Shown: positions 1 to 64,000 of the stretch, piece after piece | Position numbering within the stretch: the stretch's first letter is position 1 | Layout of the letters: every line of letters begins with the position of its first letter | Assembly (NCBI GenBank): GCA_016125285.1 | Contig: WGMA01000028.1 | Location: forward strand, 124,001 to 188,000 | Length of the DNA: 64,000 bases | Origin: Phycisphaera sp. | GTDB taxonomy: Bacteria > Planctomycetota > Phycisphaerae > Phycisphaerales > Zrk34 | Direction: 5' to 3' | Program-made: the position numbers and the translations under genes | The notes under the pieces: generated by a model | The model's input: only the letters and a program-made list of their open reading frames with translations | Told to the model about the DNA's origin: nothing | The model's database searches: none

Positions 1-1389
1 GAAGCGCTGCCGGTGCTCACCCGCGCCAAGCGTGTCGTCATCGCCGGCGACCCGAAACAGCTACCGCCCACGCGGTTCTTCGAGTCGGCCGTGACGGTCA
101 CCGACACCGACGAGATCGAGACCGACCAGGACCTGTTCGAGGCGCACCAGGGCGAGATCGAAGACCTGCTCGGCGCCGCGCTCAGCCTCGACATCCAGCA
201 GTGCTACCTCGACGTGCACTACCGCTCGCAGAACGCCGACCTGATCGCGTTCTCCAACGAGCAGTTCTACAGCAAGCGGCTGCAGGCGATCCCGGGCCAT
301 CCGTCGCACGTCGCGATGCACCCGCCGCTGACGCTCTACCGCGCCGACGGCACGTACAGGAATCGCACCAACGCCGCGGAGGCCGAGCAGGTCGTGCGCA
401 TCGTCGCCGATCTGCTGCGTCGCGCCGGCCCGCCGTCGATCGGCATCGCGTGCTTCAACATCACGCAGCGCGACCTGATCTCCGAGAAACTCGACGAGGC
501 CGCCAACAACGACAGCGACTTCGCCCGCCGCCTCGACAAGGCTCGCGCCCGGCGCGGCTCCGGCTCGTTCGAGGGCCTGTTCGTCAAGAACCTCGAGAAC
601 GTGCAGGGCGACGAGCGCGATCACATCATCATCTCCACGACGTACGGCCCCGACGAAAAGGGCAGGTTTTACCGGCGATTCGGCCCGCTCGGTCGCGCCG
701 GCGGCGGGCGTCGGCTCAACGTGCTCGTCACCCGCGCGCGGCAGGAAGTGCACCTCGTCACGTCGATCCCCGCCGAGATCTACCGCGCGCTGCCGCCCGT
801 GCCGCAGGGCCAGTCGCCCAACGGCGGCTACCTGCTGTTCGCGTACCTGCACTTCGCCGAGCGACTCGCCGACACGTACGAGCAACTCAAGCAGAGCGAC
901 GCGACGCCGGGCGAGCGCGGCGGCGCAGGCGTGGGTGGCGCAAGTGACGACGTTACGCCCGCCACGCTAGCGAAGCGCGGACGCGTGATGGTGCGCCCCA
1001 GCGAGTACCCGTCGCGTTTCGCCGAGGCGCTGGCGCACACGCTCGACGCGCAGTACGAGTGCGGCAGCGTCGTGCATTGGGGCAACGACGGCTTCTGCGT
1101 CGACGTCGCGCTGCGTCACCCCGATCGGCCCGACGACGTGACGATCGGCGTGCTGTGCGACGGCTGTCGCTTCGCACAGGCGGAGGACATGGTCGAGTGG
1201 GACGTGTTCCGCGCCGCGGTGCTCGAATCGCAGGGCTGGACGCTGCACCGCGTGTGGACGCCGCAGTTCTTCCGCGATCCAAAGGGGCTGACGCAGAGCG
1301 TGCTGCAGCACGTGGACGACATGCTGATCGAAGAAGCGGGGCGGAGCACGACGCCGGCGGCGGACCCCGAGGACGCCGAGGAACGGTGA
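1..1389 (+). CDS. Superfamily 1 DNA/RNA helicase, C-terminal part, with REase-like domain
   Basis: Partial: the reading frame is open from base 1, so the N-terminus and Walker A lie upstream of the window. Helicase motifs seen in order: GDPKQLPP (about 46-69), VHYRSQN (about 214-234), QGDERD (about 604-621) and NVLVTRARQ (about 718-744), the order found in Upf1/DNA2-like SF1 enzymes. The last 130 residues (from about 985) look like the small PD-(D/E)XK-type domain often attached to DUF4011-type helicases: a conserved VDVALRHP strand, then a DGCRF segment and a W-rich HRVWTPQFF end. Role inferred: ATP-driven nucleic acid remodelling coupled to cleavage, often seen in defence or repair settings; the substrate is unknown. 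Ends in an acidic tail (EDAEER). Confidence 0.8.
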   Translation, partial: EALPVLTRAKRVVIAGDPKQLPPTRFFESAVTVTDTDEIETDQDLFEAHQGEIEDLLGAALSLDIQQCYLDVHYRSQNADLIAFSNEQFYSKRLQAIPGHPSHVAMHPPLTLYRADGTYRNRTNAAEAEQVVRIVADLLRRAGPPSIGIACFNITQRDLISEKLDEAANNDSDFARRLDKARARRGSGSFEGLFVKNLENVQGDERDHIIISTTYGPDEKGRFYRRFGPLGRAGGGRRLNVLVTRARQEVHLVTSIPAEIYRALPPVPQGQSPNGGYLLFAYLHFAERLADTYEQLKQSDATPGERGGAGVGGASDDVTPATLAKRGRVMVRPSEYPSRFAEALAHTLDAQYECGSVVHWGNDGFCVDVALRHPDRPDDVTIGVLCDGCRFAQAEDMVEWDVFRAAVLESQGWTLHRVWTPQFFRDPKGLTQSVLQHVDDMLIEEAGRSTTPAADPEDAEER

Positions 1390-1456
1390 CGATAACTCGC
1401 CGACGCACGTTTTCTGTCGGGCGAGAGCGATTTTTGCCGACTCCTTCATGCGATGC

Positions 1457-1484
1457 TTGACAGAAACAAACGGATGACTAGAAT
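1457..1484 (+). promoter_or_regulatory. Sigma70-type promoter of the 1491-1650 transcript
   Basis: Perfect -35 TTGACA (1457-1462), 16-bp spacer, and -10 TAGAAT (1479-1484). Transcription would start near 1491. No long gene follows before the terminator at 1618-1650, so the promoter drives a transcript of about 160 nt. Confidence 0.65.
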
Positions 1485-1527
1485 GACGCGTCTGCACTGC
1501 GATTGAGGTTGCAGTCAGTTAGGTGAA

Positions 1528-1587
1528 GTGAGGTTGACCACGTACGAGGATTTCATGCTGAACATCACAGGAATGCGGTTGCTGTAA
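1528..1587 (+). CDS. Possible 19-residue micropeptide
   Basis: GTG start at 1528, preceded by AGGTGA (1521-1526), which could act as a Shine-Dalgarno at short spacing; stop TAA at 1585. The product contains TTYEDFMLNITGMRLL, which is protein-like in composition rather than arginine-rich shadow sequence. A TTG at 1534 is an alternative start. It lies inside the promoter-terminator unit 1457-1650. Only conservation of this frame in relatives would establish it. Confidence 0.25.
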   Translation: MRLTTYEDFMLNITGMRLL

Positions 1588-1617
1588 CGGCAGTGAGATC
1601 CGTCGGACTGACCCTTG

Positions 1618-1650
1618 AAAGGTCGCGGCGCCCTGCCAGCGACCTTTTTT
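1618..1650 (+). terminator. Intrinsic terminator of the small transcript
   Basis: Stem AAAGGTCGC (1618-1626) with GCGACCTTT (1639-1647), extended by an internal GGC/GCC pairing, followed by a T tract to 1650. It separates the small unit from the rRNA promoter 23 bp downstream. Confidence 0.8.
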
Positions 1651-1672
1651 CTTCGGCATGCAAAATCAGTGG

Positions 1673-1700
1673 TTGACAAGGCGTTTGTAAACGCTATATT
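1673..1700 (+). promoter_or_regulatory. rRNA promoter for the 23S-5S unit
   Basis: -35 TTGACA (1673-1678), 16-bp spacer, -10 TATATT (1695-1700); start expected near 1707. It gives a leader of about 290 nt before the mature 23S, with no 16S gene or tRNA in it. It shows that this 23S-5S unit is transcribed on its own rather than as part of a 16S-23S-5S operon. Confidence 0.8.
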
Positions 1701-1807
1701 GCCTCGCCCTGCATCGAGCGAAACTGTCCGCGACGCGGATGGCTTCGCCCGACGCAAGACGGGAAAGACAAAGCGGTAAGCAGCAATGCGAGTCGCGGCG
1801 TCGAGTA

Positions 1808-1819
1808 GATCTTTGACAA
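1808..1819 (+). promoter_or_regulatory. boxA antitermination element
   Basis: GATCTTTGACAA matches the boxA core (YGCTCTTTNACA-like) of bacterial rRNA leaders, which recruits the NusB/NusE antitermination complex. It lies about 100 nt after the predicted start and 180 nt before the 23S, the usual leader placement. Confidence 0.6.
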
Positions 1820-1997
1820 GTAGATGATGGGTTTAACCGTATCTCGTTGTGGATATGAAATGAATTGCACCGAGAGCGCATGGCTTTTAGGCTGGCCCAG
1901 TTGTTGAACCGTCTCACGCAAGTGGGGTGGGGACACCGCTGGGTTTCTCGATCGAATTGGCAACGATCGGGAGGTGGCATCGACTTCAGGTCGATGT

Positions 1998-4867
<2,870 letters not shown>

Positions 4868-4997
4868 ATCGACCAGACGTCGATGTATGTCAGCCCCAAA
4901 GCTGATACGCTCAACGTGCATTTGCACGCATCTACGATATCTTCGATATCAACGACGCCATCCCACGGGATACGACAAACCCATTATCTGACTTCAG

Positions 4998-5024
4998 CCG
5001 GCGCCGTCTAACGGCGACGCCGGT
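4998..5024 (+). other. 23S-5S spacer processing hairpin
   Basis: In the 160-nt spacer, GCCGGCGCCGT and ACGGCGACGCCGGT flank the short loop CTA and form a strong hairpin just before the 5S. This is typical of an rRNA maturation site. No tRNA is seen in the spacer. Confidence 0.45.
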
Positions 5025-5028
5025 TCTT

Positions 5029-5136
5029 GTCGGTGACCAAACAGGCACGGGGAAACACCCGATCCCATTCCGAACTCGGCCGTTAAGCCCGTGTCGCCGA
5101 TGATACTGCAACAGCGGGAAAGTAGGTATCGCCGAC
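5029..5136 (+). rRNA. rrf: 5S ribosomal RNA
   Basis: Contains the 5S core GATCCCATTCCGAACTCGG (5061-5079) and AGTAGGTATCGCCGAC at the 3' end. The terminal stem GTCGGTGAC (5029-5037) pairs with ATCGCCGAC (5128-5136), allowing G-U pairs. About 108 nt as delimited by this stem; true ends may extend slightly. Co-transcribed with the 23S. Confidence 0.95.
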
Positions 5137-5141
5137 TTTTT

Positions 5142-5181
5142 GGCCCCACGCGAGGGAAATCTTGCGTGGGGCCTTTTTTTT
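5142..5181 (+). terminator. rRNA operon terminator
   Basis: Perfect 10-bp stem GGCCCCACGC (5142-5151) with GCGTGGGGCC (5164-5173), followed by eight T residues. Lies 5 nt after the 5S. Confidence 0.95.
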
Positions 5182-5277
5182 GCACCGTTCACGCCGACCC
5201 TCGCACGCCCCGGTCGATCATCCGTCGACCAATTGATAACATGTCCGTCGTCATTCATCCCACAGCGGAGCACGCGC

Positions 5278-5967
5278 ATGTCGATGCAACTCACCACCCT
5301 TCGTCGCCTGTTGACCCTGTCGGTTTCCGCTCTCGCCGTGATGCTCGGCGGGTGTGAGACCGTCGGCCGATCCGTCGACAACGCGTACTACGCGACCATG
5401 GAAACCGTCGGCGTCCATAAACGCGACATCCTCGTCGACCGCGTCGAGGAGGCGCGCGACGCGCAGTCCGAGGCGAAGCAGGCTTTCCAGTCCGCGCTCG
5501 ATCAGTTCCGCTCCGTGGTCAAGTTCGAGGGCGGCGAGCTTGAGACCGAATACAACAAGCTCAACAACGAGTACGAGCTGGCCAAGTCCTCCGCGGAGAC
5601 CGTCCGCACGCGGATCGCCTCGATCGAGAGCGTGTCCGAGGCGTTGTTCCGCGAGTGGGCGGCCGAGCTCGATGAATACAAGGATCCCGACCTCCGCGCC
5701 GCGTCGCAGCGGCAGCTCGGGCGGACCCGCCAGGTCTACAAGCAGATGGTCATCCGCATGCAGATCGCCGAGGAAAAGATGCAGCCGGTGCTCGACGCCC
5801 TGCACGACCGCGTGCTGTTCCTCAAGCACAACCTCAACGCCAGCGCGATCGCGTCGCTCGAGGGCGAAGTTGTCAAGCTCGAGGACGATGTCAAACGCCT
5901 CATCGAGGACATGGAAGCCTCCATCGACGAAGCGAACAAGTTCATCGAGCAGATGGGCACGAAGTAG
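5278..5967 (+). CDS. DUF2959-type coiled-coil lipoprotein
   Basis: 229 residues. The start at 5278 is chosen because GGAG lies 7 nt upstream and the product begins with a lipoprotein signal: hydrophobic core, then lipobox LGGC with the lipidated Cys at residue 26. An upstream in-frame start would fall inside the rRNA terminator. The mature part is almost wholly helical and charged, with heptad-like patterns (residues about 60-100 and 190-229), as in the DUF2959 family of envelope proteins. Its molecular role is unknown; location is probably the periplasmic face of a membrane. Monocistronic; its stop is followed by heptamer repeats that run into the oppositely oriented eboE. Confidence 0.75.
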   Translation: MSMQLTTLRRLLTLSVSALAVMLGGCETVGRSVDNAYYATMETVGVHKRDILVDRVEEARDAQSEAKQAFQSALDQFRSVVKFEGGELETEYNKLNNEYELAKSSAETVRTRIASIESVSEALFREWAAELDEYKDPDLRAASQRQLGRTRQVYKQMVIRMQIAEEKMQPVLDALHDRVLFLKHNLNASAIASLEGEVVKLEDDVKRLIEDMEASIDEANKFIEQMGTK

Positions 5968-5983
5968 CGCTGCACTTCAGGTG

Positions 5984-6067
5984 TCAGTAGTCAGTAGTCA
6001 GTCGGCCATCGGATCGCAGATGGTTTGGCAGACTCCTGACGACTGACCACTGACTACTGGTCACTGA
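5984..6067. repeat. Heptamer repeat pair, TCAGTAG type
   Basis: Tandem TCAGTAG units (5984-6002) face an inverted array of CTGACNA units (6036-6067) across a 33-bp spacer, all with 7-bp period. The array lies between convergent genes and the last codons of eboE, including its stop at 6054-6056, are inside it. It could fold as a hairpin and act as a bidirectional terminator. Confidence 0.7.
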
Positions 6068-7214
6068 TTTCGTCGAACCACTTGATCTCGTCCGCGATAC
6101 CCGCCGCGAGTTCGGGCTGCTGCAGTTCCTTCGGCAGCACGCCCCACGCGTAGGTTTCCACCTCGAAGTGATCACACGCCGGGTGATGCTCGCGCACGGC
6201 GGCGAGGCACGCGGTGATGTCGTCGCGTGACGTGCCCAGCAGGCCGAACTTGTCGAGGTAGATCGGCACGTGGAAGTGGATGCGCCATTCCTCGTTGAGC
6301 GCGGCGGGCGCGTCGACCTCGGCCAGCGCTTGGGGCAGGTCCTCGACGAACCTCGCGTCGTCGTCGCCGGGCTTGCGCACGCAGGTCTGATGCAGGTAAC
6401 GATCCTCCGCAAAGCCGCGCAGCTGATCGAGCGCGGCCGGGCGGTCGTCGGGCGCCATCGCGTCGAACCGCACGATCACCGCGCTGCTGACCTGCACCTT
6501 GCCCACGCCGATACCCGCCGCCGCGAACTTTCGCAGCACGTCCGCCTGCGGCTCGAACATCACCGCGGCGTGGCACACATCGTGGCACACGCGGACATGC
6601 CGCCTGGTCGTGGCTTCGTCGCCGTCCTTCAGCAGGTAGTCCTCGAAAAACCGCACGATATCGTCGCTGGTCTGGATCGCGCAGCCGGGCTCGGGCTCGA
6701 TGCACACGTGGAGGAGTCGGCCGGTGTCCGCCTCGAGCCGCGCCATCTGTGTCGCCAGCACGCGCAGGTGCGTCGCGGCGTGCTCCAGCTGATGCGGCGT
6801 CGGCTCCGGCCAACCCCAGCTCAGCGGCAGCGTGCTGATCGAGCCCTCCACGCCTTCTGGCAGGATCTCGTGCATCACGTTGATCAGGTTGCGGGTGTAG
6901 GTCACGCGCCGCTGGTCGTACCACGTCGGCTTGTACACGCGGTGCTTGACGATCGGCTCGTGGAAGTCGCCGTAGGGGAAGCCGTTGATGGTGAACGGCA
7001 CGAGCCCGCGCTCGGCGAGCCAGTCGCGCAGCCGGGCCGCCTCGTCGCCCTCGGCGATCTGGGCCGCGGCGTCGTTGGCCAGCCAGAGCCCCACGCCCAT
7101 CGGCCCCTCGGGGCGCACGCGTTGCTTGACCGCCAGGGCGTGGCGTTCGAGGTTGGCGCGCATCGTCTCAAGCGTCGGGCCGGCGTGGACGTTGGTGCAG
7201 TATCCGATTTGCAT
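6054..7214 (-). CDS. eboE: EboE-like TIM-barrel protein
   Basis: 386 residues. Resembles the xylose-isomerase-like TIM-barrel protein EboE of the ebo gene cluster: N-terminal MQIGYCTNVHAGPT strand, then CIEPEPGC, CHDVCHAAVMFE and HFHVPIYLDKFG segments that carry the usual metal-ligand Glu, Asp and His residues of this fold. In the ebo system it is linked to EboD (dehydroquinate synthase-like, the upstream gene here) and is thought to help move a precursor to the periplasm; that role is known for the cluster, not shown here. The start is supported by TACAAT (7221-7226) ending 6 nt before ATG, with no Shine-Dalgarno. The C-terminus (EISDQ) and stop lie in a heptamer repeat array. Confidence 0.75.
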   Translation of the reverse strand: MQIGYCTNVHAGPTLETMRANLERHALAVKQRVRPEGPMGVGLWLANDAAAQIAEGDEAARLRDWLAERGLVPFTINGFPYGDFHEPIVKHRVYKPTWYDQRRVTYTRNLINVMHEILPEGVEGSISTLPLSWGWPEPTPHQLEHAATHLRVLATQMARLEADTGRLLHVCIEPEPGCAIQTSDDIVRFFEDYLLKDGDEATTRRHVRVCHDVCHAAVMFEPQADVLRKFAAAGIGVGKVQVSSAVIVRFDAMAPDDRPAALDQLRGFAEDRYLHQTCVRKPGDDDARFVEDLPQALAEVDAPAALNEEWRIHFHVPIYLDKFGLLGTSRDDITACLAAVREHHPACDHFEVETYAWGVLPKELQQPELAAGIADEIKWFDEISDQ

Positions 7215-7229
7215 GGCGGGATTGTAGGA

Positions 7230-7329
7230 CGTTTAGCGACGCCCCGCAGGGGCGTGCTTTCGCCAATGGATTGTTGCGCGACACGCGTGGCGCACGACGC
7301 AACACGCCCGTGCGGGGCGTCGCCAAACG
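7230..7329. repeat. REP-like inverted palindrome pair, copy 1
   Basis: Two arms (7230-7256 and 7303-7329) are inverted copies matching at 25 of 27 bases, and each arm is itself a hairpin (ACGCCCC-GC-GGGGCGT). The left arm is identical over about 33 bases to that of the element at 48703. It lies between eboD and eboE, upstream of eboE's own -10 box. Confidence 0.75.
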
Positions 7330-7339
7330 GGCGGTGTGA

Positions 7340-8500
7340 TCAAACATGGTGGCGGGCGAAGTCGGCGACGTGGGTGATGGCGTCGCACATCGCGGCCCAG
7401 TCGACTTCGTGAACGTCGATCGGATGGCCGACCTTGCGGATCATCGTGACGGTGAGGCGACCGCCGAGGTGCTGGCGGAACTCTTCGAGGCCGGCGTGGA
7501 GCGTGTCGATGTCCTCGAGCATCGGGTGATACAGCGGGATGCCGAGGTCGTTCAGGCAGTTGAGCACGCGGCCGGCGATGGCGGGGTCGAGGCCGTGCAC
7601 GGCGGCGGAGTAGACGGTGTCGATGGCGACGCCGATGGCGACGGCCTCGCCGTGGGGCAGCTCGAAGTTGCTCATCGCCTCGAGCTTGTGTGCGGACCAG
7701 TGTCCGTAGTCGAGCGGTCGGGCCTCGAGCATCTCGAAGGGATCGCCGCCGCGGGTGATGTGACGCAGGTGCCACATGGCGGCGGCCTTGATCATCGGCA
7801 TCGCGGCGTCGGGCTCGCGTTTGGCGATCCGCGGGGCGAGCTCGCACAGCTGGTCGAACATCGCCGGGTCCTTGAGCAGCGAGACCTTCACCGCCTCGCT
7901 GAATCCCGCGACGAAGTCACGGTCGGGCAGCGTCTCGAGCAGCTTCGCGTCGTTGATCACGGCCCACGGCACGGCGAAGGTGCCGACCCAGTTCTTCTTG
8001 AAGAACAGGTTGCAGCTGTTCTTGACGCCGACGCCCGAGTCGTCCTGCGACAGCGTGGTGGTGGGCAGTCGGACGAGGCGGATGCCGCGGTGGGCGATGG
8101 CCGCGGCGAATCCCACGGCGTCGAGCACGGCGCCGCCGCCGATCACGACGATGTAGCTGCGCCGATCGAGGTCCGCGGCGTTGATGACTTTGAGCATGCG
8201 CTCGAAGATGTGGATGTCGTTCTTGGCCGACTCGCCGCCGGGCACGACCTGGATGTTGCCGGGCTGGATGATGCGGTCGGCGTTGTCGCGGTAGAAGCCG
8301 TTGATCCGCTGGCGGAGGTCGGGCTGAGCGTTGAGGACCTGTTCGTCGACCCAGAACTGGACGCGCGCCCGCTGATCACCCGACGCTTCGAGCAGGTCGG
8401 CGAGCACCGCGGCGTCCTGTCCAAACACGTCCTGCGTGAACCGCAGGCGGTGCGTGAACGGGACGTTGAACGGCATGTCGATCGAGTCGGGTACTTCCAT
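7340..8500 (-). CDS. eboD: 3-dehydroquinate synthase family protein, EboD-like
   Basis: 386 residues, a dehydroquinate synthase-type NAD-dependent sugar-phosphate cyclase. GGGAVLD (121-127) is the nucleotide-binding loop and [16 protein letters not shown] (146-161) the substrate-lysine region. The metal ligands are recognisable as E202 (SEAVK), H267 (YGHW) and H283 (PHGEAV). It is followed on the same strand by eboE after a 125-bp gap holding a REP-like element, so the assignment is EboD rather than shikimate-pathway AroB; no aro genes are nearby. TAAAAT (8511-8516) sits about 10 nt upstream of the start and no Shine-Dalgarno is visible. If this were the only such enzyme in the genome, AroB would be the alternative. 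Confidence 0.75.
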
Positions 8501-8616
8501 GGCGGGTTTTATTTTAGCTCAAACTTTGCGTGAGGCGAACATTCGGGCAAAAACGCCACGCGCCTCCTGAACCAGTATTGTCCGCGTGCCGGCCTGAGGT
8601 TACGCGCGGGTGACGA

Positions 8617-9831
8617 TCACTCGGCCAGCGCCTTTTCGATCGTCGCCACGACGTTCGCGTCGTCGGGCTTGGTGCCGGGGGCGATGCGGGCGATGACCTT
8701 GCCGTCGCGGTTGACGACGAACTTCTCGAAGTTCCACTTGATGGGGGCGTGGGGTAGTCCGGGCGCCTCCATCGTCAGGTACTTGTAGAGCGGGTGGGCG
8801 TCGCCGCCGTTGACCTCGATCTTCGACATGATGTCGAACTTGACGCCGTAGTTCTGGGTGCAGAACTGCTTGATGTCCTCGGCGCTGCCGGGCTCCTGCC
8901 CGCCGAACTGGTTGCAGGGGAAGCCGACGATCGCCAGACCCTTGCCAGAGTATTTCTCGTGCAAGGCCTCGAGCTGCTTGTACTGCGGGGTGTTGCCGCA
9001 CTTGCTGGCGACGTTGACCATCAGCACGACCTTGCCCTTGTAGCGGTCGGCGAGGTTGACGTCCTTGCCGTCGATGTCCTTCATGGTGAACGCGAGGGCG
9101 GGCGACGGCGCGGCGGCGCTGTCGCTGCCGGTCTTCTCACCGACCGCGGCGAGCATCTGGTCGGCGACGAAGCGGTTGCCGGTCTCGTTGAGATGCACGC
9201 TGTCGCGGGTAAGCACGCCACGCTCCTTGTTTTCGGTGTTGTGCTCCTTGAGGTAGGCCTTGAACGCCTCACGCAGGTCGAGCATCTGCGTGTCGGTCTC
9301 CTTGGCGACCTTGCGGCTGATGTCCGAGTACTCCTCGAGCATCGAGTCGAACTTGTTGGAGCCGTCGGTCTTCTCGCCGATGACGCTGGGTGTGCAGAGG
9401 ATCACGCGTGCGCCGGCGTCGGTGATGCGTTTGATCAGGTCGTTGAGGCCGGCCTCGTAGTCTTCCTTCTTCGTGCCGGCGTTGCGGTTCCAGTGCCACA
9501 CGTCGTTGATGCCGATGTAGATGAACACGATGGTGGGCTTCTTGGAGATCACGTCGCGGTCGACGCGCTTCTGCAGGTCGGGCACCTTGTGGCCGGAGAT
9601 GCCGGCGGGGATGACCTCGACGCCGAGGTCGGGGTGGGCCTCCTTGACGGCGGCCTCGAACAGGCGGATGTAGCCGCCCTTGCCGGCGCCGGCCTGCGTG
9701 ATCGAGTCGCCGAAGAACGCGACGCGGTCGCCCTTCTTGAGCGGCTGGACCTCGGCGGTGTGCGCGAGGTTGGGCAGGAGCAGGGCGGCGACGAGCGTAG
9801 CGGTCAACGAGAGGATGGTGCGACGATGCAT
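8617..9831 (-). CDS. Secreted SGNH hydrolase fused to glutathione peroxidase
   Basis: 404 residues with a signal peptide (cleavage near residue 26). Residues about 35-230 are an SGNH/GDSL hydrolase: GDSIT with Ser43, GISG (block II, about 77-80), GIND with Asn109 and catalytic DSVH with Asp210 and His213. Residues about 245-403 are a glutathione peroxidase: NVASKCGNTPQY with peroxidatic Cys278 in place of selenocysteine, FPCNQFGGQEP with Gln312, and WNFEKF with Trp366 and Asn367. Both active sites are complete. The fusion is one continuous frame with a short Ala/Ser/Pro linker (about 235-247). Both families are common in planctomycete exoproteomes; their pairing in one exported chain is unusual and the shared substrate, perhaps an esterified peroxide, is unknown. 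Confidence 0.85.
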   Translation of the reverse strand: MHRRTILSLTATLVAALLLPNLAHTAEVQPLKKGDRVAFFGDSITQAGAGKGGYIRLFEAAVKEAHPDLGVEVIPAGISGHKVPDLQKRVDRDVISKKPTIVFIYIGINDVWHWNRNAGTKKEDYEAGLNDLIKRITDAGARVILCTPSVIGEKTDGSNKFDSMLEEYSDISRKVAKETDTQMLDLREAFKAYLKEHNTENKERGVLTRDSVHLNETGNRFVADQMLAAVGEKTGSDSAAAPSPALAFTMKDIDGKDVNLADRYKGKVVLMVNVASKCGNTPQYKQLEALHEKYSGKGLAIVGFPCNQFGGQEPGSAEDIKQFCTQNYGVKFDIMSKIEVNGGDAHPLYKYLTMEAPGLPHAPIKWNFEKFVVNRDGKVIARIAPGTKPDDANVVATIEKALAE

Positions 9832-9989
9832 GCGGTGTTGCCTCGTGGGGTGTGACTATGGGGAGATACGGTGCCGGGCGTCCGGCGGTTCGGGGACATA
9901 ATAGGCGTACGTATATGCGTGGGGCAACGCGTTACTCAAATCCGTAGAGCGCCGCGATTTGCGAACGAACGAAAATGGCGGGCGCGGCG

Positions 9990-9995
9990 TATAAT
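9990..9995 (+). promoter_or_regulatory. -10 box of the aldehyde dehydrogenase operon
   Basis: TATAAT at 9990-9995 lies 21 bp before the start codon at 10017 and implies a leader of about 14 nt that still contains the AAAGGGGG Shine-Dalgarno. No good -35 is visible. Confidence 0.5.
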
Positions 9996-10016
9996 ACATA
10001 CGGAAAGGGGGCTTAC

Positions 10017-11510
10017 ATGTCTGATCGGGCGTTGAACTACATCGGTGGCGAATGGTGTTGGCCGGACGGGGCGGCGGAGATTCCGTGCGTGAACCCGGCG
10101 GACACGCGCGACGTGATCTGCGTGGCGCCGGACTCGCCAGCGGAGGAGGTCAGTCGCGCGGTCGCGGCGGCGCGTGCGGCGTATCCGGCGTGGAAACGCA
10201 CGCCGCCACCGGAGCGGGCGAAGATCATCACACGCGCCGGACAGATCATGGCCGAGCGGAAGAACGCGATGGGCGCGCTGGTGACGCGCGAGTGCGGCAA
10301 GCCGCTGCCCGAGGGGCTGGGGGACGTGCAGGAAGCGATCGACATGGCGCATCTCGCGGCCGGCGAGGGGCGGCGGATGCACGGCAAGACCGCGCCGAGC
10401 GAACTGCCCGACAAGCTGTGTCTGTCGTTTCGCGAGCCGAAGGGCGTGTGCGGACTGATCACGCCGTGGAACTTCCCGGTGGCGATCCCCGCGTGGAAGG
10501 GACTGCACGCGCTGATCTGCGGCAACACGATCGTGCTGAAGCCCGCGGAGGACACGCCGATGTGCGGCGTGGAGTTCGTGCGGGCGCTGGTCGACGCGGG
10601 CGTGCCGAAGGGCGTGGTCAACCTCGTGCACGGCAGCGGCGAGGTGACGGGCAAGGCGATCGTCGAACACGGCGATATTGATCTGGTGAGTTTTACGGGC
10701 TCGACACAGACGGGCTGCTACGTGGCGAGCACGTGCGGCGCGACCGGCAAGGGCGTGTCGCTGGAGTGCGGCGGGAAGAACGCACAGATCGTGATGGACG
10801 ATGCGAACCTCGACCTGGCGCTCGAAGGCGCGACGTGGGGCGCGTTCGGCACGGCCGGGCAGCGCTGCACGGCGACGAGTCGGCTGATCGTGCACGAGAA
10901 GGTGCACGACGCGATGGTCGAGCGGATCGTGAACGCGGCGAAGAACGTGAAGGTCGGCAACGGCATGGACGATGGCGTGCTGACCGGGCCGATCATCAAC
11001 GAGACGCAGATGCGACGCGTGCTGGAGTACATCCGCATCGGGCGCGATGACGACGGCGCGACGCTGGCGTGCGGCGGCGAGCGGATGAGCGACGGCGCTC
11101 TGGCGCACGGGTGGTTCGTGCGGCCGACGGTGTTCACGGGCGTGACGCGCGGCATGCGGATCTTCAAGGAGGAGATCTTCGGGCCGGTGCTGAGCGTGGT
11201 GAAGGTCGGCTCGCTGGACGAGGCGGTCGAGACGCTCAACGACTGCGCGTACGGGTTGAGCAGCTCGATCTACACGCAGGACGTCAACGCGGCGATGCGC
11301 GCGATGCGCGACATCGAGGCGGGCATCGTGTACATCAACGGCCCGACGATCGGCGCCGAGGTGCACATGCCGTTCGGCGGCGTCAAGGGCACCGGCAACG
11401 GCCACCGCGAGGCGGCGTGGACGGGCCTGGACATTTTCAGCGAATGGAAAACGGTCTACGTCGACTACAGCGGCAAGCTGCAGCGGGCGCAGATCGACAA
11501 CGCGGAGTGA
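10017..11510 (+). CDS. Aldehyde dehydrogenase, possibly 2-aminoadipate semialdehyde dehydrogenase
   Basis: 497 residues, full-length NAD(P)-dependent aldehyde dehydrogenase. PWNFPVAIP holds Asn152, FTGST the Rossmann contact (227-231), LECGGKN the general base Glu250, and GQRCTATSR the nucleophile Cys284. Start at 10017 follows AAAGGGGG at good spacing and a TATAAT box. It is first in a three-gene run with 21-nt and 36-nt gaps: this enzyme, an unknown two-module protein, and a saccharopine/lysine dehydrogenase-like enzyme. In that context a role in oxidising aminoadipate semialdehyde in lysine breakdown is a reasonable inference, but the family has many substrates and sequence alone cannot decide. 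Confidence 0.88.
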
Positions 11511-11531
11511 CGAATCACTCACGGAGCGAAC

Positions 11532-12932
11532 ATGACACGAACCGACTTTCTACAAACCGCGCCCGAAGGATTTGTCTGGCCGCTGTGCCCGGCGGCGGAC
11601 ACGTTCGTGCGTGGGCTCGTGGACGAGTTCCTCGCGGATCGCGCGTTCGCGGCGACGCTGGCGAAGCGGATGCACGACGAGTCGAGCACCTATTTCTTCG
11701 ACTGGGTGGATCACGTGATCGTGCCGCAGAGCCGCGTGACGTCGGCGGAGCTCGCCGAGGAATATGGATACGTGGTCGAGTCCGTGGCGGAGACGCCCGA
11801 CGGGCACCGCGCGATGTGGCACCCTTACGCGCAGCTGCCGCGGATCGTGCTGGCGGACGATATCGACCGCGTGTCGGTGGCGATCAAGGTCGACAGCATC
11901 GCGGACTTCCAGACGGCGCACGGGCTGAGCCTCGGCGTCAGTGGCACGCCGCTGTCACGGTACCGCGTGATGTACCTGTCGAACGGGCCGGAATCGCGTC
12001 GCGGCGGCGAGCTCGGCGTGGTCGAGCGGCGCGGGTACCGCGGGTACGTGCCGGACTCGACGGACGCGGCGGGCTGGATGATCGAGGCGATCGAGATGTG
12101 GACGAACCGTCGCCGCAGGTTCGACGACGACGAGGAGGGCATGCACGACACGCTGACGCTGGCCGAGAGCCTCGCGGGCGAGCTCGACGAAGACATCGCC
12201 GCGTGGGTGTTCGCGGAGGGCGAGCGGCGGTACTGGCAGGCGCGGAACACGGCGGGCCGCGTGCAGAAGTGGCGGCAGGACGGGCTGGGCCTGGGCTGGG
12301 CGAACCACGACCACCATACGTTCCGCTCGAGCCGACGGCACTTCGTGATGCTCATCCGCATCCTGCAGGCGTTCGGTTTCAAGAAACGCGAGCGGTACTA
12401 CGCGGGCGCCGAGGCGGGTTGGGGCGCGCAGGTGATGGAGCAGCCGGGCGCGGGGTTGGTGATCTTTGCGGATGTGGACCTGCGGCCGGACGAGGGCGCG
12501 ATCGACTTCACCGTCGAGCCGCTGCCGACGCTCGACAAGCCGGGCACGGTGGGCATGTGGTGCGGTCTGCACGGCGAGTCGATGCTGCGTGCGGGCATGC
12601 ATCACCTCGAGGCGCAGTTTGATTTCGACCACCTGCGCGACGCGCTGAAGAAGTACGACGTGGAAACGATGAAGCCGTTCAGCGACTTCGCTCACCTGCG
12701 TCAGGCGTTCACGGTGGGCGAGCGGTGGAAGGTCGACCCGAAGCGGCTGGACGCGATGCGCGACCGCGGCGCGATCACCGCCGAGGCGTACGCGAAGTTC
12801 GCCGCGGAGGGCGCGATCGGCAGCCACCTCGAAAACCTGCAACGCAAGCAGGGCTTTAAGGGGTTCAACCAGCACTCGGTCAGCCAGATCATCCGCGAGG
12901 TGAACCCGGAGAAGCAGGCGCTGGAGCATTGA
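11532..12932 (+). CDS. Unknown protein with two VOC-like modules
   Basis: 466 residues, no family confidently recognised. Two segments begin with a D-H strand as vicinal-oxygen-chelate (VOC) modules do: WVDHVIVPQSR (about 58-68) and WANHDHHTFRSSRRHF (about 256-271). The second runs through ILQAFGFKKRERYYAGAEAGWGAQVME, with Glu294, and a GLHGES segment (about 345-350). These His and Glu residues are candidate metal ligands. SD GGAG lies just before ATG at 11532. Translationally linked to the aldehyde dehydrogenase before it and the dehydrogenase after it. A 2-oxoadipate-type dioxygenase/decarboxylase would suit lysine catabolism, but no DUF1338 signature was recognised. The C-terminal 100 residues are helical. 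Function unknown. Confidence 0.75.
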   Translation: MTRTDFLQTAPEGFVWPLCPAADTFVRGLVDEFLADRAFAATLAKRMHDESSTYFFDWVDHVIVPQSRVTSAELAEEYGYVVESVAETPDGHRAMWHPYAQLPRIVLADDIDRVSVAIKVDSIADFQTAHGLSLGVSGTPLSRYRVMYLSNGPESRRGGELGVVERRGYRGYVPDSTDAAGWMIEAIEMWTNRRRRFDDDEEGMHDTLTLAESLAGELDEDIAAWVFAEGERRYWQARNTAGRVQKWRQDGLGLGWANHDHHTFRSSRRHFVMLIRILQAFGFKKRERYYAGAEAGWGAQVMEQPGAGLVIFADVDLRPDEGAIDFTVEPLPTLDKPGTVGMWCGLHGESMLRAGMHHLEAQFDFDHLRDALKKYDVETMKPFSDFAHLRQAFTVGERWKVDPKRLDAMRDRGAITAEAYAKFAAEGAIGSHLENLQRKQGFKGFNQHSVSQIIREVNPEKQALEH

Positions 12933-12968
12933 GCAGACGCACACGCACGGACGTGAAAGGGGTGGTGT

Positions 12969-14051
12969 ATGAGCACGGACACACGCAAGATCGCGGTGAT
13001 CGGAAGCGGCAAGATCGGCGAATTGGTGATCGCGCACCTGTCGACGAAGTATCCGCTGGCGGTGTATGACATGGACCTGAAGCGCGCCGAGGCGTGCGCG
13101 GCGGGCGTGGCCGAGGCGCACCAGCTGGACGTCAACGACGGCGAGTCGATGCGTGCGGCGTTGAAGGACAAGGCGCTGGTGATCAACTGCTGCCCTCACT
13201 TCTGCAATTTGGCGATCGCGACCGCCGCCGCGGACACCGACACGAGCTATCTCGACATGTCGGAGGACGTGGAGACGGGGCACGTGATCGAGGAGCTGTC
13301 GAAGAAGGTCAGCGGCAACTTCGTGCCGCGGTGCGGGATCGCGCCGGGGTTCATCCAGATCGTCGCCGGTCACATCATGCGGAACTACGCGGACGTCGAG
13401 CGGGCGCACCTGCGCGTCGGCGCGCTGCCGGAGAACCCGACCAACGCGCTGAAGTACAACCTGACCTGGTCGACCGACGGCCTGATCAACGAGTACGGCA
13501 ACCCCTGCGAGGCGATCGTCGACGGCAAGCTCACGCAGCTGCGCCCGCTGGAGGGCTACGAGCAGGTCGTGATCGACGGCGTGGAGTACGAGGCGTTCAA
13601 CACCTCGGGCGGTCTGGGCACGCTGGCGCACTCGATGCTCGGCAAGGCCCGGAACCTCAACTACAAGACGATGCGTTACATCGGGCACCGCGACCTGATG
13701 AAGTTTCTGATGTTCGACCTGAAGCTCAACGAGTACCGCACGATCCTCAAGCAGATCCTCGAGTCGGCGGTGCCGACGACGAAGCAGGACCGCGTCGTCG
13801 TGCTCGTGACGGTGGTCGGCCGAACCGAGCAGGGCATCCTCACGCAGCAGACGTACACGAAGATCGTCAAGCACGGCGAGCTGTACGGGCGGCACTGGAC
13901 GGCGATCCAGATCTCGACGGCGTCGAGCGCCGCGGCGGTGGCGGACCTGGTGATGCGGGGCCTGATGCCCCATCGGGGGTACGTGCAGCAGGAGGAGATC
14001 GACTTCAGCGCGTTTTGTGACACGCCGTTCGGGCAGTTGTTCAAGGAATGA
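12969..14051 (+). CDS. Saccharopine dehydrogenase-like / lysine 6-dehydrogenase-like enzyme
   Basis: 360 residues. The N-terminal Rossmann fold begins IAVIGSGKIGELV (residues 8-20) and continues with DMDLKRAE and a CCPHFCN loop; a CGIAPGFIQIVAG segment (about 119-131) is typical of saccharopine dehydrogenase-fold enzymes, where it precedes the substrate domain. Length suits lysine 6-dehydrogenase, which oxidises lysine to aminoadipate semialdehyde. Being last in an operon that opens with an aldehyde dehydrogenase supports that pathway. Start follows AAAGGGG. Carboxynorspermidine or saccharopine reductase activity is the main alternative. Confidence 0.7.
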   Translation: MSTDTRKIAVIGSGKIGELVIAHLSTKYPLAVYDMDLKRAEACAAGVAEAHQLDVNDGESMRAALKDKALVINCCPHFCNLAIATAAADTDTSYLDMSEDVETGHVIEELSKKVSGNFVPRCGIAPGFIQIVAGHIMRNYADVERAHLRVGALPENPTNALKYNLTWSTDGLINEYGNPCEAIVDGKLTQLRPLEGYEQVVIDGVEYEAFNTSGGLGTLAHSMLGKARNLNYKTMRYIGHRDLMKFLMFDLKLNEYRTILKQILESAVPTTKQDRVVVLVTVVGRTEQGILTQQTYTKIVKHGELYGRHWTAIQISTASSAAAVADLVMRGLMPHRGYVQQEEIDFSAFCDTPFGQLFKE

Positions 14052-14220
14052 CGGGCGGCTGTGACTTTGCGTAACGCGTGAACGAAGGGGTGTTTCGGGC
14101 GTCTAATGCCTTGGGATGCGGCCCCGTTGCGCGCCGATGGGGTTTGTCCGCAGGCTCGGTGACGGATAGCATAAGCGTAATAAGTACAGCGGTTTCTTAT
14201 CAGCCGCAGCACAGGAGACG

Positions 14221-16338
14221 ATGATGGGGCACCTTCGTACGTTACTGTTGCCGCTCGCGGTCTGCGTTTGCAGCGCGGCCGTGTGGGCGGGGCCCGGCGC
14301 CGACCAATTTGATCAGAAGTTCACCAAGCGGATGTTGCAGGTGCGGAGCACCGCGACCGTCGACGACGACGTTGAGCTCGGGCAGGAGATCTACGCGTAC
14401 GCCAAGCAGTACGCCGAGTCCGAACCGGAGTCGCTGGTCGAGTTTCACACCAAGATCGAGTCGCTGTGCAAGTTGTCGGTCAAGGGGTACGGCACGATCG
14501 TCGAGTCGCTGATGCTGATCGCCAACAACGTGCCGGACCGCCGCGAGCAGAGCCTGGTCGAGGCCGAGAGCCGGCTGCTGAAGATGGTGCGTCTGGTTCC
14601 CGACAGCGACAAGAAGTTCGTCGGCAACCGGCTGATCGACGTGCAGCTGGAGATGGCGTCGGACTACATCAAGGTGCACGAGTGGCAGGGGGCGACGACG
14701 ACCTACGACCTGGCGATCGCCAAGGCGCAGGAGATGGGCCTGGAGGATCGCGTTGCACAGATCGAGGCGAAGAAGTCGCAGATCGCGCAGATCAAATCCG
14801 TGTCGGCGCTGGAGGCGACGGTGCGGAGCCAGCCGCTGAACTTCGACGCGGCCAAGAAGCTCGTGCTGCTCTACGTGGTCGAGATGAATCAGCCGGGCAA
14901 GGCGGTCGAGTACCGCTTCCGCACGAACGACGAGCAACTCAAGGAGTTGGTGTATCTGGCGTCGAAGGGGCCGGACCGCGTGTCGAAGACCGACGCGCTG
15001 CGGCTGGGCGACTGGTACAGCGAGCTGGCGGGCATGGCGTCTGAAGGCGCGCGGCCGGACATGCAGAAGAACGCCGCGACGTATTACGAGAAGTACCTGG
15101 CGATGCACCTGACCGACGACGCGGAACGGCAGCGTGTGACGGCGGCGTTGGCGTCGCTGGGCGGCACGGCGCCGGACGTGAAGGTGATCAAGCCGCGCGA
15201 GGTCGCGGTGGCGGACACGACGCCGAGCGAGCCGTTCGTGCCGAAGGTGCCCGAGCCGGGCGCGAAGCCGAGCGTGACGCTGCCGCCGTCGTCGACGCCG
15301 AGCAGCGAGCCGGCCGTGACGCCGGTGTCGTTGCCGAGCAAGCCGGCCGAGCCGGACGAACCTGCGGCGCCGCAGATCAAGACCGACGCGTCGGGTAATC
15401 GCGTGACGGCGACGGGCGTGAAGCTGCCGAACTACAAGCAGCCCGCGGGGCTGAAGCTGCCGTCGGGCGGGTTGTCGCTGCCGGGTGGGGCGCCGTCGCT
15501 GCCGGGCGCGAAGCCCGACGACGGAGACAAGCCGAAGCTGACGATCCCGACGACGCCCGACAAGCCGGCGGCCGATCCCGAGCCGGAGCCCGCGCCCAAG
15601 CCCGCGCCGGCGCCCGTGGAAGCGGAGAAGCCCGCCACGCCAGCGCCGACACCGACCAAGACGACGAAACCCGACACCCCGACCAAGGTGGCGTCGAAGT
15701 CCGACAAGCCGGCCACGGAGTCCGAGTTCGCGGTCTCCACGAACGGTGGCGACTGGATCGATCTGTTTGCCGACGTCAACACGACGCTCAACGTCAACCG
15801 CGGCGAGTGGAAGAAGCTGGACGACGGCATCCACGCCAACCCGCCGACACCCGCGCAGCTGTCGCTGCCGACCGTGCCGGAGGGCGACTACGTCGTTGAG
15901 ACGCTGTTTGAGCGCGACTCGCCCGGCGGCGCGTTCGCGATGCAGCTCCCGTTCGGCAGCGGCAACGCCGTGCTGCTGAAGGTCGGCGAGCTGCACCGTC
16001 GCGAGAACAAGTTCATCGCCGGCCTGAACGCGATCAACGGCAAGGACGTGACGGAAAACGAGACGACGACGCCGTTCACGCTCGAGTCGCACCGCATCTA
16101 CGTGGCGCGGATCGAGGTCCACGGCTTCGGCGGCGGGCAGGTCGACGTCAAGACGTTCATTGACGGCAAGCTGCTGTTCAAATGGAGCGGGTCGGCCTCG
16201 TCGTGCTCGGTCGCCAAGGCGTGGGGGCCGCCGCGCTTCCACCCGCAGACGCTCGGCTTCGCGACCGACCAGGCCGGTGTGATACACTTCCACTGGGGCC
16301 GCCTGAAGATGCTCAGCGGCAAGGCAACCAAGCAGTAA
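14221..16338 (+). CDS. Secreted modular protein: helical module, Pro-rich linker, LamG-like end
   Basis: 705 residues with a signal peptide (cleavage near residue 23). Residues about 25-300 are helical and TPR-like; about 209-292 hold a module ending LGDWYSELAG that is shared with the protein at 17752-19314. A proline/lysine/threonine linker follows (about 320-500). The last 200 residues look like a concanavalin/LamG-type beta sandwich (GDWIDLFADVN to FHWGRLKML), as in the DUF1080-like domains of planctomycete exoproteins. Probably an envelope or extracellular binding protein. ATG 14221 or 14224 follows AGGAGACG. Its stop is only 14 nt before the photolyase start, so the two may be co-transcribed. 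Confidence 0.7.
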   Translation: MMGHLRTLLLPLAVCVCSAAVWAGPGADQFDQKFTKRMLQVRSTATVDDDVELGQEIYAYAKQYAESEPESLVEFHTKIESLCKLSVKGYGTIVESLMLIANNVPDRREQSLVEAESRLLKMVRLVPDSDKKFVGNRLIDVQLEMASDYIKVHEWQGATTTYDLAIAKAQEMGLEDRVAQIEAKKSQIAQIKSVSALEATVRSQPLNFDAAKKLVLLYVVEMNQPGKAVEYRFRTNDEQLKELVYLASKGPDRVSKTDALRLGDWYSELAGMASEGARPDMQKNAATYYEKYLAMHLTDDAERQRVTAALASLGGTAPDVKVIKPREVAVADTTPSEPFVPKVPEPGAKPSVTLPPSSTPSSEPAVTPVSLPSKPAEPDEPAAPQIKTDASGNRVTATGVKLPNYKQPAGLKLPSGGLSLPGGAPSLPGAKPDDGDKPKLTIPTTPDKPAADPEPEPAPKPAPAPVEAEKPATPAPTPTKTTKPDTPTKVASKSDKPATESEFAVSTNGGDWIDLFADVNTTLNVNRGEWKKLDDGIHANPPTPAQLSLPTVPEGDYVVETLFERDSPGGAFAMQLPFGSGNAVLLKVGELHRRENKFIAGLNAINGKDVTENETTTPFTLESHRIYVARIEVHGFGGGQVDVKTFIDGKLLFKWSGSASSCSVAKAWGPPRFHPQTLGFATDQAGVIHFHWGRLKMLSGKATKQ

Positions 16339-16352
16339 CCGAACGGACGCCG

Positions 16353-17741
16353 GTGAGTTCCTCTGACATTCAAACGTCGCGTATCCGCCGCCTCAACGAC
16401 GCCGAGCCGCGCGCCGGTCGTTACGTGCTGTACTGGATGCAGGCGTCGCAGCGCGCGGTGTTCAATCACGCGCTGGAGCACGCGGTGCGCGAGGCGAATG
16501 CGATGGGGCTGCCGCTGGTGTGCGCGTTCGCGCTGGTCGGCGATTACCCCGACAGCAACCGGCGGCACAAGGCATTCATGCTGGAGGGGCTGCGCGACGC
16601 CGCGGCGGCGCTCGAGCGGCGGGGCGTGCGGATGGTGATCCGTCGAGGTGCGCCGGTCGAGGTGATCCCCCAAATCGCGCAGGACGCGTCGCTGGTCGTG
16701 ACGGACCGCGGCTACCTGCGGCACCAGGTCGTGTGGCGGCACGCGGTGGCGACGGCGATCGACTGCCCGATGGTGCAGGTGGAGACCGACGTGGTGGTGC
16801 CCGTCGAGACCGCGTCGAACAAGGCCGAGTACGCGGCGCGGACGATCCGGCCGAAGCTGATGAAGCGGCTCGACGAGTACCTGGTCGAGCTGAAGGCCAC
16901 CCCCGTCAAACACGACGCGCTCGGCATCGACATCGAATCGATGGACATCGGCGACACCGCCGCGGTGCTCGAGAAGCTCGGCGTCAGCGACGCGGCGGAA
17001 CCCGTGCCGCAGCACTTTCGCGGCGGGACGGCCGAGGCGATGAAGAAGCTGCGCGAGCTCGTCGAGGACAAGCTCGATCGTTACGCGGCGAACCGCAACC
17101 AGCCGCAGACCGACGACGTGTCGTACATGAGCATGTACCTGCACTACGGGCAGATCTCGCCGGTGGCGGTCGCGATGGAGGTGCGTAACGCGAAGCGCGG
17201 CACGGCGGAGGACCGCGAGGTGTTCATCGAGGAACTGGTCGTGCGACGCGAGTTGGGGTTCAACTTCGTGCGGTTCACGCCGGAGTACGACCGGTTCGCG
17301 TGCCTGCCGCGCTGGGCGCAGGCGACGTTGAAACAGCAGACGCCCGACGAGCGTGAACACGTGTACACCGCGACGCAGCTGGCCGACGCCGAGACGCACG
17401 ACCGGTACTGGAACGCGGCGATGAACGAGATGCGTCACACCGGCTACATGCACAACTACATGCGGATGTACTGGGGTAAGAAGATATTGGAGTGGACCAA
17501 CACGCCGCAGCACGCGTACCGCGTGACGCTGGAGCTGAACAACCGCTACTTCATCGACGGGCGCGACCCGGTGTCGTACGCGAACGTCGGCTGGGTGTAC
17601 GGGCTGCACGACCGGCCGTGGACACGCCGACCGATCTTCGGCACGGTGCGTTACATGGCGGCGTCGGGCCTCGAACGCAAGTGCGACATCGACGGCTACG
17701 TGGAGAAGGTCGCGAAGCTGATGACGAAGAAGGCGACGTAG
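16353..17741 (+). CDS. phr: Class II deoxyribodipyrimidine photolyase
   Basis: 462 residues. Light-driven, FAD-dependent repair of cyclobutane pyrimidine dimers. The N-terminal antenna domain starts YVLYWMQASQRAVFNHALE; the FAD/catalytic half shows YLHYGQISPVAVAMEV, ELVVRRELGFNFV, MNEMRHTGYMHNYMRMYWGKKILEW and GVW-type VGWVYGLHDRPW, all class II features. A GTG at 16353 is chosen: it sits just after the preceding stop and gives the family length, whereas earlier starts would overlap the previous gene with low-complexity sequence. No strong Shine-Dalgarno, consistent with translational coupling. Confidence 0.9.
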   Translation: MSSSDIQTSRIRRLNDAEPRAGRYVLYWMQASQRAVFNHALEHAVREANAMGLPLVCAFALVGDYPDSNRRHKAFMLEGLRDAAAALERRGVRMVIRRGAPVEVIPQIAQDASLVVTDRGYLRHQVVWRHAVATAIDCPMVQVETDVVVPVETASNKAEYAARTIRPKLMKRLDEYLVELKATPVKHDALGIDIESMDIGDTAAVLEKLGVSDAAEPVPQHFRGGTAEAMKKLRELVEDKLDRYAANRNQPQTDDVSYMSMYLHYGQISPVAVAMEVRNAKRGTAEDREVFIEELVVRRELGFNFVRFTPEYDRFACLPRWAQATLKQQTPDEREHVYTATQLADAETHDRYWNAAMNEMRHTGYMHNYMRMYWGKKILEWTNTPQHAYRVTLELNNRYFIDGRDPVSYANVGWVYGLHDRPWTRRPIFGTVRYMAASGLERKCDIDGYVEKVAKLMTKKAT

Positions 17742-17751
17742 ACGCGCCGGG

Positions 17752-19314
17752 TCAGCCCTCGCCGAACGTGGTCTTCGGCTTGTCGCGCGGGGGGTTGCAG
17801 TAGGCCTCGAGCTCGACGACGTGGAAGCCGGAGTTCTCGTTGTTGTACGTGCCGCGCACGCGGATGAACTTTATGGCGGTGGGGCGGAGCTTGATCAGCT
17901 GCCAGCTCATCGGTCGCTCGTTGTCGCCCGTGCGGTCGACCACCGTCACGTACTTCTTGCCGTCCTTCGACACGTCGATCGCGTATCGGTAGTAGCGTTT
18001 GTCCCGGTCGATGTCCCACAGCAGCATGCGGATCTCCCGCAGTGCGTAGACGGTCGGCAGCTCGACGACCCACTCGCAGGGCCACGATGAATACGCGAAT
18101 CCGGTGCTGCCGGTGTATTTCGTCGAGTTGCCGTCGAGCAGTTCGTCGGGGTGGTTCGCCACGCCGCGGACGTGGGCGCCGCGCTCGGCCAACGCGACGT
18201 TGCCCGCTGCGACCTTGCCGACCGACCGGACCGCCGGCGCCATCGTCTGCTCGAGCGCGGCCAGCGCCTTCTTCGTGCGGTCCAACGCGAACTTCGCCTT
18301 CGAGCGCGCCAGATCGTCCTTCACGTCGCTGTCGACAAACGCCTGGTAATGCGCCTCGGACCGCGACAGCAGGTTCCACCGCGCCGTGCCGCCCGCCTTG
18401 CCCGCCAGCTCCGTGTACCAGTCGCCCAGCGCCAGCGCCCGCAACGGTTCGACCTCGGCCGGGTCCTTCGACGCGTCGCGGATGTTCTGCTTCAGCGCGT
18501 CGTCCTGCAGCAGGAAGGTGTACTTGCGTGCATCGATCGGGCTGTTGAGATCGACGAGGTACAGCATCACCAGATCCGTCGCGGCGTCGGTGTCTTTCGG
18601 GTCGGCCTTGAGGCGGTCTTTGAGCTGGTCCGCCTTACGCAGCATGATGATGCGTCGGTTCTGCTGCTCGATCAGCTTGCGGATCGTGTCGCGTTCGGGC
18701 GAGCGGATGGAGGTGGCGACCTTCAACGCCTCGCGGTACGCGGTCATCGCGTCGTCATCGAGGTTCGCGCGGCTCTTCGCGTCGGCCTCGTCCATCAGCA
18801 TGTCCAGCAGCTCCCCGCCGGCGTCGATCTTCGCGTCGCCCCGCGCCGTCGCGAACACCTGCTGATATGCCTCGCGCTTGCGCTGCAGGCCGAACGCCTC
18901 GCGTGCCGGGTCGACGCCGATCAGCTTGTCCATCGCTTCGATGGCGATGTCCAGGCCCTTGGCGTCGACGATCGCCGCGTCGTAGGTCTTCTCCATCAGC
19001 AGCGACTGCAACGCCGGCGTGTTCGCCGCCGCGCCGGCCGCTTCGAGCAGCGACTTGGCGAAGGTCAGGTCGTCCGCCGTATCCGGCGTCAGCCTGACCT
19101 GCTTCTCCCGCTCGCCGAACAGGTCGACGTACACCTTGTTCGCCTCGGCACGCTGCGCGTCGGTGATCTCGACGGGGGCCGGCGGGGAGATGACCGTCGC
19201 GGTCGGGGGCGCGGTGTCGATGGCGCCGTCGGCGGCGAGCAGTGTGGCGGCGCACGCGACCGCCGCCGCGCAGGTCACCCATGCCATTGGATTGCCGATT
19301 CGGGTTCGGAACAT
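17752..19314 (-). CDS. Secreted modular protein: helical module plus discoidin-like domain
   Basis: 520 residues from the start MFRTRIGN. A signal peptide or anchor occupies about residues 8-28. Residues about 50-330 are helical and include a module (about 243-325, ending LGDWYTELAG) matching one in the 14221-16338 protein. Residues about 375-510 resemble an F5/8 type C (discoidin) carbohydrate-binding domain: VHVRG-like start, DGNSTKYTGS, WVVELPTVYALREIRMLL, YAIDVSKDGKKYVTV and FIRVRGTYNNENSGFHVVELEAY. So the two genes flanking the photolyase share one module but carry different binding domains. The start is uncertain; ATG at 19383 is possible but adds a polar stretch. Confidence 0.7.
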   Translation of the reverse strand: MFRTRIGNPMAWVTCAAAVACAATLLAADGAIDTAPPTATVISPPAPVEITDAQRAEANKVYVDLFGEREKQVRLTPDTADDLTFAKSLLEAAGAAANTPALQSLLMEKTYDAAIVDAKGLDIAIEAMDKLIGVDPAREAFGLQRKREAYQQVFATARGDAKIDAGGELLDMLMDEADAKSRANLDDDAMTAYREALKVATSIRSPERDTIRKLIEQQNRRIIMLRKADQLKDRLKADPKDTDAATDLVMLYLVDLNSPIDARKYTFLLQDDALKQNIRDASKDPAEVEPLRALALGDWYTELAGKAGGTARWNLLSRSEAHYQAFVDSDVKDDLARSKAKFALDRTKKALAALEQTMAPAVRSVGKVAAGNVALAERGAHVRGVANHPDELLDGNSTKYTGSTGFAYSSWPCEWVVELPTVYALREIRMLLWDIDRDKRYYRYAIDVSKDGKKYVTVVDRTGDNERPMSWQLIKLRPTAIKFIRVRGTYNNENSGFHVVELEAYCNPPRDKPKTTFGEG

Positions 19315-19499
19315 TCGGTCGGGCTCGCGAGTTGTCTGACCGGACTCACCCAGCCCCGCGGAATTACGGAGCGATTGTAACATGCTACGCAGCTCGTGCG
19401 TGCGACGTTGCGGAACTTTCGTCCGCGAAACGCGTCGAACCGACTATACTGAAGTGTCATCACGCCGGGCGGGGGGCTTTGGGGTCGAAGGAGCCGCAC

Positions 19500-20399
19500 A
19501 TGTCGCAGGCGAGAATCGCGAGAATATGGACGGGCGTGGCGTTGCTCTGTGCGCTGTGTGCCGCGGCGACGCCGGTGCTGGCGCAGCCGAAGCCGGAGAG
19601 TGAGCTCGATCGCATGCGTCGCGAGATGCAGGCCCTGCGTGCCGAACTGGCCACGGCGAAGCTCGAGCTGGCCAAGACGCTCAACGAGCTGGACCAGGTC
19701 AGGCAGTTCATCGCGTCGAAGAGCGTCAACGAGGACATCAGCCGCTGGAAGGACGCCCGGGAGCAGCTGGAAAAGGAACGCAATCAGCTGTCGCTGGAGC
19801 GTCGCAAGCTGATCCAGGCGAAGCAGTCGTTGCAGGACGCCGCACGCGTGGGCACCTTTGAGCAGGAGCAGGCCCGGCTCGATCTCAGCCCCGAGGAGCG
19901 GGCCGCTCAGCCCCGCTGGGAGCTCGACTACAAGATCGCCGTCGTGCAGGGGCCCGATCAGGGCGAGTCGATCTACATCGATCCGACCGGCGGCGACGTG
20001 CTGCTCGAACGCTACCCCAACATCGATCGCAAGCACATCATGGTCCGCGGCACCTTGCAGAACACCTCGTCGGCGCCGTGGCGGTACACGTTCGAGATCC
20101 GCATCGGCGACAAGTTCGGCCGCATCATCGGCAAGTGGAAGCACCAGACGCCGCTGCTGACCACCAACCAGTTGCACGCCTTCGAGGTGAAGGTGCCGAT
20201 CACCGACGTGGGCTACATCCACAGCTACCAGATCGGCAACATCATCGCCGACCGCCCCGGCGCTGCCGCGGGCGGCGCGGACGTCGCGCAACCCGGCGCG
20301 GCCCAGCCCGGAGCCGCGCAGCCAGGCGCCCAGCCCGCCGCCCCTCAGCCGCAGCCCGAGCCCAAGCTCCGCATCCGACCCGACGGCCGGGCGTACTGA
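19500..20399 (+). CDS. Secreted coiled-coil protein of unknown function
   Basis: 299 residues. AAGGAG lies 6 nt before ATG 19500. A signal peptide ends near AQPKPE (residue about 27). Residues about 30-120 form a charged coiled coil (ELDRMRREMQALRAELATAK type), followed by a beta-rich domain (about 135-245: WELDYKIAVVQGPDQGESIY to VGYIHSYQIGN). The C-terminus is a low-complexity PGAAQPGAAQPGAQPAAPQPQ segment. Probably periplasmic. A TATACT box (19444-19449) upstream may serve it. Divergent from the discoidin-like gene. No family recognised. Confidence 0.65.
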   Translation: MSQARIARIWTGVALLCALCAAATPVLAQPKPESELDRMRREMQALRAELATAKLELAKTLNELDQVRQFIASKSVNEDISRWKDAREQLEKERNQLSLERRKLIQAKQSLQDAARVGTFEQEQARLDLSPEERAAQPRWELDYKIAVVQGPDQGESIYIDPTGGDVLLERYPNIDRKHIMVRGTLQNTSSAPWRYTFEIRIGDKFGRIIGKWKHQTPLLTTNQLHAFEVKVPITDVGYIHSYQIGNIIADRPGAAAGGADVAQPGAAQPGAAQPGAQPAAPQPQPEPKLRIRPDGRAY

Positions 20400-20480
20400 C
20401 CAGCCGCGACTCGCCTTTCGATGTCGACTTGGTATACTGGGTGACACAAAGGTCAACATCGCAATCGCAGTACGCGGGGG

Positions 20481-20486
20481 TATAAT
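20481..20486 (+). promoter_or_regulatory. Leaderless-type -10 box of the 20493 gene
   Basis: A consensus TATAAT ends exactly 6 nt before ATG 20493, so the predicted transcription start falls on the A of the start codon. There is no Shine-Dalgarno. Confidence 0.65.
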
Positions 20487-20492
20487 CCAGTT

Positions 20493-20726
20493 ATGACAGT
20501 CGATCAGTTCAAGATGGTCCTTCAAGCAGAACCGTTTCATCCATTCACCATACACATGGCCGATGGACGCGTATTTCTCGTCAAGCATCGGGACTTCATT
20601 GCCCGCTCACCGTCGGGACGGACGTTCATCGTCTACGGAGACGATGACACCTTCAGCATCCTCGATCTGCTGCTCGTGACGGAGTTGGAGGTTCATGCCG
20701 CCCCGCCCGGCCAGGAAGCCGCGTAA
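20493..20726 (+). CDS. Small conserved protein of unknown function
   Basis: 77 residues. Compact beta-rich sequence: FKMVLQAEPFHPFTIHMADGR, then VKHRDFIARSPSGRTFIVYGD and FSILDLLLVTELEV. I recall similar short proteins (PFRPFTIHLADGR-type) from planctomycetes and related bacteria, none with known function. The stop overlaps the next start (TAATG), so the two genes are translationally coupled. Cytoplasmic; no signal or membrane segment. Apparently translated from a leaderless mRNA (TATAAT-6-ATG). Confidence 0.75.
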   Translation: MTVDQFKMVLQAEPFHPFTIHMADGRVFLVKHRDFIARSPSGRTFIVYGDDDTFSILDLLLVTELEVHAAPPGQEAA

Positions 20727-21157
20727 TGTCCGCCTCACGCGACATGATGCTTAGCAAAATCAAGCGGACGGTTGTTCCTGTATTGCACGACCTCGGGTTC
20801 AAAGGGCTAATGCCGCATTATCACCGAGTGCGCGGGAGGCACGTCGACTTAGCTTATATCCAGTTTGCGAGCGGGGGTGGTAGTTTCGTCGTCGAGTTGT
20901 CTTATGCGGATTCCGCACGTGACAATGTCGACATTCCGAAGTTCAAGGCCTATGTGCCGGACAAGTTACGCGTGTCACACATGACCGTAAGTCGGCGGCT
21001 CGGCGCAGGTGATGACAGCGATGACTTCTGGTTTGCCTTCGAGAAATGCGAGCGGGCAGGGATGGCTGGCACGCCATCGGACCTGGCGTCGAGCGTGGCG
21101 AGATTGTTGGAGACAGACGCCGTGAGTTGGTGGGACAGCCAGCGGACGGACGACTGA
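20726..21157 (+). CDS. DUF4304-like protein
   Basis: 143 residues. Begins with a helix (MLSKIKRTVVPVLHDLGFKG) and continues with alternating strands (HVDLAYIQFASGGGSFVVELSY), the pattern of DUF4304 proteins, which are scattered in bacteria and have no known function. Starts at the ATG overlapping the stop of the previous gene by one base. The pair may form a functional unit. Confidence 0.6.
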   Translation: MSASRDMMLSKIKRTVVPVLHDLGFKGLMPHYHRVRGRHVDLAYIQFASGGGSFVVELSYADSARDNVDIPKFKAYVPDKLRVSHMTVSRRLGAGDDSDDFWFAFEKCERAGMAGTPSDLASSVARLLETDAVSWWDSQRTDD

Positions 21158-21302
21158 GGAACCGACGAGCGCAATTCCACCAGACGCAGCTACGTGGCGA
21201 GGATTTGCAACTCTGCGGCCGGCGTTGGTTTACCCGTGTCTGACCCGGTAAACTTTCCTCAGCGGGCTGCAACCGCCGGGCTCACAGCGGGTATCCATTA
21301 GC

Positions 21303-21956
21303 GTGAACGGCATGATGGTCCAAGCTGCGGCGACGGCGTGTGCCTCGACGGTCTCGAGCCTGGCGATGGCCCGCGGGACGATCCACGTGAGTGAGACGCA
21401 GGGCGATGGTGAATTGGCGCGCCTCGCGGCGAAGGGTGATCAGTCCGCCGCGTCGCGGCTGATTGAACGCTATCAGGCCCCCGTGCGCAACTTCCTGCGG
21501 AAGCTCACCGGCCGAGACGATCTCGCCGACGACCTTGCCCAGGACACCTTCGTCCGCATGCTGCGTTACGCCGACCGGTACGACCCGAAGTACCCGATGC
21601 GGACCTGGCTGCTGACGATCGCCCGCCGTCTGACGATCAACCACGCCCGCCGACGCAAGCGCGAGACCCTGGCCGACCAGTGGGACCACAACGCTTCGGG
21701 CGACACCGGCCCCGTCGACCGTGTGGCGCGACACGACGAACTGGCCGCCCTGCGTCGCCACCTCAGTGCGGCGATGGCGGACCTGAGCGACGTACAGAAG
21801 CAGGCCGTGCTGCTGTTCCACCAGCAGGGCCTGAGCGTACAGGAAGTCGCGGAGGTGATGGAACTGCCGACGGGGACCGTCAAGAGCCACCTTCATCGCG
21901 GGCGTGCCGCGATGCGGAAGGTGCTCGGCAGCATGGACGACGTGTGGAACGCGTGA
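21303..21956 (+). CDS. ECF-type RNA polymerase sigma factor
   Basis: 217 residues from GTG 21303. Region 2 is LIERYQAPVRNFLRKLTGRDDLADDLAQDTFVRML with the typical AxDLxQxTF motif; region 4 is LSDVQKQAVLLFHQQGLSVQEVAEVMELPTGTVKSHLHRGRAAMRK, a helix-turn-helix that reads the -35. The first 35 residues are not part of the family, so ATG 21312 or 21366 could be the true start. Followed 16 nt later by a zinc-finger anti-sigma factor, the standard arrangement for a membrane-signalled stress regulon. Confidence 0.88.
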   Translation: MNGMMVQAAATACASTVSSLAMARGTIHVSETQGDGELARLAAKGDQSAASRLIERYQAPVRNFLRKLTGRDDLADDLAQDTFVRMLRYADRYDPKYPMRTWLLTIARRLTINHARRRKRETLADQWDHNASGDTGPVDRVARHDELAALRRHLSAAMADLSDVQKQAVLLFHQQGLSVQEVAEVMELPTGTVKSHLHRGRAAMRKVLGSMDDVWNA

Positions 21957-21972
21957 CCGACGAGGTGCAACG

Positions 21973-22620
21973 ATGAACTGCCAACACATCCAACAGCAAT
22001 GGGACGCCTACCGCGACGGCGACCTGGCCGGCCCCGACCGCGAGGCCTTCGAGCGCCACCTGCGCGAGTGCGACGCGTGCGGCGAGCTCTGGCGTCGCGA
22101 GGCGCTGTGGCTGCAGGCGCTGGGCGAGACGCCCGCCGATCTGGCCGACCCGTTCTACGCCGCGGACTTCGCCGAGCGTGCGATCGATCGCTGGCAGCGT
22201 CCGCGTGTCGGCGTGATCGGCCGCATCGTCCGCTGGGGCGCGATCGCCGCGTGCGTGCTGTTTGTGGGGGTGGTCACGCTGGCCGTCATCAGCGGCGGCG
22301 GCAAACGCGACCGCGGCGCCACGCCGGGCGACGTCGCCGTGATCAACAAGCCGCCGGTCAAGCACGACAAGGTCGTCGACAAGCCGAAGGAGACCGACGT
22401 CGCGGCGAACACCGACGCGCCGGACAGCCCCGACGCCGAGGCGACCGACCCGGTCAGCGTGCTGGTGCTGGACGTCAACAAGCAGATCAGCGACCAGCCG
22501 TCGAACATCCGTCAGACGTACAACGAGACCGCATCCCTGCTGAGCTTCGGCCAGATGATCAACATGCTCACGCCGTCGCGTCCGGCCAAGCCGGGCGTTG
22601 AAGAACAGCGGACGCAGTAA
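21973..22620 (+). CDS. Anti-sigma factor with zf-HC2 domain and one membrane segment
   Basis: 215 residues. The N-terminus (MNCQHIQQQWDAYRDGDL to HLRECDAC) is a zinc-binding anti-sigma domain with the HxxxCxxC motif. A membrane helix spans about residues 80-102 (WGAIAACVLFVGVVTLAVI). The remaining 110 residues are polar, Pro/Asp/Lys-rich and presumably periplasmic. ATG 21973 follows GAGGTG. It should hold the preceding sigma factor at the membrane until a signal arrives. Confidence 0.82.
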   Translation: MNCQHIQQQWDAYRDGDLAGPDREAFERHLRECDACGELWRREALWLQALGETPADLADPFYAADFAERAIDRWQRPRVGVIGRIVRWGAIAACVLFVGVVTLAVISGGGKRDRGATPGDVAVINKPPVKHDKVVDKPKETDVAANTDAPDSPDAEATDPVSVLVLDVNKQISDQPSNIRQTYNETASLLSFGQMINMLTPSRPAKPGVEEQRTQ

Positions 22621-22666
22621 GCAGACCCGTCGCGCCGCGTGGCGTGACCGGCCTCGATCTACGCAC

Positions 22667-24292
22667 ATGGGTACGCACCGAACCAATCCGACGCACGCAC
22701 TGCCGCTCGTCGCGGCGCTGACGCTCTGCGTGTCGCTGACCGCGGCGGTGACGCGTGCCGACGAGCCCGTCGATGGCGCACACATCGCGCCCGCCGGCAC
22801 GGGGTTCTACATCGAACTCAACGACCTCGAGTCGCTCCGCTCGACCATCAAGAACGACCCGCTGTGGAAGTACCTGCGTGCGAATCTGCCCGTGCCGGCC
22901 AAACAGGCGGGCGCGTGGGCGCAGGTCCAACAGAAGATGCAGATGGACGGCGGCGAGATCTTCGACCGCTACTTCGGCCGCAGCGTCGTGCTGATCGCCG
23001 AACACGCGGGCGACAACCCGCCCGGCGTCCTGATGAGCCGCGTCGACAAGGCCGACGCGAAGCTCGCGGTGGATCGGCTCGAGTTCCAGCCGAGCGCCGA
23101 CGGGCCCATCGGGCCGTTCGCGATCTATCAGACGACCGACACGCGCACCGGCGTGGCGTTCAGCGAGCGCTGGATGGCGATGGGGGACCGCAAGCACGGG
23201 CAATACATCAAGCCGATCTTCGAGTCGTTCGGCCGGGGCGCGAAGCTCGCCGACGATCCGTACTACAAGGCATGGACGGGGCTGCTCCCGGCCGATCGCA
23301 TGGGCACGATCTTCGCCCGCACGCCCGACCACTCGGAGTTTCACGCGATCGGCGCGGTGCGACATGGGCTGAACCTTTCGCTGCACTACGCCGGTCAGAC
23401 ACGCGACGCAACCGCGCTGTTCGCGAAGCTGGGCGACGCGCAGGCGCGCGAGTTCGGGCCGCTGCCGATGTCGACCGTCGCGGCGGTGACGCTGAATCTC
23501 TACGACAGCGAGCCGAACCCGGACGTCGCGCGTGCCGCGGACGCGATCCTCGCGCCCAAGACGCTCGCGGGCGACGTCGTGCCGAAGCTCGCGGCCCCGC
23601 TCGTGTTGTTCGCCGCGCGCGTGCCCGGCGACGCGGTCTCCCCCGCGCCGGGCTTCGACGTGCCCGCCGCGGGCCTGGCGATCAAGCTGCGTGACCCGGC
23701 CGTCGCCGACGACCTGTCCCGCGTGCTCGAACACGTGCGGGTCATGGCGAACTTCGCGTTGATGCAGCAGCAGAAGCCGACGATGGAGGTCCGGCTCGGC
23801 GAGCACGGGGACACGAAGTACATGATCGTTGATCTGGGCGCGGCGCTGGCCGCGCAGACGGGGCGCCCGGAATTGCGCGGCGTCGCTTCGTTCGCGTACG
23901 GACGCGTCGGCGACTGGTTTGTCGTCACGACACACGATCACCTTTTCCAGGAGTGCCTCGATACCCTCGGCAGCGAGGGGGCGAGGCTGACCGACAGCGA
24001 GGCGTTCAAGGCGCTGCCGCTGGTCGACGCGGACCGCCCGGTCGGCGCGGCGTTCGTGCGTGTCGAACCGCTGACCGAGATGTTGGACACGTGGGTCGCG
24101 CACCTGCGGAAGATGCAGCCCGAAGCGTTCGCCGAGGCCGAGCAGCGCACGCCTTCAAGCCCCGGCGCACGCTGGGCCAAGGGCGTGCTGCTGATCGACG
24201 GCGTGCTTCATCACTTCAAGTCGTTCACGCTGCAGACCCACCGCGGCGACGGCGATCAGATGCTCGGCGTCGCGCACTTCGAGCGCAACTGA
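22667..24292 (+). CDS. Large secreted protein of unknown function
   Basis: 541 residues with a signal peptide (HALPLVAALTLCVSLTAAVTRA). No recognised domain. The body alternates helix and strand, with segments such as GTGFYIELNDLESLRSTIKNDPLWKYL and SFAYGRVGDWFVVTTHDHLFQECLDTL, recalling the DUF3352-like or 'ADP-ribosylation-like' secreted proteins of planctomycetes that measure self-similar repeats; this is only a resemblance. It lies directly after the anti-sigma gene and probably shares its operon, which suggests an envelope role connected to that regulon. Start at 22667 chosen for the signal peptide; a TTG at 22598 overlapping the anti-sigma gene is less likely. Confidence 0.65.
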   Translation: MGTHRTNPTHALPLVAALTLCVSLTAAVTRADEPVDGAHIAPAGTGFYIELNDLESLRSTIKNDPLWKYLRANLPVPAKQAGAWAQVQQKMQMDGGEIFDRYFGRSVVLIAEHAGDNPPGVLMSRVDKADAKLAVDRLEFQPSADGPIGPFAIYQTTDTRTGVAFSERWMAMGDRKHGQYIKPIFESFGRGAKLADDPYYKAWTGLLPADRMGTIFARTPDHSEFHAIGAVRHGLNLSLHYAGQTRDATALFAKLGDAQAREFGPLPMSTVAAVTLNLYDSEPNPDVARAADAILAPKTLAGDVVPKLAAPLVLFAARVPGDAVSPAPGFDVPAAGLAIKLRDPAVADDLSRVLEHVRVMANFALMQQQKPTMEVRLGEHGDTKYMIVDLGAALAAQTGRPELRGVASFAYGRVGDWFVVTTHDHLFQECLDTLGSEGARLTDSEAFKALPLVDADRPVGAAFVRVEPLTEMLDTWVAHLRKMQPEAFAEAEQRTPSSPGARWAKGVLLIDGVLHHFKSFTLQTHRGDGDQMLGVAHFERN

Positions 24293-24348
24293 CCGCCGCG
24301 CGACCGGCGCCGCCGCGACCCGACAAGCCCCTGCATGTCCATGGAAAC

Positions 24349-26247
24349 TCAGCCCCCGCCGCCGCCCATGGCCGCGAGCGTGTGCTTCAGTTCGGCCAGC
24401 GAAAGCAGCGCCATCGATGTGGTGTACAGCGGCTGGCGGTTGTCCCACAGGCTCACGCGCACGCCGCCGATCGCCTCGGCGGGGTTCCGCACGTAGAACG
24501 CGCCGCTCGGCTGCATCGTCAGCTGCTTGATGAAGCGCGCCGCCATGCCCGCGTTGACGATCCAGCGGATGCGGTCGTTCTCGGCCATCGCGTTGGCGTG
24601 TCGCAGCACGACGGACTGGCCGGCGAGCGTCACGGCGCTCTGCCACGTGGGTTCTTCGAACAGACCGTTGGTCGTCAGGTAGCCGCCCACGGCGTCGGGC
24701 TGAGCGCCTTCGAGCGGCTGGACCTGGTTCTTCCACATGCGTTCGCCCCAGCCGATCAGGAACTCGATGCGCTCGGCGCGGTTTTGGCCGAGCCGCTCGA
24801 GGTCGGTCTCCGCGTAGCTCAGCCACGGCATCAGGTGGTCGACCGTGCTGTCGAGCGACTGCTCCTTGCCGAGCTTCTCGACACGCTTCCACAGCGAGTC
24901 GAGGGCCGCCACGGCCTGTCGCGCCGCCGCCGGTTCGCGCGTCTGGTCGAACAGCCTGGCCAGCGCCGCGGCCCCGAGGGCCTGGTCGATCGGCGTCGCC
25001 TCGCGTGCGCCCTTGACGTTGTTGTCCGCGAACCAGCCGGTCTCCTCGTTGAACATACCGCTCAACGCGGTGCCGAGCCGCAGGCGGTCGTTCTTCAGGT
25101 CGCCGGTGTTGGGCGTCTCCATCAGCGACAGCAGCAGCAGGGCGGTCATCTTCAGGTCGGCGACGGCGGGTCCCTTGATGATGGCGGCGCCGTCGTCGGC
25201 CTTGAGGATCTGCGCGTCGAGCAACGCCTTGACCGCCTTGCGCGCCGCGTCCTGGGCCAGCGTCCGCTGCTCGAGGTCGAGTCGGCTCAGCCGCGCCGTC
25301 CGCGCCAGCGCGAACGCCGCGACCGCCATCTCCGGCGCCGCGGAGATGGCCGGCTCGTATATGTCCGACGTCGGTTGATATGTCCCGGCGAACAGGCCGT
25401 CCTGCCGCTGGCGGTGGATCAGGTGGCCGGACAGCTGAACGAGCAGCGCGTCGAGCGGCTTGTCCATAATCGGCTGGGTGGGCAGCAGCTCGTTGCCGCG
25501 GTGCAGGAACACCGGCTCGGCGTCGAGCGCGGGGCGGACGATGTGGATCACGTCGCAGCGGTACAGCTCGGGCCCGTCCTGCTGGCCGACCTCCTGCAGC
25601 TTGTCGAGCGGGTAGTGCAGCTCGCCGAGCAGGCGGTTGATCTGACTGAGCAGGTTGGCGTTGGTGGAGATGTTGTTGCTCGGCAGCGACCACGCCCACT
25701 CGGTCGCGCGGCGCATCGACAGGCCGTCGGCGTCGAGCGTGATCAGGCTCGGCAGGTCGCGCAGGTTCTTGGCGCGGACCTGCTTGAGATTCACCGCGAA
25801 CTGCACGTCGAGCAGCAGCTTCTCACGCTCCTCGACCAGCGCGTTGGGCGCCTTCAGCGTCACCGCCGCCGCCTTGATCGCCTCGCGCGTCGCCTGCTGC
25901 AGCAGCGGCATCAGGTCGACGCGCTTGGGTTTGCCGGGTTTGCCGTTGTCGTCGAGCGCCGCCGGGTCCGCGACCGCCGCGGTCGCCTGACCGAGCGTCG
26001 GGCCACCCTTGCGGATCGTCACGTGCACCGCGGCGAGTCCCTCGATCTCGATCGGCAGCACGAACTCCGCGACGCGCAGCTGACGCATCCAGCCCTCGGC
26101 CAGGTCGTACGCCTGCCGTGCGGCCACGCGGTTGGACGCCGCGACGTCCTGCGCGCTTGCCGCCGGCCCGCCTGCGCACACAAGGAGCGCAGCGAGCATC
26201 AGCGTGGAAATGGCTTGGCGTACGGTGGGGCGATCGGTCGTCATCAT
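24349..26247 (-). CDS. Secreted alpha-helical protein of unknown function
   Basis: 632 residues. The signal peptide (ISTLMLAALLVCAGGPAASAQ) starts from MMTTDRP at 26247 or 26244. Residues about 280-620 consist of repeated helical pairs such as EMAVAAFALARTARL, LKMTALLLLSLME and GAAALARLFDQTRE, suggesting an alpha/alpha toroid of the prenyltransferase or terpene-cyclase type, without a recognised catalytic motif. It ends with a glycine run. The frame stays open far upstream through leuA in another frame, but that part is a shadow. Follows leuA on the same strand after about 55 bp, so it may be partly co-transcribed. Confidence 0.7.
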   Translation of the reverse strand: MMTTDRPTVRQAISTLMLAALLVCAGGPAASAQDVAASNRVAARQAYDLAEGWMRQLRVAEFVLPIEIEGLAAVHVTIRKGGPTLGQATAAVADPAALDDNGKPGKPKRVDLMPLLQQATREAIKAAAVTLKAPNALVEEREKLLLDVQFAVNLKQVRAKNLRDLPSLITLDADGLSMRRATEWAWSLPSNNISTNANLLSQINRLLGELHYPLDKLQEVGQQDGPELYRCDVIHIVRPALDAEPVFLHRGNELLPTQPIMDKPLDALLVQLSGHLIHRQRQDGLFAGTYQPTSDIYEPAISAAPEMAVAAFALARTARLSRLDLEQRTLAQDAARKAVKALLDAQILKADDGAAIIKGPAVADLKMTALLLLSLMETPNTGDLKNDRLRLGTALSGMFNEETGWFADNNVKGAREATPIDQALGAAALARLFDQTREPAAARQAVAALDSLWKRVEKLGKEQSLDSTVDHLMPWLSYAETDLERLGQNRAERIEFLIGWGERMWKNQVQPLEGAQPDAVGGYLTTNGLFEEPTWQSAVTLAGQSVVLRHANAMAENDRIRWIVNAGMAARFIKQLTMQPSGAFYVRNPAEAIGGVRVSLWDNRQPLYTTSMALLSLAELKHTLAAMGGGGG

Positions 26248-26303
26248 CCCCGCATCATCCCTGCTCGGCGCGGCCCGGGCAAGTGAGACGCCCGATACGC
26301 CCG

Positions 26304-27860
26304 TCACGGATGCGCGGTCGACGCCGCCTCGGCCGTGCGATAGTCCAGCGAACGCAGCCGGTTGATCGCCGCGAGGTACGCCAGCGCCGACGCCTCGATG
26401 ACGTCGGTGCTCACGCCGCGCCCGCGCACGCGGGTGTCGTGATGACGCAGCTCCACGCGGACCTCGCCCATCGCGTCCTTGCCGCCGGTGACCGCGCGGA
26501 TCTGGTAGTCCGTCAGCTCCGCGGTCACGCCGGTGATGCGCTGGATCGCCGAGTAGATCGCGTCGATCGGGCCGTCGCCGGTCGACGCGTCCGTGCGCGT
26601 CTCGCCCGACGAGTCGGTGATGGTGACGGTTGCCGTGGCGATCGGGTGCGTGCCGCCGTTGACCTGCAGGTAGGCCAGCGACCACAGGTCCGTGCGCGAC
26701 GCGCTGTCGAGGTCCGACTCCAGCAACGCCTCGATGTCCTCGTCGTACACGTTCTTCTTGCGGTCGGCCAACGCCTTGAACTTCGTGAACAGGCGATCGA
26801 CCGCCGCGTCGTCGACGCTGTAGCCCAGCTCCTCGATGCGGGCGCGGAACGCGTGTCGGCCGGAGTGCTTGCCCAGCACGAGCTTGCTCTCGGGGATGCC
26901 CACGTCGCGCGGGTCCATGATCTCGTACGTCGTGCGCTCCTTGAGGATGCCGTCCTGGTGGATGCCCGCCTCGTGCGCGAACGCGTTCTCGCCGATGATC
27001 GCCTTGTTCCGCTGCACGTCCAGCCCGGTCAGCTTCGAGACCATCCGGCTCGTGCGGTAGATCTCCTTCGTCTTGATCTTCGTCGTGAGGTCGTAGTAGT
27101 CGCCGCGCGTGTTCATCGCCATCACGACCTCCTCGAGCGACGCGTTGCCCGCGCGCTCGCCGATGCCGTTGATCGTGCACTCGATCTGCCGCGCGCCGTT
27201 CATCGCCGCCGCGAGGCTGTTCGCCACCGCCAGGCCCAAATCGTTGTGGCAGTGCGCCGAGAGGATGATGCCCTTCGCGTCGATCACCGGCAGCTGTTCA
27301 CGCAGATAGGAGAAGATGCGGCCGTACTCCTCGGGTGTGGCGTAACCGACGGTGTCGGGCAGGTTGATCGTCGTGGCGCCCGCGTCGATCGCGGCGCCGG
27401 TGATCTCGACGAGGTGGTTCAGCTCCGTGCGCGACGCGTCCTCCGGGCTGAACTCCACGTCGTCCACAAACCCGCGCGCCCGCTCGATGTGATCGACGCT
27501 GATCTTCACGATCTCGTCGAACGCTTTCTTGAACTTGTGCTCGAGGTGGATCTTGCTGGTGGCGCAGAACACGTGGATGCGCCCGTGCGCCGCGTTCTTC
27601 ACGGCCTCACCCGCGCGGTCCACGTCGGCCGCGACGCAGCGGCTCAACCCGCACACCGTCGCCCGGCCCAGCTCGCCGGCGATCGTCTTCACCGCCTCGA
27701 AGTCGTCGTTCGACGTGATCGGGAAACCCGCCTCGATGATGTCGACGCCCAGCGTCTCGAGCTGACGAGCGATCTCGATCTTCTCGGCGCGGTTCAAGCT
27801 CGCGCCGGGGGACTGCTCGCCGTCACGCAACGTCGTGTCAAAAATCCTGACCGTATCCAT
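26304..27860 (-). CDS. leuA: 2-isopropylmalate synthase
   Basis: 518 residues. First committed step of leucine synthesis: condenses acetyl-CoA with 2-oxoisovalerate. The catalytic barrel opens IFDTTLRDGEQSPGASL (metal-binding Asp and Arg) and continues with NLPDTVGYATP, HCHNDLGLAVANSLAA (His-Asn metal ligands) and NGIGERAGNASLEEVVMA. The C-terminal allosteric leucine-binding domain is present (about 390-505, STGDGPIDAIYSAIQ). ATG 27860 is preceded by GGAG. A leader peptide rich in Leu codons and an attenuator lie 80-230 bp upstream, so expression should rise when leucine is scarce. Single gene; leuB, leuC and leuD are not in the window. Confidence 0.97.
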   Translation of the reverse strand: MDTVRIFDTTLRDGEQSPGASLNRAEKIEIARQLETLGVDIIEAGFPITSNDDFEAVKTIAGELGRATVCGLSRCVAADVDRAGEAVKNAAHGRIHVFCATSKIHLEHKFKKAFDEIVKISVDHIERARGFVDDVEFSPEDASRTELNHLVEITGAAIDAGATTINLPDTVGYATPEEYGRIFSYLREQLPVIDAKGIILSAHCHNDLGLAVANSLAAAMNGARQIECTINGIGERAGNASLEEVVMAMNTRGDYYDLTTKIKTKEIYRTSRMVSKLTGLDVQRNKAIIGENAFAHEAGIHQDGILKERTTYEIMDPRDVGIPESKLVLGKHSGRHAFRARIEELGYSVDDAAVDRLFTKFKALADRKKNVYDEDIEALLESDLDSASRTDLWSLAYLQVNGGTHPIATATVTITDSSGETRTDASTGDGPIDAIYSAIQRITGVTAELTDYQIRAVTGGKDAMGEVRVELRHHDTRVRGRGVSTDVIEASALAYLAAINRLRSLDYRTAEAASTAHP

Positions 27861-27941
27861 CGGAATGCTCCGTCTCTGTCAAATTCGAGCGTTTCGCTCG
27901 TGTGTGTATTCGTATCGTCTTGACGCGTAGCCTGGTCCAAC

Positions 27942-27974
27942 AAAAAAGCCCCGTCCGCTTCAGGCAGACAGGGC
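27942..27974 (-). terminator. leuA attenuator terminator
   Basis: On the minus strand, CCCTGTCTGC (27973-27964) pairs with GCGGACGGGG (27958-27949) across a 5-nt loop, with an extra outer G-C pair, and is followed by six T residues (27947-27942). It lies about 80 nt before leuA. Its left arm can instead pair with GCGGATAGGG (28023-28014) at the end of the leader peptide gene, which would prevent terminator formation. Confidence 0.85.
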
Positions 27975-28015
27975 AGGTTGGTCCGTTGATTCCGTGTGGC
28001 TAGACCGATCGCTCC

Positions 28016-28090
28016 CTATCCGCCCGAAGCGGACAGCAGTAGGACGAGGCTCAGGAGCAGGCCGTCGTTCTGGTAAGCGTTGCGATCCAT
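28016..28090 (-). CDS. leuL: Leucine leader peptide (attenuation)
   Basis: 24 residues; codons 11-19 read Leu-Leu-Leu-Ser-Leu-Val-Leu-Leu-Leu, seven leucines in nine codons. The segment TGTCCGC (28035-28029), directly after the Leu codons, pairs with GCGGATA (28023-28017) to form a 1:2 hairpin with a TTCGG loop; GCGGATAGGG (28023-28014) pairs instead with CCCTGTCTGC (27973-27964) over ten positions as the 2:3 antiterminator; and 27973-27964 with 27958-27949 is the 3:4 terminator. This is the complete logic of ribosome-mediated attenuation: stalling at Leu codons masks region 1 and frees region 2. No Shine-Dalgarno; TAGACT ends 8 nt before the ATG, so initiation is probably near-leaderless. 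Confidence 0.85.
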   Translation of the reverse strand: MDRNAYQNDGLLLSLVLLLSASGG

Positions 28091-28098
28091 GACGCGAA

Positions 28099-28127
28099 AG
28101 TCTAGCAGGGCGGGCCCCGGCGGACAA
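28099..28127 (-). promoter_or_regulatory. leuL-leuA promoter
   Basis: Minus strand -35 TTGTCC (28127-28122), 17-bp spacer, -10 TAGACT (28104-28099). The start would fall at about 28091-28092, one or two nt before the leader peptide ATG at 28090. It lies between the end of the PAS-protein gene (28135) and leuL. Confidence 0.65.
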
Positions 28128-28134
28128 GCGCCGA

Positions 28135-29433
28135 TCAGTCGTTCGGCGCGCTCTCCCAGAACACGCCGTGGACGCCGGTGACGTTGCCCGCGTCGTCGAA
28201 CACCGGGCTCTTGAGCACGCGGACCTCGCGCCGCTCGCCGGTGGGGGTGTAGTTTTCCTCGACGATGTCGAGCGTTTCGTGCGATTCGATGACGTGCCGA
28301 TCATCCGTGCGGTACTTGCGGGCCGCCTCGTACGGGAACAGGTCCTCGTCGTTCAGGCCGACGATCTCTTCGGCGGGGCGGTTGACGCGCCGCGCGAACG
28401 CCTCATTGACGAACGTGAAGCGGCCGTTGGCGTTCTTGCGGAACGCCGGGACGGGCATCGCCTCGATGAGCTTGCCGTAGATCGCCTCGACGGACTGCTC
28501 GGCGGCGTGGCGCTTCGTGGCCTGGTCGACCAGGTCGTCGTTCATCAGGCGGACCTCGGCGTAGGTGCGGCTGTGGTCGAGCAGCAGGCCGCCGAGGCGT
28601 GAGAGGTACGCCACGAGCACCAGCACGTGGGCGAGGAAGAACGAGCGGTCGAACGCCGCGCCGGAGCCGAACGCCATGTGCGCGTGTGCCGCGAACGCGG
28701 GGATCGCCGCGAGCCAGATCGCCAGCGCGAACTGCGTGCGGATCTGCCGGTACAGCGCCGGGAACACCGCCACGCCGCCGATGAAGTACACGGCCAGCGG
28801 CAGCAGGTCCCACGGCCGATGCAGCCACGTGCTGTCATGGACGGCGCTGGTGACCGCCGGGCTCGTGCCAACGAACCGCGCCACCGAGTAGCCGACGACG
28901 AACACGACCGGGCCGATGATGTTGATCAGCGTCATGTCCGAGTCGTGCGGGTCCTGCCCACGGCGGCGGACGATCAGCGCCGCGCCGCTCACGAGGATAA
29001 ACCCGCTGCACGCCCGACAGACGGCCCAGACGAACGCGATCACGTTGGCTTTCGCGGCGGCGCCTTCGACGTTCGCCACCAGCGCGTCGCTGAGCATGTA
29101 GTAGTACACGTCGATCGCCGCGGCCCAGCAGACGGCCACGCCGATCACCGGCGCGGCGACGTGCACCTTCATCCGCACCTGCTCCCACGACGCGACCGCC
29201 GTGAACGCCGCGGTGAAGACCATGCCCGCCGCGAGCAGCGTGAGGATGAAGCTGTCGCCGAGCCGCTCGTACAGGAACGACGAACCGAGCGCCGACACGT
29301 CGGGCATGCCGAACGCGACAAACGCCAGCTCGATCAGCACCGCGGCGCCGATCACGCCGGTGATCAGCGCCTTGGGTTCCCACGTGACGGGCAGTCGTTG
29401 GAGGGTGACGTCGGGGTGGATGGTTGTGCTCAT
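28135..29433 (-). CDS. Multi-pass membrane protein with C-terminal PAS domain
   Basis: 432 residues. About seven or eight membrane helices occupy residues 20-290, then a short coiled linker (SRTYAEVRLMNDDLVDQATKRHAAEQSVEAIYGKLIEA) leads to one PAS domain (about 310-425: PVPAFRKNANGRFTFVNEAFARRV, VGLNDEDLFPYEAARKY, REVRVLKSPVFDDAGNVTGVHGVF). No histidine kinase, GGDEF, EAL or phosphatase domain follows; the chain stops right after PAS. It may be a sensor that acts through a partner, or it has lost its output. It starts 48 nt after the pseudopilin gene on the same strand, so it is probably the last gene of a pseudopilin operon. Confidence 0.75.
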   Translation of the reverse strand: MSTTIHPDVTLQRLPVTWEPKALITGVIGAAVLIELAFVAFGMPDVSALGSSFLYERLGDSFILTLLAAGMVFTAAFTAVASWEQVRMKVHVAAPVIGVAVCWAAAIDVYYYMLSDALVANVEGAAAKANVIAFVWAVCRACSGFILVSGAALIVRRRGQDPHDSDMTLINIIGPVVFVVGYSVARFVGTSPAVTSAVHDSTWLHRPWDLLPLAVYFIGGVAVFPALYRQIRTQFALAIWLAAIPAFAAHAHMAFGSGAAFDRSFFLAHVLVLVAYLSRLGGLLLDHSRTYAEVRLMNDDLVDQATKRHAAEQSVEAIYGKLIEAMPVPAFRKNANGRFTFVNEAFARRVNRPAEEIVGLNDEDLFPYEAARKYRTDDRHVIESHETLDIVEENYTPTGERREVRVLKSPVFDDAGNVTGVHGVFWESAPND

Positions 29434-29481
29434 GGTTGTTTTCCGATCCGGGAAATCGTCGCGGTCGAGCCGCGCGCCCTG

Positions 29482-30327
29482 TCACTTGTTCTTGCCGTTG
29501 CCGTTGCCATTACCGTTGCCGTTCCCGTTGCCATTACCGCCATTGCCGGGGTCCGTCGGGCCGTCGATGCCGTAGGGGTAGATGAACATCCACGGGTACG
29601 CATCGGGGTAGGCCGCGACGTGCCAGTCGGCAAACAGCACGTTGCCCAAGCCGTCGTTCAGCTCGTGGCGTGGCAGGAACTGCGCCGCACCGAATTCGTA
29701 TGGCGTGAATCCCTCGTCGCCGGGCTTGCCGCTGCCCGGGCACGGGCCGAGGAAGTCGCCGTGTGCGAGGTGGGCGCGAACGGCCGGAGCGCCGATGCTC
29801 AGCGTGTGGGCTGCGCCCGGATTGCCCGGCGGGATGTGGCAGATCTTCACCTTCTTTTCCTTCTTCGGATTCTTGCGGTCGTCGTCGCCTTCATCGAAGC
29901 TGCCGACGACGCCGTCAAAGGCAACCGAGCGGTACATCGGCGACTTGACGCGTGGATAGGAAACGCCAAAGACCGCATACTCGATGTTGAACGCGTAGCT
30001 GATCGGAATCGCCTTCTCGCCGCCGACCATCTCGGGGTCTGCGTAGTACGGCGAGGCGTCCTTGGGACAGAGCAGCGTGTCGGCAGGATACGTCTCCGCC
30101 GTGTTCGCGAGCGTCGGGAAGCTTACGCCGTGATCCACGAGATAGTCTTCGGTTGCGATGCCGACCTGACGCAACCTTGTGGCGCACACCGCCATCTTGG
30201 TGTATTCGCGAGCACGTGCGCCGAGCGGCGCGAGGATGGACATCAGGATGAGGATGATCGCAATCACGATCAGCATCTCCGTGAAGGTGAATCCATTCCT
30301 GCTGGTTGTGTGGTTTGCCGTTTTCAT
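29482..30327 (-). CDS. Type II pseudopilin with CHxPPGNP module and Gly-Asn tail
   Basis: 281 residues. The prepilin signal is NG|FTFTE: cleavage after Gly12, Glu at +5, then a hydrophobic helix. The globular part holds CPKD, a Cys/His module KICHIPPGNPGAAHTLSIG to AHLAHGDFLGPC, and the FADWHV segment typical of planctomycete pilin-like proteins. The tail is a run of Gly-Asn pairs. AAGG precedes the ATG. Processed by a prepilin peptidase and assembled by a type II secretion-like system. Lies 52 nt downstream of a paralogue on the same strand. Confidence 0.8.
   Translation of the reverse strand: MKTANHTTSRNGFTFTEMLIVIAIILILMSILAPLGARAREYTKMAVCATRLRQVGIATEDYLVDHGVSFPTLANTAETYPADTLLCPKDASPYYADPEMVGGEKAIPISYAFNIEYAVFGVSYPRVKSPMYRSVAFDGVVGSFDEGDDDRKNPKKEKKVKICHIPPGNPGAAHTLSIGAPAVRAHLAHGDFLGPCPGSGKPGDEGFTPYEFGAAQFLPRHELNDGLGNVLFADWHVAAYPDAYPWMFIYPYGIDGPTDPGNGGNGNGNGNGNGNGNGKNK
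29492..29545. repeat. Hexanucleotide repeat encoding the Gly-Asn tail
   Basis: About eight 6-bp units of the type TTGCCG with variants TTGCCA, TTACCG and TTCCCG. On the coding strand these are GGN-AAY codon pairs. Most differences between units are synonymous, suggesting an old repeat kept for its protein rather than a recent slippage tract. Confidence 0.75.
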
Positions 30328-30379
30328 CTCACGCCTTCGATTCTCCCGGGGATCGGGCGCGCGACGTATCGTCGTCGCG

Positions 30380-31117
30380 CTATTCGCGGTCGCGGCCTTC
30401 AGGGAACACGAACATCGACGGCCGCAACGCTTCGTGTGACTCGACGTGCCAGTCGGCGTAGAGCACGTTGCCCACGCCGCCCTTCAGATCGTGCCGCGGC
30501 GTGAACACGCTGTCGCCGATGTCGAACGGCTTGAACGCGCCGTCGCCCGGCTGACACCGTCCGAGGTAGCCGCCCTCGGCGAGGTAACCCATCACCTCCG
30601 ACGCGCCGACCGTGAGTGTCTGTGAACCGTCCGGATTGCCCGCCGGCACGCGGCAGACCGTGACATTCGCCCCCTCGCCGCCGCCGGGCGCGCTGATCAA
30701 CGCGTCGTAGGCGACCGCTCGCTTCCCGCCGGGCACGGCCTGCCCGTAGCGCAGTTCGTACGCCGGGTATTCGGCGTTGAACCCATAGCTGATCGGGCGC
30801 GGCGACTTGGCGCCGGTGATCGCGGCGCCGAGCTTGTACGGGTCCTTGTCGCTCGGGCACAGCAGATCGTCGGGGCTGAACGTCCCGACGATCGCGCCCA
30901 CCGTGGGGAACCGCCGCTGGTTGTCGACCATGTAGCCCTCGATGTCGAGGCCGACGCGGCGCAAATTCGTGCCGCACGCGGCCAAGTCGCTCATCTCGTG
31001 CGCCCGGTTCGCCCACGGCATGAAGATCGACAGCAGGATAAGGATGACCGCCATGACGATCACGAGTTCTGTGATGGTAAAGCCAGCACGTGTGTTCAGG
31101 GGGAGCGAGGCTTTCAT
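30380..31117 (-). CDS. Type II pseudopilin, paralogue with degenerate Cys/His module
   Basis: 245 residues from ATG 31117, preceded by GAGAGG. Signal AG|FTITE with cleavage after Gly12 and Glu at +5, followed by a hydrophobic helix. It aligns along its length with the next gene: CPSDKDPY, ISYGFNAEY, VAYDALI, VLYADWHVESHE. At the position of the CHIPPGNP module it reads VCRVPAGNPDGSQTLTVGAS to LGRC: both Cys remain but all the histidines are replaced, so a metal site, if any, is lost. First gene of the probable operon with the second pseudopilin and the PAS protein. Confidence 0.8.
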   Translation of the reverse strand: MKASLPLNTRAGFTITELVIVMAVILILLSIFMPWANRAHEMSDLAACGTNLRRVGLDIEGYMVDNQRRFPTVGAIVGTFSPDDLLCPSDKDPYKLGAAITGAKSPRPISYGFNAEYPAYELRYGQAVPGGKRAVAYDALISAPGGGEGANVTVCRVPAGNPDGSQTLTVGASEVMGYLAEGGYLGRCQPGDGAFKPFDIGDSVFTPRHDLKGGVGNVLYADWHVESHEALRPSMFVFPEGRDRE

Positions 31118-31287
31118 GATGCGCCTCTCGATCTCTCGACGGGACCGACCGGGCCCGTCGCTCGTTCTTTCCACCTTCAATATCGTGTCGTGGCGTCGCC
31201 GCCTCAATCAGGCTATCCCTGACGCTTGGACCTGGGCCTCGGTGATACACCGATCCCGTATCGGTGCCGACGTGCTAAGCTGAAGGT

Positions 31288-32247
31288 ATGGCAAGTTTTT
31301 CCAGTATCGTGAGCGTGTCGTTGAACTCGGCGATTGATCGCACGATCCAGGTGTCGAACCTGCGCGTCGGTGCGCACCTCCGCGGTCAGCGCATCGCGTT
31401 GCAACCGGCCGGCAAGGGGGTCAACGTCGCACGCACGCTCGGGGTGCTCGGTCAGCCCTGCACGCTGACAGGCTTTGTGGGTGACGAAGACGCCGAGTGG
31501 TACCGCCGCTCGCTGCACGTCGACTGCGCCGGACGTGTGGGCGACCGTCTCGTGCCGGTGGCCGGTCACACGCGTCAGAGCATCACGCTCATCGACCCGG
31601 CCGCGGGCGTCGACACGCACATCGTCGAGCAGGGCTACGCGATCGGCCGCGACGACCTGCGTCGCGTGCGCGCGGCGTTGGACGAGCTGGCCGCGCCGCA
31701 CACGCTGATCTGCTTCTGCGGGTCGCTGCCGCCGGGCGTGACGGTCGACCACTTCGTCGCGATGATCAGCGACTGCCTCGACAAGGGCGCATCGGTAGCC
31801 GTGGACTCCAGCGGCGAGGCGTTGCGCGCGGCGTGCGAGCTGCCGCTGGCGCTGGCCAAACCGAACGTGTCGGAGCTCGCGGAACTGGTCGGCGCGGAGC
31901 TGAGCAGCGAGGCCGCGGCAACGGAGGCCGCACGCGAACTGGCCAAACGCGTGACGTGGGTGCTGCTGTCGCTCGGCGCCGACGGCGCGTTGCTGACGCA
32001 CAACGATCACGCCTGGCGCGGCCGCCTCGACGTCGAACCGACACGCGTCGTCAACACCGTCGGCTGCGGCGACGCGCTGCTCGCGGGCTTCGTCGATGGC
32101 TGGATACGCACCAAGGGCGACCCGGCCGCGTCGCTTCGCCGCGCCCTGAGCGTCGCCGCCGCGAACGCGACTTCGGCGACCGTGGCCGGGTACGACGTCG
32201 CGACACTCGGCGACACCGCGGAGGTCGCCGACGTCCAACCCTGTTAA
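31288..32247 (+). CDS. PfkB-family sugar kinase, 1-phosphofructokinase-like
   Basis: 319 residues. PfkB fold: N-terminal LNSAIDRT strand and PAGKGVNVARTLGVLG (about 41-56, PfkB signature 1), FCGSLPPG (about 144-151), and signature 2 VNTVGCGDALLAGFV (about 254-268) with the catalytic Asp. The AGKGVNVA pattern and overall order resemble FruK/LacC, which phosphorylate fructose 1-phosphate or tagatose 6-phosphate. No PTS genes are near, so the substrate is open. TAAGCT (31276-31281) ends 6 nt before the ATG. Followed 9 nt later by a small membrane protein gene that has its own TAACAT box. Confidence 0.85.
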   Translation: MASFSSIVSVSLNSAIDRTIQVSNLRVGAHLRGQRIALQPAGKGVNVARTLGVLGQPCTLTGFVGDEDAEWYRRSLHVDCAGRVGDRLVPVAGHTRQSITLIDPAAGVDTHIVEQGYAIGRDDLRRVRAALDELAAPHTLICFCGSLPPGVTVDHFVAMISDCLDKGASVAVDSSGEALRAACELPLALAKPNVSELAELVGAELSSEAAATEAARELAKRVTWVLLSLGADGALLTHNDHAWRGRLDVEPTRVVNTVGCGDALLAGFVDGWIRTKGDPAASLRRALSVAAANATSATVAGYDVATLGDTAEVADVQPC

Positions 32248-32256
32248 CATGGCGGC

Positions 32257-32712
32257 GTGACGGACAACGATTCATTGGAACACCGGGAACCGAGCAAACG
32301 CGTATCGGTCGCGCTGGCGATCGGCGCCGTCGTGGCGCTGATCGTGGTCGCGGTCCTGGTCGTGGGCTTCATGGGTATGAAGTCGAAACGCGACGCGATG
32401 GCCGCGATGAACGCGCGGGAGTTGATGATCGGCGTCATCACGTACACCACCGACAACGGCGGGGCGTTCCCTGTTCGGATCGAACAGATCGAACCCTACG
32501 TGGGCGGGCCGGCGTCGCTGCACGATCTGATGACGAACCCGCGCACCGGCCAGTACCCGGGCTACGAATACATCCGACCCGCGAGCGACATCGCGTCCAC
32601 CCCCACAGCGACGATCGTGATCCATGAACTGGACGAAAGCGGTGGCCACACCGGTGGCGTGGTCGCACGTGTGGATGGTTCGGTGGTGCGAACGGCTCCC
32701 GCCGGGCCGTAG
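32257..32712 (+). CDS. Pilin-like membrane protein of unknown function
   Basis: 151 residues from GTG 32257; TAACAT (32245-32250) ends 6 nt before it. One membrane helix (about residues 17-41) is followed by a small domain (ARELMIGVITYTTDNGGAFPVRIEQIEPYVGG to HTGGVVARVDGSVVRTA) that resembles the soluble part of planctomycete pilin-like proteins ending in a DG-V strand. No GFTLTE-type cleavage motif precedes the helix, so it is probably a simple membrane-anchored relative rather than a processed pseudopilin. Confidence 0.65.
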   Translation: MTDNDSLEHREPSKRVSVALAIGAVVALIVVAVLVVGFMGMKSKRDAMAAMNARELMIGVITYTTDNGGAFPVRIEQIEPYVGGPASLHDLMTNPRTGQYPGYEYIRPASDIASTPTATIVIHELDESGGHTGGVVARVDGSVVRTAPAGP

Positions 32713-32730
32713 CGGCTTTGCTTTCGCGGG

Positions 32731-33345
32731 TCAGAGGTACGGCATCAACTCGGCGGGCAGGCGCTTGATGCCGCGGCGGACCGCCTTCGACACCGCGTAC
32801 TGCAGGCTCAGCGCGACGCGGTCGTGGACGCGGTCGGAGATGGCCAGGTCGAACTCGCGCATCGTCTCCAACGCCCACTCCCACGCCTTGTACTCCTCGA
32901 GACAGCGCGGCCGGTACCGGGTGAAGCCGATGGCGTGGTGGCCGACCTCGTGCAGGAACACCGCCGCGCTGACCGGGCCGCGCGGGTACGGCGCCTCGAT
33001 CAGCCGCGAGATGCGCCCGCTCTCGTAGACGACCTGCCACGCGCAGCCGGTGTTGCTCGTCCGCCACTTCCGCACGCGGATCTCGTGGCGCGCCTTCATC
33101 AGCTTGACGATCTCGTCGTAGCGATCGCGCATCGTGGCCGCGGACTCGACGATCGCGACGGCGCTGCCGTTGTGTCGACCCTGCCCGACCCGCGCGGCGC
33201 GCGTGACGATCGACGCGGACACGTCGTTCGCGACGATCGGTCGGCGGGGCGCACGTGTGTTGGTCGAATGATGCACGGCTCGGCTCGCCTCGGGGAACAG
33301 GTCCCACAACGTCTGCGGTTCGTTGGCGTCCGTGCCGTGGTGCAT
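32731..33345 (-). CDS. Putative zinc metallopeptidase (HEVGH)
   Basis: 204 residues. FLHEVGHHAIG (about 128-138) fits the HExxH zinc motif, with an added His. No third ligand is identified; CLEEYKAWEWA 15-20 residues later supplies candidate Glu residues. No signal peptide, so likely cytoplasmic. The N-terminal 60 residues are polar and probably disordered. TATGCT (33357-33352) ends 6 nt before the ATG, with no Shine-Dalgarno. Convergent with the small membrane protein gene, 18 bp apart. Confidence 0.65.
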   Translation of the reverse strand: MHHGTDANEPQTLWDLFPEASRAVHHSTNTRAPRRPIVANDVSASIVTRAARVGQGRHNGSAVAIVESAATMRDRYDEIVKLMKARHEIRVRKWRTSNTGCAWQVVYESGRISRLIEAPYPRGPVSAAVFLHEVGHHAIGFTRYRPRCLEEYKAWEWALETMREFDLAISDRVHDRVALSLQYAVSKAVRRGIKRLPAELMPYL

Positions 33346-33443
33346 GACTCAAGCATAACCCGCGTCGACGGCGCGGCCAAGCAATTTCTGTCGCAATCGT
33401 CACACGCGTGGCCGCGCGGCGCAGTCGGTGTTAAGTTGCTCGC

Positions 33444-34415
33444 ATGCGCATCGTCTTCATGGGATCGGGTGAGTTCGGACTGCCGACGCTGTCGGCGCTG
33501 TGTGACGCGCACGACGTGCGCCTCGTGATCACGCAGCCCGACCGACCCGCCGGCCGCAAGCGACAGATGACCGCGACGCCGATCGGCGCGTTCGCCGAAC
33601 AGCGCGGGCTGCCGCTGCTCAAGCCCGAACGCGTCAACCGCGACGAGATCCTCGACGCCGTGCGCGCCGCCGAGCCCGAGGCCAACGTCGTCGTCGCGTT
33701 CGGGCAGAAGGTCGGCGACGCGCTGATCGAGTCGCCGACCCACGGCCGCGTGGCGACGATGAACCTGCACGCGTCGCTGCTGCCGAAGTATCGCGGCGCC
33801 GCGCCGATCAACTGGGCCCTGATCCACGGCGAGACCGTCACCGGCAACACGGTGTTCTCGCTGGTCGATCGCATGGACGCCGGCGACATCCTCGGCACGC
33901 AGATCACGCCCGTCGATCCGCTGGATACGGCGGGCGAAGTGCACGACCGGCTCGCGGCGATGGGGCCGGAACTCGTGCTGCAGACGCTGGATAGGCTGGC
34001 GGCGGGCACGCTGACGCCGACGCCGCAGGACGAGGGCGCCGCGACGCTCGCGCCGAAGCTGAGCAGGGCGGACGGGGAGTTGGATTTCGCGGCGTCGGCC
34101 GAGGTGGTGCGCTGCCGCGTGCACGGGCTGACACCCTGGCCGGGCGTGACGACGTGGTGGGCGACCAGCCCGACCGCGGAGCGTCACCCGCTGCTGTGGC
34201 GCCGTGTCGAGGCGTTGGCGGACTACAGGGTCGGCGCGGCCGAGCCGGGCGCGGTGCTGGATGAAGCCGAGGGTGTCATCGCCACGGGCGGCGGGGCGGT
34301 GCGTCTGCTGGAGGTGCAGCCGCGCGGCAAGCGGGTGATGTCGTGGACCGACTTCGTGCGCGGGCGCCAGCTCGAGCGCGGCGCCTTGTTCTTCGCTACC
34401 GACATGGCGACGTGA
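33444..34415 (+). CDS. fmt: Methionyl-tRNA formyltransferase
   Basis: 323 residues. Formylates Met-tRNA(fMet) for initiation, using 10-formyl-tetrahydrofolate. N-terminal RIVFMGSGEFG, catalytic MNLHASLLPKYRGAAPINWAL (Asn and His of the active site) and DRMDAGDILGTQ (Asp) are intact, and the C-terminal tRNA-binding barrel follows from about residue 205. TAAGTT (33432-33437) ends 6 nt before the ATG and no Shine-Dalgarno is seen. Its usual partner def is nearby but on the other strand, separated by a cytochrome gene. Confidence 0.96.
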   Translation: MRIVFMGSGEFGLPTLSALCDAHDVRLVITQPDRPAGRKRQMTATPIGAFAEQRGLPLLKPERVNRDEILDAVRAAEPEANVVVAFGQKVGDALIESPTHGRVATMNLHASLLPKYRGAAPINWALIHGETVTGNTVFSLVDRMDAGDILGTQITPVDPLDTAGEVHDRLAAMGPELVLQTLDRLAAGTLTPTPQDEGAATLAPKLSRADGELDFAASAEVVRCRVHGLTPWPGVTTWWATSPTAERHPLLWRRVEALADYRVGAAEPGAVLDEAEGVIATGGGAVRLLEVQPRGKRVMSWTDFVRGRQLERGALFFATDMAT

Positions 34416-34443
34416 CAACGCCCCGGCCAGTTCGCACGCAGGC

Positions 34444-36036
34444 CTACTTGTCGGATTGCGGCGGTCCCTGCGGCTCCGCGCTGTTGGGTGTGTGATCAGC
34501 CGGACCGTTCCGCGCGGGGACGTTCTTGCCGAGATGCTCGGGCAGGCCGAGCAGCACCGGATCGTCGGTGTTGTGACCGACAATCTCCGGGATCGGTTTG
34601 TCGCTGAACCACTCGGTCATCGGCAATTTGCCGGGCGGCACGACGACCAGCTTCTGCCAGACCAACAGCGACCCCATCCACAAGTCCGACTTGGGCAGCA
34701 CGCGACCCGTGTCGTCGAACGCCAGGTCGTAACGGATGCCGTGACGGAGAACGCCCGTGGGCGGGTCGTTGTCCCGTCGACCGACGTAGAGGTAGACCAC
34801 GCCCTGCATCGCGGTGGCCTTGCCCGGCGCGGGGCCGATGGGGAAGTGGGCCGACCATCGCTGCAGGGGCTCGATCGTCTGCAGATCGACGATGGCGTGT
34901 GACGGCGTGCGCCGGTCGCTGGTCATCAAGCCGTCCGACAGCCACACGCGTGAGATCGTCATGTCGGTGAACAGGTGAGGCGTGGTCAGCGGGGCGCGTT
35001 CGATGTTCAGGCGGATGTACAGTTCGCCCGGCGCGGGCACGTCGCCGTAGTGCAGCGTGTTCATCTGGGCGTCGCAGACGTCGACGTGGAACGTCGCGGT
35101 GCGGTAGTAACCGCCGTTGAACAGCTCCGGATCGCGTTCGTCGTTGCCGCGGTAGTACACGCGTTCCAGCGCGGCGGGCTGCAGCGGACGGAACGGGATC
35201 GGCGGATCACCGAAGACGTTCCACACCGTCTGTTTGCCCGTCAGGCCGTCGCGTTCCAGCGCGAGCCGATCGGCTTCGATGGTCTTGTCGCGGGCGTAGT
35301 CGACGAGGATCGCGCACGTCAGCAGCAGCAGGCCGACGGCGTAGTGGCTCGGCCGTCGCGCCGCACACATCCTGAACAACCATCCGCCGCGCCCCCGGGT
35401 CCAGCGGTGATCCGCCTGCTTCAGCTTCCGTCCACGCTCCACCAGCACCACCACGCCCAGCCCCGCGACGATCACGAAAAGGTACGGCCTGATGTACCCG
35501 ACCGCCGTGTGATACCAGTGACGCAGAGTCTGTGTCGTGTGATCCCACCACCCGGCGCGCTCCGCGAGTTCGGCGTTCGACGTTGCATCGGGCCACGGTG
35601 ATCCCTGCTCGACCCAGCGACGCAGCGTCTCGCGTTCGTCATCGGGCAGCGGGTCGGCCTTCTGTGGCATCCGCTCTTTGGGGGCGTCGGCGGTGACACG
35701 TCGATAGATCTCGTTCGTGCCGACGTCGCCGCCGACGATCACACTGCCCGAGTCGGTGCCCGCGACCGCGTATTGGCGTTCGTCGAGGCGCAGGCCGCCT
35801 TTCTGCTTCATCGGGCCATGACACGACACGCAGCGCCGCTGGAGGATGGGGCGCACGTCGCGTGCGAAGTCGATCGTCGCGTCAGCCGCGGGCGTGCCGG
35901 GTGTGTCGGGCGTGTCCGGGGTATCCGCGGCCGCCGGCGTCGGGGCGTGGGCCAGCACGACGAAAAGCAGGGCGGTCAGCGCGGCGATCAAGGTCGTGGC
36001 TGGAGGTCTGACGGCGTTTGGGTGCGAACGGCGCAT
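34444..36036 (-). CDS. Planctomycete-type cytochrome c membrane protein
   Basis: 530 residues. A signal peptide and an Asp-Thr-Pro repeat (about 38-48) are followed by a planctomycete-type cytochrome c domain: FARDVRPILQRRCVSCHGPMKQKGGLRLDER with the haem motif CVSCH, and a distal MPQKADPLPDDERETLRRWV methionine segment. Two membrane helices follow (about 178-200 and 232-250). The rest (about 255-530) is a beta-rich domain of unknown type. Exported haem protein, role in electron transfer or sensing unknown; no PSD1 or DUF1501 partner is adjacent. TATAAT (36050-36045) ends 8 nt before the ATG. Confidence 0.82.
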   Translation of the reverse strand: MRRSHPNAVRPPATTLIAALTALLFVVLAHAPTPAAADTPDTPDTPGTPAADATIDFARDVRPILQRRCVSCHGPMKQKGGLRLDERQYAVAGTDSGSVIVGGDVGTNEIYRRVTADAPKERMPQKADPLPDDERETLRRWVEQGSPWPDATSNAELAERAGWWDHTTQTLRHWYHTAVGYIRPYLFVIVAGLGVVVLVERGRKLKQADHRWTRGRGGWLFRMCAARRPSHYAVGLLLLTCAILVDYARDKTIEADRLALERDGLTGKQTVWNVFGDPPIPFRPLQPAALERVYYRGNDERDPELFNGGYYRTATFHVDVCDAQMNTLHYGDVPAPGELYIRLNIERAPLTTPHLFTDMTISRVWLSDGLMTSDRRTPSHAIVDLQTIEPLQRWSAHFPIGPAPGKATAMQGVVYLYVGRRDNDPPTGVLRHGIRYDLAFDDTGRVLPKSDLWMGSLLVWQKLVVVPPGKLPMTEWFSDKPIPEIVGHNTDDPVLLGLPEHLGKNVPARNGPADHTPNSAEPQGPPQSDK

Positions 36037-36101
36037 GTCTGGCGATTATAGGATCGTGCGACGGAGCCGAGGCGTGGGGCAGACGCGCGCGCCCGCCGCG
36101 G

Positions 36102-36620
36102 TCACTGAGCGTAGTCGGCCTCGAGATCCTTGATGACGCGGCGGTGGGCGATCTTGTCGAGCCGGGACATGCGGTCGAGGATCAACACGCCGTTGAGGTG
36201 GTCGGTCTCGTGCTGCCAGATGCGGGCGGGCAGGGCGTCGTCGGTCAGCGTGAAGCGGTTGCCGTCGAGGTCCGTGGCGTCGACCGAGATCGATTGCGGG
36301 CGTCGGATGTCGGCGTGGACGTCGGGAATCGACAGGCAGCCCTCGCTCTGAACGGCCACGATCTCGGCCGGATCCCGCAACTCGGGGTTGATGAACACGC
36401 GGTCGTCCTGGGGCTCGCCGGTCGGGTTGGCGACGAACATCCGCCACGACAGGCCCACCTGCGGGGCCGCCAGACCCACGCCGTGAGCCTCGTGCATGAG
36501 GGTAATCATGCGGGCGGCGACCTCGCGGACCTCGTCGTTCAGCTCGATGGGCGCGGCCCGCTTGCGGAGCACCGGATCGGGATACAGGACAATTTGCAGT
36601 TGGTCGACCTTGACGGGCAT
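36102..36620 (-). CDS. def: Peptide deformylase
   Basis: 172 residues. Removes the formyl group from nascent proteins. All three motifs are present: GVGLAAPQVG, EGCLSIP with the metal-binding Cys, and QHETDHLNG with the two His ligands and catalytic Glu. TATGAT (36632-36627) ends 6 nt before the ATG. On the same strand as the cytochrome gene 65 bp downstream. Confidence 0.97.
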   Translation of the reverse strand: MPVKVDQLQIVLYPDPVLRKRAAPIELNDEVREVAARMITLMHEAHGVGLAAPQVGLSWRMFVANPTGEPQDDRVFINPELRDPAEIVAVQSEGCLSIPDVHADIRRPQSISVDATDLDGNRFTLTDDALPARIWQHETDHLNGVLILDRMSRLDKIAHRRVIKDLEADYAQ

Positions 36621-36664
36621 CGCGACATCATAGAAGCTACACGTATCACCGCCAAGGTCTAGGA

Positions 36665-36693
36665 TTTACTGTGCGGGGCGGCGAGCCTAGAAT
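36665..36693 (+). promoter_or_regulatory. Promoter of the TPR protein gene
   Basis: -35 TTTACT (36665-36670), 17-bp spacer, -10 TAGAAT (36688-36693). The start is expected near 36700. An ATG at 36702 would make the message leaderless; the GTG at 36777 would leave a leader of about 75 nt. Confidence 0.55.
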
Positions 36694-36776
36694 CCAAGTG
36701 GATGGTCGGCGGCGACTTCCGGGTGTATGTTTTCGAGGGTGGTCTTGAACCAATCTATCTGAGGCGGGTTAAACGC

Positions 36777-38306
36777 GTGTTTGGATTATTCAAGAAGAAT
36801 GAAAGTGACGGCGACAGCAAACAGGACAAGCCTCAAGAGGAGATGTCCGAAGAGGAACGCGCCGAATTCGAACGCAAGCAGGAGCTTGCGAAGCAGCGCG
36901 AGATCAAGAAGGCCAAGCGGTTCTTCGAGTTCGGGGAGGATGTCGCGGCCAAGAGCAACTACGACTATTCGATCGAATGCTACATCAACGGTCTTCGCCT
37001 CGATCCCGAAAACATGAAACAGCACGAGGCGCTGCGCGCGGTGGCCCTCAAGCGCAAGCAGAAGGGCGGCAAGGGACGCCCCCCCAAGGCGCCGACCAAG
37101 ACCCCCGTCGAACGCGCCATGAAGGCCGAGCTGCTGTGGAGCTACGATCCGGAGAACGCCAGCCTCGCGATGGCGATGATGGACGAGGCGGTCAAGGCCG
37201 AGCTCGGCGAGCTGGCCTACTGGGTCGGTGACTTCGTGATCGACGCCAACCGCAAGTCCAAGTCACCCAACAAGCACATCTACCTGCGGCTGACGGACCT
37301 GTTCTCCGCGGTCGGCGCCTGGGACAAGGCGGTCGAGTCGTGCCGGCTGGCGCTGTCGCTCGACCCGATGAACATGCCGCTGCAGAAGAAGCTCAAGGAC
37401 TGCCAGGCGGAGCTCGCGGTGCACCAAGGCCGCTTCGAGTCCGAAGGCGGCTTCCGCGAGTCCATCCGCGACTCGTCGGCGCAGCGTGCGATGGAGCAGG
37501 AGACGCAGGTCGCGCGCACCGAGGCGGCGCAGAACGAGATGATCAAGCGCGTCAAATCCGAATTCGAAGCCGATCGGGAAAACGTCGACGTCCTGCAGAA
37601 GTACGTTCGGCTGTTGCTGCAGAAGGATTCGGAAGACGGTGAAGACGAGGCGATGGGCCTGCTCAACGAGGCGTTCATCAAGCAGAAGCAGTACCGCCTG
37701 AAGATGCAGATCGGCGACATCAAGATCAAGCAGTACACGCGTCGCGGCCGCGTGCTCCGCGCCAAGCGGGCCAAGGCCGAGGGCGAGGAACGCGAGGTCA
37801 TCAACACCGAGCTCCAGCAGCTTAAGAAGGAGCAGCTGGAATTCGAGCTCGTCGAATACGCCGAACGCGTCAAGAACTACCCCACGGACATGTCGCTGAA
37901 GTTCAAGCTCGGCGTGCGTCAGCTCGAAGCGGGCAACGCCGACCAGGCGATCTCACTGTTCCAGGAGGCGCAGTCCGACCCGAAGCACCGCGCCCAGGCG
38001 CTGCGGTTCCTCGGCGAGGCGTTCGCCCAGAAGAAGTGGCTCGACGAGGCCGTCGATACGTTCCACCGTGCCATCGAGGTCCATCCGTTTAACGACGACG
38101 CGCTGGCCATGGAGCTGCGTTACAGCCTGATGAAGGTGCTCGAAACCAAGGCCCGCGAGGGTGTCGACATCGACGCCGCGCAGGAAGCCACCCGCCTCGC
38201 CAGCCAGATCGCCCAGGCCGACATCAACTACAAGGACATCCGCGAGTGCGTCAACCGCCTCCGCGGCCTTGTCGACGAGATGAAGAAGGGCGCCTCGGGC
38301 GTCTGA
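36777..38306 (+). CDS. TPR-repeat protein of unknown function
   Basis: 509 residues from GTG 36777, giving the natural-looking N-terminus (M)FGLFKKNESDGD; an ATG at 36702, 8 nt after a TAGAAT box, would add 25 residues and is the alternative. After an acidic, lysine-rich head come helical repeats: RFFEFGEDVAAKSNYDYSIECYINGLRLDPEN (about 45-80) and clear TPR units from about 400 (KFKLGVRQLEAGNADQAISLFQEAQ, ALRFLGEAFAQKKWLDEAVDTFHRAIEVHP). The centre is highly charged coiled coil. No signal peptide, so a cytoplasmic scaffold is likely. Confidence 0.75.
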   Translation: MFGLFKKNESDGDSKQDKPQEEMSEEERAEFERKQELAKQREIKKAKRFFEFGEDVAAKSNYDYSIECYINGLRLDPENMKQHEALRAVALKRKQKGGKGRPPKAPTKTPVERAMKAELLWSYDPENASLAMAMMDEAVKAELGELAYWVGDFVIDANRKSKSPNKHIYLRLTDLFSAVGAWDKAVESCRLALSLDPMNMPLQKKLKDCQAELAVHQGRFESEGGFRESIRDSSAQRAMEQETQVARTEAAQNEMIKRVKSEFEADRENVDVLQKYVRLLLQKDSEDGEDEAMGLLNEAFIKQKQYRLKMQIGDIKIKQYTRRGRVLRAKRAKAEGEEREVINTELQQLKKEQLEFELVEYAERVKNYPTDMSLKFKLGVRQLEAGNADQAISLFQEAQSDPKHRAQALRFLGEAFAQKKWLDEAVDTFHRAIEVHPFNDDALAMELRYSLMKVLETKAREGVDIDAAQEATRLASQIAQADINYKDIRECVNRLRGLVDEMKKGASGV

Positions 38307-38339
38307 TCCCCCCGCGCAACCGAACAACCGAATCTTCCG

Positions 38340-38369
38340 ACAATCGCCTCGGCATCACCGGGGCGATTG
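38340..38369 (+). terminator. Hairpin after the TPR gene, possible terminator
   Basis: ACAATCGCC (38340-38348) and GGCGATTGT (38361-38369) form a 9-bp stem. Only TTG follows rather than a clear T tract, so termination would be weak or factor-assisted. It ends 4 nt before the -10 box of kdsB. Confidence 0.35.
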
Positions 38370-38386
38370 TTGTAAAGTCTCAACCC

Positions 38387-39130
38387 ATGACCACCGTCGC
38401 CATCATCCCCGCACGCTACGCCTCCACGCGCCTGCCCGGCAAGCCGCTGCTCGACGCCACCGGCAAGCCGATGGTCGTGCACGTCATCGAGCAGGCGATG
38501 CTGGCCGAGTCGATCGCCGATGTGCTCGTCGCCACCGACGACCAGCGTATCCACGACGCCGTGCTCGCGCACGGGTTCAGGTCCGTGATGACGCGCGACG
38601 ATCACCCCAACGGCACGTCGCGCGTCGCCGAGGCCGCCGAGTCGCTGCCCGACGACGTCGACCTCATCGTCAACGTGCAGGGCGACGAGCCGCAGATCGA
38701 GCCCGGCGTCATCGACGCCCTCGTCGATCGCATGCGGGCCGGCGACGAGCCGATGGGCACCCTCGCCTCGCACTTCGCCCACGACGAGAACCCCGCCGAC
38801 CCCAACATCGTCAAGCTCGTGACCGACCGCCGCGGCCGGGCGATGTACTTCAGCCGGTCCATCATCCCGTTCGACCGCGACGGCATGGGCGTCCAGCCGC
38901 TCAAGCACCCCGGGCTCTACGCGTACCGCCGTGACTTCCTGCCGGTCTACGTCGCCCTCGAACCGACCCCCAACGAGGAGGCCGAGAAGCTCGAGCAGCT
39001 CCGCGCCCTCGAGCACGGCCACGCCATCGCCGTCGTCCTCGCCGACGTCCGCCACCACGGCATCGACACGCCGGCGCAGTACGAGGCGTTCGTTGCGGCG
39101 TACCGCGCCGAGCGTTCAGGAGACAGGTGA
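38387..39130 (+). CDS. kdsB: 3-deoxy-manno-octulosonate cytidylyltransferase
   Basis: 247 residues. Activates Kdo as CMP-Kdo for lipopolysaccharide synthesis, which implies a gram-negative envelope with Kdo. Motifs: IIPARYASTRLPGKPL (nucleotide loop), VATDDQRI, NVQGDEPQIEP and HPGLYAYRRDFL. TAAAGT (38373-38378) ends 8 nt before the ATG. The last six residues (ERSGDR) and the stop are encoded by a heptamer repeat array, so the natural C-terminus may have been altered by repeat spread. Confidence 0.95.
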   Translation: MTTVAIIPARYASTRLPGKPLLDATGKPMVVHVIEQAMLAESIADVLVATDDQRIHDAVLAHGFRSVMTRDDHPNGTSRVAEAAESLPDDVDLIVNVQGDEPQIEPGVIDALVDRMRAGDEPMGTLASHFAHDENPADPNIVKLVTDRRGRAMYFSRSIIPFDRDGMGVQPLKHPGLYAYRRDFLPVYVALEPTPNEEAEKLEQLRALEHGHAIAVVLADVRHHGIDTPAQYEAFVAAYRAERSGDR

Positions 39131-39171
39131 CAGGAGACAGTCGCATCCATCTGTCTCCTGTCTCCTGTCCC
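39117..39171. repeat. Heptamer repeat pair, GGAGACA type
   Basis: CAGGAGACAGGTGACAGGAG and following bases (39117-39140) face an inverted array of CTGTCTC units (39151-39171), 7-bp period, 10-bp spacer. The kdsB stop (39128-39130) is inside. The arms could form a 20-bp stem and terminate kdsB transcription before pyrG. Confidence 0.75.
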
Positions 39172-39214
39172 CTCGCGACTTTCCCGACAATCTTGCACGC
39201 TTTCAACATCACTC

Positions 39215-39244
39215 TTGCCACGCGACGCGCCAGCGCGTTACAGT
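39215..39244 (+). promoter_or_regulatory. pyrG promoter
   Basis: -35 TTGCCA (39215-39220), 18-bp spacer, -10 TACAGT (39239-39244), ending 5 nt before ATG 39250; the message would be leaderless. No Shine-Dalgarno other than a weak AGGA overlapping the predicted start. Confidence 0.6.
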
Positions 39245-39249
39245 AGGAC

Positions 39250-41085
39250 ATGCCCCACAACGAACCCGACATTCTTGCGTCGGCCGGTCACAAGACCACC
39301 GAAACCGAGTTTTACTCTCCAATTCCCGAGGGATACCAGCGCGGCCGCCACAAATTCGTGGTCGTGATGGGTACCGTCATGAGCGGTCTGGGCAAGGGGA
39401 TATTCTCCTCTTCGCTCGCCAAACTCCTGAAAGACAAAGGCCTGAGGGTCGCCCCCATCAAGATGGAAGGCTACCTCAACCTCGACAGCGGTACGCTCAA
39501 CCCGTACCGCCACGGCGAGGTCTTTGTCCTGGACGACGGCATGGAAACCGACATGGACCTCGGCACCTACGAGCGCATGCTCGATCAGAACCTGACGCGC
39601 GACAACTTCGTGACGTCCGGCCAGATCTACAAACGCGTGCTCGACAAGGAACGCCACGGCGGTTACCTCGGCCGCGACGTCCAGATGATCCCGCACGTCA
39701 CCGGCGAGGTGAAGTACCTGCTGCGCAGCCTCGCGGTCAAGCAGAACGCCGACGTCGTGTTCGTCGAGGTCGGCGGCACCGTCGGCGACTTCGAGAACGG
39801 CTTCTACATCGAGGCCCTCCGCGAGCTCGCCTTCGAGGAAGGCCCCGGCTCCGTGTGCTTCGTCGGCCTGACGTACATCATCTCCCCGCAGGCGCTGGGC
39901 GAGCAGAAGTCCAAGGCCGCGCAGCTCGGCATCAAGCGCATGATGGAGCTCGGCGTCCAGCCGCACATGATCGCCTGCCGCTGCCGCAACGTCGTGACGC
40001 CGAAGGTCATCGAGAAGATCGCGATGTTCTCCAACGTGCCGTCGCGCCGCGTGTTCTCCATGCACGACCGCAAGTCGATCTACTCGATCCCCGAGGCGAT
40101 GCACAAGCAGGGCCTCGACATCGAGATCCTCACGCTGCTCAACCTCCATCAGCAGGTCCAGCCCGCCCACGAGGACGCGGCGCGCCAGGAGTGGAGCGGC
40201 TTCGTCGCCAACCTGAGCACCGACAAACGCAAGTTCACCGTCAACGTCGGCATCACCGGCAAGTACGCCGAGCTGCGCGACGCCTACGCGTCGATCGACA
40301 AGGCCCTTGAGCACTGCGGCGCCAAGCTCTCGGCCAACGTCAAGATCCACTGGCTCGACACCACCGAGATGGACGACGCCTCGCCCGCACGCATCGCCGA
40401 GCAGCTCGAGCCGCTCGACGGCGTGATCGTGCCCGGCGGGTTCGGCCACCGCGGCACCGAGGGCAAGGCCTCGTGCGTCCGCTACTGCCGCGAGAACAAC
40501 ACGCCTTACCTCGGCATCTGCCTCGGCTTCCAGATGGCCGTGATCGACTTCGCCCGCAACGTCTGCGGCCTGGCCGACGCGTCCAGCACCGAATTCAACC
40601 CGCAGACCGCCAACCCCGTCATCAGCGAGCTGCCCGAGCAGAAGAAGATCGAAGGCCTCGGCGGCACCATGCGACTCGGCGGCAAGGACGTGCTGGTCAA
40701 GCCCGGCACGCTCGCCGCGTTCCTCTACGCCGACCACCGCCCGAAGAACAAGGCCGCCGGCGACCCGTTCACCATCCGCGAACGCTTCCGCCACCGCTAC
40801 GAGGTCGACCCCAGCTACATCGAAACCCTCGAATCGCACGGCCTGATCTTCTCCGGCCGCCACCCGCAGCAGCCGATCATGCAGATCCTCGAGCTGCCCA
40901 TCGAGAAGCACCCGTACTTCATCGGCGGCCAGTTCCACCCCGAACTGACCAGCCGTCCGCTGCACCCCTCGCCGCTGTTCATGGGCCTGATGGCCGCGTC
41001 GATCCGCCACGCTCACCCCGACGTGCCCGCCCAGCAGATCTCCACCCGCTGGCTGCCGCTGGCGACCCAGCCCGCCGGCGCGTGA
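39250..41085 (+). CDS. pyrG: CTP synthase
   Basis: 611 residues, longer than the usual 530-550 because of an N-terminal extension of about 30 residues and a longer C-terminus. Makes CTP from UTP and glutamine. The synthetase domain has VVVMGTVMSGLGKGIFSSSLAKLL (P-loop) and IKMEGYLNLDSGTLNP; the glutaminase domain has PGGFGHRGTEGK, GICLGFQMAVIDFARN with the nucleophile Cys, and QFHPE. The P-loop region reads GTVMSGLGKG where most enzymes have GGVVSGLGKG. Confidence 0.97.
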   Translation: MPHNEPDILASAGHKTTETEFYSPIPEGYQRGRHKFVVVMGTVMSGLGKGIFSSSLAKLLKDKGLRVAPIKMEGYLNLDSGTLNPYRHGEVFVLDDGMETDMDLGTYERMLDQNLTRDNFVTSGQIYKRVLDKERHGGYLGRDVQMIPHVTGEVKYLLRSLAVKQNADVVFVEVGGTVGDFENGFYIEALRELAFEEGPGSVCFVGLTYIISPQALGEQKSKAAQLGIKRMMELGVQPHMIACRCRNVVTPKVIEKIAMFSNVPSRRVFSMHDRKSIYSIPEAMHKQGLDIEILTLLNLHQQVQPAHEDAARQEWSGFVANLSTDKRKFTVNVGITGKYAELRDAYASIDKALEHCGAKLSANVKIHWLDTTEMDDASPARIAEQLEPLDGVIVPGGFGHRGTEGKASCVRYCRENNTPYLGICLGFQMAVIDFARNVCGLADASSTEFNPQTANPVISELPEQKKIEGLGGTMRLGGKDVLVKPGTLAAFLYADHRPKNKAAGDPFTIRERFRHRYEVDPSYIETLESHGLIFSGRHPQQPIMQILELPIEKHPYFIGGQFHPELTSRPLHPSPLFMGLMAASIRHAHPDVPAQQISTRWLPLATQPAGA

Positions 41086-41092
41086 CTTGCGC

Positions 41093-41098
41093 TACAAT
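41093..41098 (+). promoter_or_regulatory. Leaderless-type -10 box of the nucleotidyltransferase pair
   Basis: TACAAT ends 6 nt before ATG 41105, so the predicted start of transcription coincides with the start codon. No Shine-Dalgarno is visible. Confidence 0.6.
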
Positions 41099-41104
41099 GA
41101 CGTG

Positions 41105-41374
41105 ATGGAACCGACGAAGGAACTCATCGACGACATCTATCGCGAGAAGGTGCTCCACGCGCGCAGCCGATCGCCTCGGACGAAACTCCTCAGCGGTCCG
41201 CGACTGTTCGAAGCAGCCTGTGAGCGCATGCGCGCCGGGATTCGTTACCAGCATCCGGACTACGACGATGCGGCGGTCGAACACGAACTGCGTCGTCGAC
41301 TCGACATCTCACGCAGACTCGATGATTGGCGAGCCCGCCACGCGGGTGTTGTTCCGACGGAGCCGTCACAATGA
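41105..41374 (+). CDS. Small protein paired with a nucleotidyltransferase
   Basis: 89 residues, mostly helical and strongly charged: TKELIDDIYREKVLHARSRS, GPRLFEAACERMRAGIRYQHPDYDDAAVEHELRRRLDISRRL. No family name can be given, but such a small protein immediately before an AbiEii/MNT-like nucleotidyltransferase, with ATGA stop/start overlap, recalls two-gene toxin-antitoxin-type modules. Cytoplasmic. Likely start 41105 because of the TACAAT-6-ATG arrangement; the frame extends slightly upstream without a better start. Confidence 0.7.
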   Translation: MEPTKELIDDIYREKVLHARSRSPRTKLLSGPRLFEAACERMRAGIRYQHPDYDDAAVEHELRRRLDISRRLDDWRARHAGVVPTEPSQ

Positions 41375-41934
41375 TGGCCGATGAAGCCGTTGTGGCGGTC
41401 ATCGATGCCCTTGAGCAACTCAGCGTGCCATACATGCTCGTCGGTTCACTTTCTTCGAGCTATTGGGGGATTGAACGCTCTACGCGAGACGCCGACTTCA
41501 CCATCAAGCTTGAAGATGTCTCTATCGAGCGCATCGCTCAACAACTGGGGCCATCGTTTCGGATGGACCCGCAGGTGCACTTCGAGGCTATCGCCGGCAA
41601 GACGCGCCACATCGCCCTTGCGGCCGGCACACAATTCCGTATCGACTTTTTCGAGTTGGGTGACGACCCACACGGCTTGTCCGAGTTCCAGCGACGACGG
41701 CAGATGGAGAGCCACGGTCGCACGGCATGGGTGCCCACGCCCGAGGACGTCATCATCGAGAAAGCCCGCTGGTCCAAGCAGGGCGCCCGGCGAAAGGACG
41801 AGGACGACATCATCGGCGTCATCGCCGTCCAGGGCGTCGAGAACCTCGACTGGCAATACATCTACCGCTGGGCCGACGAGCACGGCACGCGCGAGCTGAT
41901 CGAGCGCCTCCGGGCGTCGGTCCCGGAGATTTGA
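41371..41934 (+). CDS. Nucleotidyltransferase-fold protein (AbiEii/DUF6036-like)
   Basis: 187 residues. VGSLSSSYWGIERSTRDADFTI (about 23-44) is the GS...DxD motif of polymerase-beta-type nucleotidyltransferases, and FRIDFFELG (about 90-98) gives the third acidic residue. WVPTPEDVIIEKARWSKQGARRKDEDDIIGV is the C-terminal helical part typical of this group. ATG 41371 overlaps the preceding stop (ATGA). With its small partner it may be a toxin-antitoxin-like pair that modifies tRNA ends or a partner protein; this is inference from the fold and gene arrangement. Confidence 0.75.
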   Translation: MMADEAVVAVIDALEQLSVPYMLVGSLSSSYWGIERSTRDADFTIKLEDVSIERIAQQLGPSFRMDPQVHFEAIAGKTRHIALAAGTQFRIDFFELGDDPHGLSEFQRRRQMESHGRTAWVPTPEDVIIEKARWSKQGARRKDEDDIIGVIAVQGVENLDWQYIYRWADEHGTRELIERLRASVPEI

Positions 41935-41958
41935 TCGGGTCCGGCTTTCTGCTAGCAT
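41931..41958 (+). promoter_or_regulatory. rpsA promoter
   Basis: -35 TTGATC (41931-41936) overlaps the stop of the preceding gene; 16-bp spacer; -10 TAGCAT (41953-41958). Gives a 5' leader of about 155 nt before the GTG at 42119, containing the hairpin CGGTCC-GCGT-GGACCG (41985-42000). Confidence 0.55.
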
Positions 41959-42118
41959 ATTCGGTTCGCCCTCTGTCGGGGAGACGGTCCGCGTGGACCG
42001 ACCGGCGTGGGCAAGTAGCAGGGCGGCCTGGCGTGTCTGTCACGCGAGGTCCGTCGGCCCGAGGCAGTCCGCCGCGTGGTGGACCGGGCAGGATCAAACG
42101 TACAAGGAACTCTCTCTA

Positions 42119-43915
42119 GTGGTTGATTACAATCTCATCCGTCAGCTCGAGCAGGAAGCTCAGACCAATCAGGCCGTCATGGACGAAGCCGAGCAGGTCG
42201 ATCTCAACCTGCTCATGGACAAAGAAACTTCAGACTTCAGCCCCGGCTCCATCCTCGAGGGCACCGTCGTCGGCTTCGCCGGTGACGACGTCGTCGTCGA
42301 CGTGGGCTTCAAGGCCGAGGGCCTGATCAACAAGAACGAATTCGACGACTTCGCCGAGGTCAAGCCCGGCGACAAGATCGAGGTCCTCCTCGAATCGCTC
42401 GAGGCGACCGACGGCGAGATCAGCCTCTCGAAGCGCAAGGCCGACCGCATCCGCGGCTGGGAGCGCATCATCTCCGAGAACGACGAGGGCGACACCGTCG
42501 AAGGCAAGGTCATGCGGAAGATCAAGGGCGGCCTGCTCGTCGACATCGGCGTGCCGGTCTTCCTGCCCGCGTCCCAGGTCGACATCCGTCGTCCCCCGGA
42601 CATCGGCGACTGGGTCGGTCGCGACATCCGCGCCCAGATCCTCAAGATCGACACCGACCGCCGCAACATCGTCATCTCCCGCCGCAAGCTCGTCGAAGAG
42701 GAGCGCGCCGAGAAGCGCGAGAAGCTCCTCGAGAACCTCAAGGAAGGCGACAAGGTCGAGGGCGTGGTCAAGAACATCGCCGACTTCGGCGCGTTCGTCG
42801 ACATCGGCGGGCTCGACGGCCTGCTGCACATCACCGACATGTCGTGGGGCCGCATCAATCACCCCTCCGAACTCGTCAAGATCAACGAGCGGGTCACCAT
42901 CCAGGTGCTCAACATCGATCGCGAGAAGGAGAAGGTCGCGCTGGGCCTCAAGCAGCTCCAGAGCAACCCGTGGGACGAGATCGAAGAGAAGTTCCCCGTC
43001 GGCTCGAAGGTCCGCGGCGTCGTGGTCAACATCGTGTCGTACGGCGCCTTCGTCAAGCTCGAAGAGGGCATCGAGGGCCTCGTGCACATCTCCGAGATGT
43101 CGTGGACCCGTCGCGTCAATCACCCCTCCGAGATGCTCAGCGTCGGCGAAGAGGTTGACGTGGTCGTGCTCGACATCAACAAGGACAAGCAGGAGATCTC
43201 GCTCGGCATCAAGCAGACCGAGGTCAACCCCTGGGAGCTCGTGGCCGACAAGTACCCGCCCGGCACCATCGTCGAGGGCGTCGTCCGCAACCTCACCAAC
43301 TACGGCGCGTTCGTCGAGATCGAGCCCGGCATCGACGGCATGCTGCACGTGTCCGACCTGTCGTGGACCAAGAAGGTCGCGCACCCCAACGAGGTGCTCA
43401 AGAAGGGCGACACCGTCCAGTGCATCGTCCTCGAGGTCGATCAGGACAAGCAGCGCATCAGCCTCGGCATCAAGCAGATGTCCGAAGACCCGTGGATGGA
43501 GGCGATCCCGTCGGCTTACCAGCCCGGCATGATCGTCAAGGGCAAGGTCACGAAGATCACCAACTTCGGTGTCTTCGTCGAGCTCGAGGACGACCTCGAA
43601 GGCCTGCTGCACATCTCCGAGCTGGCTGATCACAAGGTCGAGAACCCGAACGACATCGTTCAGGTCAACCAGGAGCTCGAGGTCAAGATCCTCCGCGTCG
43701 ACATCGAAGAGCGGAAGATCGGCCTGTCCCTCAAGCGTGCCGGCGGCGACATGGACGACATGCCGCAGTCCGTCAGCGGCGACCCGACGCTCATCACCCG
43801 CGGCGGCATGGACGACCACGCCGGCCTGCTCGGCACCGACAAGATCAGCTTCGGCCCAGGCGGCGCGAAGAAGGCCAAGTCGGAGCCCGATGACGCCGAC
43901 GACGACCAGGACTAA
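42119..43915 (+). CDS. rpsA: Ribosomal protein S1
   Basis: 598 residues with six S1 RNA-binding repeats, starting at about residues 38, 123, 210, 297, 384 and 471 (SPGSILEGTVVGF, DEGDTVEGKVMRK, KEGDKVEGVVKNI, PVGSKVRGVVVNI, PPGTIVEGVVRNL, QPGMIVKGKVTKI). It binds mRNA at the 30S platform. GTG 42119 follows AAGGAA at 10-nt spacing. The long structured leader may permit autoregulation, as known for rpsA in E. coli. The C-terminal 50 residues are acidic and low complexity (EPDDADDDQD). Confidence 0.96.
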   Translation: MVDYNLIRQLEQEAQTNQAVMDEAEQVDLNLLMDKETSDFSPGSILEGTVVGFAGDDVVVDVGFKAEGLINKNEFDDFAEVKPGDKIEVLLESLEATDGEISLSKRKADRIRGWERIISENDEGDTVEGKVMRKIKGGLLVDIGVPVFLPASQVDIRRPPDIGDWVGRDIRAQILKIDTDRRNIVISRRKLVEEERAEKREKLLENLKEGDKVEGVVKNIADFGAFVDIGGLDGLLHITDMSWGRINHPSELVKINERVTIQVLNIDREKEKVALGLKQLQSNPWDEIEEKFPVGSKVRGVVVNIVSYGAFVKLEEGIEGLVHISEMSWTRRVNHPSEMLSVGEEVDVVVLDINKDKQEISLGIKQTEVNPWELVADKYPPGTIVEGVVRNLTNYGAFVEIEPGIDGMLHVSDLSWTKKVAHPNEVLKKGDTVQCIVLEVDQDKQRISLGIKQMSEDPWMEAIPSAYQPGMIVKGKVTKITNFGVFVELEDDLEGLLHISELADHKVENPNDIVQVNQELEVKILRVDIEERKIGLSLKRAGGDMDDMPQSVSGDPTLITRGGMDDHAGLLGTDKISFGPGGAKKAKSEPDDADDDQD

Positions 43916-43944
43916 ACCCCGGTCGACATCACCCGACACCCTCA

Positions 43945-43974
43945 ACGGCACACGCACCCGCGTGTGCCGTTTTT
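43945..43974 (+). terminator. rpsA terminator
   Basis: Perfect 11-bp stem ACGGCACACGC (43945-43955) with GCGTGTGCCGT (43960-43970), loop ACCC, followed by TTTT. Confidence 0.95.
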
Positions 43975-43994
43975 CATGCGCGATTGTTGTTGAG

Positions 43995-44135
43995 GTGAAG
44001 CTCGGCGCGCGGGCAAACGACGTCGATCAAATTGCGATGCGCCTTCAGCGCGCCGGTGTTTCAGCCGATGGTGAGATGGTCCGTAAAGGAGGGCGGCGCG
44101 CCGCCTGGGGGATAGACGGCGCGCCGTGGTGGTGA
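43995..44135 (+). CDS. Possible small protein, doubtful
   Basis: 46 codons from GTG 43995, reading VKLGARANDVDQIAMRLQRA then GVSADGEMVRKGGRRAAWGID. The composition is balanced and protein-like, but there is no clear Shine-Dalgarno or promoter box and the start is immediately after the rpsA terminator. The 3' half overlaps two GGCGCGCCG palindromes (44092-44127). The rest of 43975-44262 shows no other coding signal. Confidence 0.2.
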   Translation: MKLGARANDVDQIAMRLQRAGVSADGEMVRKGGRRAAWGIDGAPWW

Positions 44136-44262
44136 GGATTCTGGTTGTCTAACGCGGGGCCGAAGTCCCGCGGATCATTCTTAAAAGGGGGCGACAACAG
44201 ATCCGGGCAATCTGCGGCCGCGCCCCGACCCCGTTTTCCCTCCGTAGAGGGGGAACGTCTGG

Positions 44263-44460
44263 TCAGCCCGCGGCGCGCTTGTTCTGCGCGACCCACGTGT
44301 CGTGGTCGGCGGGCTCGAACTGCTCGTCGTACACCGGCTGGATCAGCTGGTCGGCGAGCTGTTCGGCGTACTTGCTCATCATCGCGACGTCGAGTTGATC
44401 ACGTGCCGGCCCCTTGGCAGAGTCGACCTGATCGTCGTGTTTGCTGTTGCTGGTGGACAT
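44263..44460 (-). CDS. Small acidic protein of unknown function
   Basis: 65 residues from ATG 44460 with a strong AGAGGAG Shine-Dalgarno. Hydrophilic: STSNSKHDDQVDSAKGPARD, then a helical AMMSKYAEQLADQLIQPVYDEQ and ADHDTWVAQNKRAAG. No signal peptide or membrane helix. No family recognised. Neighbours (rpsA, sppA) give no clue; it stands alone on its strand. Confidence 0.6.
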   Translation of the reverse strand: MSTSNSKHDDQVDSAKGPARDQLDVAMMSKYAEQLADQLIQPVYDEQFEPADHDTWVAQNKRAAG

Positions 44461-45048
44461 GAAAAACTCCTCTGCTCGGTACCTGCGGAACGATGAAGCG
44501 GACGGAAATGATCTGCACGGCATGATGGCGTCCCTTACTGACTGACACGGTCGAAATGAACCGGATACGATTTGCGTCAACAACTACAGCGACTCGACCT
44601 TCCGCACCCGGATGTGAAGGGGGCGCGGAGCGGGCGTGACGATCCCGTGGACGCTTGACGCACCGAACGCAACCCCGTCGAGGGCGTCTTCGCGGCCGTT
44701 CGTGAGGTGCACACGACGAACTTCACACGTGTGACATCACAAACAAGATTCACTTGTCATCGTTTACGAGCCGGCGCTGCCTGGCCGTCAGGTAGGAGAG
44801 AATGGATAAGGCCAGATACAAATATCCTGACGATCTTTTGGCTGCGTTTTTGTGGCTCAACTAAGTATAGAACTGTCCCGACTTGCTTATACCAAATATA
44901 GCCCTCGGTCCAATCGGTGTCAAGCATCGATGCGCAATTTACGCTGAAATACAGGCACAATATGCCTGAGTGGATTGATGGCACGTGTGCGTGCTGCGCG
45001 ATGAGTTTCGGGAACCTCGTCGCGCCGCGTTGCCAAGCCGCGCGCGGC
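44461..45048. other. Gene-poor AT-richer interval
   Basis: About 590 bp between the small acidic protein and sppA. Bases 44700-44960 are clearly lower in GC than the surroundings. The only coding candidate is the 20-codon frame at 44802. No repeats, rRNA or tRNA are seen. Confidence 0.5.
44802..44864 (+). CDS. Possible 20-residue peptide in AT-rich island
   Basis: ATG 44802 is preceded by TAGGAGAG; the product is MDKARYKYPDDLLAAFLWLN. The Shine-Dalgarno is good but closely spaced (3 nt). It may be a true micropeptide, or the start of a decayed gene, since the sequence after it is also AT-rich and lacks an open frame. Confidence 0.25.
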   Translation: MDKARYKYPDDLLAAFLWLN

Positions 45049-47085
45049 TCAGCGCGGCAGCACGTAGATCGGCATCGTCAGGTTCACACGCTCGTTCTGG
45101 AACAGGCTCAGCTGCTCGAGGGCCTGCATCACGGCGTCGACGCGCTGCGGCTCGAGGTCGCGCAGGTGCGGCAGCGCGGCGTTGAGCAGCGGCGACACGT
45201 TGCGCGCCGGCGCGACGAGCTGCGCGGCGTTGGGCGCGTCGAGTCCCGTCGTCATGTGCGCGTCGCCCGCGCCGCCCATCAGCATCTCGAGGAAGCCCTT
45301 CGTGCGCGGCAGCACGCGGATCTCGTAGTCGTGGATGTTCGCCTTCTCCGCGGCGAACGCGATCGCGTCGTCGAGCGTGCCGATGCGATCGACGAGCCCG
45401 AGCTCCAGCGCCTGCGCACCGGTGTAGACGCGTCCGCCGGCGAGCTGATCGATCGGCTTCTTGAGCCGGTCGCCGCGGATGTCGGTCACGTGCCTCTTGA
45501 ACACGCCGTACGTTTCGTCCATCCACTTCGTCATGAGCGCGCGCTGCTCGTCGGTGAACGGCGCGGCGGACGACATCATGTCGGCGTTTTTGCCGCGGTC
45601 GTGCGCCTTCCAGTTCACGCCGATGCGTCCCCACATGTCGGTCGTGGCGAACTTGCCGGAGATCACGCCGATCGATCCGGTGAGCGTGGCGCGGTCGGCG
45701 AAGATCGTCTGCGCGGCGCAGGCGACGTAGTACCCGCCGCTGCCGGCGACGTTGCCCATCGACACGACCAGCGGCTTCTTCTCGGCGACGCGCTTCGTGG
45801 CGTCGAGGATGATCTCGCTGGCGACGGCCGACCCGCCGGGCGAGTCGATGCGGAGCACCACGGCCTTGATCGAGTCGTCGCTCGCGACCTGGCTGAGCGT
45901 CTTGCGGAGCGTCGTGCTGAACGCCCCGGCCGTCGCGCCGCCGAACGGGCTGGACTGCTGCTCGCCGGGCATGATCGTGCCCTCGATGTACACCACGGCG
46001 ATCGAGTCCTTGTTCGACACCATCACCTTCGGGCCGCTGAGCAGGTCCATGTAGAACCGCATCAGCCCGGCCGGGCTCGACAGGTCGATGCCCATCGCCT
46101 TCGGCCGGCCGTACCTGGTGTTGAACGCGACCGCGTCGCCGTGCTCCTTCTTGAGTGATGCGACGAAGTCGTCGCGGTGCTCGACGGCGTCGATGATGCC
46201 CGCGGCCTTGGCGCCCTCGGCGGTGTAGATCGCGCCGTCGATCCACTGACGCGCCTTGTCCGCGGTGACCCCACGCCCCTCGGCGATCTGCTTGATGTAG
46301 CTCTCGTAGAGGCTGTCGAACAGCCACGTGGTCATCTTCTCGGCGGCGGGGCTCGGGGCGGTGTTGGTGAACATCTCGCCGGCGGACTTGTACTCACCCA
46401 TGGCGATGAAGTCGGGCGTGACGCCGATCATGTTCAGCAGCCCGCGCAGGTAGGGCGATTCGCCGTGGATGCCGTTGATGATCACGTGGCCGGTCGGCAC
46501 GACGCTGATGCGAGACGCGCCGGCGAGCAGCGCGAGTCGGCCGGTCGTCAGGTAATCGACGTGCGCGTAGATCGGTTTGCCGGCGTCGCGCACGCGCTTC
46601 ATCGCCGCACGCAGCTCCTCGACCTGCGCCCAGCCCATCGACTCGCCGCCGTCCATGATGAACACCACGCCCTTGACCTCGGGGTCGGTCGCGGCCTTGT
46701 TCATCCGCTCGACGAGCTGCTGCAGCGACTCGGAGCCGGCCGTGCCGAAGAACGGGTCGTCCGCGCCGGGCTTCTCGGTGATCGGCCCGTTGAGCTTGAA
46801 CACCGCGACCTCCTCGCCGGGCTTGTTCAGCTCGGCGAGCTTCGCCTGGATCTTCTCCTTGGCGTCGGCGGCGATCTCCTTGGCGCGCTCCGCGGCGTCG
46901 GCGGCCTTTTCTTTGGCGGTCTCGGCCGCGTCCTTGACCTTCTCCTTCGTGGTCTTGTCCGCCTCGGCGGGCTGCTGCTTGTCGGCCTCCTTGGCCAGCG
47001 CGGCGGAGGAGGACAGCGCGGTGATCGGCGTGACGGCGAACGCGACGGCCAGGCCGAGCGCGACGAGGAAGCGGGTCAGGTTCAT
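45049..47085 (-). CDS. sppA: Signal peptide peptidase SppA, long (67K-type)
   Basis: 678 residues with two tandem S49 peptidase domains. The catalytic Lys is K233 (GEYKSAGE) in the first and the nucleophile Ser449 (NVAGSGGYYVA) in the second, the split active site of long SppA. A signal peptide or anchor occupies residues 1-30, followed by an unusual Lys/Ala/Glu helix (about 40-85, KEKAADAAERAKEIAADAKE) that acts as a spacer. It degrades cleaved signal peptides at the membrane. GGAGGAG lies before ATG 47085. Confidence 0.93.
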   Translation of the reverse strand: MNLTRFLVALGLAVAFAVTPITALSSSAALAKEADKQQPAEADKTTKEKVKDAAETAKEKAADAAERAKEIAADAKEKIQAKLAELNKPGEEVAVFKLNGPITEKPGADDPFFGTAGSESLQQLVERMNKAATDPEVKGVVFIMDGGESMGWAQVEELRAAMKRVRDAGKPIYAHVDYLTTGRLALLAGASRISVVPTGHVIINGIHGESPYLRGLLNMIGVTPDFIAMGEYKSAGEMFTNTAPSPAAEKMTTWLFDSLYESYIKQIAEGRGVTADKARQWIDGAIYTAEGAKAAGIIDAVEHRDDFVASLKKEHGDAVAFNTRYGRPKAMGIDLSSPAGLMRFYMDLLSGPKVMVSNKDSIAVVYIEGTIMPGEQQSSPFGGATAGAFSTTLRKTLSQVASDDSIKAVVLRIDSPGGSAVASEIILDATKRVAEKKPLVVSMGNVAGSGGYYVACAAQTIFADRATLTGSIGVISGKFATTDMWGRIGVNWKAHDRGKNADMMSSAAPFTDEQRALMTKWMDETYGVFKRHVTDIRGDRLKKPIDQLAGGRVYTGAQALELGLVDRIGTLDDAIAFAAEKANIHDYEIRVLPRTKGFLEMLMGGAGDAHMTTGLDAPNAAQLVAPARNVSPLLNAALPHLRDLEPQRVDAVMQALEQLSLFQNERVNLTMPIYVLPR

Positions 47086-47291
47086 CTTGGATTCTCCTCC
47101 GAAGGGATCGCCCCGTGTGTGTGATCGTTGGTGTGACTGGTCAATGATACATTACGTTCCGACCACGGAAATGGTTGTACGCGTCGAACCGGTCGGATGT
47201 GGGACTGACGCGGGCTGGATTCGCGTGAATGCGCTGGGGGAGGGGCGTTTTGGGGGTCGCGCGTGATCTGTTGGGGGGGAGGGGTGTGGAT

Positions 47292-47330
47292 TTTCCATTT
47301 GTCGTTTTCCAGTTTCCATTTTCCATTTGA
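47292..47330. repeat. Heptamer array, TTTTCCA type, single-sided
   Basis: Units TTTTCCA, TTTGTCG, TTTTCCA, GTTTCCA, TTTTCCA, TTTG in 7-bp register. Same family as the arrays at 51594, 57749 and 58868, but no inverted partner follows. Confidence 0.75.
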
Positions 47331-47691
47331 TGGGGGGGAGGGGGGGTGCCGACGCGTGTCGTGTCGGCGGTGCAAGATGCAGACTGGTCGATGCACAGTG
47401 CACAGCGGTCGGACGCGTGCGTTCCGCGCGCAGTGTGGGTGTGGGTTGGAGCATGTGGTGGACCTCCATATAGGGACGCGGCGACGCGCAGGTGCGCACG
47501 GGGGTGTCGTGACAGGGCGGGGGCGGCGTTGTAAGTCGTGTGCGGGGAGTCGGATGACTTTTTTGTGGCAAAATGGCGCTGAGGGTGTTTTTCGGGTCGG
47601 ATTGTGCGCAGGTTTTGGGTGTCCAAACGGGACGGCGGTGGCACTTAGATGACAGCGCCGCCGCTCGGGCACGTGTGGCTGGCCGACATCA

Positions 47692-47728
47692 CCCCGACGC
47701 GGCCGCGCCTCGCAAGGCCGCGTCGGGG
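47692..47728 (+). other. Perfect 13-bp inverted repeat in the 5' region of the ThuA-like gene
   Basis: CCCCGACGCGGCC (47692-47704) and GGCCGCGTCGGGG (47716-47728), 11-nt loop, then TTTC. It ends 27 nt before ATG 47756. It may be a terminator of upstream transcription or a leader hairpin affecting the gene. Confidence 0.65.
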
Positions 47729-47755
47729 TTTCAACACACGCGAAAGGGTTTTGAC

Positions 47756-48700
47756 ATGGTGCGAACGACTGGTTGGCTGGCGGGCGTCGTGGGGGTCTGC
47801 ATCGGGGCGCTGATGGTGTGTACGTCGGGCGCTAACGGGGCGGCGGGGTTGAAGGTGACGCCTGAAATGTGTGTGCAATCGGACGTGCCGGTGGAGGTCG
47901 ACGCGCCGGATCCGTCGATGACGAAGATCGTGCTGATCTCGGACGCGCACACGCCAAGCAAGGCGCCGGGCGGTCACGAGTACTTCGCGGGGCTGGCGTT
48001 GCTGGCCGATCAGTTGAAGCAGACGAAGGGCGTCTGGCCGGTGATGGTGAAGGACGGCTGGCCGACCAACGAGAAGATCCTCGACGGCGCCAAGGCGGTG
48101 GTGTTCTACTGCGACGGCGGCGGCAAGCAGGGCTTCCTGGCGAACGAGCAGCGCGTGGCGACGATGCAGAAGCTGGCCGACGCCGGCGTGGGCCTCGTGA
48201 TCATCCACCAGACCGTCGACTTCCCGAAGAACTACGCCGACCAGGGCGCGTCGTGGTTCGGCGGCGTGTGGGTCCGCGGGTATTCCGACAGCAACCGCGG
48301 CCACTGGGACAGCACGCACGACAACTTCCCGCAGCATCCCGTGACCCGCGGCGTCACCGCGTGGTCCATGAACGACGGCTGGCTCGGACACCTCAAGTTC
48401 GTCGACGGCCTTAAGGGTGTCACGCCGCTGGTCTGGTCCGGCAAGAAACACCTCGGCTCACCCGAGGGCGGCGAGTACGACATCACCGGCTGGGCGTATG
48501 ACCGCCCGGGCGGCGGTCGCTCGTTCGGCTTCTCCGGCCTCGACGCGCACTACGCGTGGGCGGCGGACGGCCTGCGCCGCTTCGTGGTCAACGGCGTGCT
48601 GTGGTCCGCGGGCGTCGACATCCCGGAGACCGGCGCGAAGTGCGACCTCGACACCGCGACGATGAACCGGCATTTTGATCCACTGCCGGCGAAGAAGTAG
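47756..48700 (+). CDS. Secreted ThuA-like domain protein
   Basis: 314 residues with a signal peptide (cleavage near residue 29). The class I glutamine amidotransferase-like ThuA fold is indicated by KIVLISDAHTPSKAPGGHEYFAGLALLADQLK, AVVFYCDGGGKQ, GVGLVIIHQTVDFPKNY and HPVTRGVTAW. ThuA-type proteins are linked to sugar (trehalose, sucrose) use and are very common in planctomycetes, usually near Gfo/Idh oxidoreductases, as here (convergent neighbour). Start 47756 follows AAAGGG. Confidence 0.85.
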   Translation: MVRTTGWLAGVVGVCIGALMVCTSGANGAAGLKVTPEMCVQSDVPVEVDAPDPSMTKIVLISDAHTPSKAPGGHEYFAGLALLADQLKQTKGVWPVMVKDGWPTNEKILDGAKAVVFYCDGGGKQGFLANEQRVATMQKLADAGVGLVIIHQTVDFPKNYADQGASWFGGVWVRGYSDSNRGHWDSTHDNFPQHPVTRGVTAWSMNDGWLGHLKFVDGLKGVTPLVWSGKKHLGSPEGGEYDITGWAYDRPGGGRSFGFSGLDAHYAWAADGLRRFVVNGVLWSAGVDIPETGAKCDLDTATMNRHFDPLPAKK

Positions 48701-48702
48701 AA

Positions 48703-48785
48703 CGTTTAGCGACGCCCCGCAGGGGCGTGCTTTCGATGTGTTCGATGGTCCATTCAAGCACGCCCCTTCGGGGCGTCGCTAAACG
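48703..48785. repeat. REP-like inverted palindrome pair, copy 2
   Basis: Arms 48703-48732 and 48756-48785 are inverted copies matching at 29 of 30 bases; each arm is a hairpin (ACGCCCC / GGGGCGT). The left arm is identical to that of copy 1 at 7230 for about 33 bases. Located between convergent genes, where it could end transcription from both sides. Confidence 0.8.
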
Positions 48786-48787
48786 GG

Positions 48788-50155
48788 TCAGCCGAGTCCC
48801 TCGATGCTCCAGCCGTTGCGGTATTCGTTGCGGAGGTGCTGGTTGGCGTCGGCGACGTTGGTGAACTTCATCGCGGCGCCGTCCCACTCGAGGCGCTGGT
48901 TGGGGTAGCGGACGGCGATGGAGCCGAGCAGGACGGTCTCGGTGAGCGGGGCGGCGAAGTCGAAGTTGGCGCAGGCCTCGCCGCCGTGGAGGATCGCGTC
49001 GCGCCAGTTGCCGTAGTGGTCGCGCGGGGCGAGTTTCGGGACGTCCAGGCCGTTCTTGAGTTCGACAGGATAGATGACCGGTCCGCCCATGTGCGCGTGC
49101 ACGACGCAGCCCTTTTCGCCGATGAAGACCGTGCCCTGCGTGGGCATCTTCATGTCCTTGGGGATGTGGCTGCAGATCTCGTGTCCGGGCGGGGCGTACT
49201 CGCCGTCGTACCAGGTGAACTTCAGCGTGTCGCCGGCGGTGTACTGCGTGCCGGGGAATTCGTAGCGGATTCGGTTGGAGGGCGTCCACGTCTCGGGGTT
49301 CGCGGCGGGGCCTTCGCTGGTGATCGATTTGGGCGCGCCGACACCGAGCGTGGTGACCATCGGCTCGTAGATGTGGATGCCCATGTCGCCGAGCGTGCCG
49401 GTGCCGAAGTCGATCCAGCCGCGCCAGTTCATCGGCGTGTACAGGCGTTCGACGTAGGGCCGCTGCGGCGCGACGCCGAGCCACAGGTCCCAGTCGAGAT
49501 TGTCGGGCACGGGGTCGGACTTGTCGGGGCGACCCTCCGGCGGACCGGCCCAGCGTTTGAACGACCACGAGTGCACCTCGCTGACCTTGCCGATGACGCC
49601 CTGCTGGATGAGGGCGGCGGTCATGCGGTGGCCGATGAGCGACTGGTTCTGGATGCCCATCTGCGTCTTGACCTTGCACTTCCGCGCCTCGGTCAGCAGC
49701 ACGCGGGCTTCGTGGATGGTGTGGGTCAGCGGCTTCTGGCAGTAGACGTGCTTGCCGAGTCGCATCGCGGTGAGCGTGATGGACGCGTGCATGTGGTCGG
49801 GCGTGGAGCAGGTGATCGCATCGACGTCCTTGCTGTCGTCGAAGAGCTTACGCCAGTCCTGGTAGGTCCGCGCGTCGGGCCACTTTTCGGACGCCGCGCC
49901 CCAGCCGCCGCCCTTGCGGCCCTTGCCCTTGAGCACGTCGCAGAACGCCACGAGGTTGTGCTCCTTCGTGGCGGCAAGGTTCACGTCGGTCCAGCCCTTG
50001 CCGCCGACGGCGACGGCGGCGAAGTTGATCTTGCTGTTGGCGGAGGCGGCGCGGACCAGCGCGGGCATCACGGTCGGCAGGGTCGCACCGGCGACGGCGA
50101 TGTGCCTGATGAACGAGCGGCGGGTGGGGCGGTGCGGCGTGGACGGCGTGGTCAT
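48788..50155 (-). CDS. Tat-exported Gfo/Idh/MocA oxidoreductase
   Basis: 455 residues. Twin-arginine signal TRRSFIRHIAVAGA (about 11-24). NAD(P)-binding fold with AVAVGGKGWTDVNLAA and DVLKGKGRKGG, then DAITCSTPDHMHASIT and GKHVYCQKPLTHTIHEARVL, the EKP-type catalytic segment (here QKPLTH). C-terminal beta domain from about residue 180 (EVHSWSFKRW). Likely acts on a sugar or cyclitol outside the cytoplasm. CGGAG precedes the ATG. Convergent with the ThuA-like gene. Confidence 0.9.
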   Translation of the reverse strand: MTTPSTPHRPTRRSFIRHIAVAGATLPTVMPALVRAASANSKINFAAVAVGGKGWTDVNLAATKEHNLVAFCDVLKGKGRKGGGWGAASEKWPDARTYQDWRKLFDDSKDVDAITCSTPDHMHASITLTAMRLGKHVYCQKPLTHTIHEARVLLTEARKCKVKTQMGIQNQSLIGHRMTAALIQQGVIGKVSEVHSWSFKRWAGPPEGRPDKSDPVPDNLDWDLWLGVAPQRPYVERLYTPMNWRGWIDFGTGTLGDMGIHIYEPMVTTLGVGAPKSITSEGPAANPETWTPSNRIRYEFPGTQYTAGDTLKFTWYDGEYAPPGHEICSHIPKDMKMPTQGTVFIGEKGCVVHAHMGGPVIYPVELKNGLDVPKLAPRDHYGNWRDAILHGGEACANFDFAAPLTETVLLGSIAVRYPNQRLEWDGAAMKFTNVADANQHLRNEYRNGWSIEGLG

Positions 50156-50338
50156 CGAATGTCTCCGAGGGTGATGGCGTCGGGTGGGTTTGACAGCATA
50201 GGCCCAACGCCACGATCGGACGCTTCTTGCAGCAGTCGCGGTGTAAGTTTGCGTGAAATGACGCGTTATGGCGTGCGGATTAGCACAGGGCTATCGCGGC
50301 TTCGCATGAACCTGACTCGGTGGATCGCACTGATTTGA

Positions 50339-50480
50339 ACCGCCAAGACGCCAGGAGCGCCAAGAGGAATGACGAATGACGAAATTCGAATGACGAATCA
50401 ATGACGAATGCTCGAAGCTCCAATCCAGACCTTCGTCATTGGAGTTTGTTTTGTCATTCGGATTTCGTCATTCGTCATTC
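50339..50480. repeat. Heptamer arrays, CGCCAAG and GAATGAC types
   Basis: A short array with units CGCCAAG, ACGCCAG and GCGCCAAGA (50339-50365) is followed by GAATGAC units (50367-50410) and, after 20 bp, the inverted array of GTCATTC units (50431-50480). Two heptamer families are thus side by side between purM's end and the Gfo/Idh promoter. The 340-bp interval 50156-50494 otherwise shows no gene. Confidence 0.75.
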
Positions 50481-50494
50481 GCGTCGAAGATGCG

Positions 50495-51571
50495 TCAGAT
50501 CATCTTCACTTCGCCCGAGCCCGAGACGACGGTGCCGAGTCGGTAGACGGTTTCGCCGGCGTCGGCGAGTTGTTGGGTGACCGAGTCGGCGAAGGCGGGG
50601 CGGACGAGCAGGCAGTAGCCGATGCCGCAGTTGAACACGCGGTCCATCTCGTGCTGCTCGACACCGCCGCGTTCCTGGAGGAACCTGAAGACGGGCGGGA
50701 TGGTCCACGCCTTGCGGTTGACGCGTGCGTCGAGGTGGTCGGGCAGGGCGCGGTTGAGGTTGCCGACGATGCCGCCGCCGGTGATGTGCGCCATGCCGTT
50801 GACGACGCGCTTGACGCGGTAGTTGCGCAGCGTGCGGATGACCGGGCGGCAGTAGATGCGCGTGGGCGTGAGCAGGACCTGGCCGAGCGGCTGGTCGGTC
50901 TCGAGTTCCTTGTAGACCTTATTGAGGTCGAGCTTTTTCTTTTTGACGATGGCGCGGACGAGCGAGTAGCCGTTGGAGTGCAGGCCGTCGGAGGCTAGGC
51001 CGAGGATCACGTCGCCGCGCTCGACACGCTGGTGGTCGACCATTCGGTCTTCCTCGGCGACGCCGACAGCGAAGCCCGCCATGTCGAACTCGCCGGGGGC
51101 GTAGACGTCGCCCATCTCCGCGGTCTCGCCGCCGAGCAGCGCCGCGCCCGCCTTGACGCAGCCGTCGGCCACGCCCTTGACCATCGCCGTGCCCTGCTCG
51201 GGGCTCAGCTTGTTGACCGCGAGGTAGTCCAGGAAGAACAGCGGCTCGGCGCCGGTGACGATCAGGTCGTTGACGGACATGGCGACGAGGTCGATGCCGA
51301 CGGTGTCGTAGACGCCCATCTCGGCGGCGAGCTTGACCTTCGTGCCCACGCCGTCGGTGCAGGACACGAGGACGGGCTTGCGGTAGTTGCGTCGGAGCAG
51401 TCGCTCGGCGTAGTCGAGGCGGAAGAGCCCGGCGAAGCCGCCGTGGCGGTCGATGACGCGCGGGCCGTAGGTCCGCTGCATGTGGTGCTTGATCATGCCG
51501 ACCATGCGATCGCCGGCGTCGATGTCGACACCGGAGGCGGCGTAGGTCATGCCTTTCTTGGAGTCAGCCAT
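50495..51571 (-). CDS. purM: Phosphoribosylformylglycinamidine cyclo-ligase
   Basis: 358 residues. Fifth step of purine synthesis, making AIR from FGAM with ATP. Motifs: TYAASGVDIDAGDRMV, SCTDGVGTKVKLA, GIDLVAMSVNDLIVTGAEPLFFLDYLA, ALLGGETAEM, GLASDGLHSNGYSLVR and HITGGGI. ATG 51571 is supported by TAAACT (51585-51580) 8 nt upstream. A longer frame would begin METGKWQMENSP, which is just translated heptamer repeat. Confidence 0.96.
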   Translation of the reverse strand: MADSKKGMTYAASGVDIDAGDRMVGMIKHHMQRTYGPRVIDRHGGFAGLFRLDYAERLLRRNYRKPVLVSCTDGVGTKVKLAAEMGVYDTVGIDLVAMSVNDLIVTGAEPLFFLDYLAVNKLSPEQGTAMVKGVADGCVKAGAALLGGETAEMGDVYAPGEFDMAGFAVGVAEEDRMVDHQRVERGDVILGLASDGLHSNGYSLVRAIVKKKKLDLNKVYKELETDQPLGQVLLTPTRIYCRPVIRTLRNYRVKRVVNGMAHITGGGIVGNLNRALPDHLDARVNRKAWTIPPVFRFLQERGGVEQHEMDRVFNCGIGYCLLVRPAFADSVTQQLADAGETVYRLGTVVSGSGEVKMI

Positions 51572-51593
51572 AGGCGGGCAGTTTAGCGGGGAA

Positions 51594-51715
51594 TTTTCCA
51601 TTTGCCATTTTCCAGTTTCCATTTGTCATTTCAGAGACATTTGCGGGTGACATGGGTCGACTGGGCCTGTCGCTTCAAATGGAAAATGGAAAACGGAAAA
51701 TGGCAAATGGAAAAT
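51594..51715. repeat. Heptamer repeat pair, TTTTCCA type, in purM/addB divergent promoter
   Basis: Left array TTTTCCA-TTTGCCA-TTTTCCA-GTTTCCA-TTTGTCA (51594-51631) and inverted right array (51676-51715). The 163-bp purM/addB intergenic region is mostly this repeat. On each side the array ends at the spacer of the outward -10 box (TAAACT for purM, TACACT at 51723-51728 for addB), with TGGCAA 16 bp upstream of both. Confidence 0.8.
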
Positions 51716-51734
51716 CGCGGGTTACACTCGCGTC

Positions 51735-54677
51735 ATGGCGATGGAGCGTCACTTTCTCGGATGGACTCGGCCCGGGCTTCCCGCGGCGTGCGACTGGCTG
51801 ATCGGGCGGTACGGGGTCAACCTGCACAACGTGACAGCCGTGCTGCCGGGCGGGCGTGCGGGGCGGCGGCTGATGGAGTTGCTGGTCGACGCGGCGGCGG
51901 AACGCGGTGAGCCGCTGGTCCCGCCGCGGATCGTGACGGTAGGGCGACTCGCGGAGCAGTTGATCCCGCTGGAGCGCGTGGCGGACGACGCGGCGCGGGC
52001 GTTGATGTGGACGCAGGCGTTGCGCGGGTTGAGTCCGGCGGAGCGCGACACGCTGATCCCGCACCCGCCGGGCGACGACGACGTGCCGGGCTGGGCGACG
52101 CTGGCCGCGGAGATCGAGCGGCTGCACACCGAGCTGATCGGCGAGGGCGTGTCGTTCGCCGACGTGACTCGCGCCACCGACGAGATGGACGCGCCCGGCG
52201 AGGCGGCGCGATGGGGCGTGCTCGAAGCGGTCGCCCGTCGGTACCTCGACCTCGTCGCCTCCGTCGATCTGGCCGATCCCCAGACCGCGCGATGGCGCAC
52301 GCTTCACGACCACGCCGCGACGATCACCACCGACCGCGACATCGTCATCGTCGCGGCGGCGGACCTCAACAAGATGCAACGCCAGCTGCTCGGCGCGGTC
52401 GCCGATCGCGTGTCGGTGCTCGTGCACGCGCCGGAAGATCGGGCCGACGACTTCGACGCGCACGGCTGCGTGATCGTCGAGCGGTGGGCGGAGGCGACGC
52501 TGGACCTCGACGACGGCGCGCACCTGCGTGTCGTGCAGCGGCCGATCGATCAGTCGATGCAGGCGGTGCGCGAGATCGCGTCGCTCGACGGCGCGTACCC
52601 CGCCGAGCAGATCACGATCGGCGTGTGCGACGACGCGGTCGCGCCGTACCTGCTGCAGATGCTGCCGGGCTACGACCTGAAGGTGCGTTACGCGGCCCGG
52701 ACGCCGATCGATCGCACGGGGCCGATGCGCCTGCTGAGCGCCGCGGCGGAGTACATCGAGCACCGCCGGTTCGCCGACTTCGCCGCGCTGATCCGTCACC
52801 CGGACCTGCGCGACTGGCTGCTCGAGCACGGCGCGCCCGGCGGCGGACCGCTGCACGCCGACGCGATCGACACGTGGCTCGGCCTGATGGACGACTACTA
52901 CACGCGGCACCTGCAGCAGCGGTTGACCGGTCGATGGCTCGGCGACGACGACACGCGTGCGGCGCTCAAGGCGGTGTACGACGCGGTGCATCACGCGGAG
53001 TTGCTCGGCGAGCTGTTGGGCGAGCCGCGCGAGGATGACGACACGCCGGCGGCGCGTCCGCTGTCGAAGTGGGCCGAGCCGATCGCGAAGCTGCTGATCA
53101 CGGTGTACGGACGGACGCCGGTCGATCGCACGGACGACGCGGGACGCGTGATCATCGAGACGTGCGAGTCGGTGCGCGACGCGCTGGCGGCGTATCACCG
53201 GCTGCCGGCGGGGATCGACGTCGAGCTCGACGCGGCGGCGGCGCTGCGGCTGGTCGTGTCGCGCGTGGCGGGCGGGTTCGTCCCGCCCGAGGCGGATCAG
53301 GCGGCGATCGAGATGCTCGGCCCGCTCGAGCTGCCGCTCGACGACGCCGAGGTGTGCCTCGTCAGCGGCTTCAACGAGGGCTGCCTGCCGGAGTCGACGC
53401 ACGGCGACGCGCTGCTGCCCGACGGCCTGCGTGCGCAGCTCGGCGTGTTCGACAACCGTCGCCGCTACGCGCGCGACGTGTACGCGGTGACGACGATGCG
53501 GCACAGCAAACGCGTGCTGAAGCTGATCGCGGGGCGGCGCGACGCGTCGGGCGATCCGCTGCGGCCGAGCCGGCTGATGTTCGCCGCGGACCCGGACACG
53601 ATCGCGCGGCGCATCCAGCGGTTCTACGGCGACGAAGGCGCAGACGATGCGGCGTCGCACGCGCCGGCGCGGCTGACGCGGTGGTCGCACGCGGCGGCGT
53701 CGGGCTTCGCGATCCCGCCGGTGCTGCGTGTGAAGCGCGTGCCGGAGTACCTGCGCGTCACGGATTTCCGGGCATACCTCGATTGCCCGTACCGCTTCGC
53801 GCTGAGTCGACTGATGCGACTTGGGCGCATCGACGACACCGCGGCGGAGATGGACGCGATGCTGTTCGGCACCGTCACGCACAAGGTGCTGCAGCGCTTC
53901 GCGGTAATGGAGGCGGCGAAATCGACCGACGCCGAGGCGGTCGCTCAGGTGATCGGCGGGCTGGTCGACGCGGTGATCGGCGAGGAGTTCGGCGACGAGC
54001 CGCTGCCGGCGGTGATCGTGCAGCGTGAGCAGCTCAAGCAGCGGCTGCGCGGGTTCGCGCGGTGGCAGGCGGAGTGGGCGGCGGACGGCTGGGTGATCCG
54101 GCACGCCGAGCGCGTGTTCAGCAACGAGACCGCCGGCGTGCTTGAACTCGGCGACGGCGAATCGATCCGTCTGCACGGCACGATCGACCGCATCGACTAC
54201 AACGAGCGGAGGAACACGTGGGCGGTGCTGGATTACAAGACGAGCGACAAGGCGAAGGAGCCCGGCAAGGAACACCGCAAAAAGGACGGCGAATGGAAGG
54301 ACCTGCAGCTGCCGCTGTACCGCGTGCTGCTGCGGTCGCTGACCGACGCGCGCGGCCGACGTGTGCTCGACGCCGCGGCGATGGACACGCTGAAGCTCGG
54401 CTACGTCGCGTTGCCGAAGGACACGCGCACCGCGGGCGCGAAGCTCGCGAAGTGGTCGGCCGACGACCTCGACGACGCGGAGAACGAGGCGAAGCGGATC
54501 GCGGTCGAGATCCGCGAGGCGATCCGGTCAGGCGCGATCGCGGAGTGGCGACCGCAAGATGTCAGCACGCCGTGGGACGAGTTCGCGTGGCTGTGCGGCG
54601 TGGGGCAGATGAGCCCGCCGGGCGAGAACGGCGACGACGAAGAAGGCGGCGGTGACGACGCGGGAGGTGACGCGTGA
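51735..54677 (+). CDS. addB: AddB-like helicase/nuclease subunit
   Basis: 980 residues. Partner of AddA in recombinational end processing. Residues 37-46 (LPGGRAGRRL) are a degenerate Walker A, as in inactivated AddB/RecC-type helicase domains. The C-terminal PD-(D/E)XK nuclease is clear: GTIDRID (about 815) and AVLDYKTS (about 830). CPYRF (Cys before the nuclease, about 682) matches the first iron-sulphur ligand of classic AddB, but only one Cys (FAWLCGVG) occurs after the nuclease, where three are expected; the cluster seems absent. TACACT ends 6 nt before ATG. Overlaps addA by 4 nt. The acidic tail EDAGG-type is low complexity. Confidence 0.85.
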   Translation: MAMERHFLGWTRPGLPAACDWLIGRYGVNLHNVTAVLPGGRAGRRLMELLVDAAAERGEPLVPPRIVTVGRLAEQLIPLERVADDAARALMWTQALRGLSPAERDTLIPHPPGDDDVPGWATLAAEIERLHTELIGEGVSFADVTRATDEMDAPGEAARWGVLEAVARRYLDLVASVDLADPQTARWRTLHDHAATITTDRDIVIVAAADLNKMQRQLLGAVADRVSVLVHAPEDRADDFDAHGCVIVERWAEATLDLDDGAHLRVVQRPIDQSMQAVREIASLDGAYPAEQITIGVCDDAVAPYLLQMLPGYDLKVRYAARTPIDRTGPMRLLSAAAEYIEHRRFADFAALIRHPDLRDWLLEHGAPGGGPLHADAIDTWLGLMDDYYTRHLQQRLTGRWLGDDDTRAALKAVYDAVHHAELLGELLGEPREDDDTPAARPLSKWAEPIAKLLITVYGRTPVDRTDDAGRVIIETCESVRDALAAYHRLPAGIDVELDAAAALRLVVSRVAGGFVPPEADQAAIEMLGPLELPLDDAEVCLVSGFNEGCLPESTHGDALLPDGLRAQLGVFDNRRRYARDVYAVTTMRHSKRVLKLIAGRRDASGDPLRPSRLMFAADPDTIARRIQRFYGDEGADDAASHAPARLTRWSHAAASGFAIPPVLRVKRVPEYLRVTDFRAYLDCPYRFALSRLMRLGRIDDTAAEMDAMLFGTVTHKVLQRFAVMEAAKSTDAEAVAQVIGGLVDAVIGEEFGDEPLPAVIVQREQLKQRLRGFARWQAEWAADGWVIRHAERVFSNETAGVLELGDGESIRLHGTIDRIDYNERRNTWAVLDYKTSDKAKEPGKEHRKKDGEWKDLQLPLYRVLLRSLTDARGRRVLDAAAMDTLKLGYVALPKDTRTAGAKLAKWSADDLDDAENEAKRIAVEIREAIRSGAIAEWRPQDVSTPWDEFAWLCGVGQMSPPGENGDDEEGGGDDAGGDA

Positions 54678-57600
54678 TCCATCTGCCGCGTGAGATGATC
54701 ATCGCCTCGGCGGGGTCCGGCAAGACGTACACGATGTCGTGCCGGTACATCCGCCTGCTGACGCTGGGCGAGCCGGTGCGGCGTGTGTTCGCGTCGACGT
54801 TCACGCGGAAGGCGGCGGGCGAGATCCTCGACCGCGTGCTGACGATGCTGGCGGGCGCGGCGCTCGACGATGCGAAATGCGCGGAGCTGGCGGCGCACGC
54901 CGATACGCCGGGTCTGACGCGCGACGGCGCGATGGAGCTGCTGGCGAACGTGGCGCGCGAGCTTCACACGCTGAACATCGGCACGCTCGACAGCTTCTTC
55001 GTGCGCACCGCTCGGGCGTTCGCCTACGAGCTGGGGCTGCCTCCGGCGTGGGGCATCGCGTCGGAGCCGGTCGACACGCAGCTGCGCACCGAGGCGATCC
55101 ACCGCATGCTGCGCGAGGACGATCCGCAGCCGCTGGTCGACCTGATGCGGCGTGTGCACATGGGCGACGCGGGCCGGTCGGTGCACGAGACGCTGCTGTC
55201 GCTCGTCGGCGAGCTGCACGCGGTGTACCGCCAGACGCACCGCCTGCGGTTCGACCCGTGGGTGTGGTTCGACGCGCCGGACCCGCGGCGTGTGCTGAGC
55301 GACGAGGACCTGGAGGCGTTGATCGAGGCGTTGTCGACTTACGACGTGCCGCTGACGAAAGCGGGCACGCCGAACAAGACGTGGGCCAACGCGCTGACGA
55401 GCCTCGCGGACATCGCGCGACAGCGTGAGTGGGAGTCGATCGCCAAGGCGGGGCTGGGCAAGAAAGTCATCGACGATGACCTGGTCTTCTCGAGCAGCGA
55501 GATCCCCGGCGAGCTGGTCACGAAGATCCGCCAGCTGCTGGCCTACGCGTCGGCGGTGAAGGTGCGGGCGCTGTGCGAGAAGACGACGGCGGCGCGCGAC
55601 CTCGTGGCGCGCTTTGATCGCGAATACCAGGCGTTGAAGGTGGCGCGGCGGGCGTACCGGTTCGAGGACATCACCGAGATGCTCGGCGGGGGCAAGTTGT
55701 CGGGTCGGCTCGACGAGCTGTTCTACCGGCTCGACGGTCGGATCGCGCACGTGCTGCTCGACGAGTTTCAGGACACGTCGCTGCAGCAGTGGGACGCGCT
55801 GTCGCCGATCGCCGACGAGGTGATGCAGAGCGACGGCGACCGCGCGACGCTGATCGTCGCGGACCCCAAGCAGTCGATCTACGCGTGGCGCGGCGGCGAG
55901 CCGGCGCTGCTGGACGACGTCCAGGCGCGGTACGCACTCGACGAGCGGCCGCTGCCGAAAAGCTACCGATCGAGTCCGGTGATCATCGACGCGGTCAACG
56001 ACCTGTTCGGCGACATCGCGGGCAACGCGGCGATGGGGCGGTACCGGGACGACGCGGCGGCGTGGTCGCGGTGGTTCACGATGCACGACACGGCGAGGCG
56101 CGAGCTGCCGGGTCGCGTGCGCGTGGTGACCGCTCCGGCGACGGGCGACAAGCCGTGGGGCGCGGCGATGCGGCACGCGGCGGAGATCGCGCGCGACCTG
56201 CACGCGGCGGCGCCGGGGTTCAGCATCGGCGTGCTGACGCGGACGAACCACGCGGTGCGGCGCGTGATCTACGAGCTGCGGCAGATGGGCGTGACATGCA
56301 GCGAGGAGGGCGGCAATCCGCTGACCGATTCGGTGGCGGTCACGGCGGTGCTGAGCCTGCTGACGATGGCGGACCATCCGGGCGACACGGCGGCGCGGTT
56401 CCACGTGGCGTCGACGCCCGTCGGCGCGGTCGTCGGGTTCACCGATCACGCCGACGACGTCGCGGCGCAGCGCGTGGCGCACGACGTGCGGCGTCGGCTG
56501 CTGGTCGAAGGTTACGGCGACTCGATCGCGGCGTGGGCGAAGGACATCGCGCCGTCGTGTGACGAGGCGGAGCTCAAGCGGCTCGTGCAGCTGGTGGAGC
56601 TGGCGTGCGGCGTTGAGGCGGAGGCGACGCTCCGACCGGGCGATTTCGTGCGGTACGTCGAGGCCACGCGCGTGGAGGACCCGACGTCGGCGGACGTGCG
56701 CGCGATGACGGTGCACGCGTCGAAGGGGTTGGAGTTCGACATCGTGGTGCTGCCGGAGCTGGACAAGGCGATGGTCGGCGGCGGGGGGCTGAACGCGGCG
56801 ACGATGGTGCACTATCGCGATGCGCCGACGGGGCCGATCACGCGGGTGTTCCCGCGAGCGAATCAGCAGCTTCAGGATCTGGCGCCGGCGTGCAAGGAGA
56901 TCATGCGTCAGAACGAGTCGCACCAGATGCGGGATTCGCTGGGGTTCCTGTACGTGGCGGTGACACGGGCGCGGCATGCGCTGCACGTGGTGCTGAACCC
57001 GGAGCGTGGGCGGGGGACGCCGTTGTTCGCGGACGTGGTGATGGAGGGGTTGTGCGGCGTGGATCACCGGTCGGCGCGCGACGCGGGCGGCGCGGTGTTG
57101 CATGAGGCGGGCGAGGCCGACTGGCACGTGGCGCTGGAGCGGCGTATCGCGGCGGAGGCGGCGTACGACGAGCCGGAGTGTGCGCTGGCGGAGACGGGCG
57201 GGCGTCGGCTGCGCGGGCTCGGGCGGACGTCGCCGTCGCAGCGCGAGGGCGGGCGGATGGTCGACGTGGCGCAGCGGCTGCGGCTCGACGCGCCCGAGGC
57301 GATGGCGTACGGCACGCAGGTGCACGAGGCGATGCAGCGCGTGATCTGGGCGGATGACGACAGCGCGGCGGCGCTCGCGGCGGAGTCGGCGGAGGTCGCC
57401 CGCGTACTCGGACACGCGGCGGTGCGCGACGCGCTGTCGCGCACGGCGTACCCGGCGGACGCGGACATCGTGGTGCTCAACGAACACCCTTTCGCCGTGC
57501 GCGACGGCGACAACGTGATGACCGGGTTCATCGACCGCCTCGTGCTCGTGCGCGACAAGTCGACCGGGCGCGTGACCGCCGCGGAGGTGATCGATTACAA

Positions 57601-57748
57601 GACCGACCGCGAGATCGACGTCGAGCACTACCGGCCGCAGATCGAGGCTTATTGTGAGGTCGTCGCGCGGATGTACGGGCTGGACGGGGCGAGCGTGACG
57701 GCAAAGCTGCTGTATGTGTCGCGCGGCGAGGTGTGGCACGTGGGTTGA
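54674..57748 (+). CDS. addA: AddA-like UvrD-family helicase/nuclease
   Basis: 1024 residues. Helicase motifs: ASAGSGKT Walker A (11-18), ASTFTRKAAGEI, LLDEFQDTS, VADPKQSIYAWRGG, MTVHASKGLEFDIVVLPEL and LYVAVTRARHALHVV. The C-terminal PD-(D/E)XK nuclease is present: GFIDRLV and EVIDYKTDRE. With AddB it forms the RecBCD equivalent that resects double-strand breaks and degrades foreign linear DNA. GTG start at 54674 overlaps the addB stop and follows GGAGGTG. Confidence 0.92.
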   Translation: MIHLPREMIIASAGSGKTYTMSCRYIRLLTLGEPVRRVFASTFTRKAAGEILDRVLTMLAGAALDDAKCAELAAHADTPGLTRDGAMELLANVARELHTLNIGTLDSFFVRTARAFAYELGLPPAWGIASEPVDTQLRTEAIHRMLREDDPQPLVDLMRRVHMGDAGRSVHETLLSLVGELHAVYRQTHRLRFDPWVWFDAPDPRRVLSDEDLEALIEALSTYDVPLTKAGTPNKTWANALTSLADIARQREWESIAKAGLGKKVIDDDLVFSSSEIPGELVTKIRQLLAYASAVKVRALCEKTTAARDLVARFDREYQALKVARRAYRFEDITEMLGGGKLSGRLDELFYRLDGRIAHVLLDEFQDTSLQQWDALSPIADEVMQSDGDRATLIVADPKQSIYAWRGGEPALLDDVQARYALDERPLPKSYRSSPVIIDAVNDLFGDIAGNAAMGRYRDDAAAWSRWFTMHDTARRELPGRVRVVTAPATGDKPWGAAMRHAAEIARDLHAAAPGFSIGVLTRTNHAVRRVIYELRQMGVTCSEEGGNPLTDSVAVTAVLSLLTMADHPGDTAARFHVASTPVGAVVGFTDHADDVAAQRVAHDVRRRLLVEGYGDSIAAWAKDIAPSCDEAELKRLVQLVELACGVEAEATLRPGDFVRYVEATRVEDPTSADVRAMTVHASKGLEFDIVVLPELDKAMVGGGGLNAATMVHYRDAPTGPITRVFPRANQQLQDLAPACKEIMRQNESHQMRDSLGFLYVAVTRARHALHVVLNPERGRGTPLFADVVMEGLCGVDHRSARDAGGAVLHEAGEADWHVALERRIAAEAAYDEPECALAETGGRRLRGLGRTSPSQREGGRMVDVAQRLRLDAPEAMAYGTQVHEAMQRVIWADDDSAAALAAESAEVARVLGHAAVRDALSRTAYPADADIVVLNEHPFAVRDGDNVMTGFIDRLVLVRDKSTGRVTAAEVIDYKTDREIDVEHYRPQIEAYCEVVARMYGLDGASVTAKLLYVSRGEVWHVG

Positions 57749-57830
57749 TTTTCCATTTTCCATTTTCCATTGGGTACGTGCTGGGCGACATGCGCTGTCC
57801 GCGTCCAGTCGTGGGCCAAATGGAAAATGA
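57749..57830. repeat. Heptamer repeat pair between addA and mtnA
   Basis: TTTTCCATTTTCCATTTTCC region (57749-57770) and the inverted CAAATGGAAAATG (57817-57830). The right arm lies at the -35 position of mtnA's TAACAT box. Confidence 0.75.
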
Positions 57831-57850
57831 CATCTGCTAACATGCCCGGC

Positions 57851-58864
57851 ATGACGACTACGAATCACAATCGGCCGGCGACGATCGAGTGGGTCGGCGA
57901 CGCGGCGAGCGGGCATCTGCGGCTGATCGATCAGACGAAGCTGCCCGGGGCACTGGAGTACCTCGACTGTCAAGACGTCGGCAGCGTGTGGCACGCGATC
58001 AAGCGGCTGAGCGTGCGCGGGGCGCCGGCGATCGGCGTGTCGGCGGCGTACGGGTGTGTGATCGGGGCGCAGGCGGGTACGTTCGGCGAGTCCGCGGACT
58101 ATCTGGCGACGAGCCGGCCCACGGCGGTGAACCTCTTCTGGGCGATCGACCGCATGAAGGGCCTCGGCACGGCCGACCCGGCACGGCTGCTCGACGAGGC
58201 GAAGGCGATCCACGCGGAGGACGCGGCGATGTGCGACGCGATCGGGCGGAACGCGATGCGCCTGATCAAGGAGGGCGGCGGGGTGCTGACGCACTGCAAC
58301 GCCGGGGCGCTGGCGACGGCGGGGATCGGCACGGCGACGGCGCCGATGTACACGGCCCACGACGCCGGTCGCAAGTTCCGGGTGTACGCCGACGAGACGC
58401 GGCCGCTGCTGCAGGGCGCGCGGTTGACGGCGTGGGAACTGCAGCAGGCGGGGATCGACGTGACGCTGATCTGCGATAACATGGCGGCGTCGGTGATGCG
58501 GGAGGGCAAGATCGACGTGGTGATCACCGGGGCGGACCGCATCGCACGCAACGGGGACGCGGCGAACAAGATCGGGACCTATAATCTGGCGGTTCTCGCC
58601 AGGCACCACGGCATCCCGTTTTACATCGCCGCCCCGACCAGCACGTTCGACCTGGCGTGCCCGAGCGGGGCGGACATCCCGATCGAGCAGCGGGAGCCGG
58701 CCGAGGTGCAGACGGCGATGGGGCACCCGCTCGCCCCGGCGGACGTGAAGGTATACAACCCGGCGTTCGACGTGACCCCGGCGGAGCTGATCACGGCGAT
58801 TATCACGGAAAAAGGCGTGATTGAGCCCGTCACCGAGGACGCGGTGCGGGGGATGGTCGGGTAG
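57851..58864 (+). CDS. mtnA: S-methyl-5-thioribose-1-phosphate isomerase
   Basis: 337 residues. Methionine salvage: isomerises methylthioribose 1-phosphate to methylthioribulose 1-phosphate. Motifs RGAPAIGVSAAYG, GVLTHCNAGALATAGIGTA with catalytic Cys, DETRPLLQGARLTAWEL, and ITGADRIARNGDAANKIGTY with catalytic Asp. ATG 57851 (MTTTNHN) is preferred because TAACAT (57838-57843) ends 7 nt upstream; ATG 57842 lies inside that box. Earlier in-frame starts translate repeat sequence. No other salvage gene is adjacent. Confidence 0.94.
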   Translation: MTTTNHNRPATIEWVGDAASGHLRLIDQTKLPGALEYLDCQDVGSVWHAIKRLSVRGAPAIGVSAAYGCVIGAQAGTFGESADYLATSRPTAVNLFWAIDRMKGLGTADPARLLDEAKAIHAEDAAMCDAIGRNAMRLIKEGGGVLTHCNAGALATAGIGTATAPMYTAHDAGRKFRVYADETRPLLQGARLTAWELQQAGIDVTLICDNMAASVMREGKIDVVITGADRIARNGDAANKIGTYNLAVLARHHGIPFYIAAPTSTFDLACPSGADIPIEQREPAEVQTAMGHPLAPADVKVYNPAFDVTPAELITAIITEKGVIEPVTEDAVRGMVG

Positions 58865-58867
58865 GCA

Positions 58868-58992
58868 TTTTCCATTTTCCATTTGCCACTTTTCATTTTC
58901 CATTTCGGATTCCAACGCGGCGTATTTCGGCGAGGCATCGAGCAAGCGGGGACAAATGGAAATTGGAAAATGGCAAATGGAAAATGGAAAAT
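58868..58992. repeat. Heptamer repeat pair downstream of mtnA
   Basis: Left TTTTCCA-type array (58868-58906) and inverted GGAAAAT-type array (58953-58992), with a further single unit near 59028. No gene is seen in 58865-59204; the rest of this 340-bp interval is the presumed promoter and leader of the HEAT-repeat gene. Confidence 0.75.
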
Positions 58993-59204
58993 CTTCAGCC
59001 GGCGTAACCCCGGTGAGAATCGGACCTTTTCCATTTGACAAGGTGTGGTAACCGCGGGTACTTTTTATGGCCACCAGCCGGCGCAGAACATATGCTTTGG
59101 ATATGGGGTTGGCTTCGTCCATGCAAGGGGTTGCGCGTGCTGGGTTGGGTTGATGTCCACCGAGTGGACCGACGGGTTCGTCCACTGGCAACAGGGAGCG
59201 TCTT

Positions 59205-61421
59205 ATGACACGTTTCGGTTTGGCCCTCGTCACCTGTGTTCTGATCACCTGCAGCGCGGCGCCGCTCTTCGCCCAGGAAGAGGTCACGCCGCTGCGGATG
59301 GCCGACAAGGCGAAGCTCCCGCCGGACATCGCCAAGGCCCTGGACCTCTGGGAAGACTACGTCCATTACCTGCGCATCGCCCAGACGGAGCTGTCGACCA
59401 GCGCCGGCACGGCGTTCCTGGCGGTGGACCTCGACCCCGCGCAGCTGCTGCTGGTCGTCGACGAGCTGTCGCCGTACCGCGACTTCGACATCACGCTCGT
59501 GCGTGCCCAGAAGCTCGAGGGCGCCGTCGGTGACCTGGCGAAGAAGGTTGAAAAGAAGATCCACGACGCCCGGCTTTCGCTGGCGCGTGAGGGCAAGCGT
59601 ATCCGCGCCGCGATCGAGGAACTGGACGACGGTCTGCGTCAGCGTCTGCTGGCCCAGGATCGTTTGGCCAAGGCCGGCGAGTACGCGGTGCCGCAGATGC
59701 TGCAGGTGCTGCAGAGCTCGACGACCGAGGACCGCACGCTCAGCCCGTTCGTGATCGAGACGATGGTGAAGATCGGCCGCCCGGTCGTCGCGCCGCTGTG
59801 CGAGTCGCTGGACGAGCTGCCGGCGACGACGAAGCAGCAGGTCGCCGAGGTGCTGGCCCGCATCGGTTACCCGATGTCGCTGCCGTACCTCAAGGCCGAG
59901 ATGGAGAAGCCCGGCGTCGACAACGACACGCAGCAGGTGCTGACGATCGCGTTCAACACCGTGCTGGAGCGGACCGGGATCCCGGCGGACACCACCGCCG
60001 CGCAGCTGTTCCTGATGCTCGCCGAGGACTTCTACAAGCACCGCGAGAGCCTGATCCTCGATCCGAAGGCGGACTTTAACCTGATGTGGAGCTACGCGTC
60101 GGGTTCGGGTCTGTCGGCGATGGAGATCCCCACGCCGATCTACTTCGACGCGATGTCGATGCGTGCGTCGAAGCGTGCGTTGAAGCTGAACCCGGACATG
60201 GCCGCGGCGCTGAGCCTGTGGCTCACGGCGGACTTCCGCCGCGAGAACAACCTGCCGGCCGGTGCGACCGACCCGTCCTACGCCGGGATGCGCAGCCCGC
60301 ACTTCTACGCCACGCTCGCCGGTCCGGACCACATCCACCCGGTGCTGCACCGCGCCCTCGAGGACATGGACGCCGAACTGGCGCTGGACGCGATCCGCGC
60401 CCTGCGCAGCACGTCGAGCACCCGCAACCTGCTGAACGTCGAGGGCAGCCTCCAGCCGCTGATCGCCGCGATGAACTACCCCGATCGCCGCGTCCGCTTC
60501 GAGGCGGCGTTCGCGATCTCCGAGTCGCAGCCGCACGTCGAGTTCTCCGGCGCCCAGCGCGTGGTGCCGGTGCTCGGTGAGGCGACGCGTGAGGCCGGCA
60601 AGCTCTACGCCGCGGTCATCGCTCCGTCGATCGACGAGATCAACGGGACGGTCACGATGGTGCAGAGCGGTGGTCAGTACCAGGTGCTGATGGGCAACAC
60701 GATCGAGGTGATCCAGGCCCAGGTGTCGTCGACGCCGGGCGTGGACCTGATCGCCGTCAACACGTCGCCCGAGCAGGCCGAGTCGATCATCGTCGCGGCC
60801 CGTCGCCACTTCAAGCTGATGTCGACGCCGATCCTGATCTTCACCGACGCCGACTCGCTGGCGGCGGTCAACCGTCGCCTCGGCTCCAAGCCGATGGTGT
60901 TCGTGGTCGACAAGAACGCCGCGGCCGACGCGATCACCGCCGCGGTGCAGCGTGCCACGCAGTCCAGCTTCGGCGCCAAGCTGAACGATCAGCAGGCCCA
61001 GGACTACGCGGTCAGCGCCCTGATGATCCTCAAGAAGCTGCAGCTTCAGCACGGCGACACGTTCAACGCCACCGAGGCCGAGTCGGCGCTGACCGAGGCC
61101 CTCAAGGACACGCGTGAGCCGGTCATCCTCGGGGCGGGCGCCACGCTGGCGACGTTCCCGTCCGTCGAGGCCCAGCAGGCCCTCGGCCAGGTCGCGATCT
61201 CCGGCGACGTCGGCGTGACCCTCCAGGTCGATCTGCTCCGCAGCCTCGCCGCGTCGGCCCGCATGAACGGCAACCAGCTGTCCGACATCCAGATTGATCG
61301 CCTGATCGACCTGATCACCAAGACGCCCGCCGGTGACCTCGCCGACGCGGCCTCCGAGGCCTACGGAGCCCTCAACCTGCCGACCTCCCGCGGCGTCGAC
61401 CTCATCGTCGGCGGCAAGTAA
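59205..61421 (+). CDS. Secreted HEAT-repeat protein with receiver-like insert
   Basis: 738 residues with a signal peptide (cleavage after AQ near residue 24). Residues about 130-480 contain HEAT-like helical repeats (AVPQMLQVLQSSTTED, VVAPLCESLDELPATTKQQVAEVLARIG, ALDAIRALRSTSSTRNLLN, RRVRFEAAFAISESQP). Residues about 490-590 look like a degenerate receiver fold: VDLIAVNTSPEQAESIIVAA, STPILIFTDADSLAAVNRRL, KPMVFVVDK. C-terminal helices follow. AGGGAG precedes the ATG. A periplasmic scaffold is likely; no enzyme motif seen. An efficient terminator follows. Confidence 0.72.
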   Translation: MTRFGLALVTCVLITCSAAPLFAQEEVTPLRMADKAKLPPDIAKALDLWEDYVHYLRIAQTELSTSAGTAFLAVDLDPAQLLLVVDELSPYRDFDITLVRAQKLEGAVGDLAKKVEKKIHDARLSLAREGKRIRAAIEELDDGLRQRLLAQDRLAKAGEYAVPQMLQVLQSSTTEDRTLSPFVIETMVKIGRPVVAPLCESLDELPATTKQQVAEVLARIGYPMSLPYLKAEMEKPGVDNDTQQVLTIAFNTVLERTGIPADTTAAQLFLMLAEDFYKHRESLILDPKADFNLMWSYASGSGLSAMEIPTPIYFDAMSMRASKRALKLNPDMAAALSLWLTADFRRENNLPAGATDPSYAGMRSPHFYATLAGPDHIHPVLHRALEDMDAELALDAIRALRSTSSTRNLLNVEGSLQPLIAAMNYPDRRVRFEAAFAISESQPHVEFSGAQRVVPVLGEATREAGKLYAAVIAPSIDEINGTVTMVQSGGQYQVLMGNTIEVIQAQVSSTPGVDLIAVNTSPEQAESIIVAARRHFKLMSTPILIFTDADSLAAVNRRLGSKPMVFVVDKNAAADAITAAVQRATQSSFGAKLNDQQAQDYAVSALMILKKLQLQHGDTFNATEAESALTEALKDTREPVILGAGATLATFPSVEAQQALGQVAISGDVGVTLQVDLLRSLAASARMNGNQLSDIQIDRLIDLITKTPAGDLADAASEAYGALNLPTSRGVDLIVGGK

Positions 61422-61450
61422 GCCCGCGACACCGATCACACGATCTCCCC

Positions 61451-61480
61451 AACCCCGGTCGCACGCGGCCGGGGTTTTTT
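61451..61480 (+). terminator. Terminator of the HEAT-repeat gene
   Basis: Stem AACCCCGGTCGC (61451-61462) with GCGGCCGGGGTT (61465-61476), allowing one G-U pair, then TTTT. Confidence 0.93.
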
Positions 61481-61537
61481 ATTCCCTCGCCGGGTCCGAC
61501 CGCGCTGTCGACATCACGCGTGACGGCGTCGCTCCGC

Positions 61538-61543
61538 TACAAT
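61538..61543 (+). promoter_or_regulatory. -10 box of the nucleotide cyclase gene
   Basis: TACAAT at 61538-61543 implies a transcription start near 61550 and a 28-nt leader before ATG 61578. No clear -35. Confidence 0.4.
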
Positions 61544-61577
61544 GCGGGCTCGATTGACCACAGGGGCGTGGGCAACG

Positions 61578-62909
61578 ATGAGTCAGAACCTACAGGTCAG
61601 CCTGGCCAACTGGGAGACGGTGTTCCGCGAGGCGCTCGCCGACGAGACGCTGCGCAGCGAGCGGCTGCGCGCCGCGGCGCTGTCCCTGGCGATGCTCATC
61701 GCCGTGGCGACCTACCTGGCGATGACGCACCGGCCCGAGTGGTTCAGCCTCAGCGACAAGCTGCACGCGGCGTTCCGCGACCAGCAGCAGATCGTCCTTG
61801 GCCTGCTCGGCGGGGCGATCCTCTACGAGATGACGCTCTGGGTGATCGTCGGGCGGTGGCTGCATCGCCGCGCGCGACCGCACGGCATCTGGCGATACGC
61901 CAACGCCTGCGTCGAGACGTGCTGCCCGACGCTGCTCATCGTCGTCATGGTCCGCGCGTTCGGCCCGTCGCAGGGGCTCGTCTCCGTGCCCGTGCTGCTG
62001 TACCTGCTGTTGATCCTGCTCGCGACGCTCAGCCTTGACTCGCTGCTGTGCCTGTTCGTCGGCGTGATCTCGACCGTCGCGTACATCGTCGTCGCCTACC
62101 GGACGCACGATCCCGCGCCCGCGGCGGACCTTGCGCTCATCGCCTCGCCGCATCATTACATCATCACGGGCGTCGTGCTGCTCGTGTGCGGCGGCGTCGC
62201 GGGCTTCGTCGCCTCGCGCATCCGCCGCCACCTGTCCGTGTCGCTGCGCACCATCGAGGAACGCAACCGCGCCGTGAGCATCTTCGGCCAGCACGTCTCG
62301 CCCGCCGTCGCCCGCAAGCTGCTCAACCAGCACGTCGAGTCGACCGGCGAGCTGCGGCACGTGTGCATCATGTTCCTCGACATCCGCAACTTCAGCAGCT
62401 TCGCCGCGCGGCACGAACCGGCCTACGTGATGGACTACCTCAACGTGCTGTTCGGCCGACTCATCGACGTGGTCAACGACAACGGCGGCATCATCAACAA
62501 GTTCCTCGGCGACGGGTTCATGGCGGTGTTCGGCGCGCCGGTCGACGACGACGAGCACTGCCGCCACGCCGTGCAGGCGTCGCTGGCCATCCTCGACACC
62601 ATCGAAAAGATGAACGCCGCCGACGAGATCCCCGCCACGCGCATCGGCATCGGCCTGCACGTCGGCGACGCGGTCACCGGCAACGTCGGGTCGCAGTCCC
62701 GCAAGGAGTACACAATCATCGGCGACGTGGTGAACACCGCCAGCCGCATCGAGCAGGCGACCAAGCAGTTCAACGCCACGCTGCTGGCGTCCGACAAGGT
62801 CTGCATCGTGGTCGACGGCGACGTCGTGCCGTCCGATCAGATCGAGGACCTCGGCGACGTCGAGCTCAAGGGGCTCAAGCACCCGGTGCACCTGTTCAAG
62901 CTGGCGTAG
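61578..62909 (+). CDS. Membrane class III adenylate/guanylate cyclase
   Basis: 443 residues. About six membrane helices occupy residues 35-225. A short linker with the PVARKLL-type segment (SIFGQHVSPAVARKLLNQ, typical just before cyclase domains) leads to the catalytic domain (about 255-440): FLDIRNFSSFAARHEP with metal-binding Asp, NKFLGDGFMAVFGAP with the second Asp and substrate-contact Lys, and IGLHVGDAVTGNVGSQSRKEYTIIGDVVNTASRIE. The Lys and Thr/Asp pattern favours ATP, so cAMP is the likely product. Membrane sensor; ligand unknown. Confidence 0.88.
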   Translation: MSQNLQVSLANWETVFREALADETLRSERLRAAALSLAMLIAVATYLAMTHRPEWFSLSDKLHAAFRDQQQIVLGLLGGAILYEMTLWVIVGRWLHRRARPHGIWRYANACVETCCPTLLIVVMVRAFGPSQGLVSVPVLLYLLLILLATLSLDSLLCLFVGVISTVAYIVVAYRTHDPAPAADLALIASPHHYIITGVVLLVCGGVAGFVASRIRRHLSVSLRTIEERNRAVSIFGQHVSPAVARKLLNQHVESTGELRHVCIMFLDIRNFSSFAARHEPAYVMDYLNVLFGRLIDVVNDNGGIINKFLGDGFMAVFGAPVDDDEHCRHAVQASLAILDTIEKMNAADEIPATRIGIGLHVGDAVTGNVGSQSRKEYTIIGDVVNTASRIEQATKQFNATLLASDKVCIVVDGDVVPSDQIEDLGDVELKGLKHPVHLFKLA

Positions 62910-62955
62910 TTGGGGGTTGACGACATATGGGCGATGACGTCGCCGGTAGGATCGA

Positions 62956-62974
62956 TCCGAAATCCGAAATCCCC
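62956..62974. repeat. Short heptamer repeat, CCGAAAT type
   Basis: Two copies of CCGAAAT plus a partial third, between the cyclase stop and the convergent RND gene stop. A fifth heptamer family in the window. Confidence 0.5.
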
Positions 62975-62975
62975 A

Positions 62976-64000
62976 TCACGCAGCGTCGGGCTTGGACGCC
63001 TCGACGATGCCGACCTTGCTCGCCACCGCCCGCAGGCCGTAGCCGAGGTCGAACACGATCGACAGCAGCAGCGGCACGAGCACGAGCGTGAAGATGGTCG
63101 AGACCATCAGGCCGCCGACCACGACGGAGCCGAGGCCGCGGTACAGCTCGCTGCCCGCCCCGGGGAACAGCACGAGCGGGAGCATGCCGCCGACGCTGGT
63201 GAACATCGTCATGAAGATGGGGCGGACGCGCGTGCGGACGGACTCGGCGATCGCCTCGTGCGGAGGCAGCTTGTGGGTGATGTCGCCGTCCATCTGCACG
63301 TCGGCCTCGCCGCGCATCAGGTTCAGCGCCTGATGCACGATGAGGATGGCGTTATTGACGACGATGCCGATGAGGATCACGAAGCCGAGCATGGTCAGCA
63401 CGTCAAGCTGCTGCTCGGGGTGCGGGATCATCACGCCGGGCACGCCGCGCTGCACGAGGTCAAGGCCGATGAACCCACCGACCGTCGCCAGCGGCACGCT
63501 GAACATGATCACCAGCGGGTAGAACCAGCTCTCGAACAGGGCGGCCATCAGCAGGAACACCACCACCAGCGCGAGGAACATGCGGCTCGTGATCAGGTTG
63601 TACAGGCTCGCGGTCGTGTCGTCCTTGTGCCACTCGCCGAGCAGCGCCCGGCGGACTTCCTTCAGCTTCGCGGCGGTGCCGGCCATGTTCGTGCGGACCG
63701 TCGGCGGGATCAGGCCCTCGTTACGCATCGCCTGGATCTCCGTGTCGATGTCCGCCATCGCCAGCTCCAGCGGGTACTCGTCGGAGAGGTTCAGCTCGAG
63801 CGTGACGGCACGCTGCTCCTCGACGCGTGTGATCTGCTGCGGGGCGACGGAGCGCGTCACGTCGCGCACGCTGTCGAGGGTGACGATCCGGTCGCTCGAC
63901 GTCGCCAGCGGCAGCTCGCGCATGTACTCCGCGTTGCCCGACTCGCTGTTGTACGCACGCACCTTCAGGTCGATCGTGTCGCCGTGGTAGAGGTAGTCGC
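62976..64000 (-). CDS. RND efflux transporter (AcrB-like), C-terminal part
   Basis: Partial: the frame is open to the window edge at 64000. The visible 341 residues cover the end of the second periplasmic region (LYHGDTIDLKVRAYNSESGNAEYMRELPLATS) and the last membrane helices, including LVVVFLLMAALFESWFYPLVIMFSVPLATVGG, MLGFVILIGIVVNNAILIVHQALNLM, and RVRPIFMTMFTSVGGMLPLVLFPGAGSELYRGLG with GVVVGG-like end. These are HAE-1/AcrB family hallmarks. Exports drugs or lipids with an adaptor protein that must lie outside the window. Confidence 0.9.
   Translation of the reverse strand, partial: DYLYHGDTIDLKVRAYNSESGNAEYMRELPLATSSDRIVTLDSVRDVTRSVAPQQITRVEEQRAVTLELNLSDEYPLELAMADIDTEIQAMRNEGLIPPTVRTNMAGTAAKLKEVRRALLGEWHKDDTTASLYNLITSRMFLALVVVFLLMAALFESWFYPLVIMFSVPLATVGGFIGLDLVQRGVPGVMIPHPEQQLDVLTMLGFVILIGIVVNNAILIVHQALNLMRGEADVQMDGDITHKLPPHEAIAESVRTRVRPIFMTMFTSVGGMLPLVLFPGAGSELYRGLGSVVVGGLMVSTIFTLVLVPLLLSIVFDLGYGLRAVASKVGIVEASKPDAA

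Follow-up and report, generated by a model that had tools for sequence, protein, structure and literature searches.

A predicted leucine-codon transcription attenuator before leuA in Planctomycetota, with an isoleucine counterpart before cimA

The region upstream of leuA, the gene of 2-isopropylmalate synthase, in the window (the whole 64-kb stretch of DNA analysed, carried by a genome of 6.09 Mb) raises the question of whether leucine synthesis is controlled there by a ribosome translating a leader peptide. The first-pass annotation had proposed a complete leucine attenuator at this place. This reading is well supported at the level of sequence by the runs of Leu codons and the covarying helices found in relatives, and leuA is very probably preceded by a ribosome-mediated transcription attenuator sensing charged leucyl-tRNA. 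The features of the locus are collected in Table 1.

Table 1. Features of the leuA leader region, in positions of the window
Feature	Position	Strand	Basis
-35-like hexamer TTGTCC, 17-nt spacer to the -10 hexamer	28122..28127	-	position in relatives
-10-like hexamer TAGACT, extended TG at 28107-28106, ends 8 nt before the leader ATG	28099..28104	-	position in relatives
Leader peptide ORF MDRNAYQNDGLLLSLVLLLSASGG, ATG...TAG, 24 codons	28016..28090	-	ORF reading; homologous leaders in relatives
Control codons, 7 Leu in 9 (CTG CTC CTG AGC CTC GTC CTA CTG CTG)	28034..28060	-	shuffle control, codon usage
Strand 1, forms the protector 1:2 hairpin with 28023-28017	28029..28035	-	strong in the window, weakly conserved
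Strand 2, 5' half of the antiterminator, GCGGATAGGG, leader stop codon inside	28014..28023	-	pairing and covariation
Strand 3, GCCCTGTCTGC, common to the antiterminator (3' half) and the terminator (5' half)	27964..27974	-	pairing and covariation
Strand 4, 3' half of the terminator, GCGGACGGGGC	27948..27958	-	fold, covariation
U6 tract of the intrinsic terminator	27942..27947	-	six T in the sequence
Shine-Dalgarno-like GGAG of leuA, 7 nt ahead of the ATG	27868..27871	-	read from the sequence
leuA, 2-isopropylmalate synthase, the regulated gene	26304..27860	-	NCBIfam NF002086 768 bits (cut-off 532 bits), TIGR00973 725 bits (cut-off 598.7 bits)

The leader peptide with seven Leu codons in nine proved exact to the base as annotated, and its final Leu codon stands six codons ahead of the stop. 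A run of this density was found in 0 of 3920 shuffled upstream regions. When both strands of the window were scanned for short reading frames with at least four identical residues in nine (12 residues tested) followed by a terminator, the leuA leader was the only one detected.

For comparison, about 100 leuA loci were located by leuA protein searches. Judged by leuA (61-75% identity), the nearest named genomes bear mainly the labels Phycisphaeraceae, Phycisphaerae or Phycisphaerales, of the phylum Planctomycetota. A covariance model (R1) was rejected for counting the class-wide distribution: its strong matches (E below 1e-9) were same-order leuA leaders, and many weak ones covered the terminator part only, so the distribution was counted from the protein searches instead. 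At least five Leu in nine were present upstream of leuA at 58 of 98 loci of the class (59%, versus 1.7% in dinucleotide shuffles), and none of the other residues tested at these loci exceeded 3%. Within the order, at least four Leu in nine were found at 21 of 23 loci (null 7.4%) and at least five at 15 of 23 (null 0.65%), for example in the leaders MNAYRTMPTALLLSLALVLTALRG, MKQQTTYSNIHSDSKDLLGLLLLSVRG and MQRDLLLTGDLGIGLLGLLLIPSAG. In same-order leaders, CUA accounts for 22% of the Leu codons, whereas its share in the leuA genes of these genomes is 1% (odds ratio 21.7, p 3e-19). Rare control codons raise the sensitivity of leu attenuators.

Beyond the class, a Leu run with a terminator occurs within the phylum in families f51, f58, f72, f92, f56 and f90, so that conservation of the predicted attenuator through much of Planctomycetota is well supported by sequence; most of the leuA loci examined from groups outside Planctomycetota carry no leader of this kind. 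Parts of the device are poor or absent in some relatives (L024, L018 and L022). A close leuA orthologue was not found in near-complete genomes of the same-order families f2, f3 and f5 and of G001 of the same family; these may be leucine auxotrophs or use a different 2-isopropylmalate synthase.

The RNA of the leader can form two mutually exclusive helices, both of them as the first-pass annotation had drawn them. The antiterminator pairs GCGGATAGGG (28023-28014) with CCCTGTCTGC (27973-27964) over 10 bp, and the leader UAG stop (28018-28016) lies within its strand 2. Taken alone, the antiterminator pairing of the window is only moderately better than that of shuffles (p 0.034). The terminator comprises 11 bp (27974-27964 with 27958-27948) and a loop of 5, followed by six T at 27947-27942; its fold of -21.6 kcal/mol (z -4.07) was equalled by 0 of 200 shuffles, and the fold of the full leader has z -2.8. 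The annotated 1:2 pairing is real in the window, where RNAfold gives a longer hairpin of -14.2 kcal/mol, but it is not clearly conserved past the closest relatives and was set aside as a conserved element. In the unconstrained minimum-energy fold, a pairing absent from the annotation, strand 1 with strand 4 (GUCCGCUUC with GAAGCGGAC), lies atop 2:3. The full leader at equilibrium thus favours 2:3 together with 1:4, and termination would hinge on the order of cotranscriptional folding and on the ribosome.

Compensatory changes, named by the first-pass annotation together with Leu runs as what relatives should display, are present in both helices. Pairing across 16 same-order leaders amounts to 92% in the antiterminator helix and 88% in the terminator; it falls to 56% or below in shifted registers, and cells with double changes number 19 in the terminator and 7 in the antiterminator, counts reached in 0 of 500 shuffles for either. 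The 2:3 duplex exceeded shuffles with a combined p of 5.5e-17 in 26 leaders and of 3.5e-33 in 53 further leaders (p<0.05 in 35 of them), the two sets having three loci in common and related loci, and hence their p-values, not being independent. When arms were swapped between 15 families, the own strands 2 and 3 paired at -19.8 kcal/mol versus -10.7 kcal/mol for swapped ones (permutation p 1e-5), a mean cost of 9 kcal/mol. Strands 2 and 3 are GCGGATAGGG and CCCTGTCTGC in the window, GATCGTAGGG and CCCTGCGATC in f11, GGCGTAGGGC and GCCCTACGC in f10, AGGTCTTAGG and CCCTGAGACC in f51, and GGCCTTAGGG and CCCTGAGGCC in f72. The leader stop codon lies within strand 2 in most leaders, and UAG, which the helix needs, is the stop in 17 of 22 same-order leuA leaders versus 8 of 35 genes of the window (about 23%).

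These structures bear on whether the Leu leader might act through translational control or Rho and not through an intrinsic terminator. Such control has been proposed for terminator-less leuA leaders of Actinobacteria, and leaderless Leu leaders are known there (PMC1262725, PMC8079986); terminator-less Leu leaders also occur in families f18, f20 and f23 of the class. However, the window and nearly all of its same-order relatives retain a strong terminator with its U tract, as well as an antiterminator that covaries, which makes this route improbable here and favours attenuation of transcription.

The terminator-less leuA leaders of f18, f20 and f23 (L203, L204, L207, L209, L211-L214 and L217) end in LLLLRR or LLLLRP before the stop. 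In most of the leaders of these families the stop is enclosed in a GC-rich hairpin (CTGCGCC...TAG...GGCGCAG), with a GCATAAT-like element further downstream.

A second leader was found in the same genome before the paralogue cimA, encoding citramalate synthase (TIGR00977, 622 bits), the entry to isoleucine via the citramalate route. Upstream of it (L002, contig C3 of G000), the leader MSNRIDIAIAMIISSDTNR, closed by a stop codon, is followed by a terminator. Runs of Ile precede cimA at 18 of 22 loci (L002, L226-L244 and L026; null 0.9%), for example MNTRIIGIIIIDEHPCW and MTTANASIIAIAIIITYPM, and upstream of the leuA loci no Ile runs were present. All 18 Ile leaders end in UAG; in most cimA leaders a stop-spanning strand similar to CGGTAGGGC pairs with GCCCTGCC of the terminator (combined p 1e-10); the -10 box is located 6-10 nt before the leader ATG at many loci; and the codon AUU is enriched (odds ratio 6). 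The predicted attenuator before cimA matches that before leuA but carries an Ile run, so that the identity of the control codon tracks the pathway product. The contrast between leuA and cimA is the best internal control, the architecture being alike, the codon different and the pathway matching. Checked individually, ilvB, trpE and hisG of the same genome have no leader with a terminator, which indicates that the device is not general to the amino-acid operons of this genome.

The cimA leaders also bear on the possibility, still less probable than translational or Rho control, that the nascent peptide arrests the ribosome on free leucine and that charged tRNA is not sensed through codons. In favour of arrest, the leaders are hydrophobic and short motifs such as LLGLLLLS recur in some of them, but outside the Leu run the peptides differ in sequence, and the residue becomes Ile at cimA. 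Together with the enrichment of CUA and AUU, this points to codon reading by the ribosome.

The promoter was assigned in the window by its position in relatives; the match of the window itself is weak (8/12), and a standard promoter scan reported no promoter upstream of its leader. A sigma-70-like promoter with the -10 box 6-12 nt before the leader ATG was found at 21 of 22 same-order loci, the first in-frame ATG being taken as the start in L004 and L020, and at the remaining one (L005) the distance fits only with a UUG start. Over a wider set, the promoter stands 5-11 nt before the leader start at 42 of 76 loci (mode 7), versus 1.1% in shuffles. Outside the order, at loci such as L037 and L044, the 5' part is longer and the promoter 20-24 nt away, and AGGAG is present ahead of the leader ATG in L037. 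Given the distance between the -10 hexamer and the leader ATG in the window, the transcript should start at the AUG or within a few nucleotides of it, and with the promoter so near the AUG in Phycisphaerae the mRNA on which the leader is translated should be leaderless. To judge from promoter position, the leader is therefore probably leaderless. The first-pass annotation was right as to the anatomy of the leader and had missed this leaderless form, the stop codon in strand 2 and the cimA twin.

Least probable of all is that the hairpin is a mere terminator of the upstream PAS-domain gene, which lies on the strand of the leader with its stop at 28135, 45 nt from the leader ATG, and that the Leu-rich reading frame arose by chance, since the leader with its choice of codon, the antiterminator and the terminator are found as a set ahead of leuA across the class and in parts of the phylum, the Leu run was never reached in shuffles, a promoter-like site stands between the PAS-domain gene and the leader, and strand 2 would be superfluous for an ordinary terminator.

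For the ribosome-mediated attenuator, the following course of events is proposed. Transcription would begin at or beside the leader AUG, giving a leaderless end on which a 70S ribosome would initiate. With ample leucine, the ribosome would reach the UAG and, as strand 2 spans the leader stop, would sit on strand 2 and mask it; 3:4 would then pair and RNA polymerase would halt at the U tract ahead of leuA. A shortage of charged Leu-tRNA would stall the ribosome in the Leu run, which by the geometry of the last Leu codon should place it just short of strand 2; 2:3 would pair, the terminator would be blocked and leuA would be transcribed. With no ribosome on the leader, strand 1 could sequester strand 2, favouring termination.

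Leucine attenuators are classic in Proteobacteria (PMC2659441) and have been reported in Actinobacteria (PMC1262725, PMC8079986) and Staphylococcus (PMC5794164). The emphasis placed by the first-pass annotation on an occurrence outside Proteobacteria is thus correct but not itself new, Leu leader peptides having been described in the latter two groups; according to a paper of 2010, no leader peptides had been known outside Proteobacteria and Actinobacteria until the Firmicutes case that it described (PMC2965389). A literature search limited to open-access papers found no report of a leucine attenuator in Planctomycetota and none for cimA, a result that is provisional.

The proteobacterial leu operon (leuL, Shewanella/E. 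coli type) shares the Leu-codon leader, the exclusive antiterminator and terminator, the U tract and leuA downstream, and compensatory changes have been described for it as well (PMC2659441). In contrast, the leader in Planctomycetota has a probable leaderless start and a stop codon within strand 2, leuA is not directly followed by leuBCD, the next gene lacking a Pfam match, and an Rfam search of the window and the leader gave no match to the leader at the gathering score, only noise with E up to 10. In Actinobacteria (C. glutamicum ilvBNC; S. lividans leuL before leuS and leuA), an AUG at the transcription start, a run of branched-chain amino acid codons and attenuation are likewise found (PMC11857589, PMC8079986), whereas actinobacterial leuA leaders have no typical terminator and contain a LEU element pseudoknot (PMC1262725) in place of the terminator/antiterminator pair seen here. 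The attenuator peptide of S. aureus ilv-leu is also a Leu-rich leader involved in repression of branched-chain amino acid genes (PMC5794164), but phylum and operon are different, and CodY acts there too.

The kind of device is accordingly known; new are its wide presence in Planctomycetota, a form that is probably leaderless, the placing of the stop codon within the antiterminator and the occurrence of matching leaders at leuA and cimA. Codon-reading transcription attenuation would thereby be extended to a phylum for which no report was found, and the leuA/cimA pair shows that among paralogues of a single enzyme family the control codon changes with the pathway product. The leaders form a natural series of rebuilt switches, leaderless or led by a Shine-Dalgarno sequence, with the stop inside or beside strand 2, and with or without a terminator, and a simple reporter could test amino-acid control in a group that has been little studied. 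A broader picture is put forward tentatively, with doubt slightly outweighing belief: in Planctomycetota, chiefly Phycisphaerae, LeuA and CimA at the branch points of branched-chain synthesis may be under paired leaderless attenuators with Leu and Ile codons and UAG in the antiterminator, and several leuA families may have become terminator-less, sensing leucine via a stop-codon hairpin by an undescribed mechanism.

A small hairpin, CGAGCGAAACGCTCG on the minus strand, is located at 27886-27900 of the window, between the terminator and the Shine-Dalgarno sequence of leuA. The gene 59 nt past leuA (24349-26244, minus strand), possibly co-transcribed with it, encodes the 631-aa protein without a Pfam match mentioned above, which has a signal-peptide-like start. 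Genes of LSU rRNA and 5S rRNA were found on the plus strand at 1998-5137 of the window.
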